This document shows, in pieces, positions 1 through 53,474 of a stretch of 53,474 nt of DNA. Both the position numbers and the translations under genes were made by a program. Numbering within the stretch: position 1 is the stretch's first letter; every line of letters begins with the position of its first letter. The DNA comes from an uncultured bacterium (GTDB lineage: Bacteria; Dictyoglomota; Dictyoglomia; Dictyoglomales; Dictyoglomaceae), in contig CALHLF010000007.1 in assembly GCA_938034905.1 (NCBI GenBank), positions 1 to 53,474 on the forward strand, in the 5' to 3' direction. The notes under the pieces were generated by a model. The model was not told the origin of the DNA and searched no databases. It was given only the letters and a program-made list of their open reading frames with translations.

Positions 1-166
1 CTCATCTTTATAGAGGACATTACTTAGGATTATAGGAGAAGAGGATTATTTAATGACTTATAAAGAATCAAATAAGTTAGGAAAATAGAGTGATTTTCCA
101 CTGATTCCTAATGAATCAAGAGGGTTAATTTGTGAATGGAAGTAAATAATAAAATTTAAGATAATT
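1..166. other. Left-edge stretch without a supported gene
   Basis: No complete gene is visible. A short plus-strand open stretch ends in TAA near 143-145, and its last residues would read PNESRGLICEWK, which could be the tail of a gene fragment. It is preceded by an in-frame stop, so I do not call a gene. Confidence 0.4.
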
Positions 167-196
167 AAAAGCCCTAGAGAATATCCCAGGGCTTTT
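167..196. terminator. Bidirectional rho-independent terminator
   Basis: AAAAGCCCT (167-175) pairs with AGGGCTTTT (188-196) across a 12-base loop. The plus strand continues in T residues. The hairpin sits directly beyond the stop codon of the minus-strand permease that ends at 197, so it most likely terminates that operon. Confidence 0.75.
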
Positions 197-1039
197 TTAT
201 ACTCCAGATAAAGATCCTGCAAGAAGTCCCCTCATAAAAAATCTTCCAAGGAAGATATAAACTAAAAGAGGGGGTAAAGCTGTAAGCAGTGCTCCTGCCA
301 TCTGAATATTCCATTCTACAAAATAACTTCCTGCAAGGTTATTTAATGCTACAGTGATAGGCTGAACAGAAGGATTTGGGGCAACAACAAGTCCAAATAA
401 GAAATCATTCCATATTGATGTGAATTGCCAAATCATAACTACCGCAAATCCTGGCATGGAAACAGGGAAAATCACTCTTCTATAAATTCCTGCAAATCCT
501 GCACCATCAATTTTTGCAGCCTCTATTAATTCTGTGGGAATTGTAGCATAATAATTTCTAAAGATTAATGTAGTTATTGGAATTCCATAAACAGAGTGGA
601 CAAAAATTAAACCAGGAATTGATCCATATAATTTAGTTTTTTGAAGGACCTGAACTAATGGAATAAGGATACTTTGATATGGAATAAACATACCAAATAA
701 AAGTAAAGGAAAAATTATATCAGCCCCTTTAAATTTCCATTTGGTAAGAACATACCCATTTAAAGATCCTAAAAAAGCAGAGATTATAGTGGCTGGTATT
801 ACAAGATAAATACTATTCATAAAATTTTGGGAAAGGCCCCTTAAACCTCGAGATGGATTTCCTTTCCAAGCCTGAATAAAACTTTCAAAACTAAAATTTT
901 TTGGAAAATTCCACATTTCTCTCAAAGTTACTTCTGCAAAACTTTTAAAACTTGTTGTCAAAAGTATGTAAACAGGCATTAAATAAAAAACGGCAAAAAA
1001 GATAAGGATAATATAAAGGAGAATTCTTGATATTTTCAT
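197..1039 (-). CDS. Carbohydrate ABC transporter permease, MalG type (CUT1)
   Basis: Inner-membrane permease of a binding-protein-dependent sugar importer, 280 aa, the usual MalG size. It has an N-terminal transmembrane segment (about residues 5-28) and a core of further membrane helices. The EAA loop that docks the ATPase is clear: [21 protein letters not shown] near residues 172-192. The C-terminus ([14 protein letters not shown]) is typical of the family. The ATG overlaps the TAA of the upstream permease gene by one base, so the two are translationally coupled. The gene itself looks intact, but its two upstream partners, a MalF-type permease and a binding protein, are both damaged. This copy may therefore be a survivor in a dying operon. 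Substrate unknown. Confidence 0.9.
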
Positions 1040-1941
1040 TATCTTTTAACCTCCACCCTTAAGCTGTATCTTAGATATGGTATTATCAGTACTGCAACAG
1101 AGATTAAAAGAATTATTGCAATACTTGCTCCTTGAGAAAAATAATTTCCTCTAAAAGTAGTATCATACATAAATAATGCAGGAACATCACATGAAAATCC
1201 AACACCACTTCCTGTCATGGCAAAAACTAAGTCAAATATTTTAAGAGAAATATGTCCTAAAACAATTATAGCTCCAAGGGTTATAGGACGGAGAAGGGGA
1301 AGAATAATATATCTATAAACCTCAAAAGTGCTGGCACCATCTACTTGGGCTGCCTCAAAAAGTTCTGTAGGAATTCACCTTATACCTGCAAGATACATTG
1401 CCATTACATATCCAGACATTTGCCAAACTGCTGCTATAACTACTGCTTTGATTCCTATTTTAGGATCGGTATACCATCCACTCTTTAAAAAGGAAAGCCC
1501 CAGTTTATCTAAAAGCATATTTATTCCTATGGATCCTTCTATCCCACCAGTCCCTGGATTTAATAGCCATCTCCAAACAACACCAGTAACTACAAAGGAT
1601 ATTGCCATGGGGAAAAGATAAATGTTTCTAAAGATATTTTCTCCTCTAATTTTTCTATCAACAAGAATTGCTAATAAAAGTCCAATAATAATTGAAGAAA
1701 TTAAAAATAAAGATGTAAATACAAGAGTATTTTTTAATGAGATCTGAAATCTATAATTTTGAAAAAGATCAATATAATTTCTAAATCCTACAAAGGTAAA
1801 GTCTGGGAAAATATCTCTCCAATTTACAAGGGAAACCCAGCCTGTCCATCCTATAAATCCATAAACAAAAATTGCTATTAAAATAATTGAAGGCAATATA
1901 AATAAAAAAGGAATAATCTTTTCTTTATCAATTTTCTTCAT
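1039..1941 (-). pseudogene. MalF-type sugar ABC permease with in-frame TGA
   Basis: The reading frame runs without shift from ATG at 1941 to TAA at 1041-1039, about 300 codons, the normal MalF length. One codon is TGA (minus strand 1377-1375, codon 189). It falls in the sequence AGIR-stop-IPTELFEAAQVDGAS, where relatives have Gly; a GGA to TGA change explains it. The stop precedes the EAA loop, so the 188-residue product would lack the ATPase contact and the last membrane helices and should not work. The rest of the frame past the stop is fully conserved in character (VYRYIILPLLRP, then two hydrophobic helices). The mutation must therefore be very recent, or a sequencing error, or the stop is read through. 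Other genes here use TGA as a normal stop. Confidence 0.85.
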
Positions 1942-1960
1942 CCTTTTCCCTCCAAAATAT

Positions 1961-1986
1961 AAAGGGGGAGATTTTTCTCCCCCTTT
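1961..1986 (-). terminator. Intercistronic hairpin after binding-protein gene
   Basis: AAAGGGGGAGA (1961-1971) and TCTCCCCCTTT (1976-1986) form a perfect 11-bp stem with a TTTT loop (read on plus). It lies between the binding-protein gene and the permease gene of the same operon. Such hairpins usually give partial termination or protect the 3' end of the binding-protein message, giving excess binding protein. Similar hairpins follow three other binding-protein genes in this window. Confidence 0.75.
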
Positions 1987-1989
1987 CTT

Positions 1990-3198
1990 TTACTGTTTTA
2001 CTCCTTGTTTTACTGCAACACTAACTAAGGCTTTTTGAGTAGTACTTACATTAGGAAATGCTACAAAGAGTGAAATCACATCTTTAAACTCTGTTACCCA
2101 TCCCTCAGATGCAGCTGCTCCATGCATTACACTGGGTACAATAGCATGTTTTAACCAATCGTCCATAGCTGATCTTTGATATTCTGGGAATTTTGTCTTA
2201 TCTACATCGGTTCTTGCAGGAATTGATCCTTTCTTAATATTAAATGCTTCTTGTCCTTCCTTTGAGCCTAATACTCTTAAAAATGCTATTACATTATCCC
2301 TATTCTTTACCCCCTTGGGAAGGCCGAAACTGTCTGATAAGGCATCAAATATCCCAGCATTTCCTGGGGCTAATACCCAACCAAAGTCTTTAAATCCCTT
2401 TGCATAGAAATATCCTACTGCCCAATCTCCCATAATATTCATTGCAGCTTTTCCTTCTACAATCAAAGCGCATGCCTCATCCCAAGTTCTTGCAGAATGA
2501 TCCGGATTTATATATGTTAGCATCTTTTTGAAGGTTTCTAAGGCATCAGTAACTTTAGGATCGGACCATTTTGTTTTTCCTGTCCAGAGTCCCTTATATC
2601 CTTCTGCACCTAATTTCCCAATTAAAACTGTTTCAAAGACATGAGCAGCTTCCCATCCATCCTTTGTTCCAAAGGCTAATGGAATAATTCCCTTTGCCTT
2701 TAATGTATCTGCTACTTTAAAGAATTCATCAAAAGTCTTTGGCGGTGTTAGTTTATTTTCTTCAAAAATCCTTTTGTTATACCAGAGAACATTTGCTCTA
2801 TGGATGTTTACTGGAACAGACCAGTAGTTTCCTCTATAGGAAACTATATCTAATATTCCCTTGGGCATTGTCTTGGTCCATCCTTCTTCTTTATATAAGA
2901 AGGTAATTGGTTCCATAAATCCTGTTTTTACCCAGGTATCAATTAACTCGTGCCCTGCATGGACCTGGAAAGTATCAGGAGGATCACCGCCAAGCATTCT
3001 TGTTTTTAAAACTGCCTTTGCTTGGGCTCCAGCACCACCAGCTACCGTTGCATTGATAATCTCTACTTCAGGATATTTTTTGTGGAAAATATCAAAGAGA
3101 GCTTGAAGACCTTCTGCTTCTCCACCTGCAGTCCACCAACTGAAAATTTCAAGTTTACCTTTAAGCTGAGCAAGAGAAGAGAAGCTTATTAAAAGGTT
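1990..3198 (-). pseudogene. Sugar ABC solute-binding protein lacking start and signal peptide
   Basis: Family 1 extracellular sugar-binding protein, about 400 residues of conserved mature sequence. Motifs include KLEIFSWWTAGG at the N-terminus and LGGDPPDTFQVHAGHELIDTW. The first ATG in frame (2997) lies about 65 codons inside the mature protein. Upstream the frame stays open only to 3198 (NLLISFSSLAQLKGK, the end of a signal peptide) and then meets TAA at 3201-3199. No start codon is available, and the lipophilic core of the signal peptide is truncated. The break lies about 20 bp from the plus-strand promoter of the sulfur genes, which suggests a deletion joined the two loci. A start at 2997 would give a cytoplasmic, N-truncated 335-aa product that could not serve as a binding protein. 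Confidence 0.8.
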
Positions 3199-3221
3199 TT
3201 ATCTTTTTTTTAAAAAAACCC

Positions 3222-3250
3222 TTGCATAATTTTGATTGTTTTGGTATAAT
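3222..3250 (+). promoter_or_regulatory. Sigma-70 type promoter of the sulfur module
   Basis: TTGCAT (3222-3227) and TATAAT (3245-3250) are separated by exactly 17 bp. Transcription should begin near 3257, leaving a leader of about 113 nt before the DUF39 gene. Confidence 0.75.
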
Positions 3251-3256
3251 TCCAAA

Positions 3257-3370
3257 TCAAATTTTTATATTAAAGGAGGTGATGAAAGTGATATGGATCA
3301 TGCCTTGCCCGAAGAGGGCGGTTCATAGCAATAAACATAATAAAAATTTTGAAGATAAGGAGGTTAAAAG
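3257..3370 (+). promoter_or_regulatory. Leader RNA of the DUF39 operon with hairpin and possible leader peptide
   Basis: The leader holds a GC-rich hairpin, GCCC (3307-3310) and GGGC (3316-3319) with loop GAAGA, extended by AUG/CAU pairing at 3300-3302 and 3324-3326. This GC-rich element stands out from its AT-rich surroundings. A strong ribosome site (AAAGGAGG, about 3273-3280) precedes a GTG 8 nt later. A reading frame from there begins M-I-W-I-M-P-C-P-K and runs past the start of the DUF39 gene to stop at 3431. Met and Cys near its start would suit attenuation by sulfur amino acids. The leader does not match any riboswitch consensus that I can recall. Confidence 0.45.
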
Positions 3371-4594
3371 ATGGCAAAGACCATTGAGGAAATTAATGAG
3401 AAGATTCGCCAGGGTAAGGCAGTGGTGGTGACTGCTGAGGAGATGATTGATATTGTTAGGGAGAAGGGGGTGGAAAAAGCAGCAAAGGAAGTAGATGTAG
3501 TGACTACTGGTACTTTTGGAATGATGTGTTCTTCTGGTATTTACTTTAATATTGGACATACAAAACCAAGAATTAAACTAGGAGGAGGAAAGGTATATCT
3601 AAATAATGTTCCTGCATATGCAGGTTATGCTGCAGTTGATATATTCTTAGGTGCCACAGCCCTTCCCGAAGATGATCCTCGAAATAGATACTACCCTGGA
3701 AAATTCCCCTATGGTGGAGCCCATGTAATTGAGGAGTTAGTAGCAGGAAAGGATATATTACTAACTGCTACAGCATATGGAACCGACTGCTATCCAAGAA
3801 AATTTTTATCTGCATATATAAATATAAATGATCTAAATGAAGCAGTACTTTTTAATGTAAGAAATGCCTATCAAAATTATAATGTAGCAGTGAACTTATC
3901 AAATAGGACCATCTATACATATCTTGGAATGTTAAAACCAAACTTAGGTAATGCAAATTACTGCTCTGCAGGACAATTGTCTCCACTTCTTAATGATCCC
4001 TTCTATAAAACCATTGGAATAGGTACAAGAATATTCTTGGGAGGAGGAATTGGATATATTATATGGCAGGGAACTCAACATGATCCCTCGGCAATAAGGG
4101 GAGAAAACGGAGTTCCTAAAAGAGGTGCAGGAACTATTGCAGTAATTGGAGACCTAAAACAAATGAGTCCAAGCTGGTTAAAAGGGGCAAGTATCATTGG
4201 TTATGGGGTATCTTTAGCCGTTGGTATTGGAGTACCTATCCCCATATTGGATGAAGAAATTGCCTCTTATACCTCAGTTAAAGATGAGGATATATATGCT
4301 CCTATAGTGGATTATAGTTCTTCTTATCCCAATAGGGAACCAGAAGTTATAGGAGAAGTTAGCTATAAGGAATTGAGAAGTGGAGAGATAGAAATCTTAG
4401 GGAAAAAGGTTCCTACAAATCCCCTCTCCAGTTATGCAAAGGCAAGAGAGATTGCAAATATATTAAAAGAATGGATAAAGGAAGGAAAGTTTTTGTTAAC
4501 AAAGCCTTCTGCTCCTATTCCCGGACCAGAATCAGGAGTTAGATTTAAACCCTTTTCTGGAAAAGAACTGAAGGAGGAGGTTGGTTCCAGATGA
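3371..4594 (+). CDS. DUF39 / COG1900 homocysteine biosynthesis protein
   Basis: 407 aa. It resembles the family that, in methanogens, converts aspartate semialdehyde to homocysteine using a protein-bound persulfide (the MA1821 type). The N-terminal region carries VVTTGTFGMMCSSGIYFNIGH with Cys at residue 53, and ATAYGTDCYPRKF holds a second Cys near residue 140. These are candidate sulfur carriers. Gly-rich segments (LGGGKVYLNNVPAYAG, FLGGGIGYI) are typical. The start ATG has an AAGGAGG site 7-8 nt upstream. The stop overlaps the next gene by 4 nt (ATGA), and that gene encodes the NIL-ferredoxin partner known from the same system. The enzyme would let the cell assimilate sulfide directly into homocysteine without acylated homoserine. 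Function is inferred from family and context. Confidence 0.88.
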   Translation: MAKTIEEINEKIRQGKAVVVTAEEMIDIVREKGVEKAAKEVDVVTTGTFGMMCSSGIYFNIGHTKPRIKLGGGKVYLNNVPAYAGYAAVDIFLGATALPEDDPRNRYYPGKFPYGGAHVIEELVAGKDILLTATAYGTDCYPRKFLSAYININDLNEAVLFNVRNAYQNYNVAVNLSNRTIYTYLGMLKPNLGNANYCSAGQLSPLLNDPFYKTIGIGTRIFLGGGIGYIIWQGTQHDPSAIRGENGVPKRGAGTIAVIGDLKQMSPSWLKGASIIGYGVSLAVGIGVPIPILDEEIASYTSVKDEDIYAPIVDYSSSYPNREPEVIGEVSYKELRSGEIEILGKKVPTNPLSSYAKAREIANILKEWIKEGKFLLTKPSAPIPGPESGVRFKPFSGKELKEEVGSR

Positions 4595-5004
4595 GAACTG
4601 AAAGAGTAGTTTTACATTTTCCAAAACATTTAGCAGATAAGCCAGTAATAGTTAATCTGGTCCGGAAATTTGATTTGGATTTTAATATATTGAAAGCAAC
4701 CATAACCCCTGATGAAGAGGGAGTTATGGTCTTAGAAATCACTGGAGAGGAGGAGAATTTTCAAAAGGGGATACAATATTTAAAGGAATTAGAGATAAAG
4801 ATTCAACCTCTATCACAGGATGTAATATGGAATGAGACAAGATGTACTCACTGTCTCTATTGTGTTAGTTATTGTCCTACAAAAGCATTACAAAGGGATG
4901 AAGAAACATATTTAGTAAAATTTGATCCTCAGAAATGTATTGCTTGTGGTATTTGCGTAGATATATGTCCCTATAAAGCTATGGAGATAAGATTGGTAGT
5001 TTAA
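4591..5004 (+). CDS. NIL-domain ferredoxin (homocysteine biosynthesis partner)
   Basis: 137 aa. Residues about 1-75 form a NIL domain (ERVVLHFPKHLADKPVIVNLVRKF, MVLEITGEEE), a small ACT-like fold also found in methionine importers. Residues about 80-135 form a two-cluster ferredoxin with motifs CTHCLYCVSYCP and CIACGICVDICP, that is, eight Cys for two 4Fe-4S clusters. It is translationally coupled to the DUF39 gene by an ATGA overlap. In methanogens this fusion (the MA1822 type) is the redox partner of the DUF39 enzyme, probably reducing a disulfide or persulfide there. Its stop overlaps the convergent ktrA stop by 4 bp. Confidence 0.9.
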   Translation: MRTERVVLHFPKHLADKPVIVNLVRKFDLDFNILKATITPDEEGVMVLEITGEEENFQKGIQYLKELEIKIQPLSQDVIWNETRCTHCLYCVSYCPTKALQRDEETYLVKFDPQKCIACGICVDICPYKAMEIRLVV

Positions 5005-5699
5005 ATATTTTCTACCATAAGAAGTTTATTTAAAGAATCCAAGGTCCCTACTATATAAAGAATATCTTCTGCCTCTATTCTTTCATCGGGGTGGGGATTG
5101 ATAATTATATCTCCACCTCGATGAATTGCTAAAATATTAAGACTGTATTTTCTTCTTAATTGTAAATCCTCTAAAGTCTTTCCTACAAGATGAGGACTTG
5201 TTTTTACTTCAAAGATTTTTACATTAGCAGAAAGCTCCATAAAATCAATTATATTAGGGACTACTAATCTTTGAGCAAGAAGTTCCCCACTTTCTTTTTC
5301 GGGAAATACCACCAAATCTGCACCAATTTTTTCTAAGATCTTCCCATGGGCATCATTTACAGCTTTTGCAACTACATATTTTACCCCTAATTCTTTTACC
5401 AATAAGGTTGCCAGCACTGAAGATTGAATATCATTAGCTATAGCAATAATTACTACATCTGAATTTTGAACGCCTGCATCTCTAAGAGCATTAATATTTG
5501 TAGCATTGGCAACCTTTGCAAAGGATACATAGTCCTTTAATTCTTCTACTTTTTTCTCATCCTCATCAATAGCTAAAACAGAACATCCAAGCCTTTCTAA
5601 TGTTATTGCAACAGAAGTACCAAACCTACCTAATCCAATTACGGTGAATTGGTAAAATCTTTCCTTTGTAAGACCCATTTTATAAAAGAAAGACTTCAT
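5001..5699 (-). CDS. ktrA: KtrA/TrkA-type potassium uptake regulator
   Basis: 232 aa cytoplasmic gating subunit of a Ktr/Trk potassium channel. An RCK-N Rossmann domain starts at about residue 18 with VIGLGRFGTSVAITLERLG, followed by acidic ID at the end of beta-2, which suits NAD(H) or adenine nucleotide binding. The RCK-C domain occupies about residues 150-230 (VKTSPHLVGKTLEDLQLRRKY, ADILYIVGTLDSL). ktrB lies immediately upstream, and its TAA abuts this ATG with no gap, so the pair forms one unit. Both genes run opposite to the sulfur genes on either side. The symbol reflects family membership; trkA would be equally acceptable. Confidence 0.9.
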   Translation of the reverse strand: MKSFFYKMGLTKERFYQFTVIGLGRFGTSVAITLERLGCSVLAIDEDEKKVEELKDYVSFAKVANATNINALRDAGVQNSDVVIIAIANDIQSSVLATLLVKELGVKYVVAKAVNDAHGKILEKIGADLVVFPEKESGELLAQRLVVPNIIDFMELSANVKIFEVKTSPHLVGKTLEDLQLRRKYSLNILAIHRGGDIIINPHPDERIEAEDILYIVGTLDSLNKLLMVENI

Positions 5700-7055
5700 T
5701 TATCCCACACTCACCTCCTCTGTAGGATAGTCTATTAATTTTTTATGGTTTATTGAAGAAAGAAGAGCTAAACCTGCAGTTACGGTTCCTACTCTCCCTA
5801 AAAACATTGTTAAAATGATTACAATTCTACCAAAAGAAGAAAGCTCTGAAGTTATTCCTGTGGATAATCCCACTGTTCCAAAGGCAGATACAACTTCAAA
5901 TAACATTTTTAAGGGTTCAAAGGGTTCTGTTAAAAGTAATAAAAACCAAGAGGTTAGAACTAAAACTAAGGAGAAGAAAAAAACTGCCCAAGCTCTTTTA
6001 ACAGTTTCCCAATTAAGACTTCTGTTTTTGAAATGTACATGTTTTCTTTCTAAGATAATTGTAAATACACTTAATAAAAGAATTAGAAAAGTGACAGTTT
6101 TTATTCCTCCTCCTGTTCCTCCTGGAGATGCTCCAATAAACATTAGAATAATTAAAAATAACCATGTAGCAGGTCTCATCTCTTTAATGTTTAAAGTGTT
6201 AAATCCAGCAGTTCTTGGTGTTACACTTTGGAAATAAGAGCCTAATATTTTTCCTCTCCAAGAGAGGGATTTTAGAACATTATTATATTCTAAAATAAAG
6301 ATTAAAATCGTTCCAAAGATAATTAAAAATAAAGTAGTAAATAAAGCTGCCTTTGAATGAAGGGATAGATGATTTTTCTTCTTAGTAAGTTTTTGATAAA
6401 TATCATATATAACAAAAAAGCCAATTCCACCTATTATTATTAATGAAGTTACAGTAAGATTCAATTGAAGGTGATCTACATATTGGGTGAAACTTTTGAA
6501 TCCTCCAAGAAGATCAAATCCTGCATTACAAAAAGCAGATACAGAATGAAAAATTGCAAATTTTACTGCTTTAATAAAGGGATATTCTCTTATAAAGATA
6601 GTAAATAAAGAAAGTGCTCCAATTCCTTCAAATATGAGAACTGTTAATAAAACGCCCTTTAAAAAGCCAATTATTCCCCTTATGGATAAAGTATTTAAGG
6701 AAAATTGAAGCATTATCCGATCTCTTAAAGGAATTCTCCTATTTAAAAGAACCATTAAAGAGGTCACAAGAGCTATGTAACTTAATCCTCCAATCTGAAT
6801 TAGCCCCATAATGACTAAATGTCCAAAATGAGACCAATAGGTTCCTGTATCTACCACCACAAGACCTGTAACACAAGTGGCAGAAGTAGCAGTAAATAAG
6901 GCAGTTAAAGGATCAGTAAATCTTCTACTGTTAGAGGAGATGGGAAGCATTAATAGAAAAGTTCCAGCAAGAATTATAATTAAAAAACTACGAATAAAAA
7001 ACCACGCAGGATTATTTCTCCGGAAGGGAAATATTCCTTGCTCTAAAATATCCAT
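5700..7055 (-). CDS. ktrB: KtrB/TrkH-type potassium uptake membrane subunit
   Basis: 451 aa integral membrane protein that forms the potassium pathway. Four pore-loop repeats are visible: TSATCVTGLVVVDTG, SAFCNAGFDLLGG, SVTPRTAGFNTLN and SAFGTVGLSTGIT. Each has the single conserved filter Gly typical of the Trk/Ktr/HKT superfamily. The length fits KtrB (about 450 aa) better than the longer TrkH. It begins MDILEQGIFPFRRNNPAWFFIRSF and is followed without spacing by ktrA. Confidence 0.93.
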   Translation of the reverse strand: MDILEQGIFPFRRNNPAWFFIRSFLIIILAGTFLLMLPISSNSRRFTDPLTALFTATSATCVTGLVVVDTGTYWSHFGHLVIMGLIQIGGLSYIALVTSLMVLLNRRIPLRDRIMLQFSLNTLSIRGIIGFLKGVLLTVLIFEGIGALSLFTIFIREYPFIKAVKFAIFHSVSAFCNAGFDLLGGFKSFTQYVDHLQLNLTVTSLIIIGGIGFFVIYDIYQKLTKKKNHLSLHSKAALFTTLFLIIFGTILIFILEYNNVLKSLSWRGKILGSYFQSVTPRTAGFNTLNIKEMRPATWLFLIILMFIGASPGGTGGGIKTVTFLILLLSVFTIILERKHVHFKNRSLNWETVKRAWAVFFFSLVLVLTSWFLLLLTEPFEPLKMLFEVVSAFGTVGLSTGITSELSSFGRIVIILTMFLGRVGTVTAGLALLSSINHKKLIDYPTEEVSVG

Positions 7056-7135
7056 AAAATTAATTTATTTTAAATTGCACCTCTTTTCTATATAATAATA
7101 AAGAACGATAGTAATTTTATTACTGTAAATTTAAA
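7056..7135. promoter_or_regulatory. Divergent promoter region with inverted repeat
   Basis: This 80-bp gap separates ktrB (minus) from the UPF0280 gene (plus). A TATAAT box lies at 7091-7096. AGTAAT and ATTACT (7110-7124) form a perfect 6-bp inverted repeat around TTT, 11 nt before the UPF0280 ATG. No Shine-Dalgarno site precedes that ATG, so the repeat may act as an RNA hairpin or an operator. Confidence 0.4.
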
Positions 7136-7864
7136 ATGTCAAATGAATACATAAAAAGAGAATATAGAAAATATATGAAGGCTGATGATCTTATAGGATT
7201 TCCTGTAAAGATTAAGGAAAGTGATCTTTATATTTTGGCAGAAAAGGATTTAGAAAAAGAAACAAGAAAGGTTTTAGAATATTATAGGAATCAGATAGAG
7301 GAATATATAAAAGAAGATCCCTTATTTTATATAACTTTAGAACCTCATAATGTTTTACCATCTGCTCCTAAAATTGTGAGGGAGATGTCCCATTGGACGA
7401 GAAAGGCAGGAGTTGGTCCTATGGCAGGAGTGGCAGGAGCTATAGCAGAATTTGTGGGGAGGGATTTGCTGAAATTTTCTCCTCAAGTTATAATCGAAAA
7501 TGGAGGAGATATATTTCTAAGCAGTAAAAGGGAAAGAGTAGTATCCATTTTTGCAGGAGAATCTATATGGAGTAATAAATTGGGAATCTTAATTCCTCCC
7601 TCTCAACATTTAGGGATATGTACTTCTTCGGGTACGGTAGGACCATCTTTAAGCTTCGGAAGAGCAGATGCAGTGGTGATTATTTCTAATTCTACGATTT
7701 TTGCTGATGCTTTGGCAACAGCTGTAGGAAATATGATCCAAAAACCTGAGGATATAGAGTTAGGTATCGAATATGCAAAGGGATTTTCTGAAGTTTACGA
7801 AATAATAATAATTATGGGAGAACATTTAGGAATTTGGGGTAGATATGAAGTAATAAAAATTTAG
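7136..7864 (+). CDS. UPF0280 / COG2122 family protein (ApbE-like)
   Basis: 242 aa. It matches the UPF0280 family, distantly related to the FAD:protein FMN transferase ApbE. Typical segments are HWTRKAGVGPMAGVAGAIAEFVG (about residues 83-105), VIIENGGDIFL, GICTSSGTVGPSLSFGRADAV and FADALATAVGNMI. In methanogens a COG2122 protein (the MA1715 type) supports efficient sulfide use by the DUF39/NIL-ferredoxin homocysteine route. Finding it 2 kb from those two genes supports the same role here. The biochemical reaction is not known to me. The start lacks a clear ribosome-binding site but is the first in-frame ATG. Confidence 0.85.
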   Translation: MSNEYIKREYRKYMKADDLIGFPVKIKESDLYILAEKDLEKETRKVLEYYRNQIEEYIKEDPLFYITLEPHNVLPSAPKIVREMSHWTRKAGVGPMAGVAGAIAEFVGRDLLKFSPQVIIENGGDIFLSSKRERVVSIFAGESIWSNKLGILIPPSQHLGICTSSGTVGPSLSFGRADAVVIISNSTIFADALATAVGNMIQKPEDIELGIEYAKGFSEVYEIIIIMGEHLGIWGRYEVIKI

Positions 7865-7885
7865 GGGAGAAGAAGATTCTCCCCT
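7863..7885. terminator. Bidirectional terminator between convergent genes
   Basis: AGGGGAGAA (7863-7871) pairs with TTCTCCCCT (7877-7885) around GAAGA, a 9-bp perfect stem. It overlaps the end of the UPF0280 gene and abuts the stop of the convergent gene at 7886. T-rich sequence follows on the minus strand. Confidence 0.7.
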
Positions 7886-8422
7886 TTAAACTATCTCAAT
7901 TAAAACCTGAGTATTTTCCTCTTCTACATTAATATCTACAATTTTCCCTTTAAAATCTGGATCGTTTATAATGGTTTCAATTTCTTCTGGAGATATATCT
8001 ATTTTATTTCCATATTCCTTTCCATATTTACTTGCTAATTTCAATCCCCATCTCAACAATGATAGAGGAAGCATTATATTTACTTTTGTCTTTCCATTTT
8101 CTACAATATTTACCTTTAAAAATCTCTTTTCTCTTTCTAAATTTTCATCTATTTTTTTTAATAATTCCTCTGCTTCCTCTGCTTTTATCTTTCCCTCCTC
8201 CACAAGTCTTAATATTCTAAACCTCTCCTCCCTCATTTTTTTTCTCCTCCTTAAGAGATTTTCTCTTTTGTAATAACTATAGAGAAGTCTAAAGCCAATA
8301 TATATAAAAATAAGGGGCCAAAATTTCCAAAGCTCTCCCAATATTGGATATCCAAAATATTTGGCTATTAAGGATACACCTAAAATAATTAAGAATACTC
8401 CTAAAATAGCTCGAAAGGACAT
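7886..8422 (-). CDS. Small membrane protein with SHOCT-like motif
   Basis: 178 aa, not assigned to a characterised family. Two membrane segments lie near the N-terminus (about residues 5-24 and 33-50), in a pattern like the LiaF/YvqF-type transmembrane domain. A strongly basic stretch follows (KRENLLRRRKKMREER), then RLVEEGKIKAEEAEELLKKI (about 71-90). That element resembles the short SHOCT-like motif seen in membrane-stress proteins. The C-terminal half is soluble and mixed alpha/beta. It follows the DUF2089 regulator gene with the stop (TAA) directly abutting this ATG. Probably an envelope-associated product controlled by or modulating that regulator. Confidence 0.65.
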   Translation of the reverse strand: MSFRAILGVFLIILGVSLIAKYFGYPILGELWKFWPLIFIYIGFRLLYSYYKRENLLRRRKKMREERFRILRLVEEGKIKAEEAEELLKKIDENLEREKRFLKVNIVENGKTKVNIMLPLSLLRWGLKLASKYGKEYGNKIDISPEEIETIINDPDFKGKIVDINVEEENTQVLIEIV

Positions 8423-8809
8423 TTAAGTATCCTCCTCTTTTTTTTCCTCCTCTAAGAGTTTTAAAGCCTCCTGAACACTAATTTCTCCTCTTTCCAATTT
8501 ATCAATAACTTCTCTTGTTTTTGTCTTTTCCTCTTCCTCATCAACAGGTATTAATCCAATAGATCTTAAAATATTATCTAATTTAGCTCTAACTGTTGGA
8601 TAAGAGATTTTCAGTATTCTTTCCATCTCCTTAACATTTCCTCGGGTTCTCAAAAATAATTCCAAGAATTCCTGTTCTTCAGGATTTAGAGATGCCAGTT
8701 TGTTAGCTAAAAATTCTCCCTCTACTGTAATTTCACAGAAATTACATTTTAATCTTGTAATTATCATTTCCTTTCCACATATAGGGCATCTTGGTAAATG
8801 ATGTACCAT
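8423..8809 (-). CDS. DUF2089 family regulator
   Basis: 128 aa. It begins with a zinc ribbon (CPICGKEMIITRLKCNFC, residues about 8-25; two CxxC pairs). The DUF2089 core follows, LNPEEQEFLELFLRTRGNVKEMERILKISYPTVRAKLDNIL, which looks like a sigma-4 or HTH-like DNA-binding helix set. The tail VIDKLERGEISVQEALKLLEEE repeats the SHOCT-like motif found in the next gene. DUF2089 genes are commonly paired with small membrane proteins, as here. Its promoter contains a perfect palindrome over the -10 box, which suggests autoregulation. DNA-binding is inferred. Confidence 0.82.
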   Translation of the reverse strand: MVHHLPRCPICGKEMIITRLKCNFCEITVEGEFLANKLASLNPEEQEFLELFLRTRGNVKEMERILKISYPTVRAKLDNILRSIGLIPVDEEEEKTKTREVIDKLERGEISVQEALKLLEEEKKEEDT

Positions 8810-8844
8810 AAATTTTGAATCTCCCTTTTATAATTTTACAAGAT

Positions 8845-8875
8845 TAATTTTATAAAATTATAAGATTTATGTCAA
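8845..8875 (-). promoter_or_regulatory. Promoter of the DUF2089 gene with palindromic operator
   Basis: On the minus strand TTGACA (8875-8870) and TAAAAT (8852-8847) are 17 bp apart. TAATTTTATAAAATTA (8845-8860) is a perfect 16-bp palindrome covering the -10 box, a likely repressor site. Confidence 0.65.
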
Positions 8876-8906
8876 GATTTTAAAGCTGGTCTTTATACCC
8901 AAATTT

Positions 8907-10139
8907 TTATTCAGATCTTAAAGCTTGGATAGGATCTAAGCTTGCAGCCCTTACCGCAGGCCAAACTCCAAATATTAGTCCTATGGAGAGGGAAAATAAA
9001 AATCCTAAGATTAATATATTAAAATTTAGAGAAAAGGGTATATCAAAATGGACAATGATTTTACCAAAGATTAAAGCCAATATTATTCCAATTATTCCTC
9101 CCAAAATACTAAGGATGGAGGATTCCACAAGAAATTGAATTAATATATCTCTCCTTTTTGCTCCTACAGCCTTTCTTATACCTATTTCCTTTATTCTCTC
9201 CATAACCGAGACCAACATGATATTCATTATTCCAATTCCACCCACCACAAGGGATACACCTGCAATTCCAGCCAAAGTAAGGGTTAAAATATTTAATATC
9301 TCCTTCATAGCAGAGAGAAGATCCTCCTGTCTCGCAATAACAAAATTAGTTTTTCCTCTTCTTTGCTTTAATGCAAATATTAATTTATAGCGATAAATTT
9401 CTAAAGCCTCAGGGTTTTTCACTTGAACGGCAATTATATTTAAATTTTGGTCTCCTTTAATAGAAAAAAGGGTTGTAATAGGAATTATTATTCTCCTATC
9501 TTGATCCTCATAACTTGAGGAGGTAAATCCCTTTTCTCTTAAAACTCCAATTATTCTATAATTTTGTCCTCCAATATCTAAGGATTTATTTGTTGCTTGC
9601 TCATAGTCTTCTGCAATTTCTCTTGCTATCTTTGGACCTATAATACATACCTTTTCTCTATTTTTTATTTCAGTTTCTGTAAAAAATCTTCCAGATAGAA
9701 GTCCTTCTTTGGCTATTATAAGTCCTTCATTATCTGTTCCCACTACTTGTGCGTTTATCTCTATAAATTTATATTTTACAGACGATAAAGAACTAACTAA
9801 GGAGGATATTAAAATTTCATCTCTAAAGATTTCTCTTAAATAAAGAAGATCACTATAATTAAATAATTGTGGGATGCCCCTATTTCTCCTTCTTTGGGAT
9901 TCTTCCATTAAGGTGTTAAAGTCCCCATTAGTTTCTATATTAGAGGGGAATATTAAAAGGGTGTTAGCTCCTAATTCCTGCATTACCTGAGTTACTCTAT
10001 TTTTTGCCCCTTGTCCAATAGAAATCAAAAGGATTACCGTAAAAACTCCAATTATTATTCCAAGAATAGTAAGAAAGGATCTAAGTTTGCTAACCTTCAA
10101 ATTATAAAAAGAAGATTTAAAACTTTCTAAAATCCTCAT
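8907..10139 (-). CDS. MacB/FtsX-type ABC transporter permease
   Basis: 410 aa. It has an N-terminal transmembrane helix (about residues 20-43, SFLTILGIIIGVFTVILLISIG), a large extracytoplasmic MacB periplasmic core domain (about 45-275), and three C-terminal membrane helices. VVGGIGIMNIMLVSVMERIKEIGIRKAVGAKRRDIL is the family hallmark. It ends VWPAVRAASLDPIQALRSE, the usual MacB tail. Unlike E. coli MacB it carries no nucleotide-binding domain, so it needs a separate LolD/MacB-type ATPase, and none lies nearby. The start overlaps the adaptor gene by 23 bp. It likely exports a peptide, lipid or antibiotic-like substrate. Confidence 0.9.
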   Translation of the reverse strand: MRILESFKSSFYNLKVSKLRSFLTILGIIIGVFTVILLISIGQGAKNRVTQVMQELGANTLLIFPSNIETNGDFNTLMEESQRRRNRGIPQLFNYSDLLYLREIFRDEILISSLVSSLSSVKYKFIEINAQVVGTDNEGLIIAKEGLLSGRFFTETEIKNREKVCIIGPKIAREIAEDYEQATNKSLDIGGQNYRIIGVLREKGFTSSSYEDQDRRIIIPITTLFSIKGDQNLNIIAVQVKNPEALEIYRYKLIFALKQRRGKTNFVIARQEDLLSAMKEILNILTLTLAGIAGVSLVVGGIGIMNIMLVSVMERIKEIGIRKAVGAKRRDILIQFLVESSILSILGGIIGIILALIFGKIIVHFDIPFSLNFNILILGFLFSLSIGLIFGVWPAVRAASLDPIQALRSE

Positions 10140-11262
10140 TTATCTTTACCCTACTCCCATTTTTTATCTTATTCGATGGAGATAGAATAACTATGTCATT
10201 TTCCTTTAATCCCCTTACTATCTCAATCATATCTCCATAAATATCTCCTAAGGAGACTTCTTTTTCTAATGCATGTTTGTCGTTTACAATAAAGACAAAG
10301 GTTTTTCCTTCTTTAAATACAACTGAGTTCATAGGAATAACAAAGGCATTTCTCTTAATACCCACATGAATATTTGTAGAGACAGACATTCCCTCTTTTA
10401 CTTTATCTCCTAAGGATGGGACAGATATTTTAACATTATATCCATAGCTTCCATCTTTACTTAGGGAAGGAGAGAAGGCTATACTTTTAACCCTTCCCTC
10501 CCATACCTTTTCTCCCAAGGCATCTACTTTAACTTCTGCTTTCTGTCCCTCTTTTATTTTAAGCACATTAGATTCATCAACTCTAACATCAGCCACTAAG
10601 GAGTTCGTATCTACAATTGTCATTAATGAATTTGAAGGAGAAGATGAAAAAAGATTTAAAAGGGAGGAAATGTTCAGAGAACTTAAGTTTTGGAGGTTTA
10701 AATTAGATTGGGATTGTTCTTTAACCATTTGTCCTTCTTCTATATTAATATTTACTACTATTCCTGAGATGGGAGATTTAACAAATCTATTCTCATAGAT
10801 ATTTTTAAGATTTTCGTAATAGGAAGATAAAAGATTTTTTAAACCTTCAAAGGAATTTGTATCCTCTTGAGGGTTATTTTGGGAAAATCCAAAAAAGGCT
10901 CCTAAAATTTTCATTTGATTCTGGAGAGTTTCCTGGGTCTTTATGGTATCCATTATTAATTTTATATTTTCCATCTGTTTTTTAATCTCCCTCGCATCTA
11001 TCTCTGCAAGTATATCTCCTCTTTTAACCTTATCTCCTGCTTTTACTCTTAGCTTTAAAAGAACTCCTGATATTTTAGGAGAAATATCCACCTTATTCAT
11101 GAAATATAGATTTCCTGTTGCAGAGATTATTATGGGAAGATCTCTTTTTTCTACTTTTATAGTTTTGACCTCTATAGGAGGATTAAAAATGTCCGTTGAA
11201 AAATATAATGTAATAAATAATGTAATAAAAATTACTCCCAATATAAGAATTATTTTTTTCAT
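10117..11262 (-). CDS. MacA-like efflux adaptor (membrane fusion protein)
   Basis: 381 aa. A single N-terminal membrane anchor (about residues 3-22) is followed by a lipoyl-like half domain (ISATGNLYFMNKVDISPKISGVLLKLRVKAGDKVKRGDILAEID). A Gln/Asn-rich helical hairpin region comes next, then the second lipoyl half (NIYENRFVKSPISGIVVNINIEEGQMVKEQS) and beta-barrel domains. A Ser/Leu/Asn-rich insert (NLQNLSSLNISSLLNLFSSSPSNS) interrupts the region after the second lipoyl half. The gene overlaps both the phospholipase-like gene upstream (4 nt) and the permease downstream (23 nt), so all three are one unit. Confidence 0.88.
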   Translation of the reverse strand: MKKIILILGVIFITLFITLYFSTDIFNPPIEVKTIKVEKRDLPIIISATGNLYFMNKVDISPKISGVLLKLRVKAGDKVKRGDILAEIDAREIKKQMENIKLIMDTIKTQETLQNQMKILGAFFGFSQNNPQEDTNSFEGLKNLLSSYYENLKNIYENRFVKSPISGIVVNINIEEGQMVKEQSQSNLNLQNLSSLNISSLLNLFSSSPSNSLMTIVDTNSLVADVRVDESNVLKIKEGQKAEVKVDALGEKVWEGRVKSIAFSPSLSKDGSYGYNVKISVPSLGDKVKEGMSVSTNIHVGIKRNAFVIPMNSVVFKEGKTFVFIVNDKHALEKEVSLGDIYGDMIEIVRGLKENDIVILSPSNKIKNGSRVKINEDFRKF

Positions 11263-12215
11263 TTGATTTCCTCCATTTTATCTAAGAAATCCTTAAGAAA
11301 AATTATATATCCCTTTGTCCATCCTGCACAAAATTCTAATGCCTGAAGAATAATATTATCATATTCCTCCCTCAAGGGAGAATAGTTTTCAAAGGAGAAA
11401 AGTTTTGGATCCGCCTTAAAATTCTTCTTATTATTTATATCAGGACCATAATATTTTACTTGTAAGTTCCATAATTCCCCCATAAAATCTCGGGAAATCC
11501 ATGCTGCTTTTTTTGCTGATTCTTCTGGATTCTTAACCTCTAATGGTTTTGCTTCTTTTAATACCTTTATATATTTAGGATTTCCATTTTTTATTTGGTA
11601 TTCTTGGTAATCTTCTAGGGTATAGTGATGGTTTTCTCCTTGAGATATCAATTTATCTAAATTAAATATTCCAAGGACCACATTTTTTAAAGGCATGGGA
11701 TAGGCATGAAAGGGCATACTTACATCTTGTAGATAATGAAGACTATATGCAAAGAATCTAAATCCCCAATAATAATCACCTTTCATAAAAGCTTCTCTTG
11801 CTAAATTCCAGAAGTGGAGAGCTCTTTTTGGAGCTTCCCCTAAAATCCATAAACCTTGAAAGGTAATAAAATACATATGTCTCCAACCAGAACTGCCTCC
11901 TGTTAACTTCTGCATTGAACTTATATTTATATTCTCATCCATTCCCTTGTCAGGTTCTTCCACATATCTGGTAATGATTGTAATGGCAGAGATCTCATCC
12001 CCAATTTTCTCTCCCCGATATGTAATTGCATAGGAAGGATTATATAAAGAGTTATCAGTATAAGTATAGGGAGTTACTTTAATTTTATTGTACTTCTGTA
12101 ACCATGGGAATTGTTTCAATATTATCTCTGTCATCTCTTTGTGGGCAGACCAAGAAAATAGAGGAGTTATAAAGAGAAAAAGAATTAATACTGTTAAAAT
12201 TATTCTTTTTTTCAT
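11259..12215 (-). CDS. Secreted zinc phospholipase C / P1 nuclease-like protein
   Basis: 318 aa with a signal peptide (residues 1-21, MKKRIILTVLILFLFITPLFS). The mature protein would start at or just before Trp22 (WSAHKEMTEII). An N-terminal Trp followed by a nearby His is the zinc-ligand pattern of the phospholipase C/P1 nuclease superfamily. Further likely ligands are HYLQDVSMPFHAYP (H-x3-D-x3-P-x-H, about residues 153-166) and HHYTLEDYQEY. Its stop overlaps the adaptor start (ATGA). The coupling to MacA/MacB-like genes hints that it acts on membrane lipids or on the exported substrate. The exact substrate cannot be read from sequence. Confidence 0.72.
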   Translation of the reverse strand: MKKRIILTVLILFLFITPLFSWSAHKEMTEIILKQFPWLQKYNKIKVTPYTYTDNSLYNPSYAITYRGEKIGDEISAITIITRYVEEPDKGMDENINISSMQKLTGGSSGWRHMYFITFQGLWILGEAPKRALHFWNLAREAFMKGDYYWGFRFFAYSLHYLQDVSMPFHAYPMPLKNVVLGIFNLDKLISQGENHHYTLEDYQEYQIKNGNPKYIKVLKEAKPLEVKNPEESAKKAAWISRDFMGELWNLQVKYYGPDINNKKNFKADPKLFSFENYSPLREEYDNIILQALEFCAGWTKGYIIFLKDFLDKMEEIK

Positions 12216-12228
12216 AAATTAACCTCCA

Positions 12229-13275
12229 TCACATAATTCTTTTTTCAGTCTCAGGATCAAAAAAGTAAATTTTTTCAGGAAGCTTTAAATAAACTTTATC
12301 TCCTACCCTAAATGAAGGTTCCTTTGGAATTTGAATTTTTAGGTTTATATCTCCCATCTCTACATAAATAGTTTGAAATTTATCTGAAGGAAGACTATCT
12401 ATAAAGAAAATTTCTCCCATTAAATCTGTTTTTTCTTTGCTAATTTCTATCTTTGAGGGATGAAATCCTAAGATTATTTCCTTTTTATTATAATTAAAGG
12501 GGATAGGGATCTCTATATTTTTAAAAACAAACCTATTATTTATTACTTCTCCCTTTAAAAGATTCATGGGGGGAATTCCTACAAAGGAAGCAGTGAAAGC
12601 ATCCATAGGTTCTTCCATAAGTTCTTCATAGGTTCCCACTTGTAATATTTTACCCTGTTTCATGACTGCAATTATATCTCCTAAAGCTTGTGCTTCTCTT
12701 TGATCATGGGTAACATAAATTGTTGTTACTTGAAATCTCACAAGTAATTTTTTTATCTCTGTTCTTGTTATAACCCTTAATTTTGCATCTAAATTAGACA
12801 AGGGCTCATCCATTAACATTAATGTGGGATTTCTTATAATACATCTTCCAATAGCAACCCTTTGCTGTTCTCCCCCTGATAAGGTTTTAGGTTTTCTTGG
12901 AAGAAGGTCCTCAAATCCAACCCCTAAAATTTTCGCAGTTTCTTTTATCCTTTCATCTATTTCCTCTTCAGGTTTTTTCCTTATCCAAAAATAAAAAGAA
13001 AGATTTCCTCGAGCTTCATAATGGGGATATAAAGCATAGTTTTGAAAGACCATCCCAACCCCTCTATCCTTTGGGGGAAGGTCATTTACCAATTGGTCAT
13101 TAAAATAGATATTCCCAGAATCATGTCTTTCCAGTCCTGCGATAACCTTTAAAAGGGTAGTTTTACCACATCCTGAAGGGCCAATAACACAAAGGGTTTT
13201 CCCTTCAGGGATAAATAAATCCACATCCCTTAATGCGTAAACCTTATTTTCTTCTATCTCAGGTAGATCCTCCAA
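12229..13275 (-). CDS. Sugar ABC transporter ATPase, MalK/MsmX/UgpC type
   Basis: 348 aa from a TTG at 13275. It has Walker A GPSGCGKTT, Q-loop VFQNYALYPH, signature LSGGEQQRVAIGR, Walker B LMLMDEP, H-loop VTHDQ, and a C-terminal MalK-like TOBE region (FVGIPPMNLLKGEV onward). The frame remains open upstream to 13383 and encodes VRLEKVTKSF (13353-13324), the first beta strand of such ATPases. The true protein therefore starts earlier, yet no ATG, GTG or TTG exists between the upstream stop and 13275. Either the start is non-standard or the start was lost by a small indel. No CUT1 operon in this window has its own ATPase, so this one may energise several. It sits just downstream of, and overlaps, the flavin reductase gene. 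Confidence 0.85.
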   Translation of the reverse strand: MEDLPEIEENKVYALRDVDLFIPEGKTLCVIGPSGCGKTTLLKVIAGLERHDSGNIYFNDQLVNDLPPKDRGVGMVFQNYALYPHYEARGNLSFYFWIRKKPEEEIDERIKETAKILGVGFEDLLPRKPKTLSGGEQQRVAIGRCIIRNPTLMLMDEPLSNLDAKLRVITRTEIKKLLVRFQVTTIYVTHDQREAQALGDIIAVMKQGKILQVGTYEELMEEPMDAFTASFVGIPPMNLLKGEVINNRFVFKNIEIPIPFNYNKKEIILGFHPSKIEISKEKTDLMGEIFFIDSLPSDKFQTIYVEMGDINLKIQIPKEPSFRVGDKVYLKLPEKIYFFDPETEKRIM

Positions 13276-13355
13276 AATTCTTTCTTTTTTTCTTTTAAAA
13301 AGGGTAAATTCCTTCTCTAAGGAGAAGGATTTTGTTACCTTTTCTAACCTTACCC

Positions 13356-13907
13356 TTACCCCACGTTTATCTTTATTGCCTCCTTACAGGTGGTATAAGT
13401 GTCTTGTCCTAAGTACATTGAAGGATTAAAATTCTGAAGGTTATATATTCTATCAAATTTATCTTCTTCAACTTGAGCGTGAACTACTCTTCCTATAACT
13501 AATAAATGGTCTCCCTTTACATCTATAATGTCTTCTAAGGTACATTCTATATGTGCTATACACTCCTTTATTAAAGGTGCTTTAATTTTATTTCCTGGTA
13601 TAGGGGTAAGCTTTGCTAATTGAAATTTATCCTTATCCCTTCCCGAGATCTTACCACATATAAGGGTCGCGGAAGAAAGTTCATAAGGAGGGATATTTAT
13701 AGCAAACTCCTTAGTCTCCTTAATAAGTTGAATGGTAAACCTTTCAGGTCTAAGACTAAGAATTAATAAAGGTGGGTTAATACTTAATGGGATAATCCAA
13801 GAGGCAGTCATAACGTTTTGCTTACCTGTATTACTTCTACTGGTTACTAAGAAAGCAGGAAGAGGATGAAGTAAATATATAAAATTATGCCTTAGTTCTT
13901 TATACAT
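13356..13907 (-). CDS. Flavin reductase family protein
   Basis: 183 aa from ATG at 13907. I prefer this start to the ATG 24 nt upstream because AAGGAGG lies 5-6 nt before it. The protein shows the FMN-binding split-barrel pattern: LLHPLPAFLVTSRSNTGKQNVMTASWIIPLSINPPLLILSL, FAINIP, CTLEDIIDVKGDHLLVIGRVV. Such proteins bind FMN and reduce it with NAD(P)H or act as small redox proteins. The partner is unknown. Its end overlaps the open upstream part of the ATPase gene, so the two are probably cotranscribed. Confidence 0.85.
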   Translation of the reverse strand: MYKELRHNFIYLLHPLPAFLVTSRSNTGKQNVMTASWIIPLSINPPLLILSLRPERFTIQLIKETKEFAINIPPYELSSATLICGKISGRDKDKFQLAKLTPIPGNKIKAPLIKECIAHIECTLEDIIDVKGDHLLVIGRVVHAQVEEDKFDRIYNLQNFNPSMYLGQDTYTTCKEAIKINVG

Positions 13908-13920
13908 TTTATCCTCCTTT

Positions 13921-14562
13921 CTAAAGCTCAAATATATTATTAGCTAAAATAGGATTAATTTTATAATTTTTATATGTTCTTTTGTGGGTTAAAGTTTTTA
14001 CCCCATTATAATCTTCATATTGCTCCAATTGTATAGGAATAAAGTTTTTATCTATATAGAATCTTTGGGAAAGAAAATTGTGAATTCGATCTTTGCTAAG
14101 CCCAATTTCCAAAAGAAAACAAGAAATTCCCAATATTTTTTCTTCTCCTATAAATTTTATTGGTTTTTGGGTTATCATTTGAATAACATAACCCAAACTC
14201 ATTTCGTCAAATCTTTTCTTCTTAATATTTAACACCAATGGATCATCAGGATTTAAGGTTAATGGAATTATTTTTAAAACTCCTGGTCTTTGTATTCTTA
14301 CTCTTCCTTCTCTCATTATAATTACTGCACCTTTATCTCTTCCTTCGATTATATTAAATCTATAATTATCAGGCTTTTTAAAATAAAATTCAAAAATAAA
14401 ATATTCTTCTTTATCTCTCTCTTTATTATATACTTCTAATATACTACTAAAGGTATCCAATTTATTATAGGTGTTTAAAACATTTTGCACTATTTCCTCC
14501 TCGGTTATCCCAAAGGAGATGGAAAAAAGAAGTAATATAATTAAAAACTTAAATATTCTCAT
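13921..14562 (-). CDS. LolA-fold exported protein
   Basis: 213 aa with a signal peptide (about residues 1-18, MRIFKFLIILLLFSISFG). The mature sequence resembles outer-membrane lipoprotein carrier (LolA/LolB) or DUF1571-type proteins: IVQNVLNTYNKLDTFSSIL at the N-terminus, then alternating beta strands (EYFIFEFYFKKPDNYRFNI, FYIDKNFIPIQLEQYED). It may bind lipid or lipoprotein at the cell surface. The next upstream gene also encodes an exported protein, and the gap is 13 bp, so they form one unit. Confidence 0.7.
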   Translation of the reverse strand: MRIFKFLIILLLFSISFGITEEEIVQNVLNTYNKLDTFSSILEVYNKERDKEEYFIFEFYFKKPDNYRFNIIEGRDKGAVIIMREGRVRIQRPGVLKIIPLTLNPDDPLVLNIKKKRFDEMSLGYVIQMITQKPIKFIGEEKILGISCFLLEIGLSKDRIHNFLSQRFYIDKNFIPIQLEQYEDYNGVKTLTHKRTYKNYKINPILANNIFEL

Positions 14563-14575
14563 TTTTTCCCCTCTA

Positions 14576-15142
14576 TTATAATTTTAAAATCCACTCCCAA
14601 TCATATTTTGAGGACACAAAGGCTCCCTTTTGATAATTTAACCTATCTGTTTCCAGAAGAACTATCATTTGCTTTGCAAGGGCTTCCTGATCCTTTTTAA
14701 TTATAAAATCCTTTATAGCTTGATATGGAATACTAATAAATAATGTTTTTCCTAAGAAAGGATCATTTTTTTCTTGTACCATTATTATTATGTTAACAGA
14801 AGTTTTAGGAGGTAGAATTATATCATTTAGAAGGGGTAAAAGTTCCTTTAAGACTCTATTTGCTAATGTGGGATAGGGAAGTCCCTTTTGGCTTGTTTTA
14901 GTATAGCAGGAGATATTAAGACCTATAATGGGATGATAAAGGGAAGAACCAAATTTAAAGGTATCATCAAATGCTCTTATATTTTTTTCAAAATTTGATT
15001 TGTAAATCTTACTAAAGGATTCTATGTGAAGAACAAATACTGTTCCAGGTTTTGTAGTAGTTACTGTTGAGGTTTGAGTTTGGGAAAAGGAAAGGCCAGA
15101 AAGTATTATAAAAATAAGAAATACCAATATACCTTTTTTCAT
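14576..15142 (-). CDS. Exported hypothetical protein
   Basis: 188 aa. A clear signal peptide (residues about 1-20, ending GLSFSQ) precedes a Thr/Ser-rich stretch (TQTSTVTTTKPG). The remainder looks like a mixed alpha/beta soluble domain (TVFVLHIESFSKIYKSNFEK, TSVNIIIMVQEK, LFISIPYQAI). I do not recognise a family. It heads a minus-strand run with the LolA-like gene, flavin reductase and ATPase. An AGTGGAGG ribosome site precedes the ATG. Confidence 0.65.
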   Translation of the reverse strand: MKKGILVFLIFIILSGLSFSQTQTSTVTTTKPGTVFVLHIESFSKIYKSNFEKNIRAFDDTFKFGSSLYHPIIGLNISCYTKTSQKGLPYPTLANRVLKELLPLLNDIILPPKTSVNIIIMVQEKNDPFLGKTLFISIPYQAIKDFIIKKDQEALAKQMIVLLETDRLNYQKGAFVSSKYDWEWILKL

Positions 15143-15212
15143 AAAGAACCTCCACTTTTTTTAATATTATATAACATTTAGACAAGATTCTCATTAAAAT
15201 ATTTTACTTTTA

Positions 15213-15241
15213 TTGACCCAATTTTTATAAAGATGTATAAT
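15213..15241 (+). promoter_or_regulatory. Promoter of the second CUT1 operon
   Basis: TTGACC (15213-15218) and TATAAT (15236-15241) are 17 bp apart, 39 nt before the binding-protein ATG. The box strength predicts good constitutive activity; no clear operator is visible. Confidence 0.75.
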
Positions 15242-15280
15242 TCAAATTAAAAACGGTTCCAAAAATAGGAGGTGTTTTAA

Positions 15281-16582
15281 ATGAAGAAACTCCTTAGATT
15301 ACTTCCCCTTCTTTTTATTCTCCTCTTACTAATAACCTATTCTTCTGCAAAACCAATAACCATAAAGGTTTGGTACCCTGATGAACTTGGAGTAAAACCT
15401 AAATATGTGGATAAAGCTGCAGAAGATTTTAGAAAGGCATTCCCCAATGTAAATCTTGAAGTAACAAGGTATAAAATTCCCTCTGGAGACTTCTTAACAA
15501 AGTTACTTTTAGCAATTGATGCTAAAGAAGCACCTGATGTTTTTCATATAGGTGGAACTTTGATGCCAGAATTTGTAGATGCTGGATATATTCGTCCTTT
15601 AACCGCATATTTAGTAAAATGGGAAGATTGGAAGCATTATCCAAAATCTATAAAGGATGCAGTGAGATATAAGGGGCATTATTATACAATACCCTATGGT
15701 TTAGATGTGAGATGGCTATATTATAGAAAGGATATATTTGAAAAAGCAGGATTACCTGTGGATTGGAAACCAAAAGGCTGGGACGATATTCTTAATACTG
15801 CTCTTAAAATAAAAAATAGTGTTCCCAATGTAATTCCCTATGTAATATATGCAGGAGTTGCTGGAGCTGGAGGAACTGTAAATCACGGATATGTTCCTTT
15901 ATTATATGGAGTGAAGGGGGTAGCCTATGATGTAAAGTCTGGAAAATATGTAATAGAAACTTCTGCAGTAAAGAAGGTTTTAGATTTTTATAAAAAAGCT
16001 TTCATTGATTTGAAATTGGTTCCACAAGAGGTATTAACCCTTCCTAAGCCTTGGACTACTATGAGGGAAAAATTAGGAGCAGGGGAATTAGCTATTCTCT
16101 TTGAAGGTGGATGGGTATATGGGGGATGGGTGACAAGATATGGATTAGAAAATGTAGAAAAGACCATTGGATATACTCTAATGCCCTCTGAAAAGGGAGC
16201 TCCATATTTCACTGTGGGAGGACTTGGAACCTGTTGGTATATTTCTTCTCAATCTAAAAATCCCGATTTAGCTTGGGAGTTTATAAAGAGATTTAATACT
16301 CGTGAAATAGTAGCAAAAATTAATATAGAAGATCCTCATCCTGTAGCTCGTTTAGATTCTGCAGAACTTCCTGAATTTAAAGGAATAAAGTATCTTTACG
16401 ATTGCACTCAGATTCTTGCCCAGGCAAAATTTGAACCTATGGCACCTGGAATTTCCAAATTTGGAAACAGGGTACAACTTATGACAGGAAGGGTAGCAAG
16501 TGGGGAGATGTCTCCCGATGAAGCCTTAAGGAAGTTCATAGAAGAAATGAGGATGGATTTTGGAGAGGTAATAGTAAAATAG
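15281..16582 (+). CDS. Sugar ABC solute-binding protein (family 1)
   Basis: 433 aa with a signal peptide (about residues 1-23, MKKLLRLLPLLFILLLLITYSSA). The mature form has the family-1 pattern: ITIKVWYPDELG, AIDAKEAPDVFHIGG, YTIPYGLDVRWLYYRKDIFEKAGLP, LGAGELAILFEGGWVYG, and a C-terminal region with PDEALRKFIEEM. It captures a sugar or oligosaccharide outside the membrane for the two permeases that follow. An AGGAGG site lies upstream. This is the only fully intact binding-protein gene with a normal start in the window. Ligand unknown. Confidence 0.92.
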   Translation: MKKLLRLLPLLFILLLLITYSSAKPITIKVWYPDELGVKPKYVDKAAEDFRKAFPNVNLEVTRYKIPSGDFLTKLLLAIDAKEAPDVFHIGGTLMPEFVDAGYIRPLTAYLVKWEDWKHYPKSIKDAVRYKGHYYTIPYGLDVRWLYYRKDIFEKAGLPVDWKPKGWDDILNTALKIKNSVPNVIPYVIYAGVAGAGGTVNHGYVPLLYGVKGVAYDVKSGKYVIETSAVKKVLDFYKKAFIDLKLVPQEVLTLPKPWTTMREKLGAGELAILFEGGWVYGGWVTRYGLENVEKTIGYTLMPSEKGAPYFTVGGLGTCWYISSQSKNPDLAWEFIKRFNTREIVAKINIEDPHPVARLDSAELPEFKGIKYLYDCTQILAQAKFEPMAPGISKFGNRVQLMTGRVASGEMSPDEALRKFIEEMRMDFGEVIVK

Positions 16583-16586
16583 TATT

Positions 16587-16607
16587 GGTGGGGCTTTACG
16601 CCCCACC
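16587..16607 (+). terminator. Intercistronic hairpin after binding-protein gene
   Basis: GGTGGGGC (16587-16594) and GCCCCACC (16600-16607) form a perfect 8-bp stem with loop TTTAC, followed by TTTTAA. It lies between the binding-protein and permease genes and likely sets the high ratio of binding protein to permease. Confidence 0.75.
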
Positions 16608-16628
16608 TTTTAATTTGGAGAGAGAAAA

Positions 16629-17501
16629 ATGAGAAGAAGGAAGTTTTTAATTTTGGGAATTCTTCCTGCTATTTTTTTAATGACTTTTTTATTTGTTCTT
16701 CCCTCTCTTTGGGGGATATATAGTAGTTTTACTAATATGGCCCTTTTAGGAAAAGAAGCTGCAAATTTTCGATTCTTAGGATTGGAGAATTATATAAAGC
16801 TTTTTAAAGACTCTTCTTTTTATACATCTTTTGTAAATACTATATATTTTGTAGTAGGTTCCGCATTAATTGGTCAGTTTTTATTAGGACTTATCATCGC
16901 ATTGCTTATTGACTATGCTGAAAAGAAGAAAATTCCGGGAAGAGGAATAGTTTATGGTATTGTACTTCTTGCATGGATTAATCCCACATTAATTGCAGGC
17001 TTTCAATGGTCTGCAATGTATGATTATTATTATGGTACCTTAAATAAATTTCTTAATCTCTTAGGAATTCAGAAGATAAACTGGCTAGGAACTATGCCTA
17101 TGCTTTCTGTTATTGTTGCTAATATATGGAGAGGAACTGCCTTTACTATGTTAATTTGGCTTTCCGCATTAAAGACTGTTCCATTAGAGCTTTATGAGGC
17201 ATCAAAAATAGACGGAGCTAATGCCTTTAATAGATTTAGATATATAACAGTTCCTATACTTCGAGATATTATAACGGTAAACCTTATCCAAATAACTATG
17301 GCAACTATGGGAGCCTTTCTATTAATTTGGGCAATAACCAGTGGAGGCCCAGGACTTAAGACTACAACTTTGAGTCTTTTTGCCTATAGAACTGCTTTTG
17401 AGGCATATAGACTTGGGTATGGTAGTGCTATAGCTGTAATAATGCTTATTATCAACTTAGTTTTTGGAATTATATATATAAGACTTTTCAGGAGGAGATA
17501 A
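16629..17501 (+). CDS. Sugar ABC permease, MalF type
   Basis: 290 aa, six predicted membrane helices. The EAA loop is PLELYEASKIDGANAFNRFRYITVP (about residues 195-219), just after the LSALKTVP segment. The N-terminus (MRRRKFLILGILPAIFLMTFLF) is a first membrane helix without a long periplasmic insert, as in CUT1 relatives. The gene ends one base into the next permease (TAATG). Confidence 0.92.
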   Translation: MRRRKFLILGILPAIFLMTFLFVLPSLWGIYSSFTNMALLGKEAANFRFLGLENYIKLFKDSSFYTSFVNTIYFVVGSALIGQFLLGLIIALLIDYAEKKKIPGRGIVYGIVLLAWINPTLIAGFQWSAMYDYYYGTLNKFLNLLGIQKINWLGTMPMLSVIVANIWRGTAFTMLIWLSALKTVPLELYEASKIDGANAFNRFRYITVPILRDIITVNLIQITMATMGAFLLIWAITSGGPGLKTTTLSLFAYRTAFEAYRLGYGSAIAVIMLIINLVFGIIYIRLFRRR

Positions 17502-18307
17502 TGAAAATTTTAGTCTCAATTATCTTTCTTTTTATGATTATATTCTTTGGAGTACCCTTTTTATGGTTATACTTCTCCGCTTTTGACAAAGAAGCTTCTG
17601 CTTTCATAAAATTCCCAAATTTTACCTTATCAAATTTTATAGAAGTTTTTAGAGAATATAATTTTACAAGGTATTTAGTAAATAGTTCCTTTGTAGCAAC
17701 AATAACTATGATCTTGACAGTTCTTATTGTTGCAATTTCTTCCTACTCCATTTCCAGAATAAAGTGGAAATATAAAAATGCATTCCTTTATTCTTTATTA
17801 CTCCTTCATTCCATTCCCCTTTCCACTACTATGGTTCCCATATATGGAATAATGAGAATTCTTCGTCTTAGAAATTCATACTTAGGTCTTATCTTAATAT
17901 ATACTGCTATGCAACTCCCATTTCTCATATGGCTTATGAAGGGATTTTTTGATACTATTCCCGAAGAATTAGAAGAAGCATCTTGGATTGATGGTTGTTC
18001 CTTTTTTAAGGGGTTATTTAAAGTAATTCTTCCTGTTTCCCTTCCTGGAATTTTAGTGGTATCTGTACTTTCTTTTTTGGGTGCATGGGGAGAAAGCATG
18101 TTAATTCTTATATTAGTAGATTCTGAAAAGATGAAGACTGTTCCACTGATATTTTACGAAGCAATGCGAACAGTAGGAGGATATATGGAGGTAAGATATG
18201 AATTGGTATCTTCCTTTGCTATACTCTTTCAAATTCCTGTAATGATTCTATTTATTCTATCAAGAAAATTACTTGCAGTATCTATAATTCCAGGGGTAGA
18301 AAGATGA
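17501..18307 (+). CDS. Sugar ABC permease, MalG type
   Basis: 268 aa with six membrane helices. The EAA loop is PEELEEASWIDGCSFFKGLFKVILP (about residues 154-178). It overlaps the upstream permease by 1 nt and the downstream PHP gene by 4 nt (ATGA). This chain of overlaps ties the hydrolase to the transporter. The C-terminal tail (RKLLAVSIIPGVER) differs slightly from the common form with two Gly. Confidence 0.92.
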   Translation: MKILVSIIFLFMIIFFGVPFLWLYFSAFDKEASAFIKFPNFTLSNFIEVFREYNFTRYLVNSSFVATITMILTVLIVAISSYSISRIKWKYKNAFLYSLLLLHSIPLSTTMVPIYGIMRILRLRNSYLGLILIYTAMQLPFLIWLMKGFFDTIPEELEEASWIDGCSFFKGLFKVILPVSLPGILVVSVLSFLGAWGESMLILILVDSEKMKTVPLIFYEAMRTVGGYMEVRYELVSSFAILFQIPVMILFILSRKLLAVSIIPGVER

Positions 18308-19746
18308 AGGAATATGTATTTAATTTAGAGCTTTTTCCAGAAAATTCTAAAAAGCATATTCCCATATATTTTGAGGTGCCATATGGAGCAAAGGAAATAA
18401 TTATTGAAAATTTTTTAGAACCAAGAGAATTAGATATAAAAAATTCTAAAAAGCTTGCAAAGGAAGCTTTAGAGATATACATAAAACAAGGGGATAATCC
18501 GTTGAATATAAAGGATATTCCTGAGGAAATTTTAGAAAAAATAATAAAGGAATTTATTCCCATAAGAAATCTTTTAAATTTTAGAATTTTTGATTCCAAA
18601 GGGAATTTTAGAGGAACAGGAGATGAGAGATTTTCAAAAGGCATCCCTATAAAAATTGGAGAAAGATCTTCATCCTTAGGGTGTGTAGAAGGAAAATTAT
18701 GGGAAGGAAAATGGAGAATTGTAATAGAGACCCATGCTATTGTTAAAAGATCTCTTCTAAGTTTAAAGATTAAAATAAATGAAGAAGAAAATGAAAATAT
18801 TCCAGAGGTTTTTGAAAAATATACTCCTGTTATGAAGGAAAATATAGAGAAAGATGGATGGTTAGCATGTGATCTTCATCTTCATTCCCATCATAGTGAT
18901 GGAAAATTATCCTTAGAGGAGATTATAAAAAGTTCTATAAAAAGGGGCTTAGATTTCATTTTCCTTACAGATCATAATAAAATTTCTGGATTCCAGAAGA
19001 TAAAAAATGAAGGTTTTCCTGTTTTTTGTGGAATAGAATTCACAACCTTTTGGGGACATTTTACCTCCTTTGGTTTAAAGGAATATATTGAATGGGATGT
19101 TATTGATCCTCAAAATGGAATAAGGAAAGTAGCAGATTTAGTCCATTCTCAGGGAGGATTATTTTGTATAGCTCATCCTTTTACCATAGGGGATCCTATA
19201 TGTACGGGATGTAGATGCAATTTAAATGTAGATTGGAAATATGTAGATGCTTTGGAAATATGGGCAGGATCCTTTAATAAGAGAAGACATGAAAATACTG
19301 AAGCTATAAAGTTCTGGAGAAATCTTCTTAATTTAGGCTATAAGATTACTGGGATAGGGGCTACTGATATGCATACTTTAGAGGATATTACTCCCGATAG
19401 TCCCATAACTTATGTCTATGTGGAAAAGTTAACTTTAGATAACATATTAAACTCTTTAAGGGAAGGTAAAGTTTATATCACTCGAGGCCCTAAGATTGAT
19501 TTTTCAATTAACGATGTAAATATTGGGGGAAGAGTAAGGCTTAGTAATGAGAAATTTAGTTTAAAGTATTTTTGCGAGGAGTATTTAGACTTAAAGGTTT
19601 TTTATAATGGGAAGGTTATCATTGAAATCCCTAAAACATCCTTTGGGAATATCAGCCTCTTCTTAAAGGAGTCAGGATATATCTATCTAGAATTTTGGAA
19701 GGATAAAGAGTTATATGTTATTACCAATCCTATATATGTGATATAA
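18304..19746 (+). CDS. PHP-domain metallohydrolase, CehA/McbA type
   Basis: 480 aa. The first about 190 residues are a non-PHP N-terminal domain found in CehA/McbA-like proteins. The PHP metal-binding motifs follow: CDLHLHSHHSDGK (about residues 195-207), FLTDHN (about 220-225), GIEFTTFWGHFTSFG, CIAHPF, and GIGATDMHT (about 353-361). These His and Asp residues would hold a bi- or trinuclear metal centre for phosphoester or related hydrolysis. Coupling to sugar permeases suggests a phosphodiester-linked or phosphorylated sugar, such as a glycerophospho-sugar, as imported substrate. No signal peptide, so cytoplasmic. Confidence 0.82.
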   Translation: MKEYVFNLELFPENSKKHIPIYFEVPYGAKEIIIENFLEPRELDIKNSKKLAKEALEIYIKQGDNPLNIKDIPEEILEKIIKEFIPIRNLLNFRIFDSKGNFRGTGDERFSKGIPIKIGERSSSLGCVEGKLWEGKWRIVIETHAIVKRSLLSLKIKINEEENENIPEVFEKYTPVMKENIEKDGWLACDLHLHSHHSDGKLSLEEIIKSSIKRGLDFIFLTDHNKISGFQKIKNEGFPVFCGIEFTTFWGHFTSFGLKEYIEWDVIDPQNGIRKVADLVHSQGGLFCIAHPFTIGDPICTGCRCNLNVDWKYVDALEIWAGSFNKRRHENTEAIKFWRNLLNLGYKITGIGATDMHTLEDITPDSPITYVYVEKLTLDNILNSLREGKVYITRGPKIDFSINDVNIGGRVRLSNEKFSLKYFCEEYLDLKVFYNGKVIIEIPKTSFGNISLFLKESGYIYLEFWKDKELYVITNPIYVI

Positions 19747-19755
19747 TTTAGAACC

Positions 19756-20409
19756 ATGATTAATGATTTGGATATTGTTTTAAGACTTTTATTGGCGGTA
19801 TTATTAGGAGGATTAGTAGGCTGGGAGAGGGAGAAGGAAGAGAAACCAGCGGGTCTCCGAACCCATATATTAGTCTGTCTTGGCTCTACCTTAATGATGA
19901 TAGTATCCGCATATGGATTTCCTGGAAGGTATCCTTCGGATCCAGGAAGAATTGCAGCTCAAGTGATAACTGGTATCGGTTTTATAGGTGCAGGAACCAT
20001 ACTAAGAACAGGAATAACCATTAAAGGTTTAACTACTGCTGCGAGTATATGGACTGTAGCAGGTATTGGATTAGCAATTGGAATAGGCCTTTATTTACCT
20101 GCAATTTTTACTACTTTATTAGTGGTAGCAACATTAATGCTTGCTGTAAAATTTGAGGTATCAGTAATTGGAAGTCATAAACCTATCTCCCTAAGATGTG
20201 TAATAGAGGATAGACCAGGTTCCATTGGGGCTATAGGTTCTTTATTAGGGGAATTGAATGTGGATATAAAACAAATTGAGCTTTCTTCTGCTTGGGATGG
20301 AAAGGTGATTTTGACTATCTCTTTAAAACTTCCTGCAAAACTTTCCGAGGAAGAAGTAATAGCAAAAATTATAGAACTTGATAACGTAATAAGTGCAGAA
20401 TGGATTTAA
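19756..20409 (+). CDS. MgtC/SapB family membrane protein
   Basis: 217 aa. The MgtC domain (about residues 5-135) shows LLLAVLLGGLVGWEREKEEKPAGLRTHILVCLGSTLMMIVS and the conserved GIGFIGAGTILR, with four to five membrane helices. A C-terminal ACT-like domain (about 145-217, ISLRCVIEDRPGSIGAIGSLLGELNVDIKQIEL) may sense a ligand. Relatives adjust magnesium or phosphate homeostasis. Location right after a PHP hydrolase that may release phosphate is suggestive. A strong terminator begins at its stop codon. Confidence 0.88.
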   Translation: MINDLDIVLRLLLAVLLGGLVGWEREKEEKPAGLRTHILVCLGSTLMMIVSAYGFPGRYPSDPGRIAAQVITGIGFIGAGTILRTGITIKGLTTAASIWTVAGIGLAIGIGLYLPAIFTTLLVVATLMLAVKFEVSVIGSHKPISLRCVIEDRPGSIGAIGSLLGELNVDIKQIELSSAWDGKVILTISLKLPAKLSEEEVIAKIIELDNVISAEWI

Positions 20410-20433
20410 AAGGTGGGGAAAATCCCCACCTTT
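20409..20433. terminator. Strong bidirectional terminator
   Basis: AAAGGTGGGGA (20409-20419) and TCCCCACCTTT (20423-20433) form a perfect 11-bp stem with a three-base loop. It separates the convergent MgtC and SDR genes and overlaps both stop codons. Confidence 0.85.
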
Positions 20434-21256
20434 ATACTCCTGAGTAGGCATTGAATCCCCCATCAATGGGAATTACTGCTCCTGTTACAAAGGAACTTGC
20501 AGGTGAAGAAAGCCAAATTATGGTTCCAATAAGTTCCTCAGGCTCTCCAAATCTTCCCATGGGAGTATGGTTAATAATCGCTTGTCCCCTTGGTGTTAAA
20601 TTTCCCTTTTCATCTAAAAGGAGAAATCTATTTTGTTTTGTTAATAAAAATCCAGGTGCAATAGCGTTTACTCTGATTTTAGGAGAGTATTCTTGGGCTA
20701 TATATACTGCAAGCCATTGGGTAAAATTACTTACTGCTGCCTTTGCTGCAGAATAACCTATGGTTCTTGTTAAAGGTCTAAAGGATGCCATAGATGAGAA
20801 ATTTATTATTACTCCGCCATCCTTATTTTCCAGCATCATCTTCCCAAAAACCTGACTGGGAATAATGGCTCCTCCAAAAAGATTTAAATTTACCACTTTT
20901 TGTAAGGACTCAATGGGAAGATCAAAAAAGGTTACATCCTTTGATGTGGTTGCCTCAGGAATATTTCCACCTGCAGCATTAAGAAGAATATCAACTTTTC
21001 CAAACCTATCTTTTACCCTTTCTGCTACTTCTTCTACTATCTTTTTGTTAAGGACATCCATGTAATAACCTTCTACTTCGATTCCTTCCTTTTTTAATTC
21101 TTCTATCCTTTCCTCTAAGGAAGTTATATCTGTTACAACAATTTTTGCCCCTGCCTTACCTAAGCCCTTTGCAATGGCTCCTGCTAAAATTCCAGATCCC
21201 CCAGTAAAAACAGCAACTTTATCTTTTACTGAAAAAAGTTCCTCTATATAACTCAT
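20432..21256 (-). CDS. SDR oxidoreductase, probable fructuronate reductase/mannonate dehydrogenase
   Basis: 274 aa from ATG at 21256. I prefer this start over an ATG 84 nt upstream because an AAGGAGG site precedes it and the protein then begins at the usual SDR N-terminus. Visible motifs are the NAD(P) site TGGSGILAGAIAKGLG (about residues 17-32), NAAGG, catalytic Ser in INFSSMASF, YSAAKAAV (the Tyr-x3-Lys pair) and the C-terminal IDGGF. The operon also holds a tagaturonate epimerase, so a role in reducing fructuronate to mannonate, as in Thermotoga-type uronate clusters, is likely. A gluconate 5-dehydrogenase role is a real alternative. Confidence 0.8.
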   Translation of the reverse strand: MSYIEELFSVKDKVAVFTGGSGILAGAIAKGLGKAGAKIVVTDITSLEERIEELKKEGIEVEGYYMDVLNKKIVEEVAERVKDRFGKVDILLNAAGGNIPEATTSKDVTFFDLPIESLQKVVNLNLFGGAIIPSQVFGKMMLENKDGGVIINFSSMASFRPLTRTIGYSAAKAAVSNFTQWLAVYIAQEYSPKIRVNAIAPGFLLTKQNRFLLLDEKGNLTPRGQAIINHTPMGRFGEPEELIGTIIWLSSPASSFVTGAVIPIDGGFNAYSGV

Positions 21257-21272
21257 TTTTCTCTCCTCCTTT

Positions 21273-22682
21273 TTAAAATTTCTCCCATTGAACATGAAAT
21301 ATTCCTTCTTTATCTTTTCTTTCAAAGGTATGGGCTCCAAAGAAATCTCTTTGAGCTTGAATAAGATTTGCAGGAAGATCCTCTTCGGTGATACTTAAGA
21401 AATAATCTAAAGAGGAATTCAGAACTAATGTTGGCAAATTAAAGTCTCTTGCAATCTTTGTTATATTTTTTATTGAATCCAATTTATCATTAATAAAAGA
21501 AAGTGACTTTTCATCGTTTAAAAGATTTACATTTTCAGGATTTTTGTTAATAATTTCCCTTAAAAAATTTAAGATCTTTGCCCTTATTATGCAACCTCCC
21601 TTCCATATTCTTAATACCTCCGAAAGATTTATCCCATAATCCAAGGCTTTACTAGCAGAACTTATTAACCAAAGTCCTTGAGAAAAGGCCATAAATATTG
21701 AAAAGAGTAATGAATTCTCTAAATCTTTTAGGATCTTTTCCTTTTCTAAAGGAATATTAGGGACTCTTCTCTCATACTTTTTAGAAAGATCTCTTCTCAA
21801 ATCTTTAAAATAGGAGAGAGTTCTTGCTTCTACTGCAAGATTTAAAGAAGGAGTAGGAACTCCAAGGTCTAATGCAGATTGGGCAGTCCATTTTCCCGTT
21901 CCCTTTTGTTCTGCCTTATCTAATATTAACTCTACAAGAGGTACTCCCTTTTCTTCATCTATGTATCTCATAATCTTATAGGATATTTCCATCAAAAAAG
22001 AATTTAATTCTCCATTATTCCAATTCTCAAAAATATCCCCAATCTCCTTTGAGTCCATATTTAAAATTTTCCTCATAATATCATATACTTCTGCGATAGC
22101 CTGCATATATGCATATTCAATACCGTTATGGACCATTTTTACGAAATGTCCAGCAGAGTCTCTTCCTACAAAGGTGCAACAGGGGCCATCCTCAGTCTTT
22201 GCAGAAATCTTTAGAAGAATTTCTTCGACCATTTTATATGCATCCTCAGAACCTCCAGGCATTAAAGAGGGTCCATATAGTGCTCCAAATTCTCCCCCTG
22301 ATACCCCCATTCCTAAATATAAAATTTTCTTTTCCTTTAGTTCTTTTATTCTCCGTGAGGTATCTTGATAATGAGAGTTTCCACCATCAATTATCAGATC
22401 ACCAGGATCTAAATATGGTAAAAGGTCATTAATCATTTCATCAACGGGATTTCCAGCCTTTACCATGAGGATTATCCTTCTGGGCTTCTCCAAGGAGTCA
22501 ATAAAACTCTTTAGATCATAGCAGGGAATTATTTTTTCATCCCTTACCTTTTCCTTTAAAAACTCTTCTGTCCTTTTTGGGGTTCTATTATATACCGATA
22601 CTGAATAACCCTTTCTTGCTATATTTAAGGCAAGATTTTGCCCCATTACTGCTAATCCTACTAAACCAATATCCCCTTTCAT
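21273..22682 (-). CDS. gnd: 6-phosphogluconate dehydrogenase (decarboxylating)
   Basis: 469 aa, the normal length of the long form. It oxidises 6-phosphogluconate to ribulose 5-phosphate plus CO2, making NADPH. Motifs are GLVGLAVMGQNLALNIARKGYSVSVYNRTPKRTEEF (Rossmann, with R after the second strand for NADP), GVSGGEFGALYGPSLMPGG, KMVHNGIEYAYMQAIAEVYD with catalytic Lys, and TGKWTAQSALDLGVPTPSL. The last residues (FHVQWEKF) are diverged from the usual HTEW tail. It pairs with the FGGY kinase 16 bp upstream, and the two together would convert gluconate to ribulose 5-phosphate. Confidence 0.93.
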   Translation of the reverse strand: MKGDIGLVGLAVMGQNLALNIARKGYSVSVYNRTPKRTEEFLKEKVRDEKIIPCYDLKSFIDSLEKPRRIILMVKAGNPVDEMINDLLPYLDPGDLIIDGGNSHYQDTSRRIKELKEKKILYLGMGVSGGEFGALYGPSLMPGGSEDAYKMVEEILLKISAKTEDGPCCTFVGRDSAGHFVKMVHNGIEYAYMQAIAEVYDIMRKILNMDSKEIGDIFENWNNGELNSFLMEISYKIMRYIDEEKGVPLVELILDKAEQKGTGKWTAQSALDLGVPTPSLNLAVEARTLSYFKDLRRDLSKKYERRVPNIPLEKEKILKDLENSLLFSIFMAFSQGLWLISSASKALDYGINLSEVLRIWKGGCIIRAKILNFLREIINKNPENVNLLNDEKSLSFINDKLDSIKNITKIARDFNLPTLVLNSSLDYFLSITEEDLPANLIQAQRDFFGAHTFERKDKEGIFHVQWEKF

Positions 22683-22697
22683 TATTCTTATCCTCCT

Positions 22698-24179
22698 TTA
22701 CAAATTATTATGCCTTTCAAAAGCATCCTTTAAATTTCTTACTAAAAATTTAAAGAAATGAAACTTTTTATTATAATCTTCAACCCAATCAGGATTTGGA
22801 TAATAAATATTTTTTATTTTAACCAATTTCTCTGTTGCCTCTTCTAAGGTTTTAAACTTTTTTAATGCAGTAAATCCTAAAAGGGCAGAACCTAAAAGGC
22901 CTGCTTCTTCAGATTCTGTTATCTTTATGGGCATATTAAAAACTGAGGCAAATATACTCATCCAAAGAGAGGATCTTGTTCCTCCACCTCCTGCTCTAAG
23001 CTCTTTTATCTCTATATTGTTTTCCTTTAGAGCTTCAAAGGCCATTTTCAATGTAAAAGCTACACCTTCTAATCCGGCTCTTATCATATGATTTTTATTA
23101 TGGAAACTTTTTAATCCAAAAAATACTCCTGATGCAATATTTCCTATCTCAGGATATCTTTCCCCTGTAATGAAGGGAAGAAAAAATAAATTTTTGCTAT
23201 CATCCTTTTGAGCTTCTGATGTTAGATCTTCATAGGAAAGATTAAATATATTGTCCCTAAACCACTTGAGAATTATTCCAGCATTATTTACTGCTCCTCC
23301 AATATACCATTTATTGGAACATAGAAAATATGCTTGAAATCTCATACTTTTATCCTTATCAATTACAGGTTTAGGATACGTAACCCTAAGCATTCCAGTG
23401 GTACCAATATTTATAACCCCAATAGAATCCCCCATTGCTCCTATTCCAAGTCCCACTGCTCCTCCATCGTATACTCCAGTAAGTACATAAACATCTTTCT
23501 TTAGTCCCAAAATTTTCTTACTTTCCAAAGGAAGTTTTCCTAAAATTTCCTCAGGAGGAATGATCTTAGGAAGATTTTCCTCCTTTATTCCTAAAAATTC
23601 CAAGGGATAAGGATCCCATGTAAGAGTGTGGACATTCATTAATTGAGTTGAAATGGATTGACTTGGTTCAGTATATAATCCTCCTAAAAGTCTCAATAGA
23701 AAGTAATCTTTAGATCCTATATAATATCTTGCATTTTCATATATCTTTCTTCTTTTCCTTTTCAACCAGTAAATTCTCGAAAATGGATATATAAAAAGGG
23801 GAGGACATCCTGTTCTCTTATATAGTTCTTCAAAATCTACTAATTTACAAAGTTCCTCAAAGGTTTCTCGAGATCTTAAATCTAAAAGGGTTATAATCCC
23901 TGTTAGGGGTTTTAAATTTTTATCCAAGGGAAGAATTCCAAACATATAGGAGGAAAGAACAAGAAGGGAAATTTTATCCTCATATTCTGAAACTATTTCT
24001 CGAACCAAGGATACAAAAATATTAAATATTTCCTCAGGATTATGTTCTGCCTTTCCTGTATCATCCTTTTCGATGGGAAGTTCTCTACTTTTAACTTTTA
24101 GAATTCTTCCATTTTCATCAACTATTCCCGCCTTAATATTTGTAGTCCCGATATCTACAGCAAGGATTAACTCTTCCAT
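22698..24179 (-). CDS. FGGY-family sugar kinase, probable gluconokinase
   Basis: 493 aa ATP-dependent kinase. N-terminal FGGY domain (about residues 4-245): LAVDIGTTNIKAGIVDENG phosphate loop, and GVYDGGAVGLGIGAM at the domain boundary with catalytic Asp. C-terminal domain (about 250-450): INIGTTGMLRV, GGAVNNAGIILKWF, FLPFITGERYPE, and RAGGGGTRSSLWMSIFASVF with the ATP-binding Gly run. The next gene is 6-phosphogluconate dehydrogenase, so gluconate is the likely substrate; xylulose or another sugar acid cannot be excluded. Its start overlaps the dehydrogenase gene upstream by 13 nt. Confidence 0.87.
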   Translation of the reverse strand: MEELILAVDIGTTNIKAGIVDENGRILKVKSRELPIEKDDTGKAEHNPEEIFNIFVSLVREIVSEYEDKISLLVLSSYMFGILPLDKNLKPLTGIITLLDLRSRETFEELCKLVDFEELYKRTGCPPLFIYPFSRIYWLKRKRRKIYENARYYIGSKDYFLLRLLGGLYTEPSQSISTQLMNVHTLTWDPYPLEFLGIKEENLPKIIPPEEILGKLPLESKKILGLKKDVYVLTGVYDGGAVGLGIGAMGDSIGVINIGTTGMLRVTYPKPVIDKDKSMRFQAYFLCSNKWYIGGAVNNAGIILKWFRDNIFNLSYEDLTSEAQKDDSKNLFFLPFITGERYPEIGNIASGVFFGLKSFHNKNHMIRAGLEGVAFTLKMAFEALKENNIEIKELRAGGGGTRSSLWMSIFASVFNMPIKITESEEAGLLGSALLGFTALKKFKTLEEATEKLVKIKNIYYPNPDWVEDYNKKFHFFKFLVRNLKDAFERHNNL

Positions 24180-25171
24180 CTTTTCCCCTCTAAAACTTCT
24201 TTATTAATAACTTCATCGGGAATTTCACCTTTTAAAACCTTCTCAATATCAGAGACAACTTTATCTCCCATAGCCTTTAAGGCTTCATAGGTATATGCAG
24301 AGATATGAGGGGTTATAATAACATTATCAAATTTTAATAAAGGGTGATTTCCATCAATGGGTTCCCCTTCTACCACATCAAAACCTACCCCTCCCACTTT
24401 TCCAGATTCTAAATTAGAGATCAATGCCTTTTCATCTATTAATTCTCCCCTTGCAGTATTTATAATAAATACTCCATTCTTCATAAGGGAAAATTCTCTA
24501 AAAGAAAGCATATGATAATTCTCAGAAGTTAAGGAACAGTTTAAAGAAATAATATCTGAATTTTTGAGAAGATCCTCTAAAGTTACCTTTTCTCCTCCTC
24601 TCTTATTTATTTCTTCCTCAGAAAGGTAGGGATCATATACTATAATCTTAGCTCCAAATCCATTTTTTAATATTTCTCCTACTCTACTTCCAATATTTCC
24701 AAACCCAATGATTCCTATAGTTTTCCCCTTTATCTCCCATCCAATAAATTTTGCTCTTTCCTTCCATTTTCCCTCTTTTACTTTTAAAGATGCTTCCCTT
24801 ATCTTTCTTATAACACTCATTAATAAGGCAACAGCAGTCTCTGCTACTGCTTCTCTTTCTGTCTCTCCACCTACTTTTGTTACTATTATCCCTTTTTCTG
24901 TAGCGCTCTTAATATCTATGTTATCATACCCTATTCCATGGCGAGTTATTAAAATAGTTTTATCCTTATGGTTGAAAAACTCTTTATTATAATATGGTTT
25001 CACACTGGCAATAATTATAGGGAACCCATTAAGTTTTTCTGCTAAGGTTTTTCCATCTATATCCTCGGGAAATTCAAATCTTTCAACATCTCCTAATTTT
25101 TTTAATCTTTCAATATGCTCTGGATAATATTTTCCAAAACTACTGGAATTAACAATAGCTATTTTTGTCAT
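24167..25171 (-). CDS. D-isomer specific 2-hydroxyacid dehydrogenase
   Basis: 334 aa NAD-dependent dehydrogenase of the D-lactate/phosphoglycerate dehydrogenase family. The nucleotide site is GIIGFGNIGSRVGEIL (about residues 151-166). The catalytic residues are Arg in INTARGELID, Glu in DVVEGEPID, and His in ITPHISAYTYEA. A probable 2-ketogluconate/gluconate or glyoxylate-type activity fits the neighbouring gluconokinase and 6-phosphogluconate dehydrogenase, but the substrate cannot be read from the sequence. The gap from the upstream epimerase gene is only 2 bp. Confidence 0.88.
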   Translation of the reverse strand: MTKIAIVNSSSFGKYYPEHIERLKKLGDVERFEFPEDIDGKTLAEKLNGFPIIIASVKPYYNKEFFNHKDKTILITRHGIGYDNIDIKSATEKGIIVTKVGGETEREAVAETAVALLMSVIRKIREASLKVKEGKWKERAKFIGWEIKGKTIGIIGFGNIGSRVGEILKNGFGAKIIVYDPYLSEEEINKRGGEKVTLEDLLKNSDIISLNCSLTSENYHMLSFREFSLMKNGVFIINTARGELIDEKALISNLESGKVGGVGFDVVEGEPIDGNHPLLKFDNVIITPHISAYTYEALKAMGDKVVSDIEKVLKGEIPDEVINKEVLEGKRWKS

Positions 25172-25173
25172 TA

Positions 25174-26631
25174 CTAATCCTCCTCAAATAAGATTTTAAG
25201 GTGATTTTCAATATTTTCTTCTACAAACTTATAATGCTCTTTTTCATACTTATCTAAAAGATCGTATATTTCTTTTTTCTTCTCATCCAAAAGAATCCCA
25301 TAGGATATATGAAAGAGTTGTTTTACTTCTGGTTTTTCAAAAAACTCTAAGGGATCCCCTACAATCTCCTTAGGAAAATCTTCTTTCTTTATAGATACTT
25401 TATAAGCCTTTTTACTCTCCTCTAAATTTTCCAAGGAGATAGCGTAAAGCTCAGAAAATAAAGATGGATCAAATTTTGCGATAACTTTTACTCCTTGAAG
25501 CCAGCTGGTTCCTGAGGTTTTTATATGAAAATTATTGTTGGTAATATCTGAAAATATCTTATATATACTGAATTTATCACTTCCAGAATGTAAACTTAAT
25601 CTATACCCTTCAAGTTTTTGAGAAAGGAGATAATGCTTTTTTAATTCTGTGGAAAAAACATTAATATCCCCTTGATAGTCCAATGCCTTTTGAAACTCTC
25701 CCGGAAATTTAGGTGCCAAACTCCAAAAATCTATTCCCTTTTCATGGAGATATTCTACAACAAATAAATGGTCCTCTAAGGTTGTATCCCTTTCTCCTTC
25801 ATCTATAGACACCTCTAAATCAAAATCTCTCACTTTTTCCTTTAAAACTTTATACACATTCTCTATAAAATCCAATCCCCTTTCATATATAATTGCAGAT
25901 TCACAAAGCTTTTCCTCATTAAACTCATAATATTCTTGAGAGGATATATTTATTTTTTTGCCCTTATACCTATTGATAATTTTTTTGCTCAAAGAAGAAA
26001 TTTTTCTAAATCTTTCTTGAAGTTCTCTTTTTTCGCGATTTTCAATTTTTTCTAAAAAATCACTAATATCTAAAGTGTACATAGAAAATCCTGCTTTTAT
26101 ACTTTCTTCTAAATAATTTTCATCCTTTATATGATCCGCATCTGCTCCAAATTTTCCATCATATCCTGACTCTAAGACTCCTAAAATTCCCTTTAAGAGA
26201 ACATCTTTAAAATCTCTTTTGGTTTTTAAAAGCTCCCGAGGAGATTGTTGTGATATAACAGGAAATACTGGATAATTTTTTAAAACCCTTAAATGAGAGG
26301 AAGATACAAGTCCCAGTCTATCTCCAGTTCCAAAAGATGTTTTCTTATCACAGGGAGATGGGGAAATATTCGTTATTTCTTTAAGTTTTAAGTAATTTTC
26401 AAAGGATAAAGGATAAAAATTAAGATAGGATTTTAAAGATTCTAAAAATAAATCACAAGAGTAATGAGGTTCTGATAGATAAAAAGTATTTTCCTTCTTT
26501 AAAATTCCTAATTTCTTTTCTCCTTTAATTTTAGCTATAAATAGGAATGTATTTTCCTTAATTTCCCTTAGAGAATCCTTATAAAGTTCCCAGTTATATC
26601 CTTTTAAAAACTTTTCCAATTCTTCCAGCAT
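25174..26631 (-). CDS. uxaE: Tagaturonate epimerase (UxaE type)
   Basis: 485 aa from ATG at 26631. I chose this over an ATG 39 nt upstream because GGAGG sits 7 nt before it. It matches the TIM-barrel family whose Thermotoga member interconverts tagaturonate and fructuronate. Segments include SFGTGDRLGLVSSSHLRVLK, DFKDVLLKGILGVLESGYDGKFGADADHIKDENYLEESIKAGFSMYTLDISDF, and SLHSGSDKFSIYKIFSDITNNNFHIKTSGTSWLQG. Conserved His, Asp and Glu here could hold the metal. It heads the minus-strand operon. Upstream, TTTGTATATAAACAAA (near 26655-26671) is a possible operator half-palindrome. Confidence 0.88.
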   Translation of the reverse strand: MLEELEKFLKGYNWELYKDSLREIKENTFLFIAKIKGEKKLGILKKENTFYLSEPHYSCDLFLESLKSYLNFYPLSFENYLKLKEITNISPSPCDKKTSFGTGDRLGLVSSSHLRVLKNYPVFPVISQQSPRELLKTKRDFKDVLLKGILGVLESGYDGKFGADADHIKDENYLEESIKAGFSMYTLDISDFLEKIENREKRELQERFRKISSLSKKIINRYKGKKINISSQEYYEFNEEKLCESAIIYERGLDFIENVYKVLKEKVRDFDLEVSIDEGERDTTLEDHLFVVEYLHEKGIDFWSLAPKFPGEFQKALDYQGDINVFSTELKKHYLLSQKLEGYRLSLHSGSDKFSIYKIFSDITNNNFHIKTSGTSWLQGVKVIAKFDPSLFSELYAISLENLEESKKAYKVSIKKEDFPKEIVGDPLEFFEKPEVKQLFHISYGILLDEKKKEIYDLLDKYEKEHYKFVEENIENHLKILFEED

Positions 26632-26797
26632 ATTTATCCTCCAGAAATTTTTGTTTTTGTATATAAACAAAAAAATATATTTAAATAAAGTGTATCATAG
26701 TTTATCCATTCTTACAAGAAAAATTATCTACTGCAGGATAATTGAGCCTCTCCTTCAAAGGAGGTAAAGATATTTTTTTCTTTTAAAGATAAAATTA

Positions 26798-27279
26798 TTA
26801 ATTAGAGTATAAGAAACATTTCACATATCTATCATCTACCAAAAAGACAGGGGGTTCCTGATTTGTACAGATATCCATAACCTTTGGACATCTAAGGGAA
26901 AATTTACAGCCTTTCTTAGCAAACTCAACTGATTCTTCAATAGATGCTGAAATCTCTACTTTTTTACCTAATACTTCTTTATCCGAAACCCTTGGCCTTA
27001 AAATTGAACTTCTTAAAAGTTGAGCATAGGATGTATGGGTCATATATACTATGCTCAAGTTTTTTTATCTTTAAGTTCTTTAAATAAATTAAGTATTGAA
27101 ACTCTCAAGGATACATCTAACATAGAAATAGGTTCATCTGCTACCAATAAAATGGGATTAAGAATTAAGGCTCTAGCAAGGGCTAACCTTTGTAGCTGAC
27201 CGCCAGAAAATTCATAGGGATATTTCCCTTTTACCTCTTTTATTATTTTAGCAGTATCATAAAGATAGGAATCAACTCT
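26798..27279 (-). pseudogene. Relic of oligopeptide ABC ATPase (OppF/DppF type)
   Basis: The minus strand first reads [39 protein letters not shown] and then [33 protein letters not shown], that is, the signature motif and Walker B of an oligopeptide ABC ATPase. The frame then breaks in an A7 run near 27062 and continues one base off as [24 protein letters not shown], ending GCKFSLRCPKVMDICTNQEPPVFLV, the oligopeptide-type C-terminal Cys domain. MTH is fused directly to SYAQLL, so about 35 residues after the H-loop are deleted. The Walker A half is absent. Three lesions make this a clear relic. A 5' stop at 27282-27280 marks its upstream limit. Confidence 0.88.
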
Positions 27280-27296
27280 TTACCAAGTGCCTAAAA

Positions 27297-27307
27297 TTGT
27301 CTGACCA
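27297..27307. promoter_or_regulatory. Possible weak GntR operator upstream of aldose epimerase
   Basis: TTGTCTGACCA differs at two positions from the TGGTCTAACCA operator found twice near the GntR gene. It lies about 80 bp before the aldose epimerase start. No good promoter is visible around it. Confidence 0.3.
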
Positions 27308-27389
27308 AATTAAAATTTAACTAAATTATTTAATTTGCATATATTCAGGAAAATTATTAATATATAAATAAAAAAGGAGGAGTATTTTT

Positions 27390-28451
27390 ATGATGGACAT
27401 ATATATAGAAAGATCTTTTTATGGGATTACAGAAGAAGGTATTCCTGTGGATCAGTATACATTGATAAACAAAAATGGATTAATTATTAAAATAATAACC
27501 TATGGGGCAACTATCACTGAACTTTGGGTTCCTGATAGAAATGGAGTTTTAGGAGACATTGTTTTAGGTTTTGATACCCTTTGTGAATACGAGAATCCCA
27601 ATAATCCATATTTAGGATGTATAGTGGGAAGATATGCAAATAGGATTGCTAAAGGAAGATTTAATATTGACGGAATTTCTTATCAACTTGCTTTAAATAA
27701 TGGTGAAAATTCTCTTCATGGAGGAATTAAAGGTTTTCATAGAAAAGTTTTTAAAGCTATACCTATGAAGCTTCCTTCAGGTCCAGCATTAAGATTGAAA
27801 TATTTAAGCCATGATGGAGAGGAAGGCTATCCTGGAAATCTCGATATTTCAGTAACATATATACTTAGTAACAATAATGAGCTTGTTATTGAATATATTG
27901 CTACCACTGATAAACCAACAATAATAAATTTGACTAATCATTCTTATTTTAATCTTTTGGGAGAGGGTTCTTACGATATATTAGATCATGAGCTTGCAAT
28001 TTTAGCTGATAGTTATACACCAGTAGATAATAATTTAATTCCTACAGGAGAAATTGTACCTGTTGAAAATACCCCTTTAGATTTTAGAACTCCAAGAAAA
28101 ATAGGTGAAAGAATAAAAGAACTAAAGTATCCTCCCTTCAATGGGTATGATCATAATTTTGTGCTTAGAAATCAAAAGGGAGAACTTTCCTTATGTGCCA
28201 CTGTTTACGAGCCTAAAAGTGGAAGATTAATGGAAGTCTATACAACACAACCTGGAGTTCAGCTTTATACTGGGAATTGGTTAAATATAAAAGGGAAGGG
28301 CGGAAAATATTATAGGGAACATTTTGGTTTTTGTCTTGAGACTCAACATTATCCCGACTCTCCTAATCATCCTAATTTTCCCAATGTTATTCTCCGCCCT
28401 CAAGAAATATATAAAGAGATTACAATCTATAAATTTTTAACAAAAATTTAA
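27390..28451 (+). CDS. galM: Aldose 1-epimerase (mutarotase)
   Basis: 353 aa, the usual GalM length. It interconverts alpha and beta anomers of aldoses. Motifs are KIITYGATITELWVPDRNG, YLGCIVGRYANRIAKGRF, NNGENSLHGGIKGFHRKVF with catalytic His, SHDGEEGYPGNLDISVTY, TNHSYFNLLG with the second catalytic His, and a C-terminal FCLETQHYPDSPN with catalytic Glu. The ATG follows a GGAGG site. It lies convergent with the GH127 gene, which releases arabinose, so it may act on arabinose or galactose. Confidence 0.93.
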   Translation: MMDIYIERSFYGITEEGIPVDQYTLINKNGLIIKIITYGATITELWVPDRNGVLGDIVLGFDTLCEYENPNNPYLGCIVGRYANRIAKGRFNIDGISYQLALNNGENSLHGGIKGFHRKVFKAIPMKLPSGPALRLKYLSHDGEEGYPGNLDISVTYILSNNNELVIEYIATTDKPTIINLTNHSYFNLLGEGSYDILDHELAILADSYTPVDNNLIPTGEIVPVENTPLDFRTPRKIGERIKELKYPPFNGYDHNFVLRNQKGELSLCATVYEPKSGRLMEVYTTQPGVQLYTGNWLNIKGKGGKYYREHFGFCLETQHYPDSPNHPNFPNVILRPQEIYKEITIYKFLTKI

Positions 28452-28464
28452 GTTTAATAAAGTT

Positions 28465-30318
28465 TTATACTTTTCTTATCCATACCTGCATAGGCCCAGG
28501 CTCTCTATTGGCCCATGCAAAATATGGAATTGCATTAAATTCTACTTCCTCCCTCTTTGAATTTATCTCTTTTAAAGAATTATATAAATTTCTTCTCCAG
28601 ATATTTGTCTCTACAATACTACCTTTTCCTTTAACCACTACAATTCCTCCCAAGATAGGTTCGAAAGAGGAAGTTAATGGAGAATTAGTAAATACTTCAA
28701 GATCACATATATTAAAAGAATTATCCACCTGTTCTAAGCAGTAAACTATTGGTCCTCTTTTGATGGCTACTCTTCCTATATTATTAATAACCTTTGGATT
28801 AGAAACCACAAATTCAGGTTCCATAAAAAGATTTAATTTTAAAATATCCCCCTTCTCCCATGATCTTTCTACTTTGACATATCCATTAACTATATTGAGA
28901 GAAATTTCTTGCTCATTTATAAATAAAGAATATTTCTTACACCAGCTGGGAATTCTCAAGAAAATACTATATTCTCCATCAGTATTGATATGAAATTCTA
29001 CTAATCCATCCCAAGGATACTGAGTTTTAACTTCAAGTTCTATTTCTCTTCCATCCCAATCTATAAGAGCAATATTAGAGGTATAAAGATGCACCCAAAT
29101 TCCATCAAAGGAGGTGGAGTATATATATCCAGGGAGACTTGCAATTAGTCTTGCAATATTGGGAGGACAACAGGCACAGGCAAACCATTTTTGTCTTCTA
29201 TGTCTTCCATTATCTGCTAATGGGTTTACATAGAAATATGTTTTTCCATCTAAGGAAATTCCAGAAAGAAGGCCATTATATAAGACAAGTTCCATTATAT
29301 CTCCAAATCTTCCTTCACAAGATGCAAGAAGCATTCTATAATTCCACATAAAGTTTGCTATAGCAGCGCAAGTTTCTGCATAAGCAGTTTCATTAGGTAA
29401 TTCATATTCCTCTCCAAAAGCTTCTCCTTCATATCTTGATCCAGCCCCGCCTGTTATATACATCTTTCTTTCTACAAAATTATGCCATAGTCTTTCTAAA
29501 GCATTTAAAAGAGAAAGTTCTCCTGTTTCTATAAAGAGGTCTGTTGCTCCACAATTTAAATAAAGAGACCTTACTGCATGCCCCACAATTTCATCTAACT
29601 CCCTAAAGGGTTTATGGTCAATATGATAAAGATCTCCCCCTACAAGACCCTTTCCTCTTTCATCAATAAAGAATTTAGCTAACTTAAGATATTTAAAATC
29701 TTTTGTTTCCCTGTACAACTCTACTAATGCCATTTCAATCTCAGGGTGTCCTGAAGTACCCTCTCTTTTGTCTACTCCAAAAACTGAGTCTATATGATCT
29801 GCAAATTTAATGGCAATATCTAAGAGATTTCTTTTCCCTGTTGCTCTATGATGAGCTACTCCTGCTTGAATTAAATGACCTGCACAATAAAGTTCATGAA
29901 GATCCTTAAGATTACTCCATCGATCCTTCTTTTTTTCAAAAGTAAAATAAGTATCAAGATATCCGTCTTCATCTTGAGCAAGTTTTATCTCTTCAATTAC
30001 ATCATCCAAAAGTTTTTCTAATTTTTTATCTCTTTCCCACATGAGGGAAAAAGAAACTGCTTCTATCCATTTGTATACATCAGTATCATTAAAGAAAAAT
30101 CCAAAATAATCTCCCTGAATTTTTCCACTTGCCCTCCTAAAATTATTTATCCTCTGGGTTTGCTCTAAAAGCTCATATTGGGTTGGTATTGTTACTTCTC
30201 TAACAACTTTTACCCTTTCTGCTAAAAGTCCATCAGTAAATTTTACAGAGGAAATGGAAACAGGACGAAGTTTAGAGTATGGACTATTAGAGGTGTCGAT
30301 AACATAAGCACGATTCAT
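28465..30318 (-). CDS. GH127 beta-L-arabinofuranosidase
   Basis: 617 aa from ATG at 30318. I chose this over an ATG 33 nt upstream because AGGAGG precedes it by 7 nt. The (alpha/alpha)6 barrel is followed by beta-sandwich domains. AYAETCAAIANFMWNYRML carries the likely catalytic Glu, and CACCPPNIARLIASLPGYIYS carries the Cys cluster that binds zinc and the nucleophilic Cys of this family. No signal peptide is seen, so it is cytoplasmic and acts on imported arabino-oligosaccharides. It follows the transporter genes at a 34-bp gap and is probably cotranscribed. Confidence 0.9.
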   Translation of the reverse strand: MNRAYVIDTSNSPYSKLRPVSISSVKFTDGLLAERVKVVREVTIPTQYELLEQTQRINNFRRASGKIQGDYFGFFFNDTDVYKWIEAVSFSLMWERDKKLEKLLDDVIEEIKLAQDEDGYLDTYFTFEKKKDRWSNLKDLHELYCAGHLIQAGVAHHRATGKRNLLDIAIKFADHIDSVFGVDKREGTSGHPEIEMALVELYRETKDFKYLKLAKFFIDERGKGLVGGDLYHIDHKPFRELDEIVGHAVRSLYLNCGATDLFIETGELSLLNALERLWHNFVERKMYITGGAGSRYEGEAFGEEYELPNETAYAETCAAIANFMWNYRMLLASCEGRFGDIMELVLYNGLLSGISLDGKTYFYVNPLADNGRHRRQKWFACACCPPNIARLIASLPGYIYSTSFDGIWVHLYTSNIALIDWDGREIELEVKTQYPWDGLVEFHINTDGEYSIFLRIPSWCKKYSLFINEQEISLNIVNGYVKVERSWEKGDILKLNLFMEPEFVVSNPKVINNIGRVAIKRGPIVYCLEQVDNSFNICDLEVFTNSPLTSSFEPILGGIVVVKGKGSIVETNIWRRNLYNSLKEINSKREEVEFNAIPYFAWANREPGPMQVWIRKV

Positions 30319-30352
30319 AAACTTCCTCCTCCTATAATATACAAATTTCAAA

Positions 30353-31183
30353 TTATCCTCTTAAACCTGTTAAAGTTATTCCTTGTACAAAAAATCTTTG
30401 TCCTATGAAAAATAGAATTAATGGTGGTAACGTCACTACAACTGAAGCTGCCATTAGATAATTCCATTGTCCAGTATAAGTAGATACAAAATTTGCAAGG
30501 GCTACCGCAAGGGTATATTTTTCGGTACTATTTAGATAGACCACAGGACCCAACACATCTCCCCAAACTCCCATAAAGGTAAATATAGAAACAGTTAATA
30601 AAGCAGGCTTAGAAAGGGGTAATACAATTTGGAAAAGAACCCTTAATGGGGATGCTCCATCAATATATGCAGATTCATCAAGTTCATAAGGGATGGTTAA
30701 AAAGAATTGTCTAAGTAGAAAAATATTAAACATTCCTCCCCCAAACCAAGCAGGAATTATTAATGGTCTATAGGTATCAATAGATTTTAAAGCCTTCCAA
30801 AGAATAAAAGTAGGGATTAATGTAACTGCATATGGTACCATTAAGGCAGTTAAAAGTAAAATAAAAAGTAAATCTCTTCCCTTCCATCTTAAACGACTAA
30901 AAGAAAATGCAACTATAGTGGAGGTAAGAAGAACTCCAAGTTCCACAAGAAAGACTATAGTTAAATTATTTAAAAAATATCTTCCAAAGGGGTAAACACT
31001 TAATGCTTCTTTATAATTTTGCCATCTAAAAGGTTTAGGAATCCATTCTGGAGGTAATATGAATATTTGTCCTGTCTCCATAAAAGAGCTTCTTAGTAGC
31101 CATATGAAAGGAAGGGCAAAAATTAAAGAGCTCAAGATAATAAAAATATACAGTAATACTTTTCCAATTATCCTTTTATTCAT
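30353..31183 (-). CDS. Sugar ABC permease, MalG type
   Basis: 276 aa with six membrane helices. EAA loop: PYELDESAYIDGASPLRVLFQIVLP (about residues 167-191); E and S replace the usual EAA there. C-terminus FFVQGITLTGLRG is typical. It follows the MalF-type gene with a 5-bp gap. Confidence 0.92.
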   Translation of the reverse strand: MNKRIIGKVLLYIFIILSSLIFALPFIWLLRSSFMETGQIFILPPEWIPKPFRWQNYKEALSVYPFGRYFLNNLTIVFLVELGVLLTSTIVAFSFSRLRWKGRDLLFILLLTALMVPYAVTLIPTFILWKALKSIDTYRPLIIPAWFGGGMFNIFLLRQFFLTIPYELDESAYIDGASPLRVLFQIVLPLSKPALLTVSIFTFMGVWGDVLGPVVYLNSTEKYTLAVALANFVSTYTGQWNYLMAASVVVTLPPLILFFIGQRFFVQGITLTGLRG

Positions 31184-31188
31184 AATAG

Positions 31189-32070
31189 TTATCTCCCTTT
31201 CTCAGCTTCATAATAAACCCAAAAAGGAGCAGTTTTAAAAATTAATATAGTAAGTCCAAGAATTATAAGGAAAAATATTGTAGATATGGCACAGGCATAT
31301 CCCATTTTTCCATATCTAAAGGCATTTTGATAAATATAATAAACTACAAAGGTGCTTGCATAGTTTGGCCCTCCATTAGTCATAACATAAGGTTGGACAA
31401 ATCCTTGTAATGCTCCAATTAGTCCCATTACTGTTTGGAAGAAGAAGGTTGGAGTCATCATAGGAACAGTTATATATCTGAATCTATGCCACCAATTACC
31501 TCCATCAATAGATACTGCTTCATAAAGTTGTTGAGGAATTCCCTGAAGACCAGCAAGGAATATTACCATAATATATCCCATTTGCCATGCACTCATAAGA
31601 ATAAGGGAAGGGATTACCTGATTTTCATTATATATCCATTCAAAAGTAGGAAGTCTTAAGGTTTGTAAAATGCTATTTAAAAGACCGAAGGTGGGATTAA
31701 AAAGCCAAAGCCAAATCACCGAGTTAGCAATGGCAGGGACAATAGCAGGGAGAAAGAAAATAGTTCTAAATAGGGATTTAAATCTTATACTTTGATTTAG
31801 TAAAAGGGCAGTGATAAAGGCTGTTATACCAGAGCTAATAACACTTCCAATACCAAAATAAAAAGTAACCCATAAGGATTTTTTAAATATAAAATCATCA
31901 AAAAGTTCTTTAAAATTTTCTATTCCTACAAATCTTGGATTTCCTGCTATACCCCAATCAGTAAAGGCAAGGGTAAAAGAGGCAACCATAGGACCAAAAT
32001 TCCAAAGAAAATATCCTAAAATACCTAAAATTGCAAGCATAATTCCCCATCTTGTTTCCATCTTCCTCAT
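31189..32070 (-). CDS. Sugar ABC permease, MalF type
   Basis: 293 aa from ATG at 32070 (MRKMETRWG). A GTG 9 nt upstream abuts the AAGGAAGG ribosome site and is too close to be used. Six membrane helices; EAA loop PQQLYEAVSIDGGNWWHRFRYITVP near residues 190-215. With the next permease it forms the channel for the binding protein upstream. Substrate may be arabino-oligosaccharides judging by the GH127 gene in the same operon. Confidence 0.9.
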   Translation of the reverse strand: MRKMETRWGIMLAILGILGYFLWNFGPMVASFTLAFTDWGIAGNPRFVGIENFKELFDDFIFKKSLWVTFYFGIGSVISSGITAFITALLLNQSIRFKSLFRTIFFLPAIVPAIANSVIWLWLFNPTFGLLNSILQTLRLPTFEWIYNENQVIPSLILMSAWQMGYIMVIFLAGLQGIPQQLYEAVSIDGGNWWHRFRYITVPMMTPTFFFQTVMGLIGALQGFVQPYVMTNGGPNYASTFVVYYIYQNAFRYGKMGYACAISTIFFLIILGLTILIFKTAPFWVYYEAEKGR

Positions 32071-32101
32071 TTTTGGCACCTTCCTTTATATTAAAAATAA
32101 A

Positions 32102-32125
32102 GGGGGCATCTTAGTAGATGCCCCC
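32102..32125 (-). terminator. Intercistronic hairpin after binding-protein gene
   Basis: GGGGGCATCT (32102-32111) and AGATGCCCCC (32116-32125) form a perfect 10-bp stem around TAGT. The minus strand continues with TTTATTTTTAA, so partial termination is likely between the binding-protein and permease genes. Confidence 0.75.
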
Positions 32126-32134
32126 ATAAGCTTA

Positions 32135-33505
32135 TTATTTATCATATCTTCCTGCCAACAATGGTGCAATCTTTTTTGCAATTTCATCGCATGCGGACTG
32201 AACACTAATTTTTCCAAGAAATGCATTGGAAAGTTCTTGATACATTATGTCATTTATCTTATCAAAGTTTCTCAAGTAATATACTGGAACTGGTTTAGCA
32301 TATTTTAATGTATAGTCTATAACTGCTTCTTTATACTCTGGAGGATGTATCCCTGTATCTTCTATCCATTTCTTTATATATTCAGGATCTGTATACCACC
32401 ATTTTTGAATAGGCATCCAAAGACCAGTTCTTATTAATTCTATTACTGTTTCACTATTGTTTAAGAATTTATAGAATTTCCATGCTGCATCTAAAACTTC
32501 AGGTTTATCCTTCACTGCTTTAGTATATATTCCTATAGGATTTCCAATTACTCCTGTCACAGGTCTTTTCAATATTGGTAAAGGTGCAACTCCCAATTTT
32601 AATTGGCCTGCCTTAACTAATCTACCCAGCTCTAAAAGAGACCATTGCCCATCTATAACCATTGCTACCCTTTTGGTTTGAAGAGCTATATGATAAGCAG
32701 GTAATGCCCCCAATTGAGCAGGTGTAGGTGCCACTTTATATTTATAGATTAAATCTACGAGGGCTTGAAGTCCTTCTACTGCTTCCTTTTTATTTATTGT
32801 AGGGATTCTTCCAGTGGGATCGCATAAATCTCCCCCATTGGACCAAATGAATGGGAACCAAACCATATACCAGTTTCCAAAAGCAACCCCAAAGGTCTGA
32901 ACTTTATTATGATCAAAACCAGGTTCATTGGGATGTTTACCATTTACATCAACCGTTAATTTTGTTGCTGTATCTACAAATTTCTTCCAAGTCCATTTTG
33001 TAGGATCTGTAGGTGGGTAGGGAACTCCTGCCTTATCAAAAATTTCCTTGTTGTACCATATAATCATTACCTCTGCTGCAACACTGGTCCCTAAGGTTTT
33101 CCTTTTCTTATCATACCAGAAAGCAATGGATGGAAGTCTATTCTCCATTTTTATTGCAGGATCTGGATCTTTCCTGATGAGGGGTAGGATATCAAGAAGT
33201 TCTCCTTTTTCTGCCCAGTCCAAAGCAATAGTTTCCATTGTGTATCCTAAGGTAGGAGGAGCTCCCCCAGCTAACATTGCACTAACCTTTGCGATGTACT
33301 CTCCCCATGGTATATGCATTGCTTTTACAGTTATCCCAGGATTATTCTTTTCAAAGATTTTTGCTACTTCTGGCATTACCTTTGCCTCTTCAGGTCCACC
33401 CCAAAAAGTAAAAACAATTTCAACAGGTTTTTGAGCGATGCCTGGGAGAGATAGAAGAAGGGAAAAAATTAATAAAAGAAAACTGATTTTAACTAAAAGT
33501 CTCAG
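32135..33505 (-). CDS. Sugar ABC solute-binding protein, apparent CTG start
   Basis: 456 aa if begun at CTG (33505-33503). The mature family-1 protein starts at about residue 26 (QKPVEIVFTFWGGPEEAKVMPEVAKIF). The first in-frame ATG (33376) lies well inside it and would remove the signal peptide. Upstream of that ATG the frame encodes an excellent signal peptide, RLLVKISFLLLIFSLLLSLPGIA. It is bounded by TAA at 33511-33509, so CTG is the only candidate start; GGGGG lies about 7 nt before it. Either CTG is really used or an ATG/TTG has mutated. The gene lies in an operon with two permeases and GH127. A GntR operator sits in its promoter. Confidence 0.85.
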   Translation of the reverse strand: MRLLVKISFLLLIFSLLLSLPGIAQKPVEIVFTFWGGPEEAKVMPEVAKIFEKNNPGITVKAMHIPWGEYIAKVSAMLAGGAPPTLGYTMETIALDWAEKGELLDILPLIRKDPDPAIKMENRLPSIAFWYDKKRKTLGTSVAAEVMIIWYNKEIFDKAGVPYPPTDPTKWTWKKFVDTATKLTVDVNGKHPNEPGFDHNKVQTFGVAFGNWYMVWFPFIWSNGGDLCDPTGRIPTINKKEAVEGLQALVDLIYKYKVAPTPAQLGALPAYHIALQTKRVAMVIDGQWSLLELGRLVKAGQLKLGVAPLPILKRPVTGVIGNPIGIYTKAVKDKPEVLDAAWKFYKFLNNSETVIELIRTGLWMPIQKWWYTDPEYIKKWIEDTGIHPPEYKEAVIDYTLKYAKPVPVYYLRNFDKINDIMYQELSNAFLGKISVQSACDEIAKKIAPLLAGRYDK

Positions 33506-33602
33506 TTTTTAACCCCCTTTTAAAATGGACTTTAAATAGGAAAAAAATTATCTATTTTATCACCTCCAATTGATTATATAATCTTATTATCTTCTGATAA
33601 AA

Positions 33603-33643
33603 TGGTCTAACCAATTATATTATCTTTAAATAACCTTTGTCAA
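33603..33643 (-). promoter_or_regulatory. Promoter with GntR operator for the GH127 transporter operon
   Basis: On the minus strand TTGACA (33643-33638) and TATAAT (33619-33614) are 18 bp apart. The operator TGGTCTAACCA (33603-33613), a TGGT-N3-ACCA inverted repeat, directly abuts the -10 box and would cover the transcription start. The same 11 bp occurs in the GntR gene promoter with the same placement. Confidence 0.8.
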
Positions 33644-33659
33644 TATACTATTTAAAAAA

Positions 33660-34496
33660 TTATTTCCTGTTCTTTATTACAGGATATAAATATCTTAAAC
33701 CTAAAGTAGTAAGGATTATACTTCCACCCAAAAGAGAATATTCCCCAGGTGTTTCTCCTATAGCAAGAAACACCCATATAGGATTAAGAATAGGTTCTAT
33801 CATAGGAATAAGTGCACCTTCAATAGCCGAAACCTCTCTTATAGCAATAGAATAAAGAATATAGGAAATTCCTAACTGAATCGTCCCTAAAAGGATTAAT
33901 CCTAAAATACTTTTTAAACTTAATCCATTAAAATTTTCTAATATAAAGGGAAGTCCTATAAGAGCAGTAAGAATATTTCCCCATAGTACTGAATATAGAG
34001 GGAGACCTTCCTTTTGTTTTCTCATAAAAACAATAAAAAATGCAAAACTGATTCCACTTAATATAGCCATTATATTTCCAATAAAATTTACAAACTGAAG
34101 TTTATCAAGGAAAAAAACATATATTCCTGCTAACATTAAAAACATGACAAGCCAGTCTATCTTTTCTACTTTTTCCTTTAAAATTGGTTTACTTAGAAGG
34201 GCAACATAGAGTGGAGCACCATATTGCAAAAGTATTGCATTAGCCGCAGTAGTAAATTTATTTGCTAATACAAAGAGAATAACCGTTCCAGCATAAAATA
34301 TTGCTCCTAAGATTTGGAGAGAATTAAAAGATGTTTGAACTTTTTTTAAATAAATTAATATTATTAAGCTTGCTATTGCACTTCTTGTTCCTGCAATTGC
34401 TATTGGATGCCAATCTACTATTTTAATTAAAACACCGCCTAAACTCCATAGGACTGCAGATAGAATTAAAAAAAATATTGCCTTTTTCTTTTTCAT
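33660..34496 (-). CDS. EamA/DMT-family transporter
   Basis: 278 aa with about ten membrane helices in two EamA repeats. The first repeat spans about residues 5-130 (SAVLWSLGGVLIKIVDWHPIAIAGTRSAIASLIILIY). The second spans about 140-275 (NIMAILSGISFAFFIVFMRKQ, EGALIPMIEPILNPIWVFLAIGE). Substrates of the family include sugars, amino acids and metabolites. Here it follows the GntR gene by 10 bp, so it likely belongs to that regulator's unit and may export or import a uronate- or sugar-related molecule. Confidence 0.88.
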   Translation of the reverse strand: MKKKKAIFFLILSAVLWSLGGVLIKIVDWHPIAIAGTRSAIASLIILIYLKKVQTSFNSLQILGAIFYAGTVILFVLANKFTTAANAILLQYGAPLYVALLSKPILKEKVEKIDWLVMFLMLAGIYVFFLDKLQFVNFIGNIMAILSGISFAFFIVFMRKQKEGLPLYSVLWGNILTALIGLPFILENFNGLSLKSILGLILLGTIQLGISYILYSIAIREVSAIEGALIPMIEPILNPIWVFLAIGETPGEYSLLGGSIILTTLGLRYLYPVIKNRK

Positions 34497-34506
34497 TAGA
34501 TTTTAT

Positions 34507-35193
34507 TTATCTATATCTTTTCTCAATCTCTTCTTCCCACATTTTGTAAAATTTATCTATGACAGTATTAATTTTATTTATATCCTTCGATTTTATTCCC
34601 TCAAATAGCTCTCTATGATACGAATATGTCTTCTCAGCAAAAACTGGGTTTTCAGAAGGATCTTGCCAAGAAAGATAAAATTCCTTTAAACCCTCTAAAA
34701 AATCACATAAAAACTTATTTTTAGAGGCATGATAAATAGCGCTATAAAATGCCCAATTTTCTTCTAAACTTTCATCTCCTCTTCTTTGGGTTTCTTCAAG
34801 AATATTTAATAATTTTTCAATCTTATCCAATTGTTCTTTATCCATATTTTTTACTGCCTCTTCTATGGCAAGTTTTTCTAAAACTTTTCTTACCTTTAAA
34901 ACTTCCAACAATTTTTCCTTTTCCTGTTTATCTATGTGAAGAACTAAATAGGACATCTCTGGATTAAGAGGATTTTTTATAAATATTCCACTTCCTGGTT
35001 TTACTTCTATAAGATTTAAACTTTCCATTACTCTTATAGCTTCTCTTAAAAGGGGCCTACTCACCTTTAATGCCTTAGATAAGTCCCTCTCTGAAGGGAG
35101 TTTATCTCCCACTTTCATATTTTGAGAATCTACATATTCCATGATGGCCTTTATAATACTTTCTGTTAATCTTGTTCTTGTAATAGGCTTCAA
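34507..35193 (-). CDS. FadR-type GntR family transcriptional regulator
   Basis: 228 aa from TTG at 35193 (MKPITRTRLTESIIKAIMEYV), with AAGGAGG 8 nt upstream. A TTG 33 nt further upstream lies within the operator and is unlikely. N-terminal winged helix (about residues 1-70): DKLPSERDLSKALKVSRPLLREAIRVMESLNLIEVKPGSGIFI. C-terminal FCD helical domain (about 80-225), with likely metal or effector ligands in ENWAFYSAIYHASKN and TYSYHRELFEGI. Relatives sense uronates, sugar acids or related organic acids. The nearby GH127 operon shares its operator. It is probably also autoregulated. Confidence 0.92.
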   Translation of the reverse strand: MKPITRTRLTESIIKAIMEYVDSQNMKVGDKLPSERDLSKALKVSRPLLREAIRVMESLNLIEVKPGSGIFIKNPLNPEMSYLVLHIDKQEKEKLLEVLKVRKVLEKLAIEEAVKNMDKEQLDKIEKLLNILEETQRRGDESLEENWAFYSAIYHASKNKFLCDFLEGLKEFYLSWQDPSENPVFAEKTYSYHRELFEGIKSKDINKINTVIDKFYKMWEEEIEKRYR

Positions 35194-35214
35194 TTTTAAA
35201 ACCTCCTTATAAAA

Positions 35215-35254
35215 TGGTCTAACCAATTTTAGATTTTAGATTTTTTCTTGTCAA
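35215..35254 (-). promoter_or_regulatory. Promoter and operator of the GntR regulator gene
   Basis: On the minus strand TTGACA (35254-35249) and TAAAAT (35231-35226) are 17 bp apart. TGGTCTAACCA (35215-35225) abuts the -10 box and would overlie the start of transcription, a classical repressor position. The 16 bp around it (AATGGTCTAACCAATT) is identical to the site at 33601-33616. Confidence 0.82.
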
Positions 35255-35331
35255 GTATAAATTAATTGATTAAAAAGAGATTGCAATCTTCTTTGTTATT
35301 TTGAATACAAAGCCTGTGTTTGAAGGAAGTA

Positions 35332-35360
35332 TTGCTTGATGTATTGTTAAATTTTATAAT
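35332..35360 (+). promoter_or_regulatory. Promoter giving a leaderless transcript
   Basis: TTGCTT (35332-35337) and TATAAT (35355-35360) are 17 bp apart. The predicted start (about 35366-35368) coincides with the ATG at 35368. No Shine-Dalgarno site precedes it. A 12-bp palindrome AGATTGCAATCT lies 43 bp upstream of the -35 box (35278-35289). Confidence 0.6.
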
Positions 35361-35367
35361 ATGTGTC

Positions 35368-35724
35368 ATGAAAAAGGATAAATTTTTACTAATTTTATTA
35401 TCAATCTCCGCATATGTTTTTTTCCATGTTCTTTCCCATATTGGTTTTAAAATGTCGGTGCAAAATAAAAATCTTAAAAATTTTATTTACTGGCAGGTAA
35501 TAGGTAATCTTAGTGGATTTTTATCTGTCCTTTCCTATACTTATTTATTAACCCTTTTACCCCTTCATATGGGATATGCCATTACTATAGGTTTGGGGCA
35601 AATATTTGTGCAGGTCTTTGCAGCAAAGATTCTTTTTAAAGAGAAAATTATGCCCCTTCAATGGCTTGGTATTTCTTTGATTATATTGGGAACATTATTC
35701 CTAGTAAAAGGTAAAGCTCATTGA
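35368..35724 (+). CDS. Small DMT-superfamily membrane protein (EamA half-size)
   Basis: 118 aa from ATG at 35368, with four membrane helices (about residues 5-25, 35-55, 62-85, 95-115). It looks like one EamA/SMR repeat: VFFHVLSHIGFKMS at the N-terminal end, QVIGNLSGFLSVLSYTYLL in the middle, and KEKIMPLQWLGISLIILGTLFLVKG at the end, the usual repeat terminus. As a half transporter it probably dimerises. An earlier start at 35320 would precede the transcription start. The stop overlaps the TTG of the next gene (TTGA), so both are translated together. Substrate unknown. Confidence 0.78.
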   Translation: MKKDKFLLILLSISAYVFFHVLSHIGFKMSVQNKNLKNFIYWQVIGNLSGFLSVLSYTYLLTLLPLHMGYAITIGLGQIFVQVFAAKILFKEKIMPLQWLGISLIILGTLFLVKGKAH

Positions 35725-36326
35725 GGAACTTTGGTGGTTTTTTAATTATAATCTTAGATAAAATTGTAAGCCTATGCTTAGGGGTAAGAAAATTTACAAA
35801 TAATCCTAAATGCATATTAAGATACAGGCCGAGAAGATTAAAAGAAGATGTTATTTTACCTAATGGAAAGATCATAAAAAGATATTCCTTTATTATCGAA
35901 ATTCATCTTTGGAATGAACATCTTCCTTCTATACCCCAAAGTGGAGTAGATCTTAATTGGGGAAGAAAATTTTATTCTCTTCTTATAAATTCCTTTTTAG
36001 AACTTTTAAACTTCTTGGATAATTCAAGGTGGAAAAATGTGGAATATATGTTTGGAGAGACAGCATTTTTCTTTGTAGAACAGGAGAAGGTTGTAAGATT
36101 TTTAAATAAATTAGGATTTATGGTCCAATCTGTAAATGAAGGAAAGACCTATCTAAAAGAATTTTATAGATTTCTACAGAATGGTTATAATTGGTGTTTA
36201 ATATATGCTTACAATAGAGAAAGCTTAAAACGGAAAAAGGATTTCTTTTATGTAAGAAGATATAATTTATGGGTGGAAAAGGAGATCTTAAGAGAAAAAT
36301 TAATGAAAAAGGTTTATAAAAAATAA
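35721..36326 (+). CDS. YkoP-like hypothetical protein
   Basis: 201 aa from TTG, overlapping the upstream stop. A first hydrophobic segment (residues about 5-22) precedes YSFIIEIHLWNEHLPSIPQSGVDLNWGRK (about 52-80), which recalls Bacillus YkoP-type proteins. The rest is alpha/beta with many aromatic and basic residues (RKKDFFYVRRYNLWVEKE). It has no clear catalytic motif that I can name. Its translational coupling to a half-size DMT transporter suggests a membrane-linked joint function, perhaps in lipid or polysaccharide handling. Confidence 0.6.
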   Translation: MRNFGGFLIIILDKIVSLCLGVRKFTNNPKCILRYRPRRLKEDVILPNGKIIKRYSFIIEIHLWNEHLPSIPQSGVDLNWGRKFYSLLINSFLELLNFLDNSRWKNVEYMFGETAFFFVEQEKVVRFLNKLGFMVQSVNEGKTYLKEFYRFLQNGYNWCLIYAYNRESLKRKKDFFYVRRYNLWVEKEILREKLMKKVYKK

Positions 36327-36327
36327 A

Positions 36328-38094
36328 TTAACCTTTAAAAATCTTTTCTAAAGAAAAAGGTATCCTATCCTTATTTTTTAATAAAAATTCCCTATTCTTC
36401 TTATCTTTATATTGTACTAAAGCACGTTGTATTCTTCTTTCTTGGTATGTTTTTGCTACATATATTTTTTCCTTTCTAAAGGGATGGTATTCTGTATAGA
36501 AGGCACAAGAAGCTGGAGTTAAAGGAAGAGGTGTATAGTCTTGAATTTGTTCCAGATAATGTCCCAACCCCTTCACATATATGGCAAGTTCTAAGGAATC
36601 CTTTAGGGTTGCACCAGGATGAGCAGAGATAAAATAAGGAATAATGTATAATTCTTTTCCTAACTTTCTTATCTCCTTCTCAAATAGACTAACAAACTTT
36701 TCATATATCTCAAACCTTGGTTTTCTCATAATCTCAAGGACATGATCCTTTATATGCTCTGGCGCAGAGGATAAGTGTCCTCCTATATATCCTTCTTTAA
36801 TAATTTCCCTAATATAGCTTTCATCTCTTAAGGCAAGATCATGTCTTATGCCTGATGCAAGAAAAACATGTTTTATTTTTGGAATCTCTTTAATTTTTTT
36901 CAAAAGTTTTAATTGATGTGAGAAATCAATATCCAAATATTCACATATATCAGGAAAAAGACAATCTCTATTGGAGCATGAGCCAGGAATTTTATGGATT
37001 TTACATTTTATTTTATACATATTGCCTGTTGGTCCACCTACATCGGAAATAGTCCCTCTAAATTCCTTATGAAAAGTTAAATTATATGCTTCCTTTAAAA
37101 TGGAATCATAACTTCTTGATATTACTTGCCATCCCTGATGAAGATTGAGAGAACAAAAGGAACAACTTCCAAAACATCCCCTATGGGAGGTAATTGAAGT
37201 AATTACAGTCTCTAAAGCTGGAATCTTTTCTTTATAAGAAGGATGAGGACTTCTTTTAAAGGGAAGAGCATAAATTAAATCAAGATCCTGAGAGGTATAA
37301 GATGGAGGAGGATTTTGAATTATATACCTTTTGTTATCTCTTTGTACTAATATCTTTCTTTTCTTCATTCCCTCTAAGATAAGTAGCTGAAATTCCCAAT
37401 ATTTATCCTTGTCCTGAGAAACTTCTTCAAAGGAAGGAAGCATCATATAATCTTTATTTTTAAAAACTTCGTTAAATTCCTTTTCACTTAGTGAATAAAC
37501 AATTCCTGGAATCTTATATATTTCTTCCCAACTTTTTCCCTGAGAAAGAGTCTTTGCTACCTCAAGAACTGGTTTTTCTCCCATTCCATATATAATTAAC
37601 TTTGCTCGAGCATCAAGGAGAACCGAATGCCTTATCCTATCTTCCCAAAAATCATAGTGGGAAAATCTTCGTAAGCTTGCTTCTATCCCCCCTAAAATTA
37701 TAGGAACATCAGGAAATATTTCATGAACTAAATTTGAGTAAACTATGGTAGCTCTATCAGGCCTTCTACCTGGAATACCTCCAGGAGTGTAGGCATCTTT
37801 CTCTCTTCTTCTCTTATAGGGAGTGTAATTTGCTACAAGAGAATCAACACTTCCCGCAGTGATCCCAAAAAATAATCGTGGCTTTCCTAAGATTTTAAAA
37901 CTTTCCTTATTTCTCCAGTCAGGTTGGGGTATAATTCCTATTCTAAATCCATAATATTCTAAAAATCTTCCAATAACTGCTGCTCCAAAGGAGGGATGAT
38001 CCACATAGGCATCTCCTGTAATAATTATTACATCTAATTCTTCCCAACCCCTTTTTCTTACTTCTTCTTTTGTAATGGGTAAAAAATCATACAT
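36328..38094 (-). CDS. YgiQ family radical SAM protein
   Basis: 588 aa. Radical SAM cluster motif CFGSCSFCSLNLHQGW (about residues 306-321) matches the CxxxCxxC pattern. The N-terminal YgiQ domain (about 1-290) includes DVIIITGDAYVDHPSFGAAVIGRFLE, PRLFFGITAGSVDSLVANY and PIILGGIEASLRRFSHYDFWED. A C-terminal region has Cys pairs (KCKIHKIPGSCSNRDCLFPDICEYLD) and LTPASCAFYTEYHPF. The family is widespread but the reaction is not known to me. Its ATG overlaps the upstream CDF gene by 1 nt (TAATG). Confidence 0.92.
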   Translation of the reverse strand: MYDFLPITKEEVRKRGWEELDVIIITGDAYVDHPSFGAAVIGRFLEYYGFRIGIIPQPDWRNKESFKILGKPRLFFGITAGSVDSLVANYTPYKRRREKDAYTPGGIPGRRPDRATIVYSNLVHEIFPDVPIILGGIEASLRRFSHYDFWEDRIRHSVLLDARAKLIIYGMGEKPVLEVAKTLSQGKSWEEIYKIPGIVYSLSEKEFNEVFKNKDYMMLPSFEEVSQDKDKYWEFQLLILEGMKKRKILVQRDNKRYIIQNPPPSYTSQDLDLIYALPFKRSPHPSYKEKIPALETVITSITSHRGCFGSCSFCSLNLHQGWQVISRSYDSILKEAYNLTFHKEFRGTISDVGGPTGNMYKIKCKIHKIPGSCSNRDCLFPDICEYLDIDFSHQLKLLKKIKEIPKIKHVFLASGIRHDLALRDESYIREIIKEGYIGGHLSSAPEHIKDHVLEIMRKPRFEIYEKFVSLFEKEIRKLGKELYIIPYFISAHPGATLKDSLELAIYVKGLGHYLEQIQDYTPLPLTPASCAFYTEYHPFRKEKIYVAKTYQERRIQRALVQYKDKKNREFLLKNKDRIPFSLEKIFKG

Positions 38095-38969
38095 TAGTAT
38101 TCACACTGACATTTCTTTTCTTTATTTACATCTTCTGATTCCAATTCAATAGTAGAATGTCTAATACCAAAATTTTCTTCTAATTTATTTCTTACCTCAT
38201 CTACAATTCTTTCTGCGAGGGAAAGCATTTGATTCTCTACTACCAAATGGGCAGAAAGTAGTAAGTCTTTTGTAGATACTTGCCATACGTGGACATGATG
38301 TATATCTTTTACTCCATGTATTCTACAAATACTCTCTTCTATTTTTTTTACATCTATTCCCTTAGGTGTTCCTTCCATTAATATATGTAAAGTATCTTTT
38401 AATAGATCAAAGGCACTATAGAAGATAAAACCCGCGATTAAAAGGGAGATTATTGTATCTGCTATATATAATCTATAAAGGATTATAAGTAAAGCACCTA
38501 TAATTACTCCAATTGAAGATAAGGCATCAGATATTAGATGTAAAAAGGCACTCTTAATATTTAAATTATGTTTAGAATCTTCATGGAGAAGATAAGCCCC
38601 TAAGATATTCCCAAAAAGTCCAATTATTCCAATTATTATAGTTTGAATACCTTCTATCTCCTTTGGATTTCTTACCCTTTCCAGAGCCTCGGAAGCTAAG
38701 AAAATAAAAATTCCTAAAAGAAGAAGACCATTAAGAAGAGCTGCCAATATTTCTAATCTTCTATATCCATAAGTATGATTTAAAGTTCTCTTTTTATTTT
38801 TTGAAATAATTTCAGCAAGATAACTTATAATAAGAGCAAAAAAGTCATTTATATTATGAAGGGCATCACTTATAAGAGCTAAGCTTCCCGAAAAGATCCC
38901 ACCAATAACTTCTATAATTGCCATGGAAAGATTCAAAAACATAGCTCCCAAAATTCTTTTTGCTACCAT
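38094..38969 (-). CDS. Cation diffusion facilitator (zinc/divalent metal efflux)
   Basis: 291 aa. Six membrane helices occupy about residues 8-195. SLALISDALHNINDFFALIIS (helix 2) and FLHLISDALSSIGVIIGALLI (helix 5) carry the paired Asp and His metal site (DALHN and LISDA patterns) typical of zinc transporters. The cytoplasmic C-terminal domain follows (CRIHGVKDIHHVHVWQVSTKDLLLSAHLVV) with a HDIHHVHVW-type metal motif. The last residues ECQ-type CQCEY add Cys ligands. Genes of this kind protect against zinc, cobalt or cadmium. Confidence 0.92.
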   Translation of the reverse strand: MVAKRILGAMFLNLSMAIIEVIGGIFSGSLALISDALHNINDFFALIISYLAEIISKNKKRTLNHTYGYRRLEILAALLNGLLLLGIFIFLASEALERVRNPKEIEGIQTIIIGIIGLFGNILGAYLLHEDSKHNLNIKSAFLHLISDALSSIGVIIGALLIILYRLYIADTIISLLIAGFIFYSAFDLLKDTLHILMEGTPKGIDVKKIEESICRIHGVKDIHHVHVWQVSTKDLLLSAHLVVENQMLSLAERIVDEVRNKLEENFGIRHSTIELESEDVNKEKKCQCEY

Positions 38970-39110
38970 TTATAACCTCCAAATTTAAATTTTTCTATTG
39001 TTAATTATACATTTTAATAATACTCTCTGTAAGCATTTTCTAGAAAAAAACATCCTTTGAAAAATTAAAAGCTATTATTGATACTTTCTGTTTGGAATTT
39101 TTTTCTTTAC
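38970..39110. other. AT-rich gap upstream of an alcohol dehydrogenase relic
   Basis: No gene is seen. TTTCTAGAAAAA (about 39038-39049) is a partial palindrome. The stretch may hold diverged dehydrogenase sequence and the minus-strand promoter of the efflux gene, but neither can be shown. Confidence 0.3.
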
Positions 39111-39283
39111 TTAAAAATTTAGAAAAGGGTGAAAGATTAATTATTAATGCTTAAAAAAGGAAAAGAGTGATAAAGATAAGGATTTCTCTAAAACCAGTTA
39201 TTGAGATATACAAATTAGAGGAAGGGAATAAAGCTCTTAGAGAACTTAGGGAGGGAAAAATAAGAAGAGCAAAAAAACCTTGA
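39111..39283 (+). pseudogene. C-terminal relic of zinc alcohol dehydrogenase
   Basis: Two fragments read in different frames. The first, LKNLEKGERLIINA at 39111-39151, ends in TAA. The second, from 39167, reads IKIRISLKPVIEIYKLEEGNKALRELREGKIRRAKKP and ends in TGA (39281-39283). Together they match the order of the last beta strands of medium-chain zinc alcohol dehydrogenases (LEKGGRLVINA, then a segment ending LEEANRALRELKEGKIRGAK). About 30 residues between them are missing. The first two thirds of the enzyme are absent from this window. Confidence 0.75.
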
Positions 39284-39339
39284 AAGTATCTTAATGAAAA
39301 TATATTATAATAAACAAAATCTAAAAAGGAGGAATAAAA

Positions 39340-40212
39340 ATGAGAAGAACTCAAATTTTTACTTTGCTTTTTTTATTTATACTCTTTTTGGATTTAACCT
39401 CTAGTCAGACCCCAAAGTATAAAGATGCCTTTATACTTACAGAGCCATCTTTAGGAGATGTGAGAACAGAAAAGTTACCCTTAACCTTAGAGTTAAACTT
39501 TTGGAATATTGCTAAATATGAAGGGAATACATGGATGGCCTTTTATAATAAGGAAGATACAGTAGAATATTTTGCAGACATTAAAAATATTGTTTTAAAG
39601 GATAAGAATTCTTGGGTTCATGGATATCCTGAAGTTTATTACGGATACAAGCCTTGGTCTGCTCATGGAATCTCAACTGAAAAATTAATTCTCCCTAAAA
39701 AAGTAGTAGAATTTCCAGAGGTATATTTTAATTTAAAATATTATCTTTGGCATGAAAAAAATCTCCCTATTAATTTTGCTATGGAAACCTGGATCACAAA
39801 AGAACCATATCAAAAAACTGTTACTTCAGAGGATATAGAAATGATGGTATGGCTCTATGCCAATAGACTTGGCCCTGCTGGAAGAAAGGTAGCAGAAGTT
39901 AAAATTCCCATCATTCTTAATGGAAAACCCCGAGATGTAGTGTGGGATGTCTACTTCTCTCATGGAGCATGGGACTATATTTCCTATAAATCAAAAGAGA
40001 ATTTGATCGAAGGAGAGGTAAAAATACCTATAAATGAGTTTATTAAGAATTTAAGATCTATAATTGCTAACAACTCAAGAAGAATAACTTCAGAAAAATA
40101 TGATCAAATGTATGTTACTGTGTGGGAAATAGGAACTGAATTTGGAGACCCCTATACAACAGAGGCAAAATTTGGTTGGAAATTTTCTAATTTTGACATT
40201 GAATTAAAGTAA
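39340..40212 (+). CDS. Secreted GH12 endoglucanase
   Basis: 290 aa with a signal peptide (residues about 1-22, ending TSSQ). The mature protein matches the GH12 beta-jelly-roll: LELNFWNIAKYEGNTWMAFYN, GYPEVYYGYKPWSAHG, and EMMVWLYANRLGPAG with the likely nucleophile Glu167. A second Glu-rich segment, YVTVWEIGTEFGDPYTTEAKFGW (about 260-280), likely holds the acid/base. It would hydrolyse beta-1,4-glucan or xyloglucan outside the cell. An AAGGAGG ribosome site precedes the ATG. Likely monocistronic. Confidence 0.88.
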   Translation: MRRTQIFTLLFLFILFLDLTSSQTPKYKDAFILTEPSLGDVRTEKLPLTLELNFWNIAKYEGNTWMAFYNKEDTVEYFADIKNIVLKDKNSWVHGYPEVYYGYKPWSAHGISTEKLILPKKVVEFPEVYFNLKYYLWHEKNLPINFAMETWITKEPYQKTVTSEDIEMMVWLYANRLGPAGRKVAEVKIPIILNGKPRDVVWDVYFSHGAWDYISYKSKENLIEGEVKIPINEFIKNLRSIIANNSRRITSEKYDQMYVTVWEIGTEFGDPYTTEAKFGWKFSNFDIELK

Positions 40213-40220
40213 AAAATCAA

Positions 40221-40246
40221 GAGGGGAAAACCTTTAAAATCCCCTC
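40221..40246. terminator. Possible terminator after GH12 gene
   Basis: GAGGGGA (40221-40227) pairs with TCCCCTC (40240-40246), a 7-bp stem with a 12-base loop. No T-run follows on the plus strand, so termination strength is uncertain. Confidence 0.45.
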
Positions 40247-40267
40247 CACCATTTTGGGGACAATAAA

Positions 40268-40327
40268 AAGCCTCCTTCGGTTGTAACTTATTTAAGAAAA
40301 ACACTAAAACCAAACCTAAGGAGGCTT
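40268..40327. repeat. Inverted repeat with embedded ribosome site
   Basis: AAGCCTCCTTCGGTT (40268-40282) and AACCTAAGGAGGCTT (40313-40327) are inverted, 14 of 15 matching, 30 bp apart. The right arm contains an AAGGAGG ribosome-binding site, 6 nt before a GTG that opens a 14-codon frame (MKRLYKFISNSLLL, then TAA at about 40373). The hairpin would hide the ribosome site. This is the arrangement seen at the left end of some insertion sequences, so it may be an IS relic. Confidence 0.55.
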
Positions 40328-40423
40328 AAAGTGAAAAGATTATATAAATTTATATCAAATTCTCTTCTTTTATAACTATCGCTATATTAAGGAAAAAAAT
40401 ATTTAGTTTCTTTTAAGGGGCAC

Positions 40424-40490
40424 TTGACAAAGTTATTTGAATAATTTATTATTAGCATTGAGAAATCGATCTCAAAAAAGAAATCGGTTT
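40424..40490 (+). promoter_or_regulatory. Promoter and tandem LacI-type operators of the regulator gene
   Basis: TTGACA (40424-40429) and TATTAT (40447-40452) are 17 bp apart. Two CG-centred pseudo-palindromes follow: GAGAAATCGATCTC (centre 40467/40468) and GAAATCGGTTTA (centre 40485/40486), 18 bp apart. Central CG is typical of LacI-family operators. Both lie downstream of the -10 box and would block transcription, so the regulator is probably autoregulated. Confidence 0.7.
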
Positions 40491-40495
40491 ATAAA

Positions 40496-41515
40496 ATGGT
40501 AACTTTAAAAGATATTGCTTTGAAAGCAGGAGTTTCAAAAAGTACTGTTTCCCGGATTTTTAATAACAAGGGAAATGTAAATCCTATTCTAAAAAGAAAA
40601 GTAAAAAAAGTTGCAAAAGAATTGGGATATTACCCAAATATTTTAGCGGCAAGCTTAAAAAGGAAAAGGACTTATACAATAGGAGTAATTATTTCTAATA
40701 TTTTAAATCCTTTTTTTACATCAGTAGTTAGGGGAATAGAAGATATAGCTATAAAAAACAACTTTAATATTATACTTTGTAATGCTGATGAGGACCCTAA
40801 AAAAGAGGGGATTTATATAGATGTATTAAGGTCAAAAAAAGTAGATGGAATGATTATAGCTACCACAGGAGAAAATAAGGATCATTTTTCTGCCTTAGAA
40901 AGAGAAGGTATTCCTGTGGTTTTAGTTGATAGGAAAGTAGAAGGTTCAAATTTTGATACTATAATTACTAACAATAAAAAGGGAGCCTTCGATGCAATAA
41001 GTCATTTTATTGAAACAGGCTATAGAAGAATTGGATTTATTACAGGTCCTTTAAACATAACTACAAGCTTTGAAAGATTAGAAGGGTATAAACTTGCTCT
41101 TAGAAAGTATGAAATTCCCTTTGATGAGAGTATCGTGAAAATTGGAGAGTTCAAAGAGGATAGTGGATATAAAAATATGAAAGAATTATTAAAAATAAAA
41201 AATCCTCCAAATGCAATTTTTGCAGGTAATTATTTAATTGCCCTTGGGGTTTATGAGGCAATAAAAGAATGTGGGTTAAAAATACCTGAAGATATTGCTG
41301 TTATCACTTTTGATGATTTTCCATGGTTTAAACATTTATCACCCCCTCTAACAGCAGTTTCTCAGCCTACTTACAAATTAGGAGCCTATAGTATGAGAAG
41401 ATTAATAAAACTTATAGAAGGAAAAAAACCATACTCTGAAAAGAGAAAAAGGGTTATTTTAAAAAATTCCTTGATTATAAGAGAGTCCTGTGGATGTAAA
41501 GGAAATAAATCTTAA
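40496..41515 (+). CDS. LacI-family transcriptional regulator (rbsR-like)
   Basis: 339 aa. N-terminal HTH plus hinge helix (about residues 1-60): TLKDIALKAGVSKSTVSRIFNNKGNVNPILKRKVKKVAKELGYYPNILAASLKRK. The periplasmic-binding-like effector domain follows (about 60-330), from TIGVIISNILNPFFTSVVRGIEDIA to FDDFPWFKHLSPPLTAVSQPTYKLG. It ends in a Cys-rich tail (RESCGCKGNKS) common in this subfamily. It lies directly upstream of the ribose operon on the same strand, so ribose or a related pentose is the likely inducer. No ribosome site precedes the ATG; the start is supported by the HTH position. Confidence 0.9.
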   Translation: MVTLKDIALKAGVSKSTVSRIFNNKGNVNPILKRKVKKVAKELGYYPNILAASLKRKRTYTIGVIISNILNPFFTSVVRGIEDIAIKNNFNIILCNADEDPKKEGIYIDVLRSKKVDGMIIATTGENKDHFSALEREGIPVVLVDRKVEGSNFDTIITNNKKGAFDAISHFIETGYRRIGFITGPLNITTSFERLEGYKLALRKYEIPFDESIVKIGEFKEDSGYKNMKELLKIKNPPNAIFAGNYLIALGVYEAIKECGLKIPEDIAVITFDDFPWFKHLSPPLTAVSQPTYKLGAYSMRRLIKLIEGKKPYSEKRKRVILKNSLIIRESCGCKGNKS

Positions 41516-41595
41516 GAAAGGAGGTGTTAAGTTTTTTAATAAAAATTTTTTAATAAGTTTTTCCTAAAAAAATTTTTTAAGGGGGGAGCTATCTA

Positions 41596-42341
41596 ATAAA
41601 AAAATTTACAAAGATTCTTTCCATTCTCTTAATTCTAATTTTACTTCTTTCCTTAGGATCCGCACAGGAGGAGAAAGGGTTTGTTACATAGGAACAGATA
41701 ATGTAAAAGCTGCTGAGCTTGGTGGAAAGAAGCTTTGGGAGGTTTTACAGGCAACAAAAAGACCAATGCCTTACAATGTAGTAATTCTTGAAGGACTTCC
41801 TGGGGCATCTTCTGCTATTGAAAGAGAAAAGGGATTTAAAAATGCATTAAAACCTCATATAGATGCAGGTCACATTAAGATAGTTGCAGACCTCACTGCA
41901 AGATTTGATAGAGCAACAGGTCTAAAGGTTATGGAAGATATTATAGCAAGAGAAAGAAAGATTGATGCCGTTATTGCAGCAAACGATGAAATGGCCTTGG
42001 GAGCTTTAGAGGCTCTAAAATCAGCAGGATTCAAAGTAGGTTTCCCTGATGGGGTAATTATTGTAGGTTTTGATGCAATAACAGATGCTGTTGAGGCTGT
42101 TAAAAGAGGAGAATTTGTGGCAACAGTAGCTCAAGCACCTTATCTTATGGGATATTGGGGTGTGGATGCAGCATATCAATATAAGAAATTAAGATGGACT
42201 CCACCGAAGGATACACCAATATATGCACCTACAGGAGCAAAACTTCTTGGAACTCCAGTTATGGTTGTAACTAAAGAGAATGTTGGAAAATTAAATGAGG
42301 TAGTAAAAACTCCTGTACCAATTCCTGGAAGCAAGAGATAA
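41596..42341 (+). pseudogene. rbsB: Ribose-binding protein gene rbsB, deleted and frame-shifted
   Basis: Codons from 41596 read ATA-AAA-AAA-TTT and give the signal peptide (KKFTKILSILLILILLLSLGSAQEEKG). The start codon position is ATA, not ATG, after a GGGGGGAG ribosome site. The frame then stops (TAG at about 41689). The next conserved residues, VCYIGTDNVKAAELGGKKLWEVLQATK, lie in another frame (from 41679) and continue to 42341. They match the middle of ribose-binding proteins, so about 100 residues of the N-terminal lobe are missing. The C-terminal half is intact (IDAVIAANDEMALGALEALKSAGF, DAVEAVKRGEFVATVAQAPYLMG). No functional binding protein can be made. Confidence 0.88.
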
Positions 42342-42349
42342 GTTTCAAT

Positions 42350-42377
42350 AAGGTAGGGAGATTTTTCTCCCTACCTT
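42350..42377 (+). terminator. Intercistronic hairpin after rbsB
   Basis: AAGGTAGGGAGA (42350-42361) and TCTCCCTACCTT (42366-42377) form a perfect 12-bp stem with a TTTT loop. A T-rich tract (ACTTTTTTATT) follows. It separates rbsB from rbsA and probably gives partial termination. Confidence 0.8.
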
Positions 42378-42402
42378 ACTTTTTTATTGGGGGAGAATAT
42401 AA

Positions 42403-43920
42403 ATGGTAATTTTAAGATTAGAAAAAATAAATAAAAGCTTTCCTGGAGTAAAGGCATTATCAGAGATATCCTTAGAGATTGAAAAAGGGGAGATTCATGC
42501 TATTGTTGGAGAAAATGGAGCAGGAAAAACTACTTTAATGAGGATTCTTGCAGGAATTATACCAAAGGATAGTGGAGAAATATATTTAGAAGGAAGAAAG
42601 ATTGAAAATTTAAATCCTACTCTTGCAAAAAAATTAGGAATAATAATGATACATCAAGAATTGATGCTTTATCCTAATCTTACTGTAGCTGAGAATATAT
42701 TTATCGAACATGATTCTAATCGGTCCTATTTAGAGATGGTGAATTATAAAAGTATGTTTAAGGAGGCAGAAAAGCTTCTTGAACTTTTAGGAGGAGGTAT
42801 TGACCCGCGATTAAAAGTTTCTCGTTTAAGTGTAGGAGATCAACAAAAGGTCGAAGTGGCTAAAGCTATCTCTCAAAGGGCAAAAATCATTATTATGGAT
42901 GAGCCTACTTCTGCATTAACTTTTACAGAAATTACAAAACTCTTTGAAATAATTAAATCTTTAAAGACTCAGGGTATAACAGTTTTGTATATAAGTCACA
43001 GATTAGATGAGGTATTTGAAATTTCTGATAGGATAACTGTTTTAAGAGATGGTTATAAAGTTGAGACTTTGGAAACAAAGAAGGTTTCCCCCTCTTATGT
43101 AGTGCAATTAATAACTGGAAAAACTTTAGATACCTTTTATCCCTTCTCTGCTCAAGTCTCATCTGAAGAAGAGATAATGAGAGTTAAGAATTTAAGTGTT
43201 TCTTCAAGTTTTGTTAAGGTAAGAAATTTAAGCTTTAACCTTTATAAGGGAGAAATTTTAGGAATAACGGGTCTTTTAGGGGCAGGAAAGACCGAGATTG
43301 CAAGAGCTATATGGGGTATAGAAAAGAAAGAAAGTGGAGAAATATGGATTGAAAATAAAAAAGTAGAAATAAAAAATCCTTATGATGCTTTAAATCTTGG
43401 TATAGGATTTGTTCCAGAAAATAGAAGAATTCAAGGAATTATTGGGCAAATGGGTATCTCTCAAAATATTACTCTCCCAAGTTTATCCCAAATCTCTTGG
43501 TGGAATTTGATTATTGATGAGAAAAAGGAAATAGAAATTGCTAAAAATTGGGTGAATCAACTAAAAATAGTAACTCCTCATTTAAGGCAAAAGGTTGCAA
43601 ATCTTAGCGGTGGAAACCAACAAAAAGTAGTTTTAGCAAAATGGCTGTCTACAAATCCTAAGATTCTTATAGTTGATGAACCTACACGGGGAATTGATGT
43701 AGGAGCTAAGGCTGAGATAAGAAAACTACTTATAGAGCTTTCCAAGAAGGGAATCTCAATACTACTTTTTTCCTCAGAGATAGATGAGATTTTAAATTTA
43801 GCTCATAGAATTTTAGTCCTTTATAAAGGGAGTTTACAAGGAATTTTGCCACGAAATAAAGCTACAAGAGAAAATATTTTATCATTAGCTATGGGGTTGA
43901 AGGAGGAGGCTAAAATATGA
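42403..43920 (+). CDS. rbsA: Ribose ABC transporter ATPase RbsA
   Basis: 505 aa with two fused ATPase domains (about residues 1-240 and 250-500), as in CUT2 importers. Domain 1: Walker A GENGAGKTT, signature LSVGDQQKVEVAKA, Walker B IIIMDEPTSAL. Domain 2: degenerate Walker A GLLGAGKTEIARAIWG, signature LSGGNQQKVVLAKW, Walker B ILIVDEPTRGID. The second domain is normally less active in hydrolysis. The ATGA overlap with rbsC links translation. Unlike the binding-protein gene upstream, this gene is intact. Confidence 0.95.
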   Translation: MVILRLEKINKSFPGVKALSEISLEIEKGEIHAIVGENGAGKTTLMRILAGIIPKDSGEIYLEGRKIENLNPTLAKKLGIIMIHQELMLYPNLTVAENIFIEHDSNRSYLEMVNYKSMFKEAEKLLELLGGGIDPRLKVSRLSVGDQQKVEVAKAISQRAKIIIMDEPTSALTFTEITKLFEIIKSLKTQGITVLYISHRLDEVFEISDRITVLRDGYKVETLETKKVSPSYVVQLITGKTLDTFYPFSAQVSSEEEIMRVKNLSVSSSFVKVRNLSFNLYKGEILGITGLLGAGKTEIARAIWGIEKKESGEIWIENKKVEIKNPYDALNLGIGFVPENRRIQGIIGQMGISQNITLPSLSQISWWNLIIDEKKEIEIAKNWVNQLKIVTPHLRQKVANLSGGNQQKVVLAKWLSTNPKILIVDEPTRGIDVGAKAEIRKLLIELSKKGISILLFSSEIDEILNLAHRILVLYKGSLQGILPRNKATRENILSLAMGLKEEAKI

Positions 43921-44870
43921 AAATATTAGAAAGATGGCAGTGGATTTCTGAAAGAAGGGAAGTTTTTCCATTTTTTGCTCTTTTGGGACTTATTATTGTT
44001 TCTTCTATAATTTCTCCCTATTTCTTTACTATCATAAATTTTAGAAATATATTAGCTCAGGTAGCTGTAATTGCTGTTTTAGCAGCTGGCGAAACCTTTG
44101 TGATTCTTGTAGGGGGTATAGATCTTTCTCCAGGAGCAGTTCTTGCACTTTCAGGAGCAGTAGTAGCATATCTCATGAAATTTCTAAATATACATCCCTT
44201 TTTTGCTATAATTTTTACCTTACTTGTAGGAATATCTGCAGGATTGATTAATGGCTTTTTAGTAACAAAGATAAGAATTCCTTCTTTTGTAGCAACATTG
44301 TCTATGATGGCAGTAGCAAGAGGTGGAGCATTGATAATTACTGGAGGTTCTCCTATTTCCCTTTTCCCACCATCCTTTAGAGTAATAGCACGATATTTAG
44401 GCCCTATTTCAGGCTTAACTTTTATAATGCTGTTTATTTATATACTGGGACAATTTATTCTTTCTAAAACTCGATTGGGAAGATATATCTATGCTTTAGG
44501 AGGAAATGAGGAAGCCTTGAGATATTCTGGGATTAGAGCAGATAGAGTGAAACTTTTTGTCTTTGCTTTCTCAGGATTTTGCTCAGCATTAGGAGGAATA
44601 ATGCTTACTGCAAGATTAGATTCTGCATATCCTATTGCTGGAGAAGGATACGAATTGGATGCCATTGCCTCTTCTGTTCTTGGAGGAATAAGTTTTGTGG
44701 GTGGAGTTGGCTCTTTAATAGGAACTTTTATGGGAGCTTTGATTATGACAATCTTAGGAAACATTCTAAACTTACTACAAGTTCCTCCTTTCTATCAATA
44801 TTTAGCTCGAGGTTTAGTATTGGCAATAGCAGCTACATCCTTAGCTCGTGGTGTTAGATTTGCAAAGTAA
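43917..44870 (+). CDS. rbsC: Ribose ABC transporter permease RbsC
   Basis: 317 aa, eight or more membrane helices. CUT2 hallmarks are ETFVILVGGIDLSPGAVLALSGAVVAYLM (about residues 59-87), GLINGFLVTKIRIPSFVATLSMMAVARG and GRYIYALGGNEEALRYSGIRADRVKLFVFAFSGFCSALGGIM. The channel works with RbsA and a binding protein. With rbsB broken the transporter cannot be loaded unless another binding protein substitutes. Confidence 0.94.
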   Translation: MKILERWQWISERREVFPFFALLGLIIVSSIISPYFFTIINFRNILAQVAVIAVLAAGETFVILVGGIDLSPGAVLALSGAVVAYLMKFLNIHPFFAIIFTLLVGISAGLINGFLVTKIRIPSFVATLSMMAVARGGALIITGGSPISLFPPSFRVIARYLGPISGLTFIMLFIYILGQFILSKTRLGRYIYALGGNEEALRYSGIRADRVKLFVFAFSGFCSALGGIMLTARLDSAYPIAGEGYELDAIASSVLGGISFVGGVGSLIGTFMGALIMTILGNILNLLQVPPFYQYLARGLVLAIAATSLARGVRFAK

Positions 44871-44889
44871 CTTGGGAGGTTAAAATAAA

Positions 44890-45822
44890 ATGAAACCAAG
44901 AGTTGTTGTGATAGGAAGTTTTAATATTGATATGGTTGCAAAAGCTCCGTATTTACCAAAACCCGGCGAAACTGTTTTAGGTGGACCATTTGTCATGGTT
45001 CCGGGAGGGAAAGGATCTAATCAAGCAATTAGTGCATCAAGATTAGGAGCAGAAGTTTATTTTATTGGATGTGTAGGAGATGATCTTTTTGGTAAAATAG
45101 CAAAGGACAATTTAATAAAAGAAAAGATTAATATTGATTATTTACAAATGACTAATGAAATCCATACAGGAGTTGCTATTATTATGGTAGATGATAAAAC
45201 AGGAGAAAATATGATTGTAGTGGCTCCTGGAGCAAATATGAGGGTTACAGAAGATATTATAGATAAAGCAGTGGAAGTTATAAAAGATTCTGATATTATC
45301 CTTATTCAATTTGAAATACCCATTGAGACTATCGAATATATTGTTAAAAAGGTAAAAACTTATGATAAACCAAAATTAATTATAAATCCTGCTCCTGCAA
45401 GAAAGGTTGATTTAAAATTTTGGGAAGGCATTTATTTGATTACTCCTAATAGAAGAGAATTAGAATTAATTTCTGGAGTGAGATTAGAATCAATGGAAGA
45501 TTTAGAAAGGACTGCAAAAGAGCTTATTAATCTTGGTGTTAAAAATGTAGTTGTAACCTTAGGAAAAGATGGGGCTTTAGTGGTAAATGAAATGAAAACT
45601 AAACATGTTCCTTCCTTTAAGACAGAAGTTGTGGATACCACAGGAGCAGGAGATGCTTTCAATGGAGGATTAGCAGTAGCCCTTGCTGAAGGAAAGGATT
45701 TAATCTCTGCAGTTTATTTTGCAAATGCGGTAGCAGGCTTGAAAGTTAAAAAACTTGGGGCTTCTTCAATGCCCTATAGAGAAGAAGTAGAAAGATTTTT
45801 AGAGAATTATGAGAAGAGGTGA
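44890..45822 (+). CDS. rbsK: Ribokinase
   Basis: 310 aa PfkB-family kinase that phosphorylates ribose. N-terminal substrate-binding GSFNIDMVAKAPYLPKPGETVLGGPFVMVPGGKGSNQAISASRLGAEVYFIGCVGDD (about residues 8-63). C-terminal ATP and catalytic site DTTGAGDAFNGGLAVALAEG (about 245-264), with the GAGD anion hole and catalytic Asp. A GGGAGG ribosome site precedes the ATG. The RbsD-type gene begins just after its stop. Confidence 0.93.
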   Translation: MKPRVVVIGSFNIDMVAKAPYLPKPGETVLGGPFVMVPGGKGSNQAISASRLGAEVYFIGCVGDDLFGKIAKDNLIKEKINIDYLQMTNEIHTGVAIIMVDDKTGENMIVVAPGANMRVTEDIIDKAVEVIKDSDIILIQFEIPIETIEYIVKKVKTYDKPKLIINPAPARKVDLKFWEGIYLITPNRRELELISGVRLESMEDLERTAKELINLGVKNVVVTLGKDGALVVNEMKTKHVPSFKTEVVDTTGAGDAFNGGLAVALAEGKDLISAVYFANAVAGLKVKKLGASSMPYREEVERFLENYEKR

Positions 45823-45826
45823 AAAG

Positions 45827-46222
45827 ATGAAAAAAAGTGGAATATTAAATCCTGAACTTTCAGAACTTATTTCTTCTTTAGGACATACTGATTTATTAGT
45901 AATTTGTGATGCAGGCTTTCCTATTCCTAAGGATGTAAAAAGAATAGATCTTACTTTAATTAAAAATATACCAAGATTTTTAGATGTTTTAAAACCAATT
46001 TCTGAAGAAATAGTTATAGAAAAGGTGATTTTAGCGGAGGAAATAGAAAAATTTAATCTTGGGCTTTTCGAAAAAATCAAAGAAATCATAAAAGATATTC
46101 CTATAGAATTAATTCCCCATGAAGAGTTTAAAAAAATGAGTAAAAATGCAAAAGGTATAATAAGATCAGCAGAATTTTCACCATACGCTAATATAATTCT
46201 TATTTGTGGTGTAGCTTTTTAG
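45827..46222 (+). CDS. rbsD: D-ribose pyranase RbsD
   Basis: 131 aa from ATG at 45827; an earlier in-frame start at 45809 would overlap rbsK. It converts beta-ribopyranose to beta-ribofuranose for ribokinase. GILNPELSELISSLGHTDLLVICDAGFPIPKDVKRIDLTLIKNIP shows the conserved His in GHTD and the DAGFPIP motif. FSPYANIILICGVAF at the C-terminus is typical. It is the last gene of the ribose unit. Confidence 0.93.
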   Translation: MKKSGILNPELSELISSLGHTDLLVICDAGFPIPKDVKRIDLTLIKNIPRFLDVLKPISEEIVIEKVILAEEIEKFNLGLFEKIKEIIKDIPIELIPHEEFKKMSKNAKGIIRSAEFSPYANIILICGVAF

Positions 46223-46454
46223 GAATATTTATTTTCTTTCCTTTATTGGCTAGGTTCTTAGATAAGAATTGCTACTTTCTATATAAAGTTTAATTCTCCT
46301 TAAAAACTGAAAAAATATGGTTGGATTTAAAAAGTAGCCTAATTATTATCAGCATATTTTTACTACTACCCTCTTTAAAAATTTCTCTCTTGACTCTTAA
46401 AATATCATGATGTAAACTTATCATATCAATATGTTGATAATGGAGGTAACATAT
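46223..46454 (+). promoter_or_regulatory. Intergenic region with promoter before the SIS-GH42 genes
   Basis: No gene is visible. TTGACT (46390-46395) and TAAACT (46413-46418) are 17 bp apart. TTATCA and TGATAA flank AT-rich sequence (about 46417-46440) and form a possible operator overlapping the -10 region and start. No strong terminator for the ribose operon was found in the first 100 bp. Confidence 0.5.
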
Positions 46455-47210
46455 ATGAGTGCTGATCTCTATTTTGAAAAAATCATAGAAATATTAAAAA
46501 AAGTAAAAGAGACTCAAAAAGAAAATATAAGAAAAGCAAGTGAACTCATGGCAAAATCAATTTCTCAGGGAAGAGCAGTTTATACCTTTGGTTCAGGACA
46601 TTCAGTTCTTCCTGCTCAAGATGTTTTTCCAAGGTATGGTACTTTTGTTGGGATACAACCAATTCTTGATTCAAGGCTTATGTGGTTTAATATCTTAGGG
46701 CCTGGGGGAGTAAAAGAACTACTTTGGCTTGAGAGAACAGAAGGCTATATTAAGAATGTGTTGGATCAGTATCCTATAACTGAAAAAGATGTAGTAATAG
46801 TTTACTCCCATGGAGGATTAAATCCTGCACCTGTAGAGGTAGCTTTAGAATCAAAGAAGAAGGGTGCAAAAGTTGTTGCAATTACTTCTATGGAAAATCA
46901 AAAAATCTCTAAAGCTTCCCATTCATCGGGTAAAAAACTTTCAGATATTGCAGATATCACCATAGATAATGGTGTTCCTCCTGAAGATGCATTAATAGAA
47001 ATCGAGGGAAGAAAAGAGAAGATCTCAGCAGGATCTACAGTTTTAGGGGTGGTAATAACTATGGCGCTTATTGCAGAGACTGGAAAAATCCTAAATGAGA
47101 TGGGAAAACTTCCTCCAGTATTCATCTCTCCCAATATTTGCAATGATCCAGAGCATAATAATAATGTCTTCAAAGCATATAGAGATTTTTATTTGAATTT
47201 GTTTAAATAG
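46455..47210 (+). CDS. SIS-domain phosphosugar-binding protein (UPF0309 type)
   Basis: 251 aa from ATG at 46455, with GGAGG about 7 nt upstream. A TTG 24 nt further upstream overlaps the operator. The SIS sugar-phosphate motif is AVYTFGSGHSVLPAQDVFPRYG (about residues 41-62), and the second phosphate site is VIVYSHGGLNPAPVEVALESKKKGAKVVAITSMEN (about 116-150). Related proteins isomerise or sense phosphosugars such as amino sugar phosphates. It precedes the GH42 gene in one unit, so it may act on a product of that pathway. Confidence 0.85.
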   Translation: MSADLYFEKIIEILKKVKETQKENIRKASELMAKSISQGRAVYTFGSGHSVLPAQDVFPRYGTFVGIQPILDSRLMWFNILGPGGVKELLWLERTEGYIKNVLDQYPITEKDVVIVYSHGGLNPAPVEVALESKKKGAKVVAITSMENQKISKASHSSGKKLSDIADITIDNGVPPEDALIEIEGRKEKISAGSTVLGVVITMALIAETGKILNEMGKLPPVFISPNICNDPEHNNNVFKAYRDFYLNLFK

Positions 47211-47245
47211 TAAGTTTTCTTAAACTTGAGGGGAAGGTGATTATT

Positions 47246-49396
47246 TTGAACAGATTTTTCCCAGTATCAGTGTGGTATGGGGCAAAAAGGGCAAGAGCTC
47301 CCATGATCCTTCCTATAGATGATAAAGATATACCTCAAATAAAAAAAGAATTAGAAGATATTAAATCCTTAGGATTTAATGCGGTAAGATTTTGGTATGA
47401 TTGGGCAACCGCAGAGCCAGAACCTCATAAATGGAATTTTAGAGAAATAGATATTCTCTTATCCCTTACTGATGAATTAGAATTAAAGGCATTGGTTCAA
47501 GTATATACTGATTCTGCTCCAAATTGGGTAGAAAAAGAGTATCCTGATTCCCTTTTTGAGGATAGGGCAGGATTAAAGATTCATTCTCAAGCATCTCCAG
47601 GCTATTGTTCTGATCATCCAAAGGTTAGGGAACATATTTCTATATATCTGAAAAAGCTTGCCAAAGTAGTGTCTTCTCATCCTTCTTTCTTTGCTTGGGA
47701 TATCTGGTCAGAACCTCATATTGTTCAATGGTCTTGGATTGATTTTATGTATAATCCATGGTTTTGCTATTGTGAAAATTCTAAGAAAAGATTTATAGAT
47801 TGGCTTAAAAAAAGGTATAAAGATATAGAAGAATTAAATAGGGCATGGTACAGAAAGCATAGAAGTTGGGAAGAGATAATAGTCCCAAGATATACTTCTC
47901 TTTCAAGTTTTTCAGACCTTTTGGATTGGATTCAGTTTAACATAGAAAAGATTGCAGAAGATTTAGAATGGAAAGTAAGTTCAATAAAATCTGTAGATAG
48001 AAATCATCCAGTATCAAGTCATTGTGCGATTTCTTCTATTTATAGTATCCCTGGTATTTCTTATGGTTCCTCTGATGATTGGTTGTTGGCAGAAAAGGTA
48101 GATATTTGGGGAACATCTTTTTATCCTAAACATACAGGCCCATGGATGCCTTTAAAACCTCACCAGATGGGTGTCGCATTAGATGCAGTAAGAAGCTCCT
48201 GTGAAAGTAGAGGTAAGCCCTTTTGGATAGGAGAGCTTCAAACAGGTCCTGGAGTTACAGGCATGTTATTTAGTGTTCCTGTAAAGGAAAAGGATGTAGA
48301 CAGGTGGGCATGGCTTGCTGTTTCCCGAGGAGCAAAAGGTCTTAATTATTACGCATGGCTTCCTATGAGTTGTGGTTATGAAGTATCAGGATTTGGCTTA
48401 ACGAATCCTGATGGATCCTTTAATGAAAGAACCTATTCTGCTGGTGAAGTATCAAAAATAATAACAGAGAATATGGAGATGTTTTTGAATATAAAGCCAT
48501 TAAAAGCCAAGGTTGCTATTCTTTATAATGTACCCGCATATAAACTTTTAGCCTGTTTAAGAGCCCAAAGCGCAGAAATATTAAGAAAGGATATCTTTGG
48601 AATATATAAAGCTCTTATGAAGGGAAATATACCAGTTGATTTTATCCATCTTTCTGATCTTACTTCTGAGAAATTAAAAGATTATAAAGTGATTTTTGCA
48701 CCTTTTTCTATAAGCCTTACAGAGTCAGCAAGTTCTTCTTTAAAGGAATATGTTAAATCTGGAGGAGTACTAATTGCTGATGGAAGAATTGCCTGGACCG
48801 ATGAGAGAGGATGGATTATGGATAAGATTCCTGGATTTTTCTTAGATGAATTATTTGGATGTTTTGAAAATTATATAACAGAGTTAAAGGAGCCCATTGA
48901 TATTGAAGTAAAGGATTTTGGAAGGATAAAAGGATTAACCTATCTTTCTTCTTATACTCCTACTTCTGGAAAAGTAATAGGAGGTTACAAAAATGAAAAG
49001 ATAATAATTCAAAATAACTATTTTAATGGCAGAGCTATAATGGTGGGAACATTATTGGGAATTCCCATCGAATTGGGATTTGATGAGAATATAGATTTTA
49101 TTCTTAAATTAATAAGTGATTCTCAAGTTTATCCTTACTATGAGGTGAAGACCGAATCAGAAGATATAGAAGTAAGATGTAGCAAGAGCGAAAAGGAAGG
49201 AGTATTTTTTATCTTTAATCACTCGGATAAAAAACAAAAGGTAGAGGTTGTTTTTAAAGATTTATTCTCATTCATACCTAAGAAATTAATGGATTTAAAA
49301 ACCAAAGAAAAGATTAATCTTAACATTTTAGAAGATAAATTTAGCTTTTCTCTTGAGCTCTCTCCTGAAGATACGAAAATTTTAAAAATAGATTAA
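47246..49396 (+). CDS. GH42 beta-galactosidase
   Basis: 716 aa from TTG at 47246, preceded by AAGGTG at 6 nt. A GTG 9 nt earlier is possible but too close to the GAGGGG site. The TIM barrel includes SLGFNAVRFWYDWATAEPEPHKWNF. The acid/base Glu is in WDIWSEPH (about residue 156), and the likely nucleophile Glu is in FWIGELQTGPG (about 334). A trimerisation-type domain with KVAILYNVPAYKLLACLRAQSAEIL and VDFIHLSDL follows, then a small C-terminal beta domain. No signal peptide, so it works on imported galactosides. The adjacent ABC transporter is broken. Confidence 0.92.
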   Translation: MNRFFPVSVWYGAKRARAPMILPIDDKDIPQIKKELEDIKSLGFNAVRFWYDWATAEPEPHKWNFREIDILLSLTDELELKALVQVYTDSAPNWVEKEYPDSLFEDRAGLKIHSQASPGYCSDHPKVREHISIYLKKLAKVVSSHPSFFAWDIWSEPHIVQWSWIDFMYNPWFCYCENSKKRFIDWLKKRYKDIEELNRAWYRKHRSWEEIIVPRYTSLSSFSDLLDWIQFNIEKIAEDLEWKVSSIKSVDRNHPVSSHCAISSIYSIPGISYGSSDDWLLAEKVDIWGTSFYPKHTGPWMPLKPHQMGVALDAVRSSCESRGKPFWIGELQTGPGVTGMLFSVPVKEKDVDRWAWLAVSRGAKGLNYYAWLPMSCGYEVSGFGLTNPDGSFNERTYSAGEVSKIITENMEMFLNIKPLKAKVAILYNVPAYKLLACLRAQSAEILRKDIFGIYKALMKGNIPVDFIHLSDLTSEKLKDYKVIFAPFSISLTESASSSLKEYVKSGGVLIADGRIAWTDERGWIMDKIPGFFLDELFGCFENYITELKEPIDIEVKDFGRIKGLTYLSSYTPTSGKVIGGYKNEKIIIQNNYFNGRAIMVGTLLGIPIELGFDENIDFILKLISDSQVYPYYEVKTESEDIEVRCSKSEKEGVFFIFNHSDKKQKVEVVFKDLFSFIPKKLMDLKTKEKINLNILEDKFSFSLELSPEDTKILKID

Positions 49397-49421
49397 AAAA
49401 TTTTAAAAGGAGGGATTTCCA

Positions 49422-50571
49422 ATGAAAAGGCTTCTTGTTCCCATTTTAATTCTTCTCCTAATTTTTACATAACATAGAAATTGAGATAAGATCTGTAGCT
49501 TTTGAAGAATTATTAAAAAAGATAATTATAGATCATACTGCAGGTTTACCCAGTGATGTTTATGTTCTTTACTCTTTATGGGGTGTAGAATTAGTAAGAT
49601 CTGGTATCTTGGATGCCCCACCAGCAAATATTCAAGAGGCTGTAAGACTTTTATTTGTTAAGCCTGCATTAGATGGAGTAACTATAGATGGTAAAATCTG
49701 GGGAGTACCTATTGAAGTAAATAATTATGCCTTAGTCTATAACAAGAAGATGTTAGCAGAAGCTGGATTTAAAAAGCCTCCAAGAACCTGGGCTGAATTG
49801 GTAGATATGGCTGTAAAACTCACAAAGAAAAATCCAGACGGATCCGTTGCTCGATATGGGTTTGCCTTCTTAGCTGGATGGGATTCTGCAGTAGTTCATC
49901 CATATCTATCTCTTCTTTATAGTAATGGAGGAGAATTTTTATCTAAAGACTTCAAGACTTGTTATTTAGATAGAAAAGAGGCTATAGAAGCTTTAGAAGC
50001 AGAATTGGAATTGTTTAAAAAAGGAGCTACAAGCACTGCAGCCAGTGTTTGGAATTTCCCTACAGAGAAAGTTGCTATGATAATAATGGCTCCTTGGTAT
50101 GAAAATAGTTTAAAGGTTGCTCTCAAAGAAAGATGTGCTGAGACTGTTGGAGTAGCACCTATCCCATATCTTAAAAAACCTGCTACCTGTGGATATACAT
50201 GGTTTATTGGAGTAGACAGTGGTAGTAAAAATAAAAAGGAGGCATGGGAATTTATTAAATGGATGACTATTGATACTCAACCTAATGGAACCACAAGAAT
50301 GGGTGAACTAATGGCAAAAACTATTGGGGCTATTCCACCAAGAAAAACTGATATAACTAAATTTCCCGATGAACTTAACGACTTATATACCGCAACTTTT
50401 GTTAAAGAATTAGTTCGTACCATTCAAGAACCTAATGTAGCTCAAGGGCAAGAGATAAAAACAATTCTAATGAGAGAGATTGTTGAGGCATGGAATGGGA
50501 GAAAAACTGCAGAACAAGCCTTGAAGGATGCAAAGAAAAAAATAGATGAAATATTAAAAGAAAATTACTGA
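49422..50571 (+). pseudogene. Sugar ABC solute-binding protein with deletion after the signal peptide
   Basis: A normal start (ATG 49422, AGGAGG upstream) opens a signal peptide MKRLLVPILILLLIFT, which ends in TAA at 49470-49472. From about 49471 the next frame reads NIEIEIRSVAFEELLKKIIIDHTAGLPSDVYVL and then continues as an intact family-1 binding protein to 50571 (SLWGVELVRSGILDAPPANIQ, GVPIEVNNYALVYNKKMLAEAGF). About 40 residues of the mature N-terminus are missing and the frame is shifted. The 320-aa frame starting at a TTG (49609) would lack export and the first lobe. Confidence 0.87.
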
Positions 50572-50582
50572 GGTGATAAGAG

Positions 50583-51258
50583 ATGATTCTGCCCTTTTTT
50601 TGGCTTTTTTCAGCATCTCTTATGACTCCTCAAGAACTTATAGCATTTCCTCCTAAATTTATTCCAGCAGAGCCCCAATGGCAAAATTATATAGAGGTGA
50701 CAAAGAAAGTACCCTTTTTAATGTATTATAAAAACAGCTTTATAGTTGCTACATCTTACAATGATGTTCCCTGTATTTATTTTCCTTATCCCTGTTTACT
50801 ACCTCATGAAGATATTTGGATGGCTAAATAACTATCTTTCTTTAATTTCTCCCTTTATTGTAAGTGGCTATGGAATTTTCCTTATGAGACAATTTATTTT
50901 AACTATTCCTGATGAATTGTTGGATTCTGCAAGAATTGATGGAGCAAAAGAAATAACAATATATTTTAAAATAATTCTTCCCCTATTAAAACCTGCCTTA
51001 GCAACCTTAGCAATACTCACATTTATAGGACAGTGGAATTCTTTTTTATGGCCTCTTATTGTAACTACTTCTGCTCCTCATATGATGACTCTTCCTGTAG
51101 GAATATCAAGACTCTCTTTAGCCTTTTCTACTGTTGAAACTCAGCATCTAATTTTAACATCTTTAGTTCTTCAAGTAATTCCAACTGTTATTTTATTCCT
51201 CTTCCTACAGAGATATTATATAAAAGGGTTTGTCCTATCAGGATTTGGAGAAGTATAG
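50583..51258 (+). pseudogene. MalG-type sugar ABC permease with internal deletion
   Basis: The first frame from ATG 50583 (after GAGGTGATAAGAG) reads MILPFFWLFSASLMTPQELIAF and ends at VPFLMYYKNSFIVATS, already lacking most of the first helix. Near 50757 the frame shifts to TMMFPVFIFLIPVYYLMKIFGWLNNYLSL and continues to TAG at 51258, including the EAA loop (ELLDSARIDGAKEITIYFKIILP). About 40 residues between FIVATS and TMMFPVF (helices 2-3) are gone. The MalF-type partner gene is completely absent between this gene and the binding protein. The locus has therefore suffered two or three deletions. Confidence 0.87.
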
Positions 51259-51259
51259 A

Positions 51260-52132
51260 ATGAATTTTTTTGTGGTTGATATTGGAGGAACAAATCTAAG
51301 AATATGTATAGTAAATATTGAGGGTGAGATTTTAAGAAAAGAAAAACTTAATACTCCAAAAGATTTCTTAGAAATTTGTAATATTATTGAAAAGAGTTAC
51401 AAAGATTTTAAAAAATTATATTCTTTAGAAGAAAGAATAGGGATCTCTGTTGCTGGAGGAGTTTTTGAAGAAAATTTTGTCTGGCTTCCTAATGTATCTT
51501 CAGAGAGATTTCCATTAAAATCCTATCTTGAAAAAAATTTAAAAATCTCTGTCAAGATTTTAGATGATAGGATCTCAGGAAGTCTTGGAGAGTACTGGAA
51601 AGGAAAAGGTAAAGATAAAAAAATTTTGCTATATTTAATTATTGGTACGGGTGTGGGATTAGGAATTTTAATTGATGGGAAGCCCATATATGGAAAGAAT
51701 TGGGTTTCAGGATCCTTAGGCTGGCTTCCCTTAGGAAAAAGAAATTCTCTTTCCTCAAAGATTGGAACCTTAGAATCTCAGATTTCAGGACCTTCCATCT
51801 TAAGAGAATATAATAGTATTTCCCAGAGGAAATTGGAAAAAGCAGAGGAGGTTTTTAAAGCATTTGAAAAAAAGGATAAAAATGCTGAAAAGGTAATATC
51901 TAAAGCAGGAAAACTCTTAGGGAAAACCCTTTCTTCTCTTGCGAATATATTCGATCCTGATATAATTATCCTTTCGGGAAGTATTGGATTAAGGTGGGAT
52001 ATTTTTAAACCTTATGCCTACCCCATTATGAATCTTTATCTTTCTCCTATTATTAAAGAGAATTTAGAAATTGCTAAATCAGAATTGGGAGAAGATGCTC
52101 AAATCCTTGGCTTACTCTATAACATGTTTTGA
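51260..52132 (+). CDS. ROK-family sugar kinase
   Basis: 290 aa from ATG at 51260 (MNFFVVDIGGTNLR). A TTG 30 nt earlier overlaps the permease end. N-terminal phosphate-binding DIGGTNLR, catalytic region DDRISGSLGEYWKGKG and GTGVGLGILIDGKPI. The usual zinc motif (CxCGxxGCxE) is missing: the segment after SGSLGWLPLGKR has no Cys. This departs from bacterial glucokinases and suggests a zinc-free ROK subgroup. Sugar specificity is unknown; glucose or galactose fits the GH42 neighbour. It overlaps no other gene, but the gap to the permease relic is 1 bp. Confidence 0.85.
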   Translation: MNFFVVDIGGTNLRICIVNIEGEILRKEKLNTPKDFLEICNIIEKSYKDFKKLYSLEERIGISVAGGVFEENFVWLPNVSSERFPLKSYLEKNLKISVKILDDRISGSLGEYWKGKGKDKKILLYLIIGTGVGLGILIDGKPIYGKNWVSGSLGWLPLGKRNSLSSKIGTLESQISGPSILREYNSISQRKLEKAEEVFKAFEKKDKNAEKVISKAGKLLGKTLSSLANIFDPDIIILSGSIGLRWDIFKPYAYPIMNLYLSPIIKENLEIAKSELGEDAQILGLLYNMF

Positions 52133-52157
52133 AATTCTCAAACTGCTTTTGTATGAT
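52129..52157 (+). promoter_or_regulatory. Promoter of the right-edge sensor gene
   Basis: TTGAAA (52129-52134, overlapping the ROK stop) and TATGAT (52152-52157) are 17 bp apart. The predicted start is about 52164, giving a leader of about 40 nt before TTG at 52205. Confidence 0.5.
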
Positions 52158-52204
52158 ATAATATAAAACTTACTTCATCATGATTGTTAGAGGGAAGAAT
52201 TAAT

Positions 52205-53474
52205 TTGAGAAAAAGAATTGGAATTCTTGTAAACTACTTATATGAAGGATATCAATTAAAGGTATTGTCTTCCCTTTTTTCTACCGCAGAAAAATTTAAT
52301 GTAGATATATTCACCTTTGTGGGAGGAAATTTAAATTCAGATGATCCTGAAAATCTCCAGAGAAATAGGATATACAAGTTAATTTCCAAGGAAAATATAG
52401 ATGGCTTGATCATAATGGGATTAGTTTTAGGACGCAACATTCCTAAATATAGAATTGTTAGATTCTATAAATATTTTTCTAAACATATACCAACTGTAAG
52501 TTTGGGATTAGAAGTTAAAGACATATCAAGTATAGTTATAGAAAATAAGACAGGATTAAAAAACTTACTTATCCATCTTATTGAAGATCATAAATATGAA
52601 AAAATAGCTTTCGTAACTGGACCTCCTAATAATGAAGAAGCAAAGAAAAGATATGAAACATTTATAGAAGTTATGAAGTCCTATAAGAGAAAAGTAGAGC
52701 CAGAATTTATTTATGAAGGAGATTTTACTAAATCTGCTGGAATAAATGCTGTAAAAACTTTTTTAGATGAAAGAAAAATTAGGCCTCAGGTTATTGTATT
52801 TTCCAATGATGTAATGGCTATTTCTGCTATAGAAGAATTAAATAGAAGAAATATAAAAGTACCTGATGAAATAGCTATAACTGGATTTGATGATATAGAA
52901 GAAGCAAATTCAATCAACCCTTCTTTAACAACAGTTCGACAACCCTTATTTGATCTTGGTAAGAAGGGAATTGAATTATGCTATAATCTAATTTCAGAGG
53001 GAAAGGGATCAGAAAAAATTGTTTTGCCATCTCAATTTGTAATTCGTGAATCTTGCGGATGTAAAATTTCATTTAAGGAACAGACTTTAATAAATAAGTC
53101 AGATTCTAAAATAAATGTCAAAAAATTTGAGGACTTAATAAAAATTAGAGATAAATTCATTAAATTTGCAAGTTCTAATTTAAGTATAGCTCAAGATCAA
53201 TTGCCTTTTATAGATGAACTTTTCACATCCTTCTTAGAAAGTCTTTTTTATGAAAACAATAACTTTTTAAAAAAGCTGGAAAATGAAATATTTGAAAAAA
53301 AAGATAATTTAGAAATTTATAATGAGTATTTGCATATGATTAGTAAATTTATATTTTCTTATCTCAAAGAAGAAGTTATACAAAGAGCTGAAAACCTCAT
53401 ACAAAAAGCATTATTATTAGTAAGTAACAATCTTATTAAGGCTCTAAGATATGAAAAGTCAAAAACAGCTGAAG
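52205..53474 (+). CDS. LacI-type sensor protein without DNA-binding domain (partial)
   Basis: Open from TTG at 52205 (GAGGGAAG upstream) past the window end, over 420 codons. It begins at once with the effector fold of LacI regulators: MRKRIGILVNYLYEGYQLKVLSSLFSTAEKF, ENIDGLIIMG, YEKIAFVTGPPNNEEAKKR, PQVIVFSNDVMAISAIEELNRRNIKVPDEIAITGFDD and RESCGCK (about residue 285). There is no HTH before it. After the Cys tail comes a helical region (IRDKFIKFASSNLSIAQDQLPFIDELFTSFLESLF onward) of about 135 residues with no match I recognise. Related architectures continue into GGDEF, histidine kinase or AraC domains, so a signalling output likely lies beyond the edge. Ligand is probably a sugar, given the neighbours. 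Confidence 0.8.
   Translation, partial: MRKRIGILVNYLYEGYQLKVLSSLFSTAEKFNVDIFTFVGGNLNSDDPENLQRNRIYKLISKENIDGLIIMGLVLGRNIPKYRIVRFYKYFSKHIPTVSLGLEVKDISSIVIENKTGLKNLLIHLIEDHKYEKIAFVTGPPNNEEAKKRYETFIEVMKSYKRKVEPEFIYEGDFTKSAGINAVKTFLDERKIRPQVIVFSNDVMAISAIEELNRRNIKVPDEIAITGFDDIEEANSINPSLTTVRQPLFDLGKKGIELCYNLISEGKGSEKIVLPSQFVIRESCGCKISFKEQTLINKSDSKINVKKFEDLIKIRDKFIKFASSNLSIAQDQLPFIDELFTSFLESLFYENNNFLKKLENEIFEKKDNLEIYNEYLHMISKFIFSYLKEEVIQRAENLIQKALLLVSNNLIKALRYEKSKTAE

Follow-up and report, generated by a model that had tools for sequence, protein, structure and literature searches.

The closest described relatives of the gene considered here are the ribose-binding proteins (RbsB) of the CUT2 family of ABC transporters, among them PDB 2ioy, the Escherichia coli protein (1urp/2dri) and the Thermotoga maritima protein (2fn8). 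The intact orthologue of our gene, from a genome of the same genus, matches 2ioy at 2e-64 and the E. coli protein at 1e-44. As in these systems, the window analyzed, a stretch of 53,474 nucleotides, carries rbsA, rbsC, rbsK and rbsD together with a LacI regulator; unlike theirs, its rbsB has no start codon, a broken frame and little left of the first N-lobe segment. Loss of ribose genes can pay: in the long-term evolution experiment with E. coli, bacteria lacking most of the rbs operon through deletion were about 1.5% fitter (PMC2806358). The window resembles this case in that ribose genes were lost by deletion, but differs in that rbsB is the only gene hit in the rbs operon, while several unrelated sugar operons are hit as well. 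For T. maritima, another report describes a 20-kDa C-terminal fragment of the ribose-binding protein (RBP), expressed in E. coli (7pu4; PMC2630998), which covers about the same C-lobe as the open reading frame surviving in our window. There the full-length protein is made as well, whereas the remnant in the window is known from sequence only. A surface-level literature search found nothing on point for Dictyoglomus transporter pseudogenes or for 5'-biased decay of binding-protein genes.

Materials and methods

The window comprises all of contig C7 of G000, a draft genome of 1.84 Mb in 80 contigs, 99.56% complete, whose host belongs to the Dictyoglomaceae, a group of hot-spring bacteria. The comparison genomes were G001 and G002, of the same genus, and G003 to G006, of the same family. 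Lesions in G000 were read from the assembled draft, with the intact orthologue of rbsB taken from G001. Proteins of the relatives were compared by tblastn with the window and then with other transporter loci (107 genes in G000, 101 in G001 and 69 in G003).

The 5' ends surveyed in G000 were those of all 17 PF13416 matches and of five PF13407 proteins. PF13407 gave 22 matches, of which the five scoring at least 128 bits were counted as binding proteins and the other 17 were set aside as mainly LacI-type regulators, judged by score. PF00496 gave 13 matches, 11 with a readable 5' end; the match on C36 runs into the contig end and a match on C11 was left out. Lesions were graded as hard (rbsB, C7 3.2 kb, C7 49.4 kb, C56 and C13) or soft (C37, C7 33.5 kb, C46 and C41), a weak or later start being one that might still serve in the soft group. 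For the genes on C46, C56 and at C7 33.5 kb, the compared loci contained no close orthologue, and their lesions were judged from the genes themselves.

Lesions in the rbsB gene of the window

An earlier note on this DNA had described rbsB as broken by a changed start, the loss of about 100 residues and a frameshift just after the signal peptide. Direct reading upholds the coordinates it gave, and all three defects are confirmed against the orthologue in G001 (contig C25; L022 7290-8318, minus strand), a 342-aa open reading frame that starts with ATG (Table 1). Frame 1 from position 41596 translates to IKKFTKILSILLILILLLSLGSAQEEKGFVT*, a signal peptide whose first codon is ATA and whose frame runs into a stop eight codons past the deletion junction; no ATG, GTG or TTG was found in this signal-peptide frame. 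The gene is 1029 nt long in G001 and 746 nt long in the window, a net loss of 283 nt, which is not a multiple of 3, and the alignment of the two shows a single large gap directly after the signal peptide. The lost part corresponds to about residues 24-118 of the G001 protein, the first part of the ribose-binding N-lobe. By the alignment with 2ioy, the loss extends from the start of the mature protein to beyond the 'tldrd' stretch, so that the first N-lobe segment is gone; this is the segment that presumably holds several of the sugar-contact residues of E. coli RBP. With these 283 nt missing, the signal peptide is not in frame with a complete two-lobe protein. The remnant scores 124.8 bits against PF13407 (cut-off 35.1) and covers only positions 97-253 of 258, compared with 222.9 bits over positions 1-253 for the G001 orthologue. 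Relative to that orthologue the lesions are disabling, as expected of a pseudogene. For the intact orthologue the NCBIfam equivalog NF007936 (RbsB) is the best model, but at 210 against a cut-off of 337; ribose is the likely substrate of this RbsB-type protein.

Table 1. Features of the window, in order of position
Feature	Position	Strand	Basis
Permease, MalF-type, with internal TGA at 1375-1377, otherwise whole in one frame	1042..1941	-	tblastn
Third binding protein with damage; lacks start codon and beginning of signal peptide	1990..3195	-	tblastn, reading of 5' end
Binding protein with CTG opening the signal peptide, body open	32135..33505	-	reading of 5' end
LacI-family regulator (RbsR-like), open, 339 aa	40496..41515	+	family profiles; 86% identical to G001 copy
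rbsB remains	41596-42341	+	direct reading; aligned to G001 orthologue
ATA codon where G001 rbsB has its ATG start	41596..41598	+	DNA alignment to G001
rbsB signal-peptide relic, stop after junction	41596..41691	+	frame-1 translation
rbsB deletion junction, net 283 nt missing against G001, frame shift	41663..41668	+	DNA alignment, lengths
Rest of rbsB (G001 residues 119-342), open in another frame, no 5' start codon	41667..42341	+	PF13407 match
191-aa open reading frame from first in-frame ATG of rbsB remnant, most of C-lobe	41766..42341	+	list of open reading frames; sequence reading
rbsA-type double ATPase, open, 505 aa	42403..43920	+	open reading frame, family profiles
rbsC-type permease, open, 317 aa	43917..44870	+	open reading frame, family profiles
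rbsK ribokinase, open, 310 aa	44890..45822	+	NCBIfam TIGR02152, 342.3 over 299.65
rbsD D-ribose pyranase, open, 131 aa	45827..46222	+	NCBIfam NF008761, 165.4 over 93
SIS-domain sugar isomerase-like protein, open	46455..47210	+	family profiles
Second binding protein with damage; ATG and signal peptide present, followed by a stop and a deletion; lacks G001 residues up to 63	49422..50571	+	tblastn
Permease remains, cut and out of frame; same operon as preceding binding protein	50583..51258	+	tblastn

ATA was considered as an ordinary start codon in G000, which the start survey of 107 genes does not support. Five of these genes were without a start: three damaged binding proteins, one match at a locus edge and one gene (47207) with a later start. 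The C56 gene, which also has ATA, lay outside this survey and has no close relative among the compared loci.

Operon partners and possible substitutes

The ribokinase and the D-ribose pyranase adjoin a CUT2 transporter, as in an rbs operon; RbsA and RbsC match sugar CUT2 models, with scores below the equivalog cut-offs, and a GH42-type glycosidase comes next after the rbs operon genes. That rbsA, rbsC, rbsK and rbsD are intact, as the earlier note had stated, is borne out by their open reading frames and family profiles. Its further statement that only rbsB is broken is right for the rbs operon but not for the window as a whole, which contains two other broken sugar ABC operons and a third whose binding protein lacks a normal start codon. 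Given the lesions in rbsB, no ribose-binding protein would reach the periplasm, and RbsA and RbsC would receive no ribose, leaving the transporter idle. Ribose that arises within the cell may still be handled by ribokinase and pyranase.

The transporter had been expected to be inactive unless another binding protein is used, and a search of the genome for an orphan ribose-type protein yielded no substitute. Neither a second rbsB copy nor a displaced N-lobe was found in the G000 assembly with the remnant and the N-terminal 145 residues of the G001 protein as queries. Other matches of the remnant in G000 are 27-40% identical, and a scan of the remnant against the genome contigs gave one distant locus only. 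The other CUT2-type binding proteins are encoded in different operons; two are on C3, accompanied by permeases of their own, and C37 carries one (permease broken) and C56 another (itself broken). The open body of the fucose-type protein on C37 adjoins a cut permease, and such a protein, having lost its own permease, might be borrowed by RbsA and RbsC. We think this very unlikely: the C37 protein is only about 30% identical to the rbsB remnant, its start and signal peptide are damaged too, and CUT2 permeases normally accept their own binding-protein partner.

It is also conceivable that the remnant has itself been put to use, the 191-aa open reading frame being translated and its C-lobe folding alone. 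In favor, this frame has a match in the 188-residue chain 7pu4 of T. maritima, conservation of the remnant is strong, and an internal Met142 that has a ribosome site to itself is the suggested start of the T. maritima fragment expressed in E. coli (PMC2630998). Against it, no well-placed Shine-Dalgarno sequence was seen before the ATG at 41766; the closest GGGAGG lies at a distance of 23 nt and is absent in G001. The window Met falls some 16 residues after that of T. maritima, as estimated from chain offsets. The product would have no signal peptide and half of the sugar site would be gone, while equal conservation would be shown by a young pseudogene. We consider a domesticated remnant extremely improbable. 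The rbsB gene is quite probably a genuine recent pseudogene, one of several sugar-uptake operons that appear to be being shut down in this lineage.

Age of the break

Over 220 shared residues the remnant is 94.5% identical to the G001 RbsB. By simple Nei-Gojobori counts between G000 and G001, for which synonymous sites are partly saturated, the dN/dS of these 220 codons is 0.039, making them the least diverged coding piece of the operon (rbsC, 0.062; rbsR, 0.070; rbsA, 0.107; rbsD, 0.144) and placing them below the background median of 0.069 from 61 gene pairs. As a long-dead gene would differ, the rbsB break looks recent relative to the split from G001. The remnant shows no relaxed constraint, and none would be expected in a young pseudogene either, nearly all of the divergence having preceded the break.

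Damage to other sugar transport genes

A broken rbsB by itself is an everyday pseudogene, ordinary in kind; the unusual part is the bias of lesions toward 5' ends across the genome. In the binding protein at C7 49.4 kb, a deletion and a frame change follow the signal peptide. The gene at 32135..33505 has its first ATG, GTG or TTG at the 45th codon of the open frame, and this CTG-start protein may still be made. On C56, a sugar-binding protein (L045, about 2804-3752, minus strand) has ATA at the start of the signal peptide and a frame change just after it, as in rbsB, so that both genes carry two lesions. One deletion in the fucose-type operon on C37 (L044 10004-11489) removes the C-terminal half of the permease and the start of the binding protein, reaching into the signal peptide. 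The frames on C46 and C41 are broken between the start at the ribosome site and the signal peptide, with a further in-frame start downstream, and in the C13 gene (PF00496) the ribosome site, the start and the greater part of the signal peptide are gone. Thus, 8 of the 22 PF13416 and PF13407 binding proteins of G000 are damaged at the 5' end, along with 1 of the 11 readable PF00496 genes (C13), giving 9 of 33 readable binding-protein genes damaged at start codon or signal peptide (5 hard, 4 soft). The bodies of these genes are open, except for what rbsB lost; the lesions therefore crowd the 5' ends.

In the tblastn comparison, real breaks in G000 were confined to sugar ABC genes. General damage to genes with signal peptides was considered and is unsupported: of 20 'other' genes with a hydrophobic N-terminus two were flagged and neither is broken, one being a locus edge and the other a signal peptide with its start upstream. 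Stop flags at L043 593-1537 and L058 1560-2528 also proved spurious.

Permeases are affected as well. Among 68 PF00528 matches in G000, those broken are C7 1078 (internal TGA, where G001 carries a sense codon), C7 50746 and, on C13, a gene divided between two frames; among nine PF02653 matches, the one on C37 is cut. The operon at 49-51 kb of C7, which comes after the GH42 gene, lacks its upstream (first) permease altogether. Of the 9 operons whose binding protein is damaged, 4 have permease lesions, compared with 0 of the 24 whose binding protein is intact (p 0.003). Decay of the operon at 47-51 kb of the window is not confined to G000, since its counterpart in G001 has a broken permease (C7 12018-12458), the one broken permease noted there, and a stop in the GH42 gene. 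Locus L044 also encodes, at 4394-5254, a protein with a run of near-identical LNALAEAQ-R-TEER repeats.

Origin and position of the lesions

Errors at low coverage or from mixed strains could leave similar marks: G000 is a draft in 80 contigs, its lesions are seen in the assembly alone, and two soft lesions each consist of a single-base change within or close to a homopolymer. Against such an artefact, real breaks among the compared genes are limited to sugar ABC genes, the lesions cluster by operon, and they are of several kinds, including base substitutions and an internal TGA. An AT-rich dip in coverage is unsupported, as the AT content of the damaged 5' regions is lower than that of intact ones (0.695 versus 0.740). 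An assembly collapse, raised earlier as the reading that spanning reads would establish, is not supported as the cause: in G001 the sequences at the rbsB breakpoints have just a few bases in common and no long repeats, a change of ATG to ATA is impossible by collapse, and eight further binding-protein genes have varied lesions. A single collapse is insufficient because the kinds of lesion vary, include substitutions and follow operons. We therefore judge an artefact of sequencing or assembly to be unlikely, and the rbsB lesion, as read from the assembly, to be quite probably of real origin.

If the lesions are real, several sugar ABC operons would have been silenced recently, for the most part by damage to the binding-protein gene at its start codon or signal peptide and in part by permease lesions. 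A plausible cause may be selection against the expense of producing exported binding proteins in quantity when their sugars are unavailable. Such selection would favor early lesions, and the early position agrees more with a stop to synthesis than with mere loss of function. It is also possible that the 5' bias is partly a property of mutations and not of selection. That selection targets the cost of making and exporting the binding protein, and not loss of function, so that early lesions win, sometimes twice in one gene, and bodies stay mostly untouched, is a tentative suggestion that we hold to be less likely than not. The genome-wide set may offer a natural case of concerted shutdown of sugar import in a thermophile, and the 5' bias, if it holds in reads, raises the question of whether silencing is the first step in the loss of genes for costly exported proteins. 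Annotation may meanwhile count the damaged operons as working transporters.

Comparison with relatives

No damage was found in G001 (0 of 39 genes: 0 of 29 with 23 PF13416 and 6 PF13407, and 0 of 10 readable PF00496), where the short contig stretch of an eleventh PF00496 gene leaves its 5' end unreadable, or in G003 (0 of 21: 17 PF13416 and 4 PF13407). G002 has 1 damaged gene of 16 (0 of 8, 0 of 7 PF00496 and one relic). In Fisher tests, which take the genes to be independent and involve a single damaged genome, the difference is 9 of 33 in G000 versus 1 of 76 in the relatives for all lesions (p 7e-5) and 5 of 33 versus 0 of 67 for hard lesions only (p 0.003). PF13416 binding proteins number 23 in G001, 17 in G000 and 7 in G002, and G002 may represent a later stage of shutdown. 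Among the 22 PF13416 and PF13407 genes of G000, a close orthologue in the fetched G002 loci was present for 0 of 8 damaged versus 4 of 14 intact genes. The relic in G002 (L139, G002 C1:144500-155000, 6448-7642, minus strand) has a frame change in the signal peptide and a broken body; a shortened permease accompanies it.
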